Assembly: GCF_003977665.1 (NCBI RefSeq)
Contig: NZ_RYYV01000033.1
Span: 1-32,143, forward strand
Reading direction: 5' to 3'
Source: Dyella choica
GTDB taxonomy: Bacteria > Pseudomonadota > Gammaproteobacteria > Xanthomonadales > Rhodanobacteraceae
DNA length: 32,143 nt
Shown: positions 1 to 32,143 of the stretch, one piece after another
Numbering within the stretch: the first letter of the stretch is position 1
Layout of the letters: each line of letters opens with the position of its first letter
Program-made: the position numbers and the translations under genes
Notes under the pieces: model-generated
Told to the model about the DNA's origin: nothing
Databases searched by the model: none
Seen by the model: the letters and a program-made list of their open reading frames with translations, nothing else

Positions 1-18
1 TGGCTGCCGGCTTACTCC

Positions 19-45
19 GATCCCGCCCCTTGCCGGAGCGGGATC
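19..45. terminator. GC-rich hairpin at left edge
   Basis: An 8-bp perfect stem (GATCCCGC at 19-26, GCGGGATC at 38-45) encloses an 11-nt loop. It lies 68 bp beyond the 3' end of the leftward peroxiredoxin gene. No T-run follows on either strand, so a role as a rho-independent terminator is only possible. It could equally belong to a gene left of the window. Confidence 0.3.
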
Positions 46-113
46 TTCGAAACCCTACTGAGACTCGACGCTAATCAAGTGCCAAGCAGGGGAGGGGGTA
101 CATTCCGGGCGAC

Positions 114-782
114 TCACGCAACACTGTATTGCTTTAGAACGGGCAACAATTCTTCCGGCTCCGGACGGTGGGTGTAGTCCGGATTCACTTCGGCATACAC
201 GATGGTGCCGTCGGGCGCCACCACGTAGCGGGCCGGAATGGGCAGCGTCCAGCTGTCTTCGCCGTTGAACGCCGGCAGGTTGTTTTTCAGCTGCCTGTAG
301 AGTTCGACCAGATAGTTCGGCAACGCATAGCGAATACCGAAGGCTGCTGCGACGTCATTGTGGGTGTCGCTGAGGATCGGAAAGCTGAGTTTGTGGGTGC
401 GCGTGGACTTCAGGCTGTTCACGGCGATCTGCGGCGAAATCGCCACCAGACTGGCACCGGTTGCGCGAATAGCGGGCAGCGCAGCTTCCAGCGCCTGGAG
501 CTCGAAGTTGCAATACGGACACCATACTCCGCGATAGAAGCTGATCACCAACGGACCTTGCGCAAGCAGTTCCCGTGAGGAGACCGGCTGGCCATGGGCG
601 TCGTTCAAGATGAAGTTCGGCGCCCGGTCGCCGGCCTTCAGGGCGCGGCCGGCCTGGCCCGAGGCGATCAGTTCCTGCGTCGCGCGTTCCATGATCGGGT
701 GGATTTCCGGTGGTGCGTTATAGGGAGGCTTGCCAGCGCGAAAATCCGCCTTGAAGGCGTCGAGAGTGGCTTGCAGTGACAT
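114..782 (-). CDS. Peroxiredoxin-like AhpC/TSA-family protein
   Basis: A 222-residue thioredoxin-fold protein of the AhpC/TSA superfamily, expected to reduce peroxides or other oxidants in the cytoplasm. The strand with the active site reads SFYRGVWCPYC, giving a CxxC pair at C88/C91. This matches the peroxiredoxin-like AhpC/TSA group rather than classical 2-Cys AhpC. No signal peptide is visible. The frame is open 37 codons further upstream, but ATG at 782 is preferred because AGGAG lies 8 nt before it and homology begins there. It lies 107 bp downstream of the RclC-like gene on the same strand and is probably co-transcribed with it. The context (RclC plus an RclR-like regulator) suggests a role in oxidant or hypochlorite defence. 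The reducing partner is unknown. Confidence 0.85.
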   Translation of the reverse strand: MSLQATLDAFKADFRAGKPPYNAPPEIHPIMERATQELIASGQAGRALKAGDRAPNFILNDAHGQPVSSRELLAQGPLVISFYRGVWCPYCNFELQALEAALPAIRATGASLVAISPQIAVNSLKSTRTHKLSFPILSDTHNDVAAAFGIRYALPNYLVELYRQLKNNLPAFNGEDSWTLPIPARYVVAPDGTIVYAEVNPDYTHRPEPEELLPVLKQYSVA

Positions 783-830
783 GACATGGACTCCTATGAG
801 TTCGAGGTGCATCCATGTTGCTGACCGGCT

Positions 831-851
831 GCCGCGGGCAGAACCCGCGGC
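831..851. other. Intercistronic hairpin
   Basis: A perfect 8-bp stem (GCCGCGGG at 831-838, CCCGCGGC at 844-851) with a 5-nt loop sits between the RclC-like and peroxiredoxin genes. There is no U-tract. It could be a partial terminator or an mRNA processing or stability element that gives the two genes different expression levels. Confidence 0.35.
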
Positions 852-889
852 GCGCGCATAGCTTTCATTCCTGCAAGGAATCCGCCTGC

Positions 890-1378
890 TCAATGGCTGG
901 ACGAAACCGCCCTTGCCACGTCTTCCTTGAGCAGGTAGACCGACACGGCCAGCAGCACTACGTCCTTCATCAGGAACGGAACATTGCCGACCATCGCCGG
1001 GAAACCGCCGGCGGAAGCGGCCCAGCCATTAGGCATGAAGGGAATGATCGTGACCGTCATGATGAAAGTGACGACCGAACCCGCCGCACCCAGCACACCC
1101 AGGCGCTTGTTCCAGAACCCGGCCAGGATCAGCGCGCCGAAGGTCCATTCGGAAACCCCCAGAAAGGTGCTGGCGCCACGGATGCCGAACACCGGATACA
1201 TCCAGGAGATGAGCGGGCCGTTGCTGATATAGGGAATCAGCACCTGGGCCTCGTAGTCGAACCACTTCTGATAGCCGAAGAAGGCAAAGATGATCACCAT
1301 CGAAGCGCGTAGCAGGTGGTAATCGAAATCCTTCTTGAGCAGTCCGGATTGGGCCAGGAAGCGGATGAGCATGTTCAT
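890..1378 (-). CDS. RclC/YkgB-like DUF417 membrane protein
   Basis: A 162-residue inner-membrane protein of the DUF417 (YkgB/RclC) family with about four hydrophobic segments. Recognisable family features are the FFGYQKWFDYEA stretch after the first membrane segment, the NGPLISWMYP stretch, and a conserved KD in the last segment (FLMKDVVLL). E. coli RclC belongs to the rclABC operon needed for survival of reactive chlorine species; its biochemical role is unknown. ATG at 1378 has GAGGA about 8 nt upstream. It is divergent from an AraC regulator of the RclR type, the same arrangement as in E. coli, and upstream of a peroxiredoxin-like gene. No rclA (flavoprotein reductase) or rclB homologue lies in the window. 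I assign the family firmly, the reactive-chlorine role by analogy. Confidence 0.85.
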   Translation of the reverse strand: MNMLIRFLAQSGLLKKDFDYHLLRASMVIIFAFFGYQKWFDYEAQVLIPYISNGPLISWMYPVFGIRGASTFLGVSEWTFGALILAGFWNKRLGVLGAAGSVVTFIMTVTIIPFMPNGWAASAGGFPAMVGNVPFLMKDVVLLAVSVYLLKEDVARAVSSSH

Positions 1379-1494
1379 GGTGACGGTCCTCGATAGGTGG
1401 GCGAATGAATGTGGACACTTTACGCAGCCACCTTGAGCCGGTTAATGTTGTAATAGCTCATATACATGCTAATTCGTCTCAAACGAGGTCCCGC
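1379..1494. promoter_or_regulatory. Divergent promoter region rclC-like / rclR-like
   Basis: A 116-bp non-coding gap between divergent start codons at 1378 (minus) and 1495 (plus). It is noticeably A/T-richer than its flanks around 1440-1485. It should contain both promoters and the operator of the AraC regulator. No convincing -35/-10 pair or operator repeat could be singled out by eye. Confidence 0.5.
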
Positions 1495-2436
1495 ATGTCG
1501 CCACCCCTGGATTGGCTAAGCCGCCTGCTGGAGATCACGCCCGTGCGTGGGCAGCTCGATCTGCGCTGCCTGTATGGCGCGCCCTGGCGTATCGACCAGA
1601 GCGAATCGGCACCCGGCGAAATCCCTTATCACGTGATGCTCGGCGGAACGGCCGTGCTGGAAGACCCTGCCGGGGGAAAACCGCAGCAGCTTGTTGCAGG
1701 CGACATCGTGCTGCTTGCCGACGGCGATGCGCATACCTTGCACGATGGCGGCGGCAGGCGCGCAAAGCGGTCACGCGAGCGTGCCGTAGCGAACCTGGTT
1801 GTCAGCGAAAACGCCGGAGTCGGCGCGCGGCTGGACATGTTGTGCGGCCGCTTCGTGCTTAGCCCCGTGCATGCCCGCTTGCTGCGCGCTTACCTGCCGA
1901 CGCGCTTGATCGCGCACTCGGCCGAACGCACCGAGGGCGCGGCGGATACAGGCCTGCATCTGTCCAACCTGCTGGCGCTGATGCGCGTGGAAACGGGTAG
2001 CGACAGTCTCGGCGGGCGCGCCATGCTCAACGCGCTATCGACGGCGCTGTTCGCACTGACGCTGCGGTTTGCCAGCGAGTCCGACCAGGTGCCGGCGGGA
2101 TTGCTGGCCCTGGCCGGTTATCCGCGGCTGGCGCCGGCGCTGGACGCGCTCTTCCACGACCCCGGACATCCATGGACGCTGCCTGCGCTGGCGCAGCTGT
2201 GCAACATGTCGCGCGCGACCTTCGTGCGCCTGTTCCAGGAAAAGCTTGGCCGTTCGGCCAGCGATCTGTTGACGGACATTCGCATGACGGTGGCGGCGAA
2301 TGAACTGCGTACGTCGTCGGCTTCTACCGGGGCAATTGCCGAGAGCGTGGGCTATCAATCGGAGGCGGCGTTTCAACGGGCCTTCAAGCTGCATATGGGG
2401 GTGACGCCAGCGGGGTGGCGGCGCGGGGGGAATTAG
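1495..2436 (+). CDS. RclR-like AraC-family transcriptional regulator (cupin_6 domain)
   Basis: A 313-residue regulator with an N-terminal cupin_6 sensor domain (about 1-190) and a C-terminal double-HTH AraC domain (about 222-310; MSRATFVRLF in the first HTH, AIAESVGYQSEAAFQRAF in the second). Cysteines fall at C25 (context LDLRCLYG) and C117 (MLCGRFVL). By eye these align with C21 and C89 of E. coli RclR, whose oxidation by HOCl activates it. The spacing is 24 residues longer because of an insertion around residues 84-110 rich in Arg and Gly. ATG at 1495 is preferred over the upstream in-frame ATG at 1405 because of the CGAGG motif 8 nt before it and because homology starts there. It is divergent from the RclC-like gene it probably controls. 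Family confidence is high; the HOCl ligand is inferred. Confidence 0.88.
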   Translation: MSPPLDWLSRLLEITPVRGQLDLRCLYGAPWRIDQSESAPGEIPYHVMLGGTAVLEDPAGGKPQQLVAGDIVLLADGDAHTLHDGGGRRAKRSRERAVANLVVSENAGVGARLDMLCGRFVLSPVHARLLRAYLPTRLIAHSAERTEGAADTGLHLSNLLALMRVETGSDSLGGRAMLNALSTALFALTLRFASESDQVPAGLLALAGYPRLAPALDALFHDPGHPWTLPALAQLCNMSRATFVRLFQEKLGRSASDLLTDIRMTVAANELRTSSASTGAIAESVGYQSEAAFQRAFKLHMGVTPAGWRRGGN

Positions 2437-2467
2437 CTTTCGCCCCCGCCCCTATTCCACGTAACGC

Positions 2468-2541
2468 GTAGGCTGGTTTGCAAAACCCAGCATTGCCATG
2501 CAGGCACCCTGCGCAATGCTGGGATTGTCATCCCAGCCTAC
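2468..2541. repeat. Paired GTAG-type REP element, copy 1
   Basis: A 74-bp element bounded by GTAG and CTAC. The left hairpin is GCTGGTTT-gcaa-AACCCAGC (one mismatch) and the right hairpin is GCTGGGAT-tgtc-ATCCCAGC. It lies between two convergent genes, 31 bp past the AraC stop and 28 bp from the AhpD stop. The arrangement matches REP elements of Xanthomonadales such as the GTAG REPs described in Stenotrophomonas. Confidence 0.9.
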
Positions 2542-2569
2542 GCGCCGTTGCATGCGAGAGTGAGGTGGC

Positions 2570-3112
2570 TTACACCCGCTCCACCGCCGGAAAATCCAGC
2601 GTCGTGTCATTGATGCGATTGAACACGTTGGTGAACGTGATGCCGGCGATCGCCAGGCTGATGTCCACCAGTTGCGCATCCGTGTAGCCAGCCTGCTTGA
2701 TCGCGGCGAAATCCGCGTCACTGAGCGTGCCGCTGCCTTTCACCAGCTTGAGCACGAACTGCAGCAGTGCATCGCGCCTGGCGTCGCCGCTGGCTTCGCC
2801 CTTGCGGATCTGCTTGAGCACATCGGGCTTCAAGCCGGCCAGCTTGCCCATCAGGCTATGCGCTGCTTCACAGTAGTCACAGCCGCTGGCGGCGCTGACG
2901 GCGAGCTTGATGGTTTCCACGTCCTGCTTGGCCAGCGTGCCGCCCGCCAGCACGGCGTCCGCTTGCAGCATGGCCTTCAGCGCGGCCGGGTTGAGGGCGC
3001 CGATGGCGGCGTAGGTGTTGGGCACGCTACCGGCCGCCTTCCTGATTTGCGTATAGACCTCGGCAGTGGCGCCGGTAGCCGTGTCGAGAGCGGGGGTATG
3101 GATGCGAGACAT
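2570..3112 (-). CDS. AhpD-like alkylhydroperoxidase / carboxymuconolactone decarboxylase family protein
   Basis: A 180-residue all-helical AhpD-superfamily protein. The catalytic signature is complete: E66, then C78-D-Y-C81 and H85. This is the same E-x11-C-x2-C-x3-H spacing as the proton relay of mycobacterial AhpD. Such proteins carry peroxidase or disulfide-relay activity in the cytoplasm. ATG at 3112 has GGAG 8 nt upstream. It is divergent from an SDR gene and convergent with the RclR-like gene. Together with the RclC and peroxiredoxin genes it suggests a thiol/oxidant stress cluster. The natural substrate cannot be read from sequence. A second, distinct family member lies at 30128. Confidence 0.88.
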   Translation of the reverse strand: MSRIHTPALDTATGATAEVYTQIRKAAGSVPNTYAAIGALNPAALKAMLQADAVLAGGTLAKQDVETIKLAVSAASGCDYCEAAHSLMGKLAGLKPDVLKQIRKGEASGDARRDALLQFVLKLVKGSGTLSDADFAAIKQAGYTDAQLVDISLAIAGITFTNVFNRINDTTLDFPAVERV

Positions 3113-3338
3113 TGTCGTGACTCCGTTGGGGTTGGGATGGGCTCACTTTAGGCAGGAAGCGCTGGACGCTTAATGCCGCCTCTTCTCAAAAACATGCTCG
3201 TTCGTCTCAACCCTGATCGGGGGAGCTATTCCTGCGAGGACTGGGTGATATCTCCACTCGCCGGCTACCGGCATCGCCGCTACGCGCGCAAAGTTCGCTC
3301 CGGCAACCCACTCACTCATTCATTCCAGGAGCACCGCC
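3113..3338. promoter_or_regulatory. Divergent intergenic region AhpD-like / SDR
   Basis: A 226-bp gap between divergent starts at 3112 and 3339. It must contain both promoters. It ends in an AGGAG ribosome-binding site before 3339. No specific operator is recognised and no small gene is supported. Confidence 0.4.
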
Positions 3339-4088
3339 ATGCATACCCCAGTCGTACTGATCACCGGCGCACTCACCGGCATCGGCCGCGCCACCGCCAT
3401 CGCCTTCGCCAAGGAAGGAGCCCATCTGACGGTCAGCGGCCGTCGCGAAGAAGAAGGCAACGCCTTGGCCGCCGAGCTGCGCGGCATGGGCGTGCAAGCG
3501 GAATTCGTTCGCGCCGACGTCCGTTTCGAAGACGACGTGCGCAAGCTGGTGGAGCAAACCATTGCTCGCTTCGGCCGCCTCGACGTCGCCGTCAACAATG
3601 CCGGCACCGAAGGCGAACTCGCTCCCATCGCCGATCAGACCATCGAGAACTACGAAGGCATTTTCGCCACCAACGTGCTCGGCACGCTGCTGGCGGTGAA
3701 GCACGAGATGCGCGCGATGCTGGCGCAGGGCTCCGGCTCGATCGTCAACCTCTCTTCCGTCGCCGGCAAGGTCGGCATCGCCGGCGCTTCGGTCTATGTG
3801 GCCAGCAAGCATGCAGTGGAAGGCATCACCAAGAGCGCGGCACTCGAAGGCGCCGCCGTGGGCGTGCGCGTCAACGCCGTGGCACCCGGCCCGGTTCAGA
3901 CCAAGATGCTGGACCGCTTCACCGGCGGCAAGGAGGAGAGCAAGGCAGGCTTTCTCGCCTCGATCCCGGCCAAGCGTGCGGCGGATGTGGATGAGATTGC
4001 ACAGACCATCGTGTTTCTGGCCGGCGACAAGGCACGCTATCTGACCGGCCAATCGATCGCGGTGGATGGCGGCTACGTAGCGCAATAG
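3339..4088 (+). CDS. SDR-family NAD(P)-dependent oxidoreductase
   Basis: A 249-residue classical short-chain dehydrogenase/reductase. The cofactor-binding motif is TGALTGIG (T9-G16), followed by NNAG at 86-89. The catalytic residues are S139/S140 in NLSS, and Y153 with K157 (YVASK). The C-terminus has the usual YLTGQSIAVDGG. An Arg at 35-36 after the second strand (SGRREEEG) suggests a preference for NADP(H). ATG at 3339 has AGGAG 8 nt upstream. It is expected to be cytoplasmic. The substrate is not predictable; the divergent AhpD neighbour suggests reduction of reactive carbonyls or a redox-responsive role, but this is only context. Confidence 0.9.
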   Translation: MHTPVVLITGALTGIGRATAIAFAKEGAHLTVSGRREEEGNALAAELRGMGVQAEFVRADVRFEDDVRKLVEQTIARFGRLDVAVNNAGTEGELAPIADQTIENYEGIFATNVLGTLLAVKHEMRAMLAQGSGSIVNLSSVAGKVGIAGASVYVASKHAVEGITKSAALEGAAVGVRVNAVAPGPVQTKMLDRFTGGKEESKAGFLASIPAKRAADVDEIAQTIVFLAGDKARYLTGQSIAVDGGYVAQ

Positions 4089-4119
4089 CAGAGTTTTACC
4101 CTCCCTTGCACGAATTTAC

Positions 4120-4193
4120 GTAGGCTGGGATGGCAATCCCAGCATCGCGCGGGGTGCAAACATGGCAATGCTGGGTTTGACAACCCAGCCTAC
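4120..4193. repeat. Paired GTAG-type REP element, copy 2
   Basis: A 74-bp element 31 bp beyond the SDR stop. The left hairpin is GCTGGGAT-ggca-ATCCCAGC and the right hairpin is GCTGGGTT-tgac-AACCCAGC. The stem base pair at position 7 is swapped (A-T versus T-A) between the two hairpins with pairing kept. Confidence 0.92.
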
Positions 4194-4214
4194 GCCGCTA
4201 CGGGTGATTGAACC

Positions 4215-4243
4215 GAACCACGCCGGCGAGGTATCAACCGTAC
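4215..4243 (+). promoter_or_regulatory. Candidate ECF-type promoter of the sigma operon
   Basis: GAACCA at 4215-4220, a 17-bp spacer, then CCGTAC at 4238-4243. The GAAC-type -35 and CGT-type -10 are the usual ECF sigma pattern, which would fit autoregulation. GAACC is tandemly repeated (4210-4219). The start codon is 26 bp downstream. This was identified by eye only. Confidence 0.35.
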
Positions 4244-4268
4244 AAGCACCAATGTTCGGGGCACGGCC

Positions 4269-4859
4269 ATGCGCCAGGAGCGGGCGGATTCGGCAGGGGG
4301 AAAAGAGAACGTCTCGGTAGACGAGGAGGCGGCCCTGCTCAGCCGTGTGGCGGCTGAGGAGAAGGACGCCTTTGAGGCGCTGTACCGCCTGTACAACCCG
4401 CGCCTGCGCCGCTTCGTGTACGGCGTGACCAAGCAGCTTGCGCTGGTGGAGGAGATCCTCGACGACACCATGATGGTGGTGTGGCGCAAGGCCTATACCT
4501 TCAACCACAGCTCGAAGGTATCCACCTGGATACTCGCCATCGCCTATCGCCAGTCGCTGAAGGCACTCAGACGCCTGGGCCAGCTGCAGCAAACCGAGCA
4601 ATACGAGCAAGAGGATCTGCCTGCGCCCGGCCCCGACGACGCTCTTGAGCAGTTGGAGATGCACAAGCAGCTGGAGCAAGCGCTGGGCAGGCTTTCGCCA
4701 GAGCAGCGCGCGGTGATGGAACTGACTTATTACTTCGGTTACGCCTGCCGTGAAATCGCCGAGATCATGGACTGCCCCGTCGATACGGTGAAAACCCGCA
4801 TGTTCTATGCACGGCGCAAGCTGAGGTCGTCGCTGGCAGCGCAGCGGGAGGCCATATGA
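4269..4859 (+). CDS. ECF-type RNA polymerase sigma-70 factor
   Basis: A 196-residue extracytoplasmic-function sigma factor. Region 2 spans about 34-102 (FEALYRLYNPRLRRFVYG through the DDTMMVVWRKA and TWILAIAYRQSLK motifs). Region 4 spans about 133-186 (LSPEQRAVMELTYYFGY, then the HTH CREIAEIMDCPVDTVKTRMF). There is no region 1.1 or 3. A 20-residue polar N-terminal extension precedes region 2. ATG at 4269 lacks a strong Shine-Dalgarno sequence; a start slightly downstream cannot be excluded. Its stop overlaps the anti-sigma start by 4 nt (ATGA), so the two are translationally coupled. It should direct transcription of its own operon and perhaps other envelope genes when released from the anti-sigma factor. 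Confidence 0.93.
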   Translation: MRQERADSAGGKENVSVDEEAALLSRVAAEEKDAFEALYRLYNPRLRRFVYGVTKQLALVEEILDDTMMVVWRKAYTFNHSSKVSTWILAIAYRQSLKALRRLGQLQQTEQYEQEDLPAPGPDDALEQLEMHKQLEQALGRLSPEQRAVMELTYYFGYACREIAEIMDCPVDTVKTRMFYARRKLRSSLAAQREAI

Positions 4860-5479
4860 GCGGTCGCGTGATCAAGTTCGAAGGTTCGATCCACGCCGAA
4901 GCCGACCGGCTGCTGCCGTGGTACGTGAACGGAACGCTTCAAGCTGATGAACAACTTCACGTCGAACGGCACCTGGCGGAATGCGCGGGCTGCCAGCACG
5001 AGGTGGCATGGTTGCGCGAGGTGCAGAAAGAGTTCGCCGCTCAGGCCGAACAGGATGACGTATCGCCGAAGATGCAGCATCCGCATCAGCGCACGCGAAA
5101 GCAGCGCAGTGCATCCCCTGCTTCATCCATGTGGCGGCGGCGCGAAAAGCGATTGGCCTGGCTCGCGGTAGCGCAGGCCCTGATCATTCTCGCGCTGGGC
5201 GTGATACTACTGAGCCAGCCGCATGTGCGTTATCACACCTTGAGCGCACCGGGTGACAAGGGGGCGCTGCTGGTGGTGGTGTTCGATGCGCAAACCCATG
5301 AAGCGCAGATGCGCACGCTGGTGCGCGAAAGCGGTGCGCGCATCGTGGGCGGCCCCACGGCGGAAGGTGCTTACGTGCTGCGCGTGCCCGATGCGCGCGA
5401 GGCATCCGCACGCAAGATACTGGCCGGCTCGCCGCAGGTCACATTGGTGGAAGATCTCAGCTCGGGTGGCAATCCATGA
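4856..5479 (+). CDS. Membrane anti-sigma factor with zinc-finger (ZAS) domain and prodomain-like tail
   Basis: A 207-residue single-pass protein. The cytoplasmic N-terminus has a zf-HC2 anti-sigma zinc-binding motif, H39-x3-C43-x2-C46, with a further H35. A basic linker (RRREKR) precedes one membrane segment at about 99-120. The periplasmic tail (about 128-201) has a strand-helix-strand-strand-helix-strand pattern: a LLVVVFDA strand, a helix with MRTLVRESGARIVGGP, AYVLRVP, and a final helix ending VTLVEDL. It looks to me like an inhibitor-I9/subtilase prodomain-type fold. The downstream gene is a secreted subtilase and overlaps by 4 nt, so I infer the tail may sense or inhibit that protease. 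Zinc finger and topology are clear; the tail assignment is an inference. Confidence 0.88.
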   Translation: MSGRVIKFEGSIHAEADRLLPWYVNGTLQADEQLHVERHLAECAGCQHEVAWLREVQKEFAAQAEQDDVSPKMQHPHQRTRKQRSASPASSMWRRREKRLAWLAVAQALIILALGVILLSQPHVRYHTLSAPGDKGALLVVVFDAQTHEAQMRTLVRESGARIVGGPTAEGAYVLRVPDAREASARKILAGSPQVTLVEDLSSGGNP

Positions 5480-6723
5480 TGCGCGCCTGGCTGCTCGCTG
5501 CCGTATTCTTCGCGCTAGGCCCTTGTGCCGCAGCGCTGGCGGAAACGCAGCAGCCCACGCAAGTGCTGGTCATGCTGCGTGCAGCCGCGCCACATCTGCA
5601 TGCGGCTGACGGTTATGTCGCCAGCTATACCACCTCCCCCGCCGAGACCGCACACAAGCGCATCGCGCGCGCGCTTGCACGGCAATACGGCCTGCAACTC
5701 GTCGACAGCTGGCCGATGCCGGCGCTCGGACTGGATTGTTTCGTGATGCAGCTCGCGCCCGGCACGTCGGCAAGCGATGTCACCCAATTGCTTTCGCACG
5801 ACACCCGAGTGGAATCGGCCGAACCCAGGCTGGCCTTCCACACCCTGGCCAAGGACGATCCGTTGTATCCGCTGCAGCCGACCGCCAGGCAGTGGCATCT
5901 CGCCGAGTTGCACGCGCTGGCGACCGGTCGAAACGTAAAGGTCGCCGAAGTGGACAGCGGCGTGGATACGACCAATCCGGATCTCACCGGCCAGGTGATC
6001 GAACAACGCAATTTCGTTGACGACGGCGGCTATCGCGCCGAACTGCACGGCACCGAAGTGGCCGGCATCATCGTCGCGCGTGAAGGCAATGGCGTGGGCA
6101 TCGTGGGCATTGCTCCGCAAGCGCGCCTGCTCGCTCTGCGTGCCTGCTGGCAGCTTGCGGACGGCAGCGCGACATCGGCATGCGACAGCTTCACCCTGGC
6201 CAAAGCTTTGCAATATGCGCTGGAAAAACACGTGCAGGTCATCAACCTGAGCCTGACCGGGCCGAATGACCGCTTGCTGCAACGCCTGCTGGATGCGGCG
6301 CTGGCACGGCACATTACGGTGGTGAGCGCGGTGGACGATAACGCTGCCGACGGTGGCTTTCCGGCGTCCCATCCGGGCGTGCTGGCGGTAGCCAGCGAAC
6401 ACTCCCCGATCCAGGTGGCGGGCGCATGGCTGGCACCGGCCGAGGACATTCCCACCACCCAGCCCGGCCCACGCTGGAATCTGGTGAACGGATCGTCATT
6501 TGCGGCGGCGGAGGTCAGCGGCCTGGCCGCACTGCTGCGCGAACTGTCCCCTGACATCACGCTGACGCAGCTGCATGACGCTTTGCACGCAAGGACTGCG
6601 TTAGGCTTGGCCTCAATGCGGCCGATGTCGATCGATGCATGCGCCGCCCTGGCGCAGGTAAGCCGTCGGTGCACCTGCGACTGTGCCTTGGCGCATGCAT
6701 CCTTGGGGAGGCCGCGCCGATGA
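5476..6723 (+). CDS. Secreted S8 (subtilisin-like) serine peptidase
   Basis: A 415-residue exported protease. A Sec signal peptide occupies about 1-22. A prodomain-like region (about 28-118) is followed by the S8 catalytic domain. The triad is D160 (VAEVDSGVD), H191 (HGTEVAGI) and S341 (NGSSFAA). The oxyanion-hole position, normally Asn in an AxGN motif, reads AVDDN with Asp288 at the aligned place; this may alter activity or autoprocessing. The C-terminal tail is unusual, with C389, C399, C401 and C403. Translation is coupled to the anti-sigma gene by an ATGA overlap, and the porin gene begins 9 nt after its stop. It is probably periplasmic or outer-membrane-associated. A natural role would be processing the anti-sigma factor or another envelope substrate in the signalling pathway, which is inference from the operon. 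Confidence 0.88.
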   Translation: MMRAWLLAAVFFALGPCAAALAETQQPTQVLVMLRAAAPHLHAADGYVASYTTSPAETAHKRIARALARQYGLQLVDSWPMPALGLDCFVMQLAPGTSASDVTQLLSHDTRVESAEPRLAFHTLAKDDPLYPLQPTARQWHLAELHALATGRNVKVAEVDSGVDTTNPDLTGQVIEQRNFVDDGGYRAELHGTEVAGIIVAREGNGVGIVGIAPQARLLALRACWQLADGSATSACDSFTLAKALQYALEKHVQVINLSLTGPNDRLLQRLLDAALARHITVVSAVDDNAADGGFPASHPGVLAVASEHSPIQVAGAWLAPAEDIPTTQPGPRWNLVNGSSFAAAEVSGLAALLRELSPDITLTQLHDALHARTALGLASMRPMSIDACAALAQVSRRCTCDCALAHASLGRPRR

Positions 6724-6732
6724 GTAGGCCTT

Positions 6733-7425
6733 GTGTTACGAGTCGTCGTGGCAGTGCTTCTCGCCTTGTTTGCGATGCAGGCCCGGGCGCAGCTGACCGG
6801 CAGCGCAAGCTTTGTTTCCGACTACCGCTTTCGCGGTGTATCCCTCAGCGATGACCGACCGGCCGCACAATTGTCGTTCGACTATGACTGGCCGGCCAGC
6901 GGTTGGTACGCGGGAAGCATGATGTCCAACGTACGACTCGATTCGCGTCATGCCGCACAACTGCTTGGCTATGCCGGCTACGCGCATCGCTTGAATGCGG
7001 ACTTCAGCTGGGAAGGCGGTGTGCGCTATACGCGTTTTTCCGGCCATGAGTCCTATGCCTACGCTGAAGCCTATACGGGCCTCACGTTTCGGCAACTGAC
7101 CGGCCGCATCTACTACGCGCCGAATTACTTCAAAGCCGGTTATGCCGTGTGGTACGCCGAACTCAACGACAGCCATGCCTTGGCCGGGCCGTGGTACGCG
7201 TTTGCGCATGCGGGTTACCTGCGGCGCGCCGGCGATGTGGCCGAGTACCACGTCAGCCGCTTTCATTCCGATTTTCGGGCCGGCATCGGGTTCGCCTTGC
7301 AGCCCTGGAATTTCCAGCTGAGCTGGACCACGACGCGTGGTGCTGCCGATGCCGCATTTGGCTATCCATCCGCTGCAGGCGCAAACCGCAACGCCTGGGT
7401 TCTAGGCATCTCGTATGCGTGGTGA
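6733..7425 (+). CDS. TorF-family putative outer-membrane porin
   Basis: A 230-residue predicted beta-barrel with a signal peptide (cleavage after MQARA, about residue 19). The N-terminal mature segment, with FVSDYRFRGVSLSDDRPA, is the hallmark of the TIGR02001/TorF family. Alternating hydrophobic and aromatic residues continue to the C-terminal ISYAW, a typical outer-membrane terminal strand ending in an aromatic residue. GTG at 6733 is the likely start, 9 nt after the protease stop. It is the fourth gene of the sigma/anti-sigma/protease operon. Related proteins are annotated as putative porins; the solute is unknown. In this context it may be the target or output of the sigma factor, or a component the protease helps to survey. 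Confidence 0.85.
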   Translation: MLRVVVAVLLALFAMQARAQLTGSASFVSDYRFRGVSLSDDRPAAQLSFDYDWPASGWYAGSMMSNVRLDSRHAAQLLGYAGYAHRLNADFSWEGGVRYTRFSGHESYAYAEAYTGLTFRQLTGRIYYAPNYFKAGYAVWYAELNDSHALAGPWYAFAHAGYLRRAGDVAEYHVSRFHSDFRAGIGFALQPWNFQLSWTTTRGAADAAFGYPSAAGANRNAWVLGISYAW

Positions 7426-7481
7426 TGCTATGGGCGTGGGCATCCGACTGATCTGATTGTTTTGTCCTCACGGCACACACA

Positions 7482-7504
7482 CCTCCCATGCCCTGCATGG
7501 GAGG
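7482..7504. terminator. Strong hairpin between TorF-like and beta-propeller genes
   Basis: A perfect 10-bp stem (CCTCCCATGC at 7482-7491, GCATGGGAGG at 7495-7504) with a 3-nt loop. It lies 56 bp past the porin stop and 54 bp before the next start. No T-run follows, so it may be an attenuator or transcript-end stabiliser for the sigma operon rather than a full terminator. Confidence 0.45.
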
Positions 7505-7557
7505 CGGGGAATGCATGCCCTCGGGCGCATCGTTCATCCCTGAAGGAGGGATCTGAC

Positions 7558-8649
7558 ATGAGACGTACTCTGCTCAAAAGGAAACTCATTCATTCCATCA
7601 TCGCGAGCTTGGCCATCGCAGGCGTGGCGACCGGCATCCTGTATTCGAGGGCCGCGGCCGCGCAGAGCGACACCGGCCACATCCTGATCGCCGATCAGTT
7701 CAACAATCGCGTGATCGAAATCAATCGCCTGACGCACCAGATAGTGTGGCATTTCGGCAACGGCTCGGACCTGCCCGGTCCGCACAGCATAGTCGGCACC
7801 AACGATGCGGAACGCTTTGGACCGTTCACACTGATTGCCGGCACCGGTACCCCGCCGGGCTTCCCCGGATGCTCCAACCCGGCCGGCTGCCCGGACAACC
7901 GCGTGATCATCGTGGATACGGCCGGCACCATCATCTGGCAATACGGCCAGGCCGGGGTGAGCGGTTCAGGGCCCAACCAATTGAACACACCTGTGCATTC
8001 GCTGTTCCTGATCAACTTCCCCGGCCACCCTGGCCCGCACGTACTGATCACCGATCAGGTCAATGAACGCATCATCCTGGTCAACCTGAATCACCAGATC
8101 GTATGGCAGTACGGCACCACCGGCACGGCGGGTAGTGGCGCGAACCAGCTCAATAATCCCAACAGCGCCGAAGCGCTGGAAAACGGGCACATCCTGATCG
8201 CCGATGAAAACAATAACCGCGCAATCGAGATCCGGCCCAATGGGCAGTTCGTCAAGCAATTCACTGCCGGGGGCTCGGCCAGTGGCGTGGCGTTCGCCAG
8301 CCGCCTGCCGAACGGCGATACCTTGCTCACCGATTCGAACAACAGCCGCGCTGTCGAGGTGGACGGCAGCGACCACGTGGTGTGGCAATACATCACCAAT
8401 TTGCAGCCGGGCAGCAATCCAACTCCGCTGCCGACGCGCGCGATACGCCTGCACAACGGCGATACGTTGATCAGTGACCAGTTCAACGACCGCGTGATCG
8501 AGGTTACCCCGGGCGGCAAGATCGTGTTCGACCAGGGCGACCTGAATATTCCGGGCAATGGCTTCGACGACCTCAATGGCCCGTATGACGCCAAGCAGAT
8601 CGGCGACTTCACCGGCCTGACGCCGCCGTTCGACTTCGACCAGGAGTGA
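7558..8649 (+). CDS. Secreted NHL/PQQ-like beta-propeller protein
   Basis: A 363-residue exported protein. ATG at 7558 has an excellent AAGGAGG about 9 nt upstream, so the longer open frame from 7462 is rejected. The signal peptide (about 1-34) ends near AAAAQS. The mature part consists of about six repeats of the form H/TxLIxDxxNxRxxEV followed by a HQIVWQYG-like strand. Examples are the GHILIADQFNNRVIEI, HVLITDQVNERIILV, ILIADENNNRAIEI, TLLTDSNNSRAVEV and TLISDQFNDRVIEV strands. This indicates a beta-propeller of NHL or PQQ-like type, probably binding a ligand or partner in the periplasm. Catalytic residues are not evident. It follows the sigma/protease operon on the same strand but behind a hairpin, so co-regulation is possible, not shown. 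Confidence 0.85.
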   Translation: MRRTLLKRKLIHSIIASLAIAGVATGILYSRAAAAQSDTGHILIADQFNNRVIEINRLTHQIVWHFGNGSDLPGPHSIVGTNDAERFGPFTLIAGTGTPPGFPGCSNPAGCPDNRVIIVDTAGTIIWQYGQAGVSGSGPNQLNTPVHSLFLINFPGHPGPHVLITDQVNERIILVNLNHQIVWQYGTTGTAGSGANQLNNPNSAEALENGHILIADENNNRAIEIRPNGQFVKQFTAGGSASGVAFASRLPNGDTLLTDSNNSRAVEVDGSDHVVWQYITNLQPGSNPTPLPTRAIRLHNGDTLISDQFNDRVIEVTPGGKIVFDQGDLNIPGNGFDDLNGPYDAKQIGDFTGLTPPFDFDQE

Positions 8650-8673
8650 TGCGTTCATGCTGGCCGCGAACCG

Positions 8674-8702
8674 CCCCTCCCCCGCACCGCCGGGGGGAGG
8701 GG
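8674..8702. terminator. GC-rich hairpin after the beta-propeller gene
   Basis: A perfect 10-bp stem (CCCCTCCCCC at 8674-8683, GGGGGAGGGG at 8693-8702) with a 9-nt loop starts 25 bp after the beta-propeller stop. It lacks a T-run. A plausible transcript end for the upstream gene. Confidence 0.5.
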
Positions 8703-8720
8703 GGCTTCGCGTGTCTGAAC

Positions 8721-8736
8721 TGCGAAACCGTTCGCA
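8721..8736. promoter_or_regulatory. Small dyad upstream of the RcnB-like gene
   Basis: TGCGAA-accg-TTCGCA forms a 6-bp inverted repeat with a 4-nt centre, 95 bp before the RcnB-like start. It could be an operator for a dimeric repressor or a weak hairpin. No regulator is assigned. Confidence 0.2.
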
Positions 8737-8830
8737 ACTGCAGCATGGCCCAGGATGGAGAGCATTCAGGTGGTAGGGCTAGTCTTTACCTTACGGCACT
8801 AAGGCCGAGTCACCTACACGGTTAATCCGT

Positions 8831-9220
8831 ATGAAACGCCACCTTCTAGCACTGGCCTTGCTTTCCGCAGTACCGATGCTGATGACCACCACGGCCGCTT
8901 ACGCGCAGGACCATCACGATCACGGCTGGGGCGACCAGGATGATGATCACGGGCATGGCCATGGGCACGGACACGATAAATGGGACGATGACGGCGAACA
9001 TCACGACCATGGCCGCCACCGGGGTTGGGACAAGCATTACGGCCGTGGCGAGTATCTGCCGGAGCGTTATCGCGTACGCGAGTACTACGTGGAGGATTAC
9101 GGCCGTTACCACTTGTATGCGCCGCCGCCCGGCTATGTATGGATACAAGGCGATGATGGCGGGTATGTGCTCGTTGCGATAGCGACGGGCTTGATCGTCA
9201 ACGAATTGCTGGGGCACTAA
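8831..9220 (+). CDS. RcnB-family His-rich periplasmic protein
   Basis: A 129-residue exported protein with a signal peptide ending at about AYAQD (residue 26). A His/Asp/Gly-rich segment follows (about 27-72), with HGHGHGHGHD as its core; it is likely to bind divalent metals such as nickel, cobalt or zinc. The C-terminal half has the RcnB-family signature YRVREYYVEDYGRYHL, then PPPGYVWIQ and VLVAIATGLI. E. coli RcnB is a periplasmic protein needed for nickel/cobalt homeostasis with the RcnA exporter. No metal exporter is adjacent here. The His-rich insert is much denser than in E. coli RcnB, to my recollection. The gene appears monocistronic, ending 19 bp before a REP pair. Confidence 0.82.
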   Translation: MKRHLLALALLSAVPMLMTTTAAYAQDHHDHGWGDQDDDHGHGHGHGHDKWDDDGEHHDHGRHRGWDKHYGRGEYLPERYRVREYYVEDYGRYHLYAPPPGYVWIQGDDGGYVLVAIATGLIVNELLGH

Positions 9221-9239
9221 GTCCCGCTAGCGCAGCCGC

Positions 9240-9313
9240 GTAGGCTGGGTTGCAAAACCCAGCATCGCGCGGGTTGTAGGCAGGGCAATGCTGGGTTTTG
9301 CAACCCAGCCTAC
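9240..9313. repeat. Paired GTAG-type REP element, copy 3
   Basis: A 74-bp element between convergent genes, 19 bp past the RcnB-like stop and 15 bp from the amidotransferase stop. Hairpins are GCTGGGTT-gcaa-AACCCAGC and GCTGGGTT-ttgc-AACCCAGC. It probably serves as the shared 3' boundary of both transcripts. Confidence 0.93.
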
Positions 9314-9328
9314 GACGCTGGTGCGGCC

Positions 9329-11218
9329 TCAAAACTGCCGCGCCAGCACCGGCTCTTTCTGCACAGCCACTGCCGTACGTTCGCTATCGAGCCATTGCAA
9401 CCACTCGCTCAACACGATCAACGTCCAGATCGCGCGCGCATGATCGCTGGCACGCGCTTGGTGTTCGTCAAACAGTGCATGCGCGGCGCGCGTGTCGATA
9501 CCTACCGCGGCAAGACCTGCGCTCGTAACGTGCGCCTGCGCCCAATCGCGCAAGGGCCCGCGCAACCACGCAGCAAGCGGTACCGACAAGCCGCGTTTGC
9601 GGCGCGTGATCACTTCCTTGGGCAGGTAATCCAGCGCATAGCGCTTGAGGAACACCTTGGTGGTGAGACCGCGCACGCGTGCCTCCACCGGCAACCTGGC
9701 AGCGAACTCGATCACACTCTGGTCCAGGAAGGGCGCGCGGATTTCCACGCCGTGCAACATCGCGCCACGGTCTGCTTTCGCCATCAGCGCGTCCGGCAGC
9801 GAGTTGCCGAAGTCGTAGCGCTGGATGGTGTCGATCAGGCGCGAGGCATCGTGCCGGGTGTCATCGACGGGCGGAGCGATGCCGAGCTTGCGCTGCCACA
9901 CGGGGGGAATGTTCGCGGTCCACAGCAGATGCCGCGCCAGGCCGTCCAGCTCCTGCCCGCGAATGAAACGCTTGAGCAGGAACGAGAGCGTGACCTTCTT
10001 GTCGCTGGTGGGCAGCGCTTCGATCGCCCGCTGTGCCAGCGCTTTCACCGGCGGCGGCAGGTTGGCGTAAAGACTGGCCCAGCGCGCGCCCAGATACGTG
10101 GGGTAGCCGCCGAACAGTTCGTCCGCGCCTTCGCCCGCCAGCAACAGGCGCACGTCCTGCGAAGCGCGCTTGGTCACCAGCGTAAGCGGAATCCACGCCG
10201 GATCGGCTAGCGGTTCGCCGTTGGCGCGGATCAGTTCGCGCAACGTGCGCGGTACATCCTGCGCGGTTACGTTCACCTCGACGAAGTTGCAGCCCAGCTG
10301 TTCGGCAAGCTGGGCCGCGTGCTGGCCTTCGTCGAAGGATGCTTCGGAGAAGCGGATGCAGTACGCGGAGAGTTTCTTTTCCGGCCGTATGCTGCGCGCC
10401 ACCGCCGTCATCAAGGCCGAATCGATGCCGCCGCTGAGCAGCACGCCGTAATCGACGTCGATATCGCTTTGCCGCCGCACGGCTTCGCGGAAGACCGGAT
10501 CGAAGCTGCCTGGCGATGGCGTGCTGCCGGCTTTTTCCGCCGGAAACTGCCAATAACGCTGATGGCGGATGCCGGTCGGTTCGATCACGACCATCTCGCC
10601 CGGGCATACTTTGTGGATGTGCTTGAGCAGACTGGCAGGCGCAGGGCAGTAGCCGGAGCGCAGATAGTGGGCGAGGCCCGTCGCGTCGATCTCAAGGTCC
10701 GGCTTGCAGGCTTTGACCAGTGCAGCCAGCTCCGAAGCGAAATACACGGTCTGGCCGATCACGGCGTAGTACAGATGACGCTCGCCGGCGCGATCGCGCG
10801 CCAGAATCAGCCGCTGGTGGCGGCTGTCCCACAGCGCCAGCGCGAATACGCCCTGCACGTGTTCGAGAAACGAGAGTCCTTGCTCCAGATACAGCGGCGC
10901 GAGTACGGCAATGTCAGTGCTTTGCGTGATGGCATGCCCGGCTTCGGCGAGCGAGCCGCGCAGTTCGCGGTGGTTGTCGATTTCGCCGTTGCAGGCGACG
11001 ATCACCCCGGCTTCATATTCCAGCAGCGGTGGCTGGTGCTGATCCACGCCGCGGATCGCCAGGCGATTGGTGGCCATGGCGAGGCCGGGCCGCGAAACGA
11101 AGGCATCGCCATGCGGCCCGCGATGGGCCAGGGCGTTGAGCATCGTGCTCGCTTGCTGCTCCAGGTATGGCGGCGGATGTCCTGCATCCCGACTCAAGAT
11201 TCCGCAAATTCCACACAT
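9329..11218 (-). CDS. AsnB-type glutamine-hydrolysing asparagine synthase / amidotransferase
   Basis: A 629-residue class II glutamine amidotransferase. The start at 11218 exposes Cys2 (MCGICG), the N-terminal nucleophile, so the longer open frame to 11317 is rejected. The glutaminase domain (about 1-210) has HRGPHGD (33-38), NGEI (77-80) and the STDIAVL segment. The synthetase domain has the ATP-pyrophosphatase loop SGGIDS (262-267) and a GEGADELFGGYPTY motif. It would transfer ammonia from glutamine to a carboxylate: aspartate, or in glycan loci a sugar acid or modified residue. Several usually conserved sites differ from housekeeping AsnB (GPHG for GPD-type, DRAGERHLYY for DRFGxKPLYY). Being last after two glycosyltransferases on the same strand, it may be a glycan-modifying amidotransferase rather than an asparagine supplier. 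Confidence 0.87.
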   Translation of the reverse strand: MCGICGILSRDAGHPPPYLEQQASTMLNALAHRGPHGDAFVSRPGLAMATNRLAIRGVDQHQPPLLEYEAGVIVACNGEIDNHRELRGSLAEAGHAITQSTDIAVLAPLYLEQGLSFLEHVQGVFALALWDSRHQRLILARDRAGERHLYYAVIGQTVYFASELAALVKACKPDLEIDATGLAHYLRSGYCPAPASLLKHIHKVCPGEMVVIEPTGIRHQRYWQFPAEKAGSTPSPGSFDPVFREAVRRQSDIDVDYGVLLSGGIDSALMTAVARSIRPEKKLSAYCIRFSEASFDEGQHAAQLAEQLGCNFVEVNVTAQDVPRTLRELIRANGEPLADPAWIPLTLVTKRASQDVRLLLAGEGADELFGGYPTYLGARWASLYANLPPPVKALAQRAIEALPTSDKKVTLSFLLKRFIRGQELDGLARHLLWTANIPPVWQRKLGIAPPVDDTRHDASRLIDTIQRYDFGNSLPDALMAKADRGAMLHGVEIRAPFLDQSVIEFAARLPVEARVRGLTTKVFLKRYALDYLPKEVITRRKRGLSVPLAAWLRGPLRDWAQAHVTSAGLAAVGIDTRAAHALFDEHQARASDHARAIWTLIVLSEWLQWLDSERTAVAVQKEPVLARQF

Positions 11219-11352
11219 GCAAGGGGCTCTGATCGATTCCGGGGGGCGTGAAGGCCCAATCGAGCATTGTAAAGGAAGGGCTGGATGCCGGACTCGGCAG
11301 GATGTGAAACCGCCCATGGCGCCCTGCTATCGAAAGGGGGCGCCTGGAGGTA

Positions 11353-12897
11353 TCAAAACGCTATGAGTTTCAAGGCGTTCCCCCGCCACGTCCCCACCTC
11401 GCTGACGCGCCCGGGGCAGCGTTGCAAGGCCGGTTTGATCGCCTCCGGCCCCAGCAGCGGATCGATCACCACCAGCGCCCTGCCCTCGTTGTGCAGGGCG
11501 TGGCACAGCGCGTCGGCGCCCTGTGGCGCCAGCCAGGGGATGCCGTACACGGTTTTGCCCAGATACATGCGCAGGCCCCAGGGCGTGGCCTCTTCGATGG
11601 TGTAGTCCGCCTCGGTGTTCTCGACGAAGATCAGCGCCTGGTATTGCCCGGTGGGTGTGGCCGCGCGCAGTTCGGCGGCCATCTGGCGGTTGTCGTACTT
11701 GGGATGCCAGCCGTAAGCGACACCGGCCTTTACCCCCAGCAAGACCACCACCCACGCTGCCAACAGCACCTGCTGCCGGGTCTGGCGAAGGTCGACGCGA
11801 TCGCGCAGTTCCAGCGCAATCAGCAGGGACAGCGGCAGGAACAGCGGCAACATGTACAGCGGCAGGCGCGACTGCACCAGGCAGAACACCACAAACGGGA
11901 TCAGGAACCACAGCACCAGGAATTGCTCGACACCGGGCTCGATACCGGTCTCAGCGCGGGGGCTGGCCTGGGCGCGCCAGCGTTCGGCGGACACCCAGCG
12001 GCGGATCACGCGCCCGGCCGCCGGCCACCACGGCAACAGCCCGAGGCCCAGCACCGGCAGATAGATCTTGATCCAGCCGAACCATCCCGAATTGCGCTTG
12101 TGCGCGGCGGTAAACACACGGTTGTACACCTCCTGGTGCAGGAAGTAGTGCAGCAGACCCGCATAACGCAACACCACCACCGCATACCAGGACAGGCCGA
12201 CCGCCAGGAACAGCACGATGCCACTGAGCGGGAAAAACCGACCCAGCCCGCGCCAGCCGTCGCGGCGCACGACAAAGGGGATCACCGCCAGCAGCGGCAT
12301 CAGCCCCGGCGGCCCCTTGGTCAGGAAGGCCAGTCCCCAGCCCAGCCACATCAGCAACACGTAACGCCGGCGGCCGCGTTCCTTTTCATCGAAGGCGGCG
12401 CACACAAAGCCCAGCATGGCCAGCGCTTCGCAAAGCGTGAGGAAGGCATCGGTACTGACGATGTTGCCGGCCATGAACGGCGCCGCCGCGCAGCCGTACA
12501 CCAGCCCAGGCAGCCAGGGTTTGGCCGGAACCAGGCGCCGGCCAGCGGCATGCAGCAGCAGCAGAATCAGCACGAAGGCCAGCGCATAAGGCACGCGCAC
12601 GGCCCAGCTGTTACGGCCGAACAGCTTGATCGACCCGGCGATCACCCAGTAGGTGGTCGGCGGCTTGGAGAAGTTGACCTCGTCCGGGCTGTAGGCGGGC
12701 GCCAGGTAGTTGCCGGTGTCCAGCATTTGCAGCGCGGCCACCGTGTAGCGCCCTTCGTCCGGGCTCCACAGACCGCGCGTGCCCTGGAATGCAAAGCCCA
12801 GCAGCAGTCCGAGACAGATCAGGGCGATGAGCGGCCAGCGCGAGGCGTGCGTGGCGCTGGGCCGCAGGCGATGTTCCTGGGTGCGGTCGTTCGGCAT
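11353..12897 (-). CDS. ArnT-like GT-C glycosyltransferase (family 39/83)
   Basis: A 514-residue polytopic inner-membrane transferase with roughly ten or more hydrophobic segments. The first periplasmic loop has the hallmark LWSPDEGRY (D47, E48), then FSKPPTTYW and FLTKGPPGL. These match the ArnT/PMT family, which takes sugars from undecaprenyl-phosphate donors and adds them to lipid A or other glycans at the periplasmic face. E. coli ArnT adds aminoarabinose to lipid A. The acceptor and sugar here are unknown, and no arn biosynthetic genes are in the window. It sits between a GT9 gene upstream (201-bp gap containing a REP pair) and the AsnB-like gene downstream (134-bp gap), all on the minus strand, as a likely envelope-glycan group. 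Confidence 0.88.
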   Translation of the reverse strand: MPNDRTQEHRLRPSATHASRWPLIALICLGLLLGFAFQGTRGLWSPDEGRYTVAALQMLDTGNYLAPAYSPDEVNFSKPPTTYWVIAGSIKLFGRNSWAVRVPYALAFVLILLLLHAAGRRLVPAKPWLPGLVYGCAAAPFMAGNIVSTDAFLTLCEALAMLGFVCAAFDEKERGRRRYVLLMWLGWGLAFLTKGPPGLMPLLAVIPFVVRRDGWRGLGRFFPLSGIVLFLAVGLSWYAVVVLRYAGLLHYFLHQEVYNRVFTAAHKRNSGWFGWIKIYLPVLGLGLLPWWPAAGRVIRRWVSAERWRAQASPRAETGIEPGVEQFLVLWFLIPFVVFCLVQSRLPLYMLPLFLPLSLLIALELRDRVDLRQTRQQVLLAAWVVVLLGVKAGVAYGWHPKYDNRQMAAELRAATPTGQYQALIFVENTEADYTIEEATPWGLRMYLGKTVYGIPWLAPQGADALCHALHNEGRALVVIDPLLGPEAIKPALQRCPGRVSEVGTWRGNALKLIAF

Positions 12898-13039
12898 GGG
12901 GGATTCCGGATAAAGCGCCGCTTGCCGTCGAGGCGCCGGCCGGCGGGGGTGGGCAGCTAGGGTTCTGCGCGCAGGGCGCAGGAGTCAGCCTGGGATTGTA
13001 AGCGACGGCGATGAAGCCTGTGGCCTCCGATCAAGCCTT

Positions 13040-13112
13040 GTAGGCTGGGTTGCGAAACCCAGCATTGCCCTGCATGTAGCGCACGCGATGCTGGGATTTC
13101 ATCCCAGCCTCC
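13040..13112. repeat. Paired GTAG-type REP element, copy 4 (overlaps a gene end)
   Basis: The left hairpin is GCTGGGTT-gcga-AACCCAGC and the right hairpin is GCTGGGAT-ttc-ATCCCAGC; the final CTAC is degraded to CTCC. The right half extends into the 3' end of the GT9 gene, so its last codons and TGA stop (13099-13101) are read from REP sequence. Confidence 0.88.
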
Positions 13113-14319
13113 CACCCGCCAGCCGCACCGGCGCGGGAACCACGCCGCTCGGCCGCGGCGCAGGCGCGCCGAACAAATCCGCAAAGGCCTCCATGACGCA
13201 CCGCGCAGCTTCCTGCGCCGACATATCGCAGGTGCGCAGTGAACTGTTGCGCGCACCGTACGGCCCATACACCTTCACGTCAGTCGCGCAAAACAGGCCC
13301 ATCGTCGGCACCTGCGAGGCCACGGCCAGATGCATCACGCCGCAGTCGGCGCTGATCATCAAATCCATCGCCGCCATCACCGCGCCCATGCGCCGGATGC
13401 TGCTGGAGAAATAGCTGGGCCAGCGCGAAGCCAGCATCGAGCGGCCATGCATGGGGACGATTTCCACCATCGCGCAGTGCGGCGAGCTTTCCCGCAAGGT
13501 GGCCAGAAACTCATTCCACCACTCGGCTGGATAGCATTTACGGCCGGTGGCGTCGGCGAAGATGCCGACAGCGCAGCGCACAGTTCGTTGTGATTGTTGA
13601 GTAAGCAGTTCGCGCACCACGGCCCTGCCACAGGCACGCTCGTCCGCGGTGAGGCGGATATCCATGGCGGGAAAACCGAGGCTTTCGTTCGATGCCGGCG
13701 TAGCGTGCCAGCGTGCCAACGCCACCGGCCGCTGCGCCATGTGGTGCGGCGCCATGGTCTCCGGCACGATGTGCGTGAGCGTTGCCGATGCACGTTTAGC
13801 GTTGAATCCAAGCTTGTAACGCCCGCGAAAAAGGCGCGTCAGTGTGCGGCTGAAACCGGAGCGGATGCACGGATCGATGATCAAGTCGTAGCGGGTCCGG
13901 CGAATTCGAAAGATCAGGGAAAGAAAGCTCAGTGGGTGCTTGAAACCGCGCCGTGGCAGGCAGTAGATGTGCTTGACGCTGAAGAACGTGGCGAACACGT
14001 CCGCGGCCAGCGGGCCTTCCGCCACGACGTCGATTTCCGCGCCTTTGTACTGGCGCTCCAGTTCGGCGATCAGGGGCGTCATCAGCAGCATGTTGCCCAG
14101 CCGGTGATTCGGCCGGCACACCAGGATGCGGTGAATCCCGTCACGGGGAAGACAGGCGCAACAAGGATCGGTAGTAGGGTCGCTCAAAGGAATGCTCGAC
14201 ACACAGGGGATGTACTGGGTTGGGCGTGAACTCCTTGTCTTCTCGAAAATCCAGCGCAACCTTCCCTGCCGGAAGGCTTGATGAGTGTGGGCGGGTAACC
14301 TTAGCGGGCACTTACCCAC
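13099..14319 (-). CDS. GT9-family (heptosyltransferase-like) glycosyltransferase
   Basis: Up to 406 residues of a GT-B-fold glycosyltransferase family 9 protein, typically an ADP-heptose:LPS transferase acting in the cytoplasm on the LPS core. The N-terminal domain starts at about residue 60 with HRILVCRPNHRLGNMLLMTPLI. The C-terminal donor domain has SADCGVMHLAVASQVPTMGLF and DVKVYGPYG, equivalent to the usual D-x-GPMHLA and TD-xxYGP signatures. The start is uncertain: the open frame begins at GTG 14319, GTG 14202 is an alternative, and neither has a clear ribosome-binding site, so the first 40-55 residues may not be translated. The last few residues (after about RLAG) derive from the adjacent REP element. 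It is probably first in a GT9-ArnT-like-AsnB-like group. Confidence 0.82.
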   Translation of the reverse strand: MGKCPLRLPAHTHQAFRQGRLRWIFEKTRSSRPTQYIPCVSSIPLSDPTTDPCCACLPRDGIHRILVCRPNHRLGNMLLMTPLIAELERQYKGAEIDVVAEGPLAADVFATFFSVKHIYCLPRRGFKHPLSFLSLIFRIRRTRYDLIIDPCIRSGFSRTLTRLFRGRYKLGFNAKRASATLTHIVPETMAPHHMAQRPVALARWHATPASNESLGFPAMDIRLTADERACGRAVVRELLTQQSQRTVRCAVGIFADATGRKCYPAEWWNEFLATLRESSPHCAMVEIVPMHGRSMLASRWPSYFSSSIRRMGAVMAAMDLMISADCGVMHLAVASQVPTMGLFCATDVKVYGPYGARNSSLRTCDMSAQEAARCVMEAFADLFGAPAPRPSGVVPAPVRLAGGRLG

Positions 14320-14470
14320 CCGTTACAACTTTGTAATTCATGTACGCCCGTAAGTGCCCGATCCGCTGCAATTGGCTGCATCGCGGCGCAGGCGCAGTCG
14401 TTGCGGTTCGGACTGGCGTGGCGGGATGGATCTTTGCAGGCGAGCGCGATGCGCTGAAGGCATTCGCATG
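14320..14470. other. Gene-free stretch upstream of the GT9 gene
   Basis: The 150 bp before the REP pair contain no supported gene. The A/T-richer part (14320-14345) is the probable promoter area of the leftward GT9 operon. No clear -35/-10 pair can be named. Confidence 0.3.
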
Positions 14471-14544
14471 GTGGCTGGGATGACAGTCCCAGCATCGCGC
14501 CGGTTGCATGCATGGCAATACCGGGTTGTGCAGCATAAGCCTAC
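14471..14544. repeat. Degenerate paired REP element, copy 5
   Basis: The same 74-bp length as intact copies but decayed. The left arm is GTGG plus GCTGGGAT...TCCCAGC, and the right arm is CCGGGTTGTGCAGCATAAGCCTAC. The terminal CTAC (GTAG on the minus strand) overlaps the TAG stop of the PAP2 fragment. Confidence 0.75.
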
Positions 14545-14741
14545 TTGAAGCGATGAATGAAGCCGATCTGGAACCCGCCCGGCAGCCAGCTGATGATCAG
14601 CGGCGAATTTCGCCGCGACGCGTAAATCCCGAAACCTACGCCGACCGCAGCGCCCACCACCACATCGCTCTGGCAGTGACCACGCGTTTTCGCTAGGAAC
14701 AACGCAAACGGCCGGGATGACGAGCGACCTCGTCCATGCAA
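14541..14741 (-). pseudogene. C-terminal remnant of a PAP2-family phosphatase
   Basis: A 66-codon frame whose last ~50 residues look like the end of a membrane PAP2 phosphatase. The segment GHCQSDVVVGAAVGVGFG matches the third PAP2 motif (H-x3-D, here HCQSD) followed by a small-residue-rich membrane helix, ending GFQIGFIHRFK. The catalytic KxxxxxxRP and PSGH motifs and the other membrane segments are absent, and the frame has only a TTG-type start. The stop codon is inside a degenerate REP. I read it as a decayed fragment. It lies just upstream of the glycan genes, which would fit a former lipid A or undecaprenyl-phosphate phosphatase, but the fragment is too short to tell. Confidence 0.5.
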
Positions 14742-14776
14742 TGCGGGACAGACGAAGTTGGACTTAGGGGCAACCT

Positions 14777-14809
14777 GCTCCCTCCCCTACTACACGTAGG
14801 CGAGGGAGC
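14777..14809. repeat. Hairpin repeat, second family (single unit)
   Basis: GCTCCCTC (14777-14784) pairs with GAGGGAGC (14802-14809). The core CCCCTACTACACGTAGG is shared with the right arm of the element at 23582-23707, apart from one base in the stem, so this is a dispersed repeat distinct from the GTAG REPs. It lies 64 bp beyond the diguanylate cyclase stop and could act as its 3' hairpin. Confidence 0.65.
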
Positions 14810-14873
14810 AGATACCCGGTAGCAGAGACATGGCGTTAATTGGGTGCGCGGAGGGGAGAGAGAGGCTGTGCAC

Positions 14874-17084
14874 CTACTGCGCCCGGCGCAGCTTGATTGT
14901 CTCGCTGCTGCTGTTGTCGTCGTTGCCGCCATTGTCGCCAAGGCCATGGGTCAGGAAGCGATAGGTGTCCCTGCCCGCCTCCTTGGCCTTGTACAGCGCG
15001 TCGTCGGCCAGTTTCATCACGGCATCGGCCGAAATCTCGTTCAAGCAGATGGCCGCGCCCACGCTCAAGCTCACCTTCACCTGCGCTACGCCCGTGTCGA
15101 TCTCCATGTGCAGGCGTTCCCACAGCGATTGCACGAACGCCTTGGCCTGCTTGATGTTGTTGATGTCGTTGCACACCACGACGAACTCGTCGCCACCGAT
15201 GCGCGCCACGATTTCGCCTTCCCTCACCAGCTTCTGCAGACATTGGCCCACTTCAGCCAGCACCACGTCGCCGATCGCATGGCCGTAGGTGTCGTTGATG
15301 GTCTTGAAGTTGTCGATATCCACCAGCGCCAGCAACACGGCCATGTCGTGCTGTTGCGCCTGCTTGAGGAAGACCGGCACGCGTTCGCTGAAGTAGCGCC
15401 GATTCGCCAGGCCGGTGAGCGAATCCTGGTGCGCAATGCGCAGCAGCTCGCGCTCCGTGTTCTTGATATGGGTGATTTCGGTGGTGAGGGCGTACACGCC
15501 GCGCACCCTGCCGTGCGCATCGCGGTCCGGAACGTAATGGGACTGAAAGTGCATGGGCTTGCCGCGATACGTCGCCTCGTACTCGAACATCACCGGCTGA
15601 CCGGCATAGGCGCGTTCCAGATAGGGTTTCAGGCGGTCGTACAGTGCATTGCCACGCACTTCGTGAACGGTCCTGCCGATGATCTCCGGCGGGACTTCGC
15701 CGGAGATCTGTTCGACGAAGCGGTTGACGTAGGTGTAGCGCTCATCCATGTCGATGCGGGCGATCACCGCAGGGATATTGTCGGTGACGGTGCGCATCTG
15801 CGACTGGCTTTCCATCAAAGCCTGTTCGATGCACACGCGCTCGGTCACGTCGCGGCCGGTGTAGATGATGTCCTTCGCATCGTCGCCATCGGGGCTGGGC
15901 ACCAGGCGCGCAAACGCTTCGATCCACAGATAGTGGCCGTCTTTGTGCTGCAGCCGGTACGTGGCCGTGGTGTCGCCGCCCTGCATGCGCAGCTTGGCCA
16001 CTTCGGAGGCTATACGCTCACGGTCATCCGGGTGAATCAGGTCCGGCCGCGGCCGCTGGAAATCTTCCACTTCCCAGCCGAGCAGATCCTTGACGGAAGG
16101 CGACACGTACATGCGATCGCCGTTGCTGCGGATGCGCATCACCAGGTCGCCGCTGTTGTCGGCCAGCAGACGGTAGCGCAGTTCGCTTTCCTGCATCTGC
16201 TTGCGCAACCGGTCCTGCTCCGAAAGCGCCAGGACGACCGGCAACGCCACCAGGCAAGTGACGCCGATGAATACCTGGCCCATCGCCACACGGAAGGCCG
16301 GCGTGGCGCCGACCACCAGGTTGAAGGGCCCGATGCCCAAGGTGGTGGCAAGGCTTACACCCACGGCAATCATCGCCACGCCGACCACCATGCCGACGAA
16401 GCGGTGACGGAACACCAGCCACAACAGCTGCGGATAGACGAGAAAGACCAGAGGTACGCGCGACTCCACCAGCACGCCTGCGGTAAGGGCCGCGAGCAAA
16501 CCCAGATCGCGCACCAGCGTCCCGGGTCTGGCCGGTTTCAAACGCCACAGGTAGGGGGTGACGATCGCCAACGAGGTGCTGCCCGAAATCACCATGCCAA
16601 CGAAATGCGCGCGAAACAGCGTGTTGGCGACCATCAGCACGTCTAGCTGTGCCCACAGGTTCATGATCCACATCATGGCCAGTGCACAGATGACGCTTGC
16701 GGCCAGCGCACTCAGCACGCCGACGCGCGCAAGATCCATGAAACGGGTGTGCGGCGTGATGCTCGGAAAGCGGCGATGGATCGTTTCGCAGACGATCGCC
16801 GTTTCCAGTACGTTGCACACGCCGATCAGCACAGCTTCGGATAGGGCATCGCCCAGGTACAGCTTGGCGGCCACGAAACCCAGAAAGGACGCCAGCAGCA
16901 GCGGCCATGTCCGCGCCAGAGGGCGCTGCACCAGCCAGCCGACCAGGGCACCGTTGGCCAGCCACAAGGCAACCGGGCTGTGATTCGCCCTTGCCAGCGC
17001 CAGCGCATACAACGACAGGCCACCGGTAATGGCGAACGCAGCGAACAGCGGCCATAGGCCATGCGGATCGCGCCTGGCGAGCAT
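14874..17084 (-). CDS. MASE1-PAS-PAS-GGDEF diguanylate cyclase
   Basis: A 736-residue membrane-bound c-di-GMP synthase. A MASE1 sensor with about eight membrane segments spans 1-285. Two PAS domains follow at about 300-415 and 420-545; the first has the PAS_3 pattern with HPDDRER and a PAC-like TGRDVTERV end. The GGDEF domain spans about 555-712, with SLTGLANRRYF, DIDNFKTINDTYGH and the intact active-site GGDEF at 630-634. There is no EAL domain. The inhibitory I-site, normally RxxD five residues before GGDEF, reads REGE here, so product inhibition may be weakened. It would make c-di-GMP in response to unknown signals, influencing biofilm or motility. It appears monocistronic; ATG 17084 is the chosen start. 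Confidence 0.93.
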   Translation of the reverse strand: MLARRDPHGLWPLFAAFAITGGLSLYALALARANHSPVALWLANGALVGWLVQRPLARTWPLLLASFLGFVAAKLYLGDALSEAVLIGVCNVLETAIVCETIHRRFPSITPHTRFMDLARVGVLSALAASVICALAMMWIMNLWAQLDVLMVANTLFRAHFVGMVISGSTSLAIVTPYLWRLKPARPGTLVRDLGLLAALTAGVLVESRVPLVFLVYPQLLWLVFRHRFVGMVVGVAMIAVGVSLATTLGIGPFNLVVGATPAFRVAMGQVFIGVTCLVALPVVLALSEQDRLRKQMQESELRYRLLADNSGDLVMRIRSNGDRMYVSPSVKDLLGWEVEDFQRPRPDLIHPDDRERIASEVAKLRMQGGDTTATYRLQHKDGHYLWIEAFARLVPSPDGDDAKDIIYTGRDVTERVCIEQALMESQSQMRTVTDNIPAVIARIDMDERYTYVNRFVEQISGEVPPEIIGRTVHEVRGNALYDRLKPYLERAYAGQPVMFEYEATYRGKPMHFQSHYVPDRDAHGRVRGVYALTTEITHIKNTERELLRIAHQDSLTGLANRRYFSERVPVFLKQAQQHDMAVLLALVDIDNFKTINDTYGHAIGDVVLAEVGQCLQKLVREGEIVARIGGDEFVVVCNDINNIKQAKAFVQSLWERLHMEIDTGVAQVKVSLSVGAAICLNEISADAVMKLADDALYKAKEAGRDTYRFLTHGLGDNGGNDDNSSSETIKLRRAQ

Positions 17085-17178
17085 GGTGCTCGGGTCCTTC
17101 GGTTACGGGTCAACCCCTTTGCCCAGGCTGATGCAAGGCTCCTGCCAAAAATGTGCGACCGATCACGCTCGACGTCAG

Positions 17179-17261
17179 GTAGGCTGGGAGCGCGTAGGCT
17201 GAGATGGCAATCCCAGCATCAGGAACGCTCGGACAAAGCTGGGATTGGCATCCCAGCCTAC
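17179..17261. repeat. Paired GTAG-type REP element, copy 6, with an extra 5' half-start
   Basis: The main element is 17194-17261: left hairpin GCTGAGAT-ggca-ATCCCAGC (one mismatch), right hairpin GCTGGGAT-tggc-ATCCCAGC. A second GTAGGCTGGG start at 17179-17188 precedes it, as if part of another copy was left behind. It ends 16 bp from the PHP hydrolase stop. Confidence 0.9.
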
Positions 17262-17277
17262 GCCGCACGAATAGCGG

Positions 17278-18792
17278 TTAGTGATTGATATAGATAGGGT
17301 TTCCTACCAGCTGCAAATCCCCGCCGCTGCCGCGCACATTGGCGCGTATCCAGTGCCGCTGACCGTCGCTCGGCCAGTCGAACGAACGGCTCAACTTCCC
17401 ATGGATGGCCAGATCGGCCCCCGGCTGCCAGGGCTTGCCATCAACGAGCAGCTCCACCCGGGCGCCTTCCGGTGCCGAGGCAGTGACGGTAAACCGCACC
17501 TTCTGACCTGAAACCGCGGCGATCGTATCGCCCATTTCCGCCGTTTCCGAGCCTGCGCCGGCAGTCAGATCCAGCATGCGATCGCGTGTGCCCTGCACGT
17601 CGATGAACACGTGACCGGCGCGGATGCCGTCCAGGATCGCCGGCATCGACAGCTCGCTGGCATGCACCACCGTAGTGGGCGTACCGACCAGGGCGCCGAG
17701 CAGCTGTTTGGCATCATGGTTGTCGCTGCCGCCCACGCCGGTCAGGCGATAGCCCTGGTCGAGCAGGTGCTGCCAGAACGGGATGCCCGAATCGGGCAGC
17801 ATGGCGTCCAACCCGTTCACCGCTTCGACGGCCTGAAACAGATGCATGTCGACCGGCTTGGCCGCTGCCCAGCCGCAGCCCATGCAGTCCTCGTCATCGG
17901 GACGGATAGGATGATTGATGGAAACCAGGCCATGCAGCTTCGCCGCGTTGCGCAGCAAGGTGTTCCAATCCGGCACGCTGGCGCTGCCGACCCGGAAATC
18001 GATCGGCTCATCCGAACCGAACAGGTTCGCGTGGCCGGTAAAGGTGGTGATTTCGCGTGCCGGCATCAGCAGCAGCTGATCGTAATAGGGCTGCAGCTCG
18101 CGGATATCGTTCGCTTGCGAAACCGAGTTGTGGTCGCTGAGCGCGATGAAGTCGAGCCCGCGCTGGAGTGCGGCGTCGATGGTCAGGAACAAGGGACACG
18201 GCACACGCTGCTTGCCGCTCTGGCTGTTACAGCTGCCGTCGCTGTGCGCGCCATGCATGTGCAGATCGCCGCGATACCAGCCCGCTTGACGGCGTAGCGG
18301 CGGATTCAGCACTTCCGGCAGCCAGGCCGGATCGCCCGGATGTCCGAACCAGATCCTTGCCGTGTAGCCGGCGGTGACGTTCGGGCGGATATTGGGAATG
18401 CCCAACAGCAAGGTCCAGGGTCCGGGACGAATCGCCCCAGGCAGGAACGATGGCGTGGCGTCGGTGGCGCTGAGGGTGAAGAGTTTCTTGCTGCCGCCGC
18501 TCCAGCCGCGAAAGCCATCCTGCCCGCGGAAACCGTCCGGGCCGAGCAGGCCGAGGTCGATGGTGGTGTGGTCCTTGCGGCCGGTGTAGTCGAATTCGAC
18601 CGTGATGCGCGTGACGTTGGCCGGAACGATGAAGGGAACGGGGTGATAGCTGTGGTTTTCGCTCGGCTGGATCTGGCCCTGCAGCACCAGGTCGGGGGCA
18701 TTGCCGTCTGCATGAGCGGTGCAGGCGATGAACGTGAGCAGGATCGCGAGGGCCAAGACAAGGATGGAACTTGGTCGGAATAGCGCTTTCAT
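17278..18792 (-). CDS. Exported PHP-domain (CehA/McbA-type) metallohydrolase
   Basis: A 504-residue protein from ATG 18792; the frame is open 22 codons further but without a signal. The N-terminal hydrophobic stretch (about 7-24, ending FIACTAHADG) is a signal peptide, either AHA-type or a weak lipobox at Cys24. A beta-rich domain (about 35-150) is followed by the PHP metallohydrolase domain with H178-M-H180, D185, D220-H221, H254, H294 and D357-N-H359, a complete set of likely metal ligands. The family hydrolyses phosphoesters and carbamates or amides; CehA is a carbaryl hydrolase. The substrate here is unknown. It follows the TonB receptor by 117 bp on the same strand, with a strong hairpin between, suggesting it processes the ligand of that uptake system in the periplasm. 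Confidence 0.85.
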   Translation of the reverse strand: MKALFRPSSILVLALAILLTFIACTAHADGNAPDLVLQGQIQPSENHSYHPVPFIVPANVTRITVEFDYTGRKDHTTIDLGLLGPDGFRGQDGFRGWSGGSKKLFTLSATDATPSFLPGAIRPGPWTLLLGIPNIRPNVTAGYTARIWFGHPGDPAWLPEVLNPPLRRQAGWYRGDLHMHGAHSDGSCNSQSGKQRVPCPLFLTIDAALQRGLDFIALSDHNSVSQANDIRELQPYYDQLLLMPAREITTFTGHANLFGSDEPIDFRVGSASVPDWNTLLRNAAKLHGLVSINHPIRPDDEDCMGCGWAAAKPVDMHLFQAVEAVNGLDAMLPDSGIPFWQHLLDQGYRLTGVGGSDNHDAKQLLGALVGTPTTVVHASELSMPAILDGIRAGHVFIDVQGTRDRMLDLTAGAGSETAEMGDTIAAVSGQKVRFTVTASAPEGARVELLVDGKPWQPGADLAIHGKLSRSFDWPSDGQRHWIRANVRGSGGDLQLVGNPIYINH

Positions 18793-18849
18793 GGCTTTGG
18801 CCCGCTTCAAGGCAAGAGGGTGGATTCGCCGCAATGCTGCCTCTACCCT

Positions 18850-18883
18850 CACCGTCATTCCGGCGCAGGCCGGAATGACGGTG
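18850..18883. terminator. 15-bp perfect hairpin between receptor and hydrolase genes
   Basis: CACCGTCATTCCGGC (18850-18864) pairs perfectly with GCCGGAATGACGGTG (18869-18883) around a 4-nt loop. It begins 26 bp after the receptor stop and ends 57 bp before the hydrolase start (reading the minus strand). There is no T-run. It probably reduces readthrough or stabilises the receptor mRNA 3' end. This motif type recurs in many Gram-negative genomes, so it may itself be a dispersed repeat. Confidence 0.6.
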
Positions 18884-18909
18884 GGGTGAGGCGCATATCT
18901 GTTACCGCA

Positions 18910-21711
18910 TCAGAACCGATACATCACCGACGCCCTGAACGACCGGCCCAGCAACGGCCGCGCGATGAACACCGTCGCGCCCGCATCGGCGCTCTTCAAT
19001 TCGCCCGCACGCGGGTTGCCCTCGGTCAGGCCCAGCGAATTGGTGAGGTTGTCCGCGTACAGGAACAACGACAGGTTCGGCGAGGCTTGATAGCGCGCGC
19101 TGAAGCTGAGCACGTTGTACTGCGGCAACACCACCGAGTTGGCCGTGTCGGAGTAGCGCTTGCCTTCGTACTCGTAGGTCAGCTGCAAGCGCAGCTTGTG
19201 GTTGAGCAGGTTCACGCCAGGCACCAGACGCAAGCCCTTCTTCGGAATGCGAATCAGATAGTGGTCGTTGTAATCGAGCAGGACCGGCGCGCCCGCCTGG
19301 ATGGTGGTGTAGCGCAAGCCCTTGTAGCGCGGATCCTGCAGGGTGGCGCTGTATTGCAGGTCGAACCACTTGCAGGGATAGATCGTGCCTTCCAGCTCCA
19401 GGCCGTAGGTTTCGGTGTTCGCGTAGCCGGTCTGCGCGGTGGACGCGCCGGTGTTGGGGTTGAACACGTAGTTGCTGAAGCCGACGTTGTTGTACTTGGT
19501 GTAGAAGAACGTCTCGTACGTTTCGATGTAGCGGTTGGCGTATTTGTAGCCCACTTCCGGCAGCACCATGGTCTGGATCACCGGTTTGGCGGTCGGCGTG
19601 GTGATGTACGAGCTGAGGTTGGGCAGGCGGAAGGTGGAGGTGTAGCGCGCGAAGATGCCCTGGGCGTCGCTGAACTGGTAGTTCGCACCCACCGTCCAGC
19701 CCAGCTTGTGGAAGTAGTCATTGTAGGACGCGTACTGGCCGCTGCCGGTAGTGATGCTCGAACTCCACGGCGTGCCCAGGTTCACTGTGGCGGGGTTCTC
19801 GGTCCATCCGGTGGTGTTCACGCGCTCCCAGCGCGCGCCGCCGTCGATGCGCAGCTTGTCGTTGATTTGCCATTCGTCGGAGAAATAGAACGCATCGGTC
19901 TTGGACGTGCCATGCGCATGCGCCCATTCGTAGCCGTTGTTGTAGATACCGTCGCTGGTCAACGGCCCGAGCGTCTGTCCTGCCGCGTTCACTGCCTCCA
20001 GGTTCAGCAGCTTGGAATTCTGCTGCGAATCCAGCAGCACCACCGAAGAATACCGATCGAAGCTCTGCTTGAAGTACGCGTGGTAGTAACCGAACGTCAC
20101 GTCATGGGTCTGATCGCCGAACTGGAATTTGCGCATCAAGCGCGTATCGCTGGTCACCTCGGTCACCGGCATGGTGATGCCGCGCAGGCCGCCGAGGATG
20201 ACCAGGCCATTGCCGTTCTGGTTGGGGCCGAACACGGCGCCCGAATCCGCATACTGCAGGTCCATGCCGGAGGCGGTCGGATAGTATTTCTTCAGGCGCG
20301 CTTGCGCCGATGCATAGAGCGCGGCTGGCGTCTCGATTGCATTCGGGTACACGCCATTGCGCTGCGTATCGGTGTCGCTGTAGCGAACGTTTTCGGCCAG
20401 CTTCCAGCCGTCCCACAGATCGTAGTCGAACTTCAGCGTGAGCTGGGTGCGCTTCACGTCGGTGCCGACAGTATTGTCGAAGTTGTAGTAGCTGCCGTTG
20501 CCTTGCTGCAGCTGCACGTGCTCGGTTTCCGGACCGGCCACGGTGCCGTAGTTGCCGTTGAAGCCAGGCACCGCCACCAGGTCGCCGCCGGTGTTGCGAT
20601 ACATCGGCAGGCCCAGATCGAAATAGACCCGGTCGTCCAGGCGCTTCACGTCCAGGCTGAAGTCGCCATGCTCGAACTGCTTGGACAGCGAGGCGCGCAA
20701 TTGCCCGCCGTTGTCGCCGTTGTAGCCAGGGTTGCGGATATTGTGGTCGATGCGGAAAAAGCCGCCGGTGCTGAGCTTCCAGCCGTCGCCGATCGGCGTG
20801 CCGTACCAGAAGTCGAGCCGGCCCAGGCCGTAGTTGCCGGCGGTGTACTTGACCAGTCCCTCGGCCATGTCATCGACCTTGCGCGGGATGAAGTTGATCG
20901 CGCCGGCCGGGGCATTGGAATAGAAGATCGAGGAAGGGCCGCCGCGGACCACTTCGACGCGTTCGATCGTTTCGTCCAGGCGGAACGCCTGGTCGGCGTT
21001 GAGATAGCCCAGCGCCGGATCGTGCTGGACGGGAACGCCGTCCTCCAGCAACGTCACCGAGCCGAAGCCGTCCACCGGAATGCCGCGCGCGCGGATATTG
21101 CCGCTCGCCTCGCCACCGGAGGCTTCCACCCAGAAGCCCGGCACGGATTTCACCGCTTCGGTCACGCTGGTCGGCGCCTGCATGCGCAGGCGGTCTTCAT
21201 CGATGGTGGTGATGGAGTAGCTGGTTTGCGCGCGCGTACGCACGTCCACGCCGGAACGTGCCGTGACCACCACGCGTTCGAGATCCTTGGCAGTCTTGGT
21301 GGCACCGGACGAAGCCGTGCCCTGGTTGACTGCATCTGCGCCTGCACTACCGGCCGTCGCTACCGCAGCGGAGGCCGGATTGCCCGCATTGGTTGCCACG
21401 TTTCCCGGGACGATCGTCACCGTGTTCGGTGTGACGAAGCGATAGCTGAGGCCAGTGCCGGCCAGCAACTGACGCAGCTGCTGCTCGGGCGTCAGCCCTG
21501 CCTCGGCACCCGGGCTGCGGATGCTGTCGGCGATCTCCGAGCCGTATACGATCTGCAGGCCCGCCTCATGCGAGAAGGTTTGCAAGGCCTTGGCGAGCGG
21601 CATCGGCGCAATGGCCGTGGTGTGTGTCGTGGTGGCGGCTTGCGCGAACGCAGCCAAAGGCATGCCCGTGCCTAAGACAAGGGCGATTTGAAGCGCTAAA
21701 CGATTTCGCAT
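18910..21711 (-). CDS. TonB-dependent outer-membrane receptor with STN signalling domain (FecA-type)
   Basis: A 933-residue transporter/transducer. The signal peptide is about 1-24 (AAFAQ). The STN domain (about 32-103, with PLAKALQTFSHEAGLQIVYG) lets the receptor signal to a FecR partner. A Gly/Ala/Thr-rich linker and TonB-box-like LERVVVTAR (144-152) precede the plug (about 163-278; NIRARGIPVDGFGSVTLLEDG, IERVEVVRGGPSSIFYSNAPAGAINF). The rest is the 22-strand barrel, ending FRASVMYRF with the canonical terminal Phe. The substrate could be a siderophore, sugar or phosphorylated compound; sequence alone does not decide. It follows fecI- and fecR-like genes on the same strand, the classical cell-surface-signalling order. 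ATG 21711 has only a distant AAGGGG ribosome-binding motif. Confidence 0.93.
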   Translation of the reverse strand: MRNRLALQIALVLGTGMPLAAFAQAATTTHTTAIAPMPLAKALQTFSHEAGLQIVYGSEIADSIRSPGAEAGLTPEQQLRQLLAGTGLSYRFVTPNTVTIVPGNVATNAGNPASAAVATAGSAGADAVNQGTASSGATKTAKDLERVVVTARSGVDVRTRAQTSYSITTIDEDRLRMQAPTSVTEAVKSVPGFWVEASGGEASGNIRARGIPVDGFGSVTLLEDGVPVQHDPALGYLNADQAFRLDETIERVEVVRGGPSSIFYSNAPAGAINFIPRKVDDMAEGLVKYTAGNYGLGRLDFWYGTPIGDGWKLSTGGFFRIDHNIRNPGYNGDNGGQLRASLSKQFEHGDFSLDVKRLDDRVYFDLGLPMYRNTGGDLVAVPGFNGNYGTVAGPETEHVQLQQGNGSYYNFDNTVGTDVKRTQLTLKFDYDLWDGWKLAENVRYSDTDTQRNGVYPNAIETPAALYASAQARLKKYYPTASGMDLQYADSGAVFGPNQNGNGLVILGGLRGITMPVTEVTSDTRLMRKFQFGDQTHDVTFGYYHAYFKQSFDRYSSVVLLDSQQNSKLLNLEAVNAAGQTLGPLTSDGIYNNGYEWAHAHGTSKTDAFYFSDEWQINDKLRIDGGARWERVNTTGWTENPATVNLGTPWSSSITTGSGQYASYNDYFHKLGWTVGANYQFSDAQGIFARYTSTFRLPNLSSYITTPTAKPVIQTMVLPEVGYKYANRYIETYETFFYTKYNNVGFSNYVFNPNTGASTAQTGYANTETYGLELEGTIYPCKWFDLQYSATLQDPRYKGLRYTTIQAGAPVLLDYNDHYLIRIPKKGLRLVPGVNLLNHKLRLQLTYEYEGKRYSDTANSVVLPQYNVLSFSARYQASPNLSLFLYADNLTNSLGLTEGNPRAGELKSADAGATVFIARPLLGRSFRASVMYRF

Positions 21712-21743
21712 GCGGAGTGGACCCCTTAAGAGGATAAGCCTAT

Positions 21744-21778
21744 GCAGGCGATCAGCCGCTCCCGCGCTTATCGCCTGC
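21744..21778 (-). promoter_or_regulatory. Stem-loop in the leader of the TonB receptor
   Basis: GCAGGCGAT (21744-21752) pairs perfectly with ATCGCCTGC (21770-21778), with a 17-nt loop that has further pairing potential. It sits 32 bp before the receptor start codon, so it would be in the 5' leader of the receptor mRNA if transcription starts near 21800. It could also be an operator dyad. Confidence 0.35.
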
Positions 21779-21810
21779 CTATACCTTTACAAGAGTCCGC
21801 CGGCGGCAAA

Positions 21811-21846
21811 CCGGGTACCGCCGCTTCGGTGAATTTTTTCTTACAG
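21811..21846 (-). promoter_or_regulatory. Candidate FecI-type promoter for the TonB receptor
   Basis: On the minus strand, GTAAGAAAAAATTC overlaps the fecR-like stop codon and is followed about 11-16 nt later by CGGTACCC. A-run -35 elements right after fecR genes are a common feature of FecI-type sigma promoters. The assignment is by eye and tentative. Confidence 0.3.
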
Positions 21847-22968
21847 GTGCGCGGCCCTGGTCTGCACCGGATGGGCGGCCACCACGCGAATGCGATCGGC
21901 ATCACGGATGACGCGCACGTTCGACAAGGTGGACAGGTACGCCACGAACGCCTGCGGATTGTCGGCATGGAAGACGCCGCTGATGCGCTTCTGGGCAATC
22001 TCCTCGCCTTCGATCTGCAGCGGCGTGCTGGTGTAGGCGTTGAAGCGGCGCGCCACGTTGGCGATGGTTTCGTGCTGGAAGCTGATCTCGGCCGGCAGCC
22101 ATGCGGTAGCCTGGGCGATCTGCGCCGGATGCACAGGGCTCACACCGGAGGCATCCAGCTCGATCTGCTGTCCGGCGGTAAGGTCCGCGATCGCCACGCC
22201 TGGCAGTGGCAGTTCATCGCCCTTCGACGAGGAGTTCTGCGCGTCCAGTACACGCACACGACCGCTGATGACGGTCAGGGTGTCGCCGCCGGCATCGCGC
22301 CGCACCTCGAAAATGGTGCCGATGTCCTGCAGCACATGCCCGCCGACGTTGACCAGCATCGGGCGCGCGGAATCCTTGCCGACGTCGAACAAGGCATGGC
22401 CACGCTGCACCTCGATGCGGCGGTAGTGGTCGTCGAAACGCACGTCGATTTCGCTTTGGCGATCGAGCTGGATCAGGGTGCCGTCGGCCAGCGCCAGCGA
22501 CTGCGCGGCGTTGCCGGACGCATAGTGCTGCACCTGAGCCTGCTGGGGCCGTGCCTCGGCCGTGTGCCTATGCGTAAGACCCGCCCAAAGCAAGGCCATG
22601 GCGGCGACGCTTGCGGCACCAGCCAGCAGCTGCAGGCGGCGTGTACCGCGCGCCGCTTGCTCATGGCGCGGCTCTGGCATGGCTTTTTCCCTGTGCGGGA
22701 ACATCACGATTGGGTTGTCGCGCCGCGCCCGCTCCACCAGTTCTGCCGCCGGCAGTTGCTTGAGCGAAGCGGCCGCCTTCATGTCGCCGTGCATCTGCGC
22801 CACCGCGAAATACTCGGCGACGTGCTTGGGCGAAGCGCGCAACCAGTCCAGGAACGCCGCGCGCTGGCGCTCGCTCAGGGGCTCCTGCTGCTCGATGTAC
22901 CAGTTCACTGCCTGTTCGGTGATGCGGCGGGCCTGGCGGGCCGCGTCGAAATTCGTCGGCTCATTCAT
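21841..22968 (-). CDS. FecR-like anti-sigma/signal-transducing membrane protein
   Basis: A 375-residue FecR-family regulator. The cytoplasmic N-terminus (about 10-60, DUF4880-like: AVNWYIEQQEPLSERQRAAF, then DWLRASPKHVAEY) binds the sigma factor. One membrane segment lies at about 113-133. The periplasmic FecR domain spans about 150-245 (GTLIQLDRQSEIDV, RGHALFDVGKD, GTIFEVRR). The C-terminal part (about 290-365) is an STN-like or DUF4974 domain that contacts the receptor STN domain. The start codon overlaps the sigma gene by 8 nt, indicating coupled translation. It should hold or activate the FecI-like sigma factor depending on ligand occupancy of the TonB receptor encoded next. Confidence 0.93.
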   Translation of the reverse strand: MNEPTNFDAARQARRITEQAVNWYIEQQEPLSERQRAAFLDWLRASPKHVAEYFAVAQMHGDMKAAASLKQLPAAELVERARRDNPIVMFPHREKAMPEPRHEQAARGTRRLQLLAGAASVAAMALLWAGLTHRHTAEARPQQAQVQHYASGNAAQSLALADGTLIQLDRQSEIDVRFDDHYRRIEVQRGHALFDVGKDSARPMLVNVGGHVLQDIGTIFEVRRDAGGDTLTVISGRVRVLDAQNSSSKGDELPLPGVAIADLTAGQQIELDASGVSPVHPAQIAQATAWLPAEISFQHETIANVARRFNAYTSTPLQIEGEEIAQKRISGVFHADNPQAFVAYLSTLSNVRVIRDADRIRVVAAHPVQTRAAHL

Positions 22969-23476
22969 ATTCGGCCATCCTCTGCCGGCAAGCTGCCAGT
23001 CCCTTTACGATGTACTTTTTCACCATGTTCGTCGAGATCGACATGCGCTCGGCGATTTCCCGATACGACAGTTCGTCGCGGTAATGCATGATCAGCACCG
23101 CCTTGCACTTGGGCGAAAGCCGATCGATCAGTGCGGCCAGCCGCTGCTGGCGCGACTCGCTGTCCATGTCCGCTTCCAGATTGGTGGGCGCCACCAACTG
23201 CTCCACCACCTGCTCCAGTTCGTCGCTGCCCAGGGGCTGCTGCTGGCGCAATACCGCGTGCTCCTTCACCAGGTTGGCGGCAACCGTGAACAAATACGCT
23301 TCGGGGCTGCGAATATTCGCCGCATCCGCCGGTTCGATGCGCAGCAGGCGCAGATAGACCTCCTGCACCAGATCCTGCGCATCCCAGCGGTGCGCCACCC
23401 GCCGAAGAAAATAGCTGCTCAACGTCGCGCGCTTTTCAGCGAACAACGCCGACCACGTTGCATGCTTTTCCCGCAT
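22961..23476 (-). CDS. FecI-like ECF RNA polymerase sigma factor
   Basis: A 171-residue ECF sigma factor of the FecI group. Region 2 (about 8-75) has LSSYFLRRVAHRWDAQDLVQEVYLR and SPEAYLFTVAANL. Region 4 (about 112-165) has LIDRLSPKCKAVLIMHY and the HTH SYREIAERMSISTNMVKKYI, typical of FecI. ATG 23476 is preceded by GGGAGG about 4 nt away. It overlaps the fecR-like gene and should activate the receptor gene (and perhaps the hydrolase) after a signal passed from the outer membrane. What induces the sigma gene itself, for example Fur control, cannot be seen by eye. Confidence 0.94.
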   Translation of the reverse strand: MREKHATWSALFAEKRATLSSYFLRRVAHRWDAQDLVQEVYLRLLRIEPADAANIRSPEAYLFTVAANLVKEHAVLRQQQPLGSDELEQVVEQLVAPTNLEADMDSESRQQRLAALIDRLSPKCKAVLIMHYRDELSYREIAERMSISTNMVKKYIVKGLAACRQRMAEYE

Positions 23477-23581
23477 CGAGCCTCCCTCAACCGCATTAGC
23501 CGAAAGAGGCTACACACGAACCAGAAGGTTGCTCAGACTATGGCGTACTCATGACGGTTTTGTGAAGTGGCTTGCGCCTGA

Positions 23582-23707
23582 CTCCCTCCCCTGCTTGCAC
23601 AGGGGAGGGCTGGGGTGGGGTGAAGCAACCTCGCGGTGAATTCAAACACTGCGGCAAGCTCGTACAACCCCACCCCAGCCCTCCCCTACTACACGTAGGG
23701 GAGGGAG
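23582..23707. repeat. Large imperfect palindrome of two hairpin units
   Basis: A 126-bp element bounded by CTCCCTCCCC and GGGGAGGGAG. The left arm contains CCCTCCCC-tgcttgcaca-GGGGAGGG followed by CTGGGGTGGGGT. The right arm is the reverse: ACCCCACCCCAG, then CCCTCCCC-tactacacgta-GGGGAGGG. Between them is a ~50-bp unpaired centre. The right arm is repeated at 14777-14809. It lies between the fecI-like start and the 2OG oxygenase stop, 14 bp from the latter. A non-autonomous repeat or bidirectional 3' element. Confidence 0.8.
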
Positions 23708-23721
23708 CTGATCTGGCTAGC

Positions 23722-24360
23722 TCAAATCTTGAGCGCATTGAACGGAATACAAATCCGCGGCGCATCGTGCTCGTGCGGCTCCACGAAATGCTCCAGCCAA
23801 TGCGGGAACAACACCAACAGGCCGGCCGAAGGCCGCAACTGGATATCCTTGTAGGCGTTGGCGCCGTTGCCCCTGGCGTAGGAGTTCAGCACCCCCGCCC
23901 GCGGATCCTTCAACACCAGCGCACCCGCCCCCTCCGGCACCTGCAGATAGAACGTGCCGCTGAGCAGGGCCCCTTCATGCATGTGCTGGAAATTGAAGCC
24001 GCCGCGGTCATGGATGTTCACCCATGACTGCAGCTCGAACGCCGGCGCGCCCACGCCCATCTCCGTGAACGCTTGCGCGCAATAGTGCCGTACGGCTTGA
24101 TGCAATTCGGCGAAGATCGGCTGCTGCATCACCGCATTGTCGACACTGTTCCAACCGCCACGGTTGGTTCTTCCCGCCGGCACCGGTGCGGCGGCCCGCA
24201 TGGCGAGAATGGCCTGCACCCATTCGGCAAAACGGGGCGCCAACTGTTTGAGCGGCACCTGCCAGATTCGTGTGGGAAAAAGATCGAACGCTTGCGCAGG
24301 CGACAGCTTCGCCTGCGCAAGGCCGGTTTCACCGATCGTGACGCTGTACATCGGGTTCAT
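23722..24360 (-). CDS. Putative 2OG-Fe(II) oxygenase family protein (TIGR02466-like)
   Basis: A ~212-residue cytoplasmic protein. It begins with the family-typical DLFPTRIWQ after about 25 residues. A cupin-like double-stranded beta-helix follows, with WVNIHDRGGFNFQHMHEG (likely first iron ligand His), SGTFYLQVPEGAGALVLKDPR, and a distal LFPHWLEHFVEPH carrying the second His. This matches the putative 2OG-Fe(II) oxygenase family I know as TIGR02466. The substrate is unknown. The open frame starts with TTG at 24366; ATG at 24360 or 24351 is more likely, and none has a good ribosome-binding site because a degenerate REP abuts the start. It may be co-transcribed with the YCII-like gene upstream. 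Confidence 0.75.
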   Translation of the reverse strand: MNPMYSVTIGETGLAQAKLSPAQAFDLFPTRIWQVPLKQLAPRFAEWVQAILAMRAAAPVPAGRTNRGGWNSVDNAVMQQPIFAELHQAVRHYCAQAFTEMGVGAPAFELQSWVNIHDRGGFNFQHMHEGALLSGTFYLQVPEGAGALVLKDPRAGVLNSYARGNGANAYKDIQLRPSAGLLVLFPHWLEHFVEPHEHDAPRICIPFNALKI

Positions 24361-24369
24361 CCGCAAAAC

Positions 24370-24415
24370 GTAGGCTTAGGATGATAATCCCAGCATTGGC
24401 ATGCATGCAGCAGGC
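24370..24415. repeat. Partial, degenerate REP element, copy 7
   Basis: GTAGGCTTAGGATGATAATC plus CCCAGCATTGGCATGCATGC is the left half of the family, with a decayed stem; the right half is reduced to CAGGCTTAG. It fills the gap between the YCII-like stop and the 2OG-oxygenase start. Confidence 0.65.
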
Positions 24416-24763
24416 TTAGCCCGGAATCGGCAGGCACTCCATGATCTCGATCGATTCGCCGGGAAACAGCATGAAGTGCGGATGGTCTTCAAACAGTTTC
24501 GCCGCTTGCTCATGCGATGTGGCCTGCACCACGGTAAAAGCGCACAGTTCGTTCTTGGCCGTGTCGATGCCACGGCGGGAGGCACGCAAAGTCTTGCCCA
24601 GCGGAGCTCCCAATTCCACGATCGAATCCTTGTGGGTTTGGACCCAGTCATTCCAGCCCTGCATGCCTGCTTTGTCGCGTTTCTGACGCTCGGCCTCATC
24701 CAAGGCCATCCAAGCGTTGCGGGACGCTTCGGTACCGAGATAGACAGCGAGGAACTTCTTCAT
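24416..24763 (-). CDS. YCII-related domain protein
   Basis: A 115-residue small cytoplasmic protein beginning MKKFLAVYLGT, then a helix rich in charged residues (WMALDEAERQKRDKAGMQGW) and a C-terminal alpha/beta part with CAFTVVQATSHEQAAKLFED and an IEIMECLPIPG end. The layout resembles YCII-like (YciI) ferredoxin-fold proteins, whose enzymatic roles are mostly unknown. The start at 24763 has GGAG about 8 nt upstream; the frame extends a few codons further but without support. It is divergent from the M14 peptidase gene. Confidence 0.7.
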   Translation of the reverse strand: MKKFLAVYLGTEASRNAWMALDEAERQKRDKAGMQGWNDWVQTHKDSIVELGAPLGKTLRASRRGIDTAKNELCAFTVVQATSHEQAAKLFEDHPHFMLFPGESIEIMECLPIPG

Positions 24764-24926
24764 GGTATTTGCTCCAGGATCGTTCAAAGTTGGCGTTTTG
24801 GGGACCTGAACCGGCTTGGCGCGGTGAGTCCCGACCTAGCGACGAACAACGCGGCAAGAAATCGACACAGTGCTACATTACGGCGCTTCGCCTCGTCCCC
24901 CTCATCCTCAGGAGCCAAACGAGCCC

Positions 24927-25847
24927 ATGACGACTCCCGCCCTTTATCCCATCGGCACACCCGGCATCCCCTGGGGCTCCGCAGAGGTCGCAGCCTGGCT
25001 GGCGAAGCAGACTCGCCATCGCAGCTACGAGCAGGATGTGTTGAGCGTGGTCGACGAGCTACGTTCGCGGTTCGACGTGGTGGAATACGGGCGGTTGGAT
25101 TACTCACCAGACGTTTACCCGCTGGTGGCCATCAAGAGTCGCCCGTGGCATGACGAATTGCCCTGCATGCTGGTGACCGGAGGCGTGCACGGCTATGAGA
25201 CCAGCGGCGTCCACGGGGCGCTGCGATTTGCGCAAGAGCATGCATCGGCCTACGCAGGCCGCATCAATCTCGTTGTCGCGCCATGTATCAGCCCCTGGGC
25301 GTACGAGCGGATTCATCGCTGGAATCCGCATGCGGTGGACCCGAACCGTTCCTTCCGCGACCTCAGCCCGGCCGGGGAATCGGCGGCGTTGCTGCGCCTG
25401 GTGGCGGAATTCCGCGACAGCGTGCTGATGCATATCGATCTGCACGAAACCACCGACACCGACGAATCCGAGTTCCGTCCGGCGCTGGCGGCCCGCGACG
25501 GCGTGGCGCACGAGCCTGACGAAGTCCCGGACGGTTTCTACCTGGTGGACGACAGCGAGCATCCGCAGCCGGCCTTCCAGCAGGCCATCATCGCGGCCGT
25601 GGCCAGGATTACCCATATCGCCCCCGCCGACCGGCACGGCCAGATCATTGGTTCGCCCGTGGTAGCCCCTGGGGTCATCGAGTACCCGCTACGCAAGCTT
25701 GGCCTTTGCGCGGGCATTACCTCGGCACGCTACAAGACCACCACCGAGGTGTATCCGGACAGCCCGCAAGCCAATCCGGAGCAGTGCATCGCCGCCCAAG
25801 TGGCCGCCATTTGCGCGGCGATCGATTTCGCTCTGGCGCACACCTGA
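24927..25847 (+). CDS. M14-family zinc metallopeptidase, cytoplasmic
   Basis: A 306-residue M14 metallocarboxypeptidase-like enzyme. Zinc ligands are H88 and E91 (GGVHGYETSG) and H173 (HIDLHETTD). The substrate-carboxylate motif is NPHAVDPNR (N133, R141). GVIEYPLRKLG near the C-terminus probably carries the catalytic Glu. There is no signal peptide, which fits intracellular peptide or N-acyl amino-acid turnover rather than extracellular digestion; the compact size also resembles AspA/AstE-like or MpaA-like M14 members. ATG at 24927 is preferred over the upstream frame start because homology begins there; AGGAG lies about 12 nt before it. A REP pair starts 5 bp after the stop. Confidence 0.85.
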   Translation: MTTPALYPIGTPGIPWGSAEVAAWLAKQTRHRSYEQDVLSVVDELRSRFDVVEYGRLDYSPDVYPLVAIKSRPWHDELPCMLVTGGVHGYETSGVHGALRFAQEHASAYAGRINLVVAPCISPWAYERIHRWNPHAVDPNRSFRDLSPAGESAALLRLVAEFRDSVLMHIDLHETTDTDESEFRPALAARDGVAHEPDEVPDGFYLVDDSEHPQPAFQQAIIAAVARITHIAPADRHGQIIGSPVVAPGVIEYPLRKLGLCAGITSARYKTTTEVYPDSPQANPEQCIAAQVAAICAAIDFALAHT

Positions 25848-25851
25848 CAGC

Positions 25852-25925
25852 GTAGGCTGGGTTGCCAAACCCAGCATTGCCATGCACGCACCCCGCGCGA
25901 TGCTGGGATTGTCATCCCAGCCTAC
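25852..25925. repeat. Paired GTAG-type REP element, copy 8
   Basis: An intact 74-bp element starting 5 bp beyond the M14 peptidase stop. Hairpins are GCTGGGTT-gcca-AACCCAGC and GCTGGGAT-tgtc-ATCCCAGC. Confidence 0.94.
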
Positions 25926-26044
25926 CTAAGCCACGTCCGAACGAAAAACGGAAACAGGTTCGGCTCCATAGAGGGCGAGCACCGACGCTCACCCTCTTCA
26001 TGCAACGATTCCTTTTCGCGCATCCCTGACGCGACACTCGCTCC

Positions 26045-27376
26045 ATGACCCAGCGCCCCGAACTCGATCTACCTCCTGTGCCGCAACAGGTCTCCATGCC
26101 CTACACGCGTGAGGAGCGCAACAAGCGGATCTTCGCCATCATCGGCGCCTCGTCCGGCAACCTGGTCGAGTGGTTCGACTTTTACGTCTACGCCTTCTGT
26201 GCGATCTATTTCGCCCAGGCCTTCTTCCCTTCGCACGACCAGACCGTGCAATTGCTCAACACCGCCGGCGTGTTCGCTTCCGGCTTCCTCATGCGGCCGG
26301 TGGGCGGCTGGCTGTTCGGCCGAGTAGCCGACAAGCAGGGACGCAAGAGCGCGATGATGATCTCGGTACTGATGATGTGCGCTGGTTCGCTGCTGATCGC
26401 CTGCCTGCCCACCTATGCCACGGTCGGCGCCTGGGCGCCGGCCTTACTGCTGGCGGCGCGGCTGTTGCAAGGTCTGTCGGTGGGCGGCGAATACGGCACC
26501 ACCGCCACCTATATGTCCGAAGTGGCATTGCGTGGCCAGCGCGGCTTCATGGCGTCGTTTCAGTACGTAACGCTGATCGGCGGCCAGTTGCTGGCCGTGC
26601 TGGTGCTGGTGATCCTGCAGCAGTTCCTGGATGAGGCCGAGCTCAAGGCCTGGGGCTGGCGCATTCCGTTCGTGGTGGGGGCCTGCACTGCCGTGATCTC
26701 ACTGCTGCTGCGTCGCTCGCTGCAGGAAACCACCACGGCTGAGGTTCGCAGCGACAAGCACGCCGGCACCCTGTCCGCCCTGTTCACACATCACTGGAAG
26801 GCCTTCATCACCGTGCTCGGCTACACCGCCGGCGGTTCGCTGATCTTCTACACGTTCACCACCTACATGCAGAAATACCTGGTCAATAGCGTCGGCATGC
26901 CGGCCAAGACCGCCAGCTATGTGATGACCGCCGCGCTGTTCGTCTACATGTGCATGCAGCCCCTGTTCGGCGCATTGTCCGACCGGATCGGCCGGCGCGC
27001 TTCCATGCTGTGGTTCGGTGCACTGGGCGCGATTTGCGTGGTACCGATCCTGACCGCGCTCAAAACCGTCAGCAGCCCGTTGCCGGCCTTTCTATTGATC
27101 ACCGCCGCACTGGCCATCGTCAGCCTGTACACCTCGATCGCCGGCCTGGTGAAAGCCGAATTGTTTCCGCCTCAGGTGCGCGCACTGGGAGTGGGCCTGT
27201 CCTACGCCTTGGCCAATGCCGCATTTGGCGGTTCCGCCGAGTATGTCGCGCTGAACTTCAAGCAAGTGGGGATGGAAAGCAGCTTCTACTGGTACGTGGT
27301 GGCGATGATGGCCATTGCCTTCCTGTTCTCCCTGCGCCTGCCCCGGCAGGCGGAGTACCTGCACCACGATCACTAG
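26045..27376 (+). CDS. MFS transporter, metabolite:H+ symporter (KgtP-like)
   Basis: A 443-residue major-facilitator protein with 12 predicted membrane segments. It carries the MHS-family markers [13 protein letters not shown] in the first helix, [21 protein letters not shown] (the RxxGG plus DxxGR loop 2-3 motif), [12 protein letters not shown] in helix 4, and a second loop motif [10 protein letters not shown] after helix 8. This subfamily imports organic acids with protons; 2-oxoglutarate (KgtP) and related dicarboxylates are the closest match by recall. ATG 26045 or the ATG at 26096 ([11 protein letters not shown]) could be the start; neither has a strong ribosome-binding site. An Lrp-type regulator lies convergently downstream. 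Confidence 0.9.
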
Positions 27377-27385
27377 AGGCATTGC

Positions 27386-27457
27386 GTAGGCTGGGTTGCC
27401 AAACCCAGCATTGCCATGCCCACAACCGCGCGAGCTGGGATTGTCATCCCAGCCTAC
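27386..27457. repeat. Paired GTAG-type REP element, copy 9
   Basis: A 72-bp element between convergent genes, 9 bp past the transporter stop and 7 bp from the Lrp-family stop. Hairpins are GCTGGGTT-gcca-AACCCAGC and GCTGGGAT-tgtc-ATCCCAGC; the central linker is shortened by two bases. Confidence 0.93.
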
Positions 27458-27464
27458 GTTCGCT

Positions 27465-27935
27465 CTACGGTAGTGGCATGCCATGTTGTTGCTGGCGATT
27501 GAACACGACAGATGTCTCCACACGCAGCACCACAGCGTGGCGATTGAAGTGCTCCGAAATGACCGTCTTCAAATGCTGCATGTCGCGGACCGCGACATCG
27601 ACGATCAGGTCGGTGCGGCCGGACACCAGAAACACACCGCGAACCTCCGGCACGGCGGCAGTTGCGCTGACGAAGTCATCGACCACTTCGATGCTCAGCT
27701 TGCCCAGCTGCACGAACAGCACGGCTTGCAGTGCGAAGCCGATCACTTGCAGATTCACCTCGGCATGGGCACCCAGCAGAACCCCTCGCGCCCTGAGCGA
27801 TTTGATGCGCTCATGGCAGCTTGAAGGTGCAAGGCCTACCTCGGCAGCGATCTGTTTGTTCGACAGCCAGGCATCCTTCGTCAAAAGACGGAGGATGGCG
27901 AAATCTATTCGGTCGAGGCCCGTCTCTTCGCTCAT
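27465..27935 (-). CDS. Lrp/AsnC-family transcriptional regulator
   Basis: A 156-residue feast/famine regulator. An N-terminal winged HTH (about 8-60: LDRIDFAILRLLTKDAWLSN, then IAAEVGLAPSSCHERIKSLRARGVL) is followed by the RAM/AsnC ligand-binding domain (about 70-145), with PEVRGVFLVSGRTDLIVDVAV as its core. Such regulators form octamers and respond to amino acids or related metabolites. It is divergent from a secreted NTF2-like gene and convergent with the organic-acid transporter. Either neighbour, or itself, may be its target. Confidence 0.92.
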   Translation of the reverse strand: MSEETGLDRIDFAILRLLTKDAWLSNKQIAAEVGLAPSSCHERIKSLRARGVLLGAHAEVNLQVIGFALQAVLFVQLGKLSIEVVDDFVSATAAVPEVRGVFLVSGRTDLIVDVAVRDMQHLKTVISEHFNRHAVVLRVETSVVFNRQQQHGMPLP

Positions 27936-27936
27936 A

Positions 27937-27946
27937 TTTTCGAAAA
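27937..27946. promoter_or_regulatory. Palindrome TTTTCGAAAA upstream of the Lrp-like gene
   Basis: A perfect 10-bp palindrome immediately before the regulator start, inside a 55-bp A/T-rich divergent promoter region (27936-27990). A further TTCG half follows at 27951. Lrp/AsnC proteins bind A/T-rich palindromes, so this is a candidate autoregulatory site. It could be chance in A/T-rich DNA. Confidence 0.3.
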
Positions 27947-27990
27947 CTATTCGATTGACGATTTCTGCAGCCTAATATCATTCTAATTAC

Positions 27991-28488
27991 ATGACAAATA
28001 AACGAATATTCTTCATGTACACCGCCTTGGCGACCCTGTTGCTCAACGCGGCTCTGCCCGTCATCGCTGCTACCGCTTCAGCGAGCCCGGCCTCAGTGCC
28101 CGCCGCGGCGAACGACATCATCGGGCAACGCCTGGTAGCCGAAGAGCGCGCTAGCTGGGACTTGGCGATCAAGCGAAACGCCGATGCCTACAAGGCTTTG
28201 CATGCTTCGGACTTCTTTACGGTCGGCGGTGCCGGCATAGCGGCTAGAGCGCCAAGCGAAGCATCGGCGATGGACCCGAATGTGCGCTTCGACCATTGTG
28301 AGCTTGCAGGGTTCGACGTGCATTTTGTGGCGCAGGATGCCGCGCTTGTCACCTACCACGTCAAGGCAAATGGACTCGACCATGGCAAGACCTTTCAGCT
28401 CGACAGCTATGCTTCGTCCCTGTGGATGAAACGGAACGGCCAATGGTTGAATGTGTTTTACCAGGCGACACCTACGCCAAAGCAGTGA
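27991..28488 (+). CDS. Exported NTF2-like/DUF4440-type protein
   Basis: A 165-residue protein with a signal peptide of about 26 residues ending near PVIAA, or a shorter one if translation begins at ATG 28015. The mature part has the SnoaL/DUF4440 layout: a helix with AEERASWDLAIKRNADAYKAL, then ASDFFTVG, and beta strands with DVHFVAQDAALVTYHVKA and a final SLWMKRNGQWLNVFYQATP. Members fold as alpha+beta cones and may bind small hydrophobic ligands; enzymatic roles vary and cannot be read here. It is divergent from an Lrp-type regulator, which may control it. No ribosome-binding site is obvious before 27991. Confidence 0.75.
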   Translation: MTNKRIFFMYTALATLLLNAALPVIAATASASPASVPAAANDIIGQRLVAEERASWDLAIKRNADAYKALHASDFFTVGGAGIAARAPSEASAMDPNVRFDHCELAGFDVHFVAQDAALVTYHVKANGLDHGKTFQLDSYASSLWMKRNGQWLNVFYQATPTPKQ

Positions 28489-28498
28489 CCATTGCCGG

Positions 28499-28660
28499 AT
28501 GGCCCTGGCACTTACGGCAGGTGTGATAGGTGCCTGTATCGCAGCCCATACCATCTACGTAGGCGAGCAATCGATTATGGCCATTGACGATGTCATGGCC
28601 ACGTCTTCTTCCATGCAACGACATGGATTACTAATCGTCGAGCCGCCTATCCTGAAATAG
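28499..28660 (+). CDS. Possible small membrane protein
   Basis: A 53-codon frame starting 10 nt after the NTF2-like stop. It has a hydrophobic N-terminus (MALALTAGVIGACIAAHTIYVG) that could be one membrane segment or a signal peptide, then a polar tail. No good ribosome-binding site is visible and it overlaps the 3' end of the opposite gene by 30 bp. It is a candidate only. Confidence 0.25.
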   Translation: MALALTAGVIGACIAAHTIYVGEQSIMAIDDVMATSSSMQRHGLLIVEPPILK

Positions 28661-29035
28661 CTCCGCCACTTCGATCTTGCCAAGCAGGGGCAGCATCTTC
28701 GAAAGTCTTTCGAAGACGTGGACTTCAATGAGCCCCCAATCCAACAAGGCCGCCAGGTAGCCGCGCCAGATTAAAGCGACGGTGTTGGATGATTCCCGCC
28801 AACGCAGCTGACGTGAAATCCGGCCGCGTAATTCTTCTTCGCTATAGTGGTTGTGAACCATCTTCGTCACGCCGATAGTGCTTTCTTCAGAACATAGACT
28901 GATGCCCGCAAAAAGTAGATAGCAATACTCCGAAAGACTTGGGTCAGTTTCTGGTATCGGGTGGCGTTCGCAGAATCCAGTGGGTACCGATTCGCCGTTG
29001 CTTACGTTTCGCGTTTTATGCCTTGGCCAGAACAA
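28631..29035 (-). CDS. Hypothetical protein
   Basis: A 134-codon frame from a TTG start. From about residue 30 it has protein-like composition: a Ser/Leu-rich stretch with SEYCYLLFAGISLC, an acidic-basic helix with YSEEELRGRISRQLRW, an aromatic helix with LIWRGYLAALLDWGLI, and FERLSKMLPLLGKIEVAELF. It looks like a soluble, mostly helical protein. No family is recognised. Base composition is more A/T-rich than neighbouring genes, suggesting acquired DNA. The true start is unclear. It has no obvious partner, being between an AraC gene on its own strand and a convergent NTF2-like gene. Confidence 0.5.
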   Translation of the reverse strand: MFWPRHKTRNVSNGESVPTGFCERHPIPETDPSLSEYCYLLFAGISLCSEESTIGVTKMVHNHYSEEELRGRISRQLRWRESSNTVALIWRGYLAALLDWGLIEVHVFERLSKMLPLLGKIEVAELFQDRRLDD

Positions 29036-29090
29036 GGGATAGCTAGGATCTCTTGGTTCGGTGGATGTCTTGCATCTCTCTGGATCTTCT

Positions 29091-29966
29091 CTATCCGGTG
29101 AACGTCCTGGATCTCTCCAATAGCCAAAGGCGGGGAGACATGCCTACCTTGGCCGTGAATGCACGCGATAGTGCCGATGGGTTCGCATAGCCGAGTTCAT
29201 CCGCCAGCATCTTGATGGAATGGCCCTCGCGCAGTCGGCTCTGCGCCAGCGCCATGCGCCAGTCGCTCAGGTAGTCGGCGGGAGTCTGGCCCACCACCTC
29301 GCGAAAGGTATTGGCAAACGCTGTGCGGGACATGCCGGCGCATTCGGCCATGCGCTCCAGCGACCAAGGCTCACCGGGAGCGTCGTGCATGGCGACCAGA
29401 GCACGCGCCAGTCGCGGGTCCGACAGTCCAGTGATAAAGCCAGGACGAATGCCCGCTTCCTGCGGATGGTCAAGCAACCAGCGCATCAGCTGGATCACCA
29501 CCACCTCGAAGATCCGATCGGCCAGCAACCGCTGGCCGCAGCGCACTCTATCCGTTTCGGCGAACAGCAATTCCAGCGCCAAATCCAAGCCGGACACTTG
29601 TGCCAGCGGCAACGCGATCAAAGAGGGCAGCGCCCGCGCGAGAGGGTTGTACGAGCCACCATCGAAGTTCAGCCGCGCACAGGTGAAATCGGAGCCCTCC
29701 ACCGGAGGGTTGTGGAAGCGATGAGTGAAGGGCCGCGGGTACAGCAGCAGTGTCGGCTGGTCGAAGTGCATCGACTTCGGTACATCGCGCGCGCCCGGGT
29801 GGCTCACCTTCAGCTGGCCGCGACGCAGCACGTGCAAATAGCCATGTCCTTCGCAGGCATCGAAATGGTTGAGCCCGCAAAGTGCGCCGGAGTGATGCAA
29901 CTGGGCCTGCACCCGGAACCGTTCGAGGACGCCCGAGAGGCGGTCGATAGGAGTAGAGGCTCGCAT
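29091..29966 (-). CDS. AraC-family regulator with cupin_6 sensor domain (second RclR-type)
   Basis: A 291-residue regulator. The N-terminal cupin_6 domain (about 1-185) begins with TPIDRLSGVLERFRVQAQL. The C-terminal AraC HTH pair (about 195-285) contains ECAGMSRTAFANTFREVVGQTPADYL and IKMLADELGYANPSALSRAF. Cysteines C30 (ALCGLNHF) and C96 (DFTCARLNF) are 66 residues apart, close to the 68 between the redox cysteines of E. coli RclR; C38 is extra. ATG 29966 is chosen because homology starts there, though no strong ribosome-binding site precedes it. It is divergent from an AhpD-like gene, its likely target, repeating the regulator/thiol-peroxidase pairing seen at 1.5-3.1 kb. Ligand or oxidant is unproven. 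Confidence 0.88.
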   Translation of the reverse strand: MRASTPIDRLSGVLERFRVQAQLHHSGALCGLNHFDACEGHGYLHVLRRGQLKVSHPGARDVPKSMHFDQPTLLLYPRPFTHRFHNPPVEGSDFTCARLNFDGGSYNPLARALPSLIALPLAQVSGLDLALELLFAETDRVRCGQRLLADRIFEVVVIQLMRWLLDHPQEAGIRPGFITGLSDPRLARALVAMHDAPGEPWSLERMAECAGMSRTAFANTFREVVGQTPADYLSDWRMALAQSRLREGHSIKMLADELGYANPSALSRAFTAKVGMSPRLWLLERSRTFTG

Positions 29967-30127
29967 ATGAACTAATGGGTATGTTTTGTGGACGTATTGA
30001 ACCCAATAGTACATTCCTCGTGACCATACTGCTCGCACCGGACCCGTGCCAGGAAAGGCCAGTAAGCAAGGCCCACCTCGCCGGCTGGTTTCCCTTCCCT
30101 CAATCCGACGTTCTCCAGGTGATCGAC
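29967..30127. promoter_or_regulatory. Divergent promoter region AraC / AhpD-like
   Basis: 161 bp between divergent starts at 29966 and 30128. The part next to the AraC gene (29966-30025) is A/T-richer and probably holds the promoters. No defined operator is claimed. Confidence 0.4.
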
Positions 30128-30661
30128 ATGTCTCGCGTCATTATCCAACCTCAACTCGTCCCCGCAGCCAGCCAGCCCTTGCTGGCCCAGATCCAGCAGG
30201 CCTTCGGCGCTACCCCCAACATGTTCAAGGCCGTGGCCAACTCGCCGGCCGCTTTGCAAAGCATGTGGACCGCCTTTGGCGCATTGGGCAAAGGCACTCT
30301 GGGCGCCAAGCTCGGCGAGCAGATCGCCGTGGCCATCGCCAACCGCAATCGCTGCGAATACTGCCTGGCAGCCCACACCGCGCTCGGCCAGCAGGCCGGT
30401 GCGACTTCCGCTGAGATGTCCTCTGCCCAAGTGGGCCAATCCAGTGACGCCAAGACTGAAGCGACCCTGGCTTTCGCCCTGAAGGTAGTCGAGCAGCGTG
30501 CGCAGATCACCGACGCCGATGTCGCGCATCTGCGGGAGGTCGGCTTCGGCGACGAGCAGATCGTCGAGATCATGGCGCATATCGCCCTGAACCTCTTTAC
30601 CAACTACATCAACGTCGCTCTGGATATTCCGGTCGATTTTCCCAAGGTCGCTCTGCTGTGA
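30128..30661 (+). CDS. AhpD-like alkylhydroperoxidase-family protein
   Basis: A 177-residue AhpD/carboxymuconolactone decarboxylase-fold protein. The full catalytic set is present: E64, C76-E-Y-C79 and H83, with the same E-x11-C-x2-C-x3-H spacing as the family member at 2570. The N-terminal GATPNMFKAVANSPAAL is typical of peroxidase-related AhpD subfamilies. ATG 30128, with AGGTG about 7 nt upstream, is preferred over the long upstream frame from 29975, which has no homology. It is divergent from a cupin_6 AraC regulator. Likely role: thiol-dependent reduction of peroxides or electrophiles in the cytoplasm. The two paralogues differ clearly in sequence, so a recent duplication is unlikely. 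Confidence 0.88.
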   Translation: MSRVIIQPQLVPAASQPLLAQIQQAFGATPNMFKAVANSPAALQSMWTAFGALGKGTLGAKLGEQIAVAIANRNRCEYCLAAHTALGQQAGATSAEMSSAQVGQSSDAKTEATLAFALKVVEQRAQITDADVAHLREVGFGDEQIVEIMAHIALNLFTNYINVALDIPVDFPKVALL

Positions 30662-30670
30662 GATTGGGAG

Positions 30671-30694
30671 GCCTCACCCTGAGATGGGTGAGGC
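30671..30694 (+). terminator. Hairpin after the AhpD-like gene
   Basis: GCCTCACCC (30671-30679) pairs perfectly with GGGTGAGGC (30686-30694) around a 6-nt loop, 10 bp past the AhpD-like stop. No T-run follows. Likely transcript end. Confidence 0.55.
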
Positions 30695-31303
30695 TCGCCC
30701 GCATTCGCAAAACCAAAACAACAAAACAGGGGCACTCTGGACTCCTTTCGATTCTTTCGGTCGACCCTGTTGTTCAAGCTGTCGCCTGTCTTGCGTCGCA
30801 CCAAGACTCGACGTAATTGTCCTAATGCCTGTCATACGTCCTAGGCTACAATAGTGGCCTAGCATCAACTGCAGGGTTCGAGCTGTTCAGCCATACCGCA
30901 CAACCCAGGGATTGCGGTGAACAGGGCGCTCGAGACGGATTCTCAATTAAGCGGTCAGCGGCATGGGAAAGACAAACAAGGGATCTCCACGGCGTTCCTT
31001 CGGACGCCGTAGCAAGGTGGGGCGCGCGAGCATGACTTGCACAACGCTTTCCATTGTCGAAACCGCCATGCGCGGACCTTGCACTCACAGCGTGCATCTC
31101 CGTACCGGACCCGAGCAACGACGCGCGTCAGCGCCAAGCGCTGTGCTTCGCGCCTGATCTGCATTTGCAGACGGGCGCCGATCGATGACTGCCTACCGCG
31201 ATATTGGTGGAAACGCCGTGCTTGCAAATCCAGGCGTCATATCGGGTTCCACTTTGCGTATCGCCGCCGTTGACACTCTATTTCTTACCACATACCTGAG
31301 ATC
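30695..31303. other. Gene-poor stretch of about 610 bp
   Basis: No gene is supported. Short open frames (for example 30963-31157 and 31037-31273 on plus) are Arg/Ser/Cys-rich and look random. A small hairpin, ACGGCGT / ACGCCGT, occurs at about 30990-31010. AACAAAACAGGG at ~30718-30730 is nearly complementary to CCCTGTTGTT at ~30765-30775. TACAAT near 30847 could be a -10 element, but no -35 fits. Could be decayed sequence. Confidence 0.5.
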
Positions 31304-31834
31304 ATGATGAAGCGAATTACTTCTGCTTTTGCACCCTTGCTGCTTTTAGCTATGGCCACCGGCTTAGCTGGTTGCGCTCAACTGATCTCTTACAAAGAGC
31401 CGACGGAAGGGCCCATAGCTCGCGTACGTCTCATCGGAAATCAACCTGAGCTGTATACAACTCAATGTGACGGTGAAGATGCCAAACCGAAGGGCTTCGC
31501 TTACTACGGAGGCAAACGACATGATTTACACATGCCTAATCCGCCAACGGAAACTTCCGATACGACCGAGTACTACGTCGTGGCGGATAAGCATCTCGCC
31601 GTCAGCTTTGGCGATCCCAGCCTGATTCCACCCAAGGGGTACCAGGTGCGCTATTCCGGCGAGCGTTGCAATTACACGCAGGTCGTCTTCATACCCAAGC
31701 CGGGACATGACTACGAAGTGCGGGAAAACGGCGGCGGTGTTTGCTCAGCGTCTGTTGTTGAGCTGATGCCCATTACGTCCGGTGCCGTGCAATACGTACC
31801 CGTGGCTCCAACTTCTTGCGCCAAGATCCAATGA
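31304..31834 (+). CDS. Putative lipoprotein of unknown function
   Basis: A 176-residue protein with a lipoprotein signal peptide: charged start MMKR, hydrophobic core, lipobox LAGC with Cys24 as the lipidation site. After it comes AQLISY, so residue +2 is Ala, favouring the outer membrane by the Lol rule. The mature part is polar, mostly beta-like, with C55, C127, C147 and C172 possibly forming disulfides. No family is recognised. Either ATG 31304 or 31307 may be the start; no clear ribosome-binding site is seen. It is A/T-richer than most of the window and lies next to a transposase, consistent with accessory DNA. Confidence 0.75.
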   Translation: MMKRITSAFAPLLLLAMATGLAGCAQLISYKEPTEGPIARVRLIGNQPELYTTQCDGEDAKPKGFAYYGGKRHDLHMPNPPTETSDTTEYYVVADKHLAVSFGDPSLIPPKGYQVRYSGERCNYTQVVFIPKPGHDYEVRENGGGVCSASVVELMPITSGAVQYVPVAPTSCAKIQ

Positions 31835-31914
31835 TGCCCTTGCGCAGTAGGGGATAGCCAGGTCGCTTGCCGCACTCAAGGCTAGGCGCGCACTGTCGAA
31901 AAAAGGGGACGGGG

Positions 31915-32143
31915 TGGACTGGTCCCGTTTCCACGGACAGTTTAATTAGTCACCTCAGCCATTCTCTCGAAAGCTTCGGGTGAGCGGTAGCCCAGGCTGC
32001 TATGTAGTCGTTGTCGGTTATAGAAGCTCTCGATGTATTCGAAGATTGCAGCTCTGGCCGCATCACGATCCTCGAAGCGTTCGTGGTGTATCAGCTCCTG
32101 CTTGAGCGAGCTGAAGAAGCTTTCCATTACCGCATTGTCGTAA
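31915..32143 (-). mobile_element. 3' end of an IS3-family insertion sequence (partial)
   Basis: The transposase 3' end plus ~27 bp of non-coding end sequence starting TGGACTGGTCCCGTTT. The element boundary near 31915 is a guess from the terminal TGG-type sequence seen in the IS3 family; the other terminus lies outside the window, so the inverted repeat cannot be verified. Confidence 0.6.
31942..32143 (-). CDS. IS3-family transposase (OrfB), C-terminal part, cut by the window edge
   Basis: The final 66 codons of an rve-type DDE integrase. The frame stays open to the right edge and reads [17 protein letters not shown], the conserved region carrying the third catalytic residue (Glu) of IS3-family OrfB. 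It is followed by [19 protein letters not shown] and SPEAFE, the usual C-terminus. It is therefore a partial view of a probably longer gene, not a short protein starting at 32127. Whether the element is intact cannot be judged. Confidence 0.88.

Follow-up and report, generated by a model that had tools for sequence, protein, structure and literature searches.

Results

Operon layout and promoter

The window analyzed here, a stretch of 32,143 nucleotides on Dyella choica contig NZ_RYYV01000033.1, carries four genes in the order ECF sigma factor, zf-HC2 anti-sigma factor, S8 subtilase and TorF/Gcw_chp barrel. The features of this locus are as follows.

4209..4234 (4207 as the outermost start), + strand: ECF-type promoter TGAACC-N15-GGTAT, probably the autoregulated promoter of the operon (motif found upstream of sigma across relatives)
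4269..4859, + strand: ECF sigma factor, 196 aa (Sigma70_r4_2, 4.7e-15; Sigma70_r2, 2e-9; TIGR02937 above cut-off)
4856..5479, + strand: zf-HC2 anti-sigma factor, membrane-spanning through a presumed helix, 207 aa
4898..4996, + strand: zf-HC2 domain of the anti-sigma factor (aa 15-47), H39-x3-C43-x2-C46 (PF13490 above cut-off)
5153..5212, + strand: hydrophobic helix of the anti-sigma factor (aa ~100-119), presumed transmembrane (sequence; AF2 helix 92-120)
5261..5476, + strand: domain of the anti-sigma factor resembling a subtilase prodomain, presumed periplasmic (aa 136-207), beta-alpha-beta-beta-alpha-beta (PF22148, AF2, structural matches)
5476..6723, + strand: S8 subtilase, 415 aa, with a signal-peptide-like start, its own prodomain and a catalytic domain
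5551..5850, + strand: N-terminal prodomain of the subtilase (aa ~26-125; prodomain analysis, profile match to the anti-sigma domain)
5953..5955, + strand: catalytic Asp160 (59/59 rows)
6046..6048, + strand: catalytic His191 (59/59 rows)
6337..6339, + strand: position of the subtilisin oxyanion-hole Asn, Asp288 in the window (alignment)
6496..6498, + strand: catalytic Ser341 (59/59 rows)
6733..7425, + strand: putative outer-membrane barrel of the TorF/Gcw_chp family, 230 aa (Gcw_chp, 5.4e-17; TIGR02001 above cut-off)

The first-pass annotation had described a four-gene operon whose junctions are two ATGA overlaps and one gap of 9 nt, and the open reading frames, gene junctions and family matches bear out this description together with the gene identities. 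The sigma stop codon (TGA, 4857-4859) shares ATGA with the anti-sigma start (ATG, 4856), as does the anti-sigma stop codon (TGA, 5477-5479) with the subtilase start (ATG, 5476). The barrel gene starts with GTG at 6733, 9 nt from the end of the subtilase stop codon at 6723. Matches of all four genes to their families (Sigma70_r2/r4, zf-HC2, Peptidase_S8, Gcw_chp and TorF TIGR02001) exceed the curated cut-offs. PF04542 and PF08281 exceed their cut-offs in the sigma factor, which is confined to the sigma2 and sigma4 regions, as expected of an ECF sigma factor, and the barrel reaches 83.2 bits with TIGR02001 (cut-off 47.15) and 63 bits with PF09694 (cut-off 24). Position 4215, which had been given as the start of the operon, falls within the conserved ECF-type promoter, and the sigma reading frame begins at 4269.

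The pattern GAACC-N15-[CG]GTAT is present upstream of sigma in 13 of the 18 loci of the family, against a background of 0.012 per 450 bp, and in 16/94 of all upstream regions. The stricter TGAACC-N15-GGTAT occurs at four sites in the whole genome of the window, where the reversed-pattern control gave 0; 11 relatives contain 12 promoter-like sites, 7 of them at the operon (reversed-pattern control, 3). This conservation suggests autoregulation, the operon probably being transcribed by its own sigma factor. Beyond the operon, the promoter-like sites considered, L147 and L154 among them, gave no convincing common target. These two sites are part of a reading frame resembling a lipid A acyltransferase, and we dismissed them as coding conservation.

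The downstream NHL-repeat and RcnB genes were considered as further operon members and rejected: by eye, no sigma-type promoter precedes them, and a 10-bp inverted repeat at 7482-7504 separates them from the barrel gene. A terminator scan listed no terminator in this interval.

Conservation and gene association

Orthologous loci in 12 other genomes of the family all retain the four-gene order (12/12), and the operon is thus not a chance arrangement. A window-type S8 gene directly follows the anti-sigma gene in 44 of 80 named loci; of these 44, one (L065) has no sigma match and another (L064) a weak one. In a class-wide sample, a protease gene adjoins 14 of 17 anti-sigma genes encoding a prodomain-like domain (12 S8, 2 caspase-like) versus 2/50 of those without a matched domain. 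By eye, comparison with complete S8 lists revealed no further S8 gene within 2 kb downstream of these 50 N-terminal-only anti-sigma genes. The protease therefore belongs with the sigma/anti-sigma pair, as had been proposed. In some lineages, a caspase-like (C14) protease occupies the position of the subtilase after the anti-sigma factor, and the prodomain-like domain also occurs in anti-sigma factors with caspase partners or with no protease. G176, which had been suspected to be a fusion of anti-sigma factor and subtilase, is a regular subtilase whose own prodomain matches PF22148.

The first-pass annotation had set as a refuting test beforehand that homologues of the pair might mostly be found without protease and porin. 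The pair is not mostly protease-less and, within the window-type lineage, not mostly barrel-less, a Gcw_chp-type gene being kept beside the S8 gene in 38 of the 44 loci. No barrel gene was found in L046, a paralogous module of three genes in the genome of the window, or beside 19 subtilases of other types, four of whose loci covered <700 bases downstream. Support for sensing of the barrel by the protease does not go further than co-occurrence. For L164 and L165, Pfam did not confirm the suspected Gcw_chp genes, which are excluded from these counts.

A prodomain-like domain in the anti-sigma factor

At its N terminus, the anti-sigma factor has the H-x3-C-x2-C motif of Class I zinc-binding (zf-HC2) anti-sigma factors, with H39, C43 and C46 invariant in 27/27 rows of alignment A1. 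Its gene adjoins that of the sigma factor, which it is predicted to bind and inhibit. A profile of the family matched the anti-sigma chains of ChrR and 3hug among solved structures, through the N-terminal part.

According to sequence comparison and modeling, the last domain resembles a subtilase prodomain. PF22148 matches the window protein with E 0.0086 and 16.9 bits, below the Pfam cut-off of 21 bits, and matches 43 of 92 anti-sigma relatives at E<=0.1 (best, 1.3e-6). Assignment to the Fervidolysin_NPro-like/I9-like propeptides by fold and sequence match thus holds for the family, with the window protein alone under the Pfam cut-off. A profile of the anti-sigma domain alone recovers a canonical prodomain, and its comparison with the prodomain of the subtilase itself gave E 7e-5 (probability 63). 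The AF2 model has pLDDT 93-97 over aa 141-200. Its closest structural matches in this domain are subtilisin propeptides, including the propeptide-subtilisin complexes 1scj, 1spb and 2z58, and unrelated ferredoxin-like folds score nearly as high. When solved structures were searched by sequence with the anti-sigma factor, no propeptide was returned; the link is therefore based on Pfam, on the profile comparisons and on the fold. In Pfam at E<=5, the window protein matches zf-HC2, PF22148 and, weakly, TMEM_230_134, and no other family. The likeness to a prodomain provides a physical reason for the pairing with a protease.

An intact triad and an altered oxyanion hole in the subtilase

The Asp/His/Ser triad is retained in 58/58 window-type subtilases and paralogues and in all 77 aligned partner subtilases of all subtypes. 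At the aligned position of the oxyanion-hole Asn, this residue is found in 1 of 50 window-type proteins and 0 of 8 paralogues (1/58 together) and in 19/19 partner subtilases of other types; the window protein has the triad and lacks this Asn. Loss of the oxyanion Asn in subtilisins lowers the rate by orders of magnitude, and PC2 is a parallel for Asp in a subtilase oxyanion hole. A literature search for subtilases with Asp at this position yielded nothing usable. The substitution argues for slow or unusual catalysis in the window-type lineage, and it is thus possible that binding rather than cutting is the trigger.

The protease had been described as secreted, a term that needs qualification. 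A loose lipobox pattern is present in 30 of 57 related subtilases, so many of these may be anchored lipoproteins; by eye, the start of the window protein does not fit the pattern.

Discussion

By analogy, the best reading of these observations is a receptor logic like that of RsiV, in which the anti-sigma factor would dock its dedicated protease as a prodomain in trans. We lean toward the view of a self-contained, autoregulated envelope-signaling operon whose anti-sigma factor serves as membrane receptor for the dedicated subtilase. By sequence and model, the anti-sigma factor combines a zf-HC2 sigma-binding part, one presumed membrane helix and a domain, presumably in the periplasm, that matches a subtilisin propeptide in fold and in C-terminal length. 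This domain would dock on the exported subtilase in the fashion of a propeptide, competing with the enzyme's own prodomain, a step that we consider somewhat probable. Either docking itself or slow cutting by the enzyme once docked would then lead to intramembrane proteolysis of the anti-sigma factor and free sigma, which, as the promoter suggests, would drive its own operon and provide more anti-sigma factor, subtilase and barrel. Envelope state, substrate and barrel are candidate controls on the level of free subtilase. The likeness of the outer domain to the natural inhibitor of the neighboring protease suggests that the switch responds to the protease itself.

The first-pass annotation had instead proposed a conventional site-1 protease, which cuts the anti-sigma factor upon barrel or periplasmic stress as DegS cuts RseA. 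The triad intact in all aligned partner subtilases, the caspase-like proteases in the same place elsewhere, which make proteolysis seem a common theme, and the barrel gene adjoining most window-type S8 genes agree with this. However, nearly all window-type enzymes and paralogues have lost the oxyanion Asn, neither a cleavage site nor a barrel-sensing domain was recognized, and no barrel gene was found in L046 or beside the other-type subtilases (four of these loci being short downstream); we regard this model as tentative. Direct site-1 cleavage of the anti-sigma factor by the subtilase, taken as a single step, is possible and somewhat doubtful; it overlaps with docking and does not exclude it. 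Propeptides are folding chaperones and product inhibitors, and the anti-sigma domain could mainly be a membrane-tethered inhibitor or chaperone that quiets a dangerous protease until sigma is released, the protease being the output and not the signal. The propeptide-subtilisin complexes among the structural matches and the probable expression of the operon by its own sigma factor fit this idea, but the subtilase already has a prodomain and the domain persists in anti-sigma factors with caspase partners or none, which leaves it unlikely.

The high scores of unrelated ferredoxin-like folds and the occurrence of the domain without a subtilase would also be expected of a generic ferredoxin-like sensor for another ligand, with the protease merely a frequent member of the regulon. 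The PF22148 matches among relatives, recovery of a canonical prodomain by the domain profile and the 14/17 versus 2/50 protease association make such a coincidence of fold improbable. An abortive module of sigma factor and protease acting against phage or in cell suicide was suggested by a PADLOC subtilase model (PDLC03014, E 1e-16) and by the caspase-like variants. PADLOC matches span only the catalytic part of the subtilase, however, and the other three operon proteins have no match at E 0.001; we therefore rejected this reading as weak and very improbable.

Subtilase propeptides and propeptide-like inhibitors such as POIA1 and the malaria SUB1 inhibitor differ from the module described here, which a membrane helix links to the part that binds sigma. 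The protease of the Csx30/CASP-sigma system acts in the cytoplasm. In that system, of Cas7-11-Csx29 CRISPR, an ECF-like sigma factor is freed from its inhibitor by a TPR-CHAT protease dedicated to this role, as it might be by the subtilase here; the system is RNA-guided, and its description in PMC10028731 leaves a propeptide-like domain unmentioned. RsiV of the Bacillus subtilis sigma-V system is a lysozyme receptor and also inhibits its enzyme (PMC5014341). As in that system, an extracytoplasmic anti-sigma domain would bind an enzyme active-site cleft and cause sigma release, but RsiV senses lysozyme from outside, whereas the enzyme in the present case is a product of the operon. The window anti-sigma factor also lacks an RsiV-type extracellular domain, matching only zf-HC2 and PF22148 at E<=0.1. 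With RpoE/RseA, DegS and RseP, the operon shares an ECF sigma factor, a single-span anti-sigma factor and an envelope protease logic. DegS is an HtrA/PDZ protease (PMC8103513); by contrast, no PDZ or trypsin family was found among the operon proteins, an S8 (or C14) gene directly follows the anti-sigma gene and the anti-sigma factor has a propeptide-like domain. No FecR anti-sigma factor or TonB-dependent receptor of a FecI/FecR system is present among the operon proteins, the barrel being of the Gcw_chp/TorF type. A subtilase gene near an ECF sigma gene is also known from ECF54, with conserved carboxypeptidase and CHAT-domain genes (PMC8999054). In mostly open-access literature, with the main ECF re-classification outside this scope, we found no account of a prodomain-bearing anti-sigma factor or of this four-gene set, and term searches of PMC7406223, PMC8103513 and PMC6056542 returned no mention of either; an earlier mention is possible.

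We speculate, with considerable reserve, that a widespread class of anti-sigma factors senses by a captured protease prodomain whose ligand is the free catalytic domain of a dedicated partner protease. The window-lineage subtilase would have traded fast catalysis for near-stoichiometric signaling with a TorF barrel, and sister lineages would fill its place with a subtilase that is fully equipped or with a caspase-like protease that is exported. Some members of the Gcw_chp/TorF family, to which Pfam assigns no known function, also gain a context from the operon. To our knowledge, the mode by which anti-sigma factors sense the outside is understood for few systems only. A prodomain acting in trans as the sensor would make the input concrete, namely the amount of unoccupied partner protease, and testable by simple binding and reporter assays. 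The invariant triad together with the lost oxyanion Asn provides a natural series in which to separate binding from cleavage in signaling.

Results

The window is a complete contig (G000:C27) from a Dyella-like genome. The first-pass annotation had described four genes, linked through a pair of ATGA overlaps plus a gap of 9 nt, as an operon, and this layout was confirmed by ORF coordinates and family matches.

Genes of the operon in the window
4269-4859, ECF sigma factor, head to tail with the next three genes
4856-5479, zf-HC2 anti-sigma factor, ATGA overlap with the sigma gene
5476-6723, S8 subtilase, ATGA overlap with the anti-sigma gene
6733-7425, TorF/Gcw_chp barrel, 9-nt gap after the subtilase gene

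Among named homologues, that of Dyella flagellata is closest to the anti-sigma (78% identity). As a query, the anti-sigma matched in 28 of 61 genomes, its own one counted, and the order sigma, anti-sigma, S8, barrel is kept in 12 of 12 orthologous loci of other family genomes (L031-L042). Eight further loci (L043-L050) contain a related module of three genes, in which no barrel gene follows S8; L050 has a weak Gcw_chp-like match (19 bits) upstream of sigma. Among the eight, L046 (G000:C14:63000-74189) belongs to the same genome as the window and gives that genome a second, related set of ECF sigma, anti-sigma and S8 genes, again with no barrel gene; similar modules are present in seven other family members examined.

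Genes of the L046 module
7281-7871, sigma
7868-8512, anti-sigma
~8509-9807, S8

Between an SDR gene and the operon promoter lies an imperfect 30-nt inverted repeat (4119-4194; arms 87% complementary) that looks like a REP-type element. Downstream, a short inverted repeat (7482-7504) separates the barrel gene from genes for an NHL-repeat protein (7558-8649) and an RcnB-like protein (8831-9220), present in 7 and 4 of the 12 orthologous loci, respectively. Cys224 and Cys236 of the subtilase are invariant in all 59 aligned subtilases (alignment A3), possibly forming a conserved disulfide.

Scanning a named genome collection with 27 anti-sigmas yielded 80 loci, the best 80 of 111. In this set, chosen by similarity to the window anti-sigma and thus no unbiased census, the anti-sigma gene is directly followed by a window-type S8 gene in 44 loci, by an other-type, mostly longer, S8 gene in 19, by a caspase-like Peptidase_C14 gene in 6 and by no protease gene in 8, the two S8 types being separated by window-type profile score (at least 262 bits versus at most 185 bits). 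Among the eight, L082 has S8 and Gcw_chp genes upstream in divergent orientation, and L103 has an S8 gene about 1.6 kb before sigma. Two loci are interrupted by a contig end, and an irregular one, L102 of Paraburkholderia phosphatilytica, has a short S8-like remnant carrying the prodomain portion, flanked by two sigma/anti-sigma pairs, an apparent decay or rearrangement.

A Gcw_chp-type gene adjoins S8 in 38 of the 44 window-type loci (same strand in 32, convergent in 6). Among the six remaining loci, L111 has only 55 downstream bases and L117 a weak upstream match. Beside other-type subtilases no such gene was found (0 of 19, of which L081, L085, L099 and L124 offer fewer than 700 downstream bases). 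Pfam confirmed 5 of 5 Gcw_chp candidates tested in the named loci and 2 of 4 in the class-wide sample. Barrel adjacency survives altered gene orientation and, in L168, placement ahead of sigma, which favors a functional link.

The C14 genes occupy the subtilase's slot behind prodomain-bearing anti-sigmas (L098, 6654-7529; L118, 6638-7504; also L080, L090, L100 and L126), their identity being assigned by Pfam in two loci and by eye, from similarity to those two, in four. By eye, they have signal-sequence-like starts. In a tree of 92 anti-sigmas, from which L100 is absent, the five other caspase-linked rows fall together on the same side of a branch with SH-aLRT 94 and adjoin three other-type subtilase rows. 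This grouping reads as a single exchange of protease type, in either direction.

In a class-wide sample of 276 genomes, anti-sigma profile A2 (no more than 10 scored candidates per genome) gave 71 places outside the window's own genome, 21 extending into the C-terminal, propeptide-like domain and 50 matching the N-terminal part only. One of the 21, in G176, is no anti-sigma but the prodomain of a canonical subtilase, and three were too close to a contig end, leaving 17. Searching the same strand up to 2 kb downstream found an S8 gene at 12 of these 17, a C14 gene at 2 and neither at 3 (G137 and single places in G247 and G322; the neighborhoods of all three were retrieved, and the frames surrounding the anti-sigma were inspected for G137 and G322, those of G247 being masked by an overlapping frame). 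An S8 gene accompanies 2 of the 50 N-terminal-only places, both sigma/anti-sigma/S8 operons whose domain the profile missed, and the complete S8 lists of the relevant genomes revealed no further S8 for the 50. A protease is more frequent at C-terminal-domain places than at N-terminal-only places (Fisher p = 7e-10).

Conversely, profile A5 of window-type subtilases (no more than six scored candidates per genome) gave 13 matches outside the window's own genome; four confined to the catalytic part were set aside. Eight of the nine extending to the prodomain lie behind an ECF/anti-sigma-like pair and one lies at a contig end. The eight include L165 and L166, whose anti-sigmas, beyond the profile's reach, were assigned by eye (position, hydrophobic helix, C-terminal pattern), and L157 and L158, which have the usual SAGN motif and hence do not count as window type strictly defined. 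The protease is therefore a component of the sigma/anti-sigma system.

Upstream of sigma, GAACC-N15-[CG]GTAT occurs in 13 of 18 family loci; for L058, one of the five without it, the ORF start used misplaced the searched stretch. The commonest form is ATTGAACC (window 4207-4234). Overall, 16 of 94 upstream regions contain the motif versus ~1.2 expected from the background rate (Poisson 2e-13), and TGAACC-N15-GGTAT has four sites in the window's own 5.49-Mb genome. This distribution fits autoregulation and a narrow regulon. Locus L146 (G011:C1, ~1501-1561) has two motif copies back to back, 7 bases apart, one facing the operon and the other a lipase-like ORF on the minus strand (1-1167) that starts ~330 bases away.

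Discussion

The operon is real and conserved, and we favor a receptor model for it, the circuit steps of which we infer: the propeptide-like domain of the anti-sigma would dock onto its protease partner, and either this docking or a slow cleavage would set off proteolysis of the anti-sigma. Against the receptor model, the propeptide-like domain is also found with caspase-like partners or without a partner. The proposed docking on a partner enzyme has a precedent in RsiV of Bacillus subtilis and lysozyme, where an anti-sigma can engage an enzyme's active-site pocket in this way (PMC5014341).
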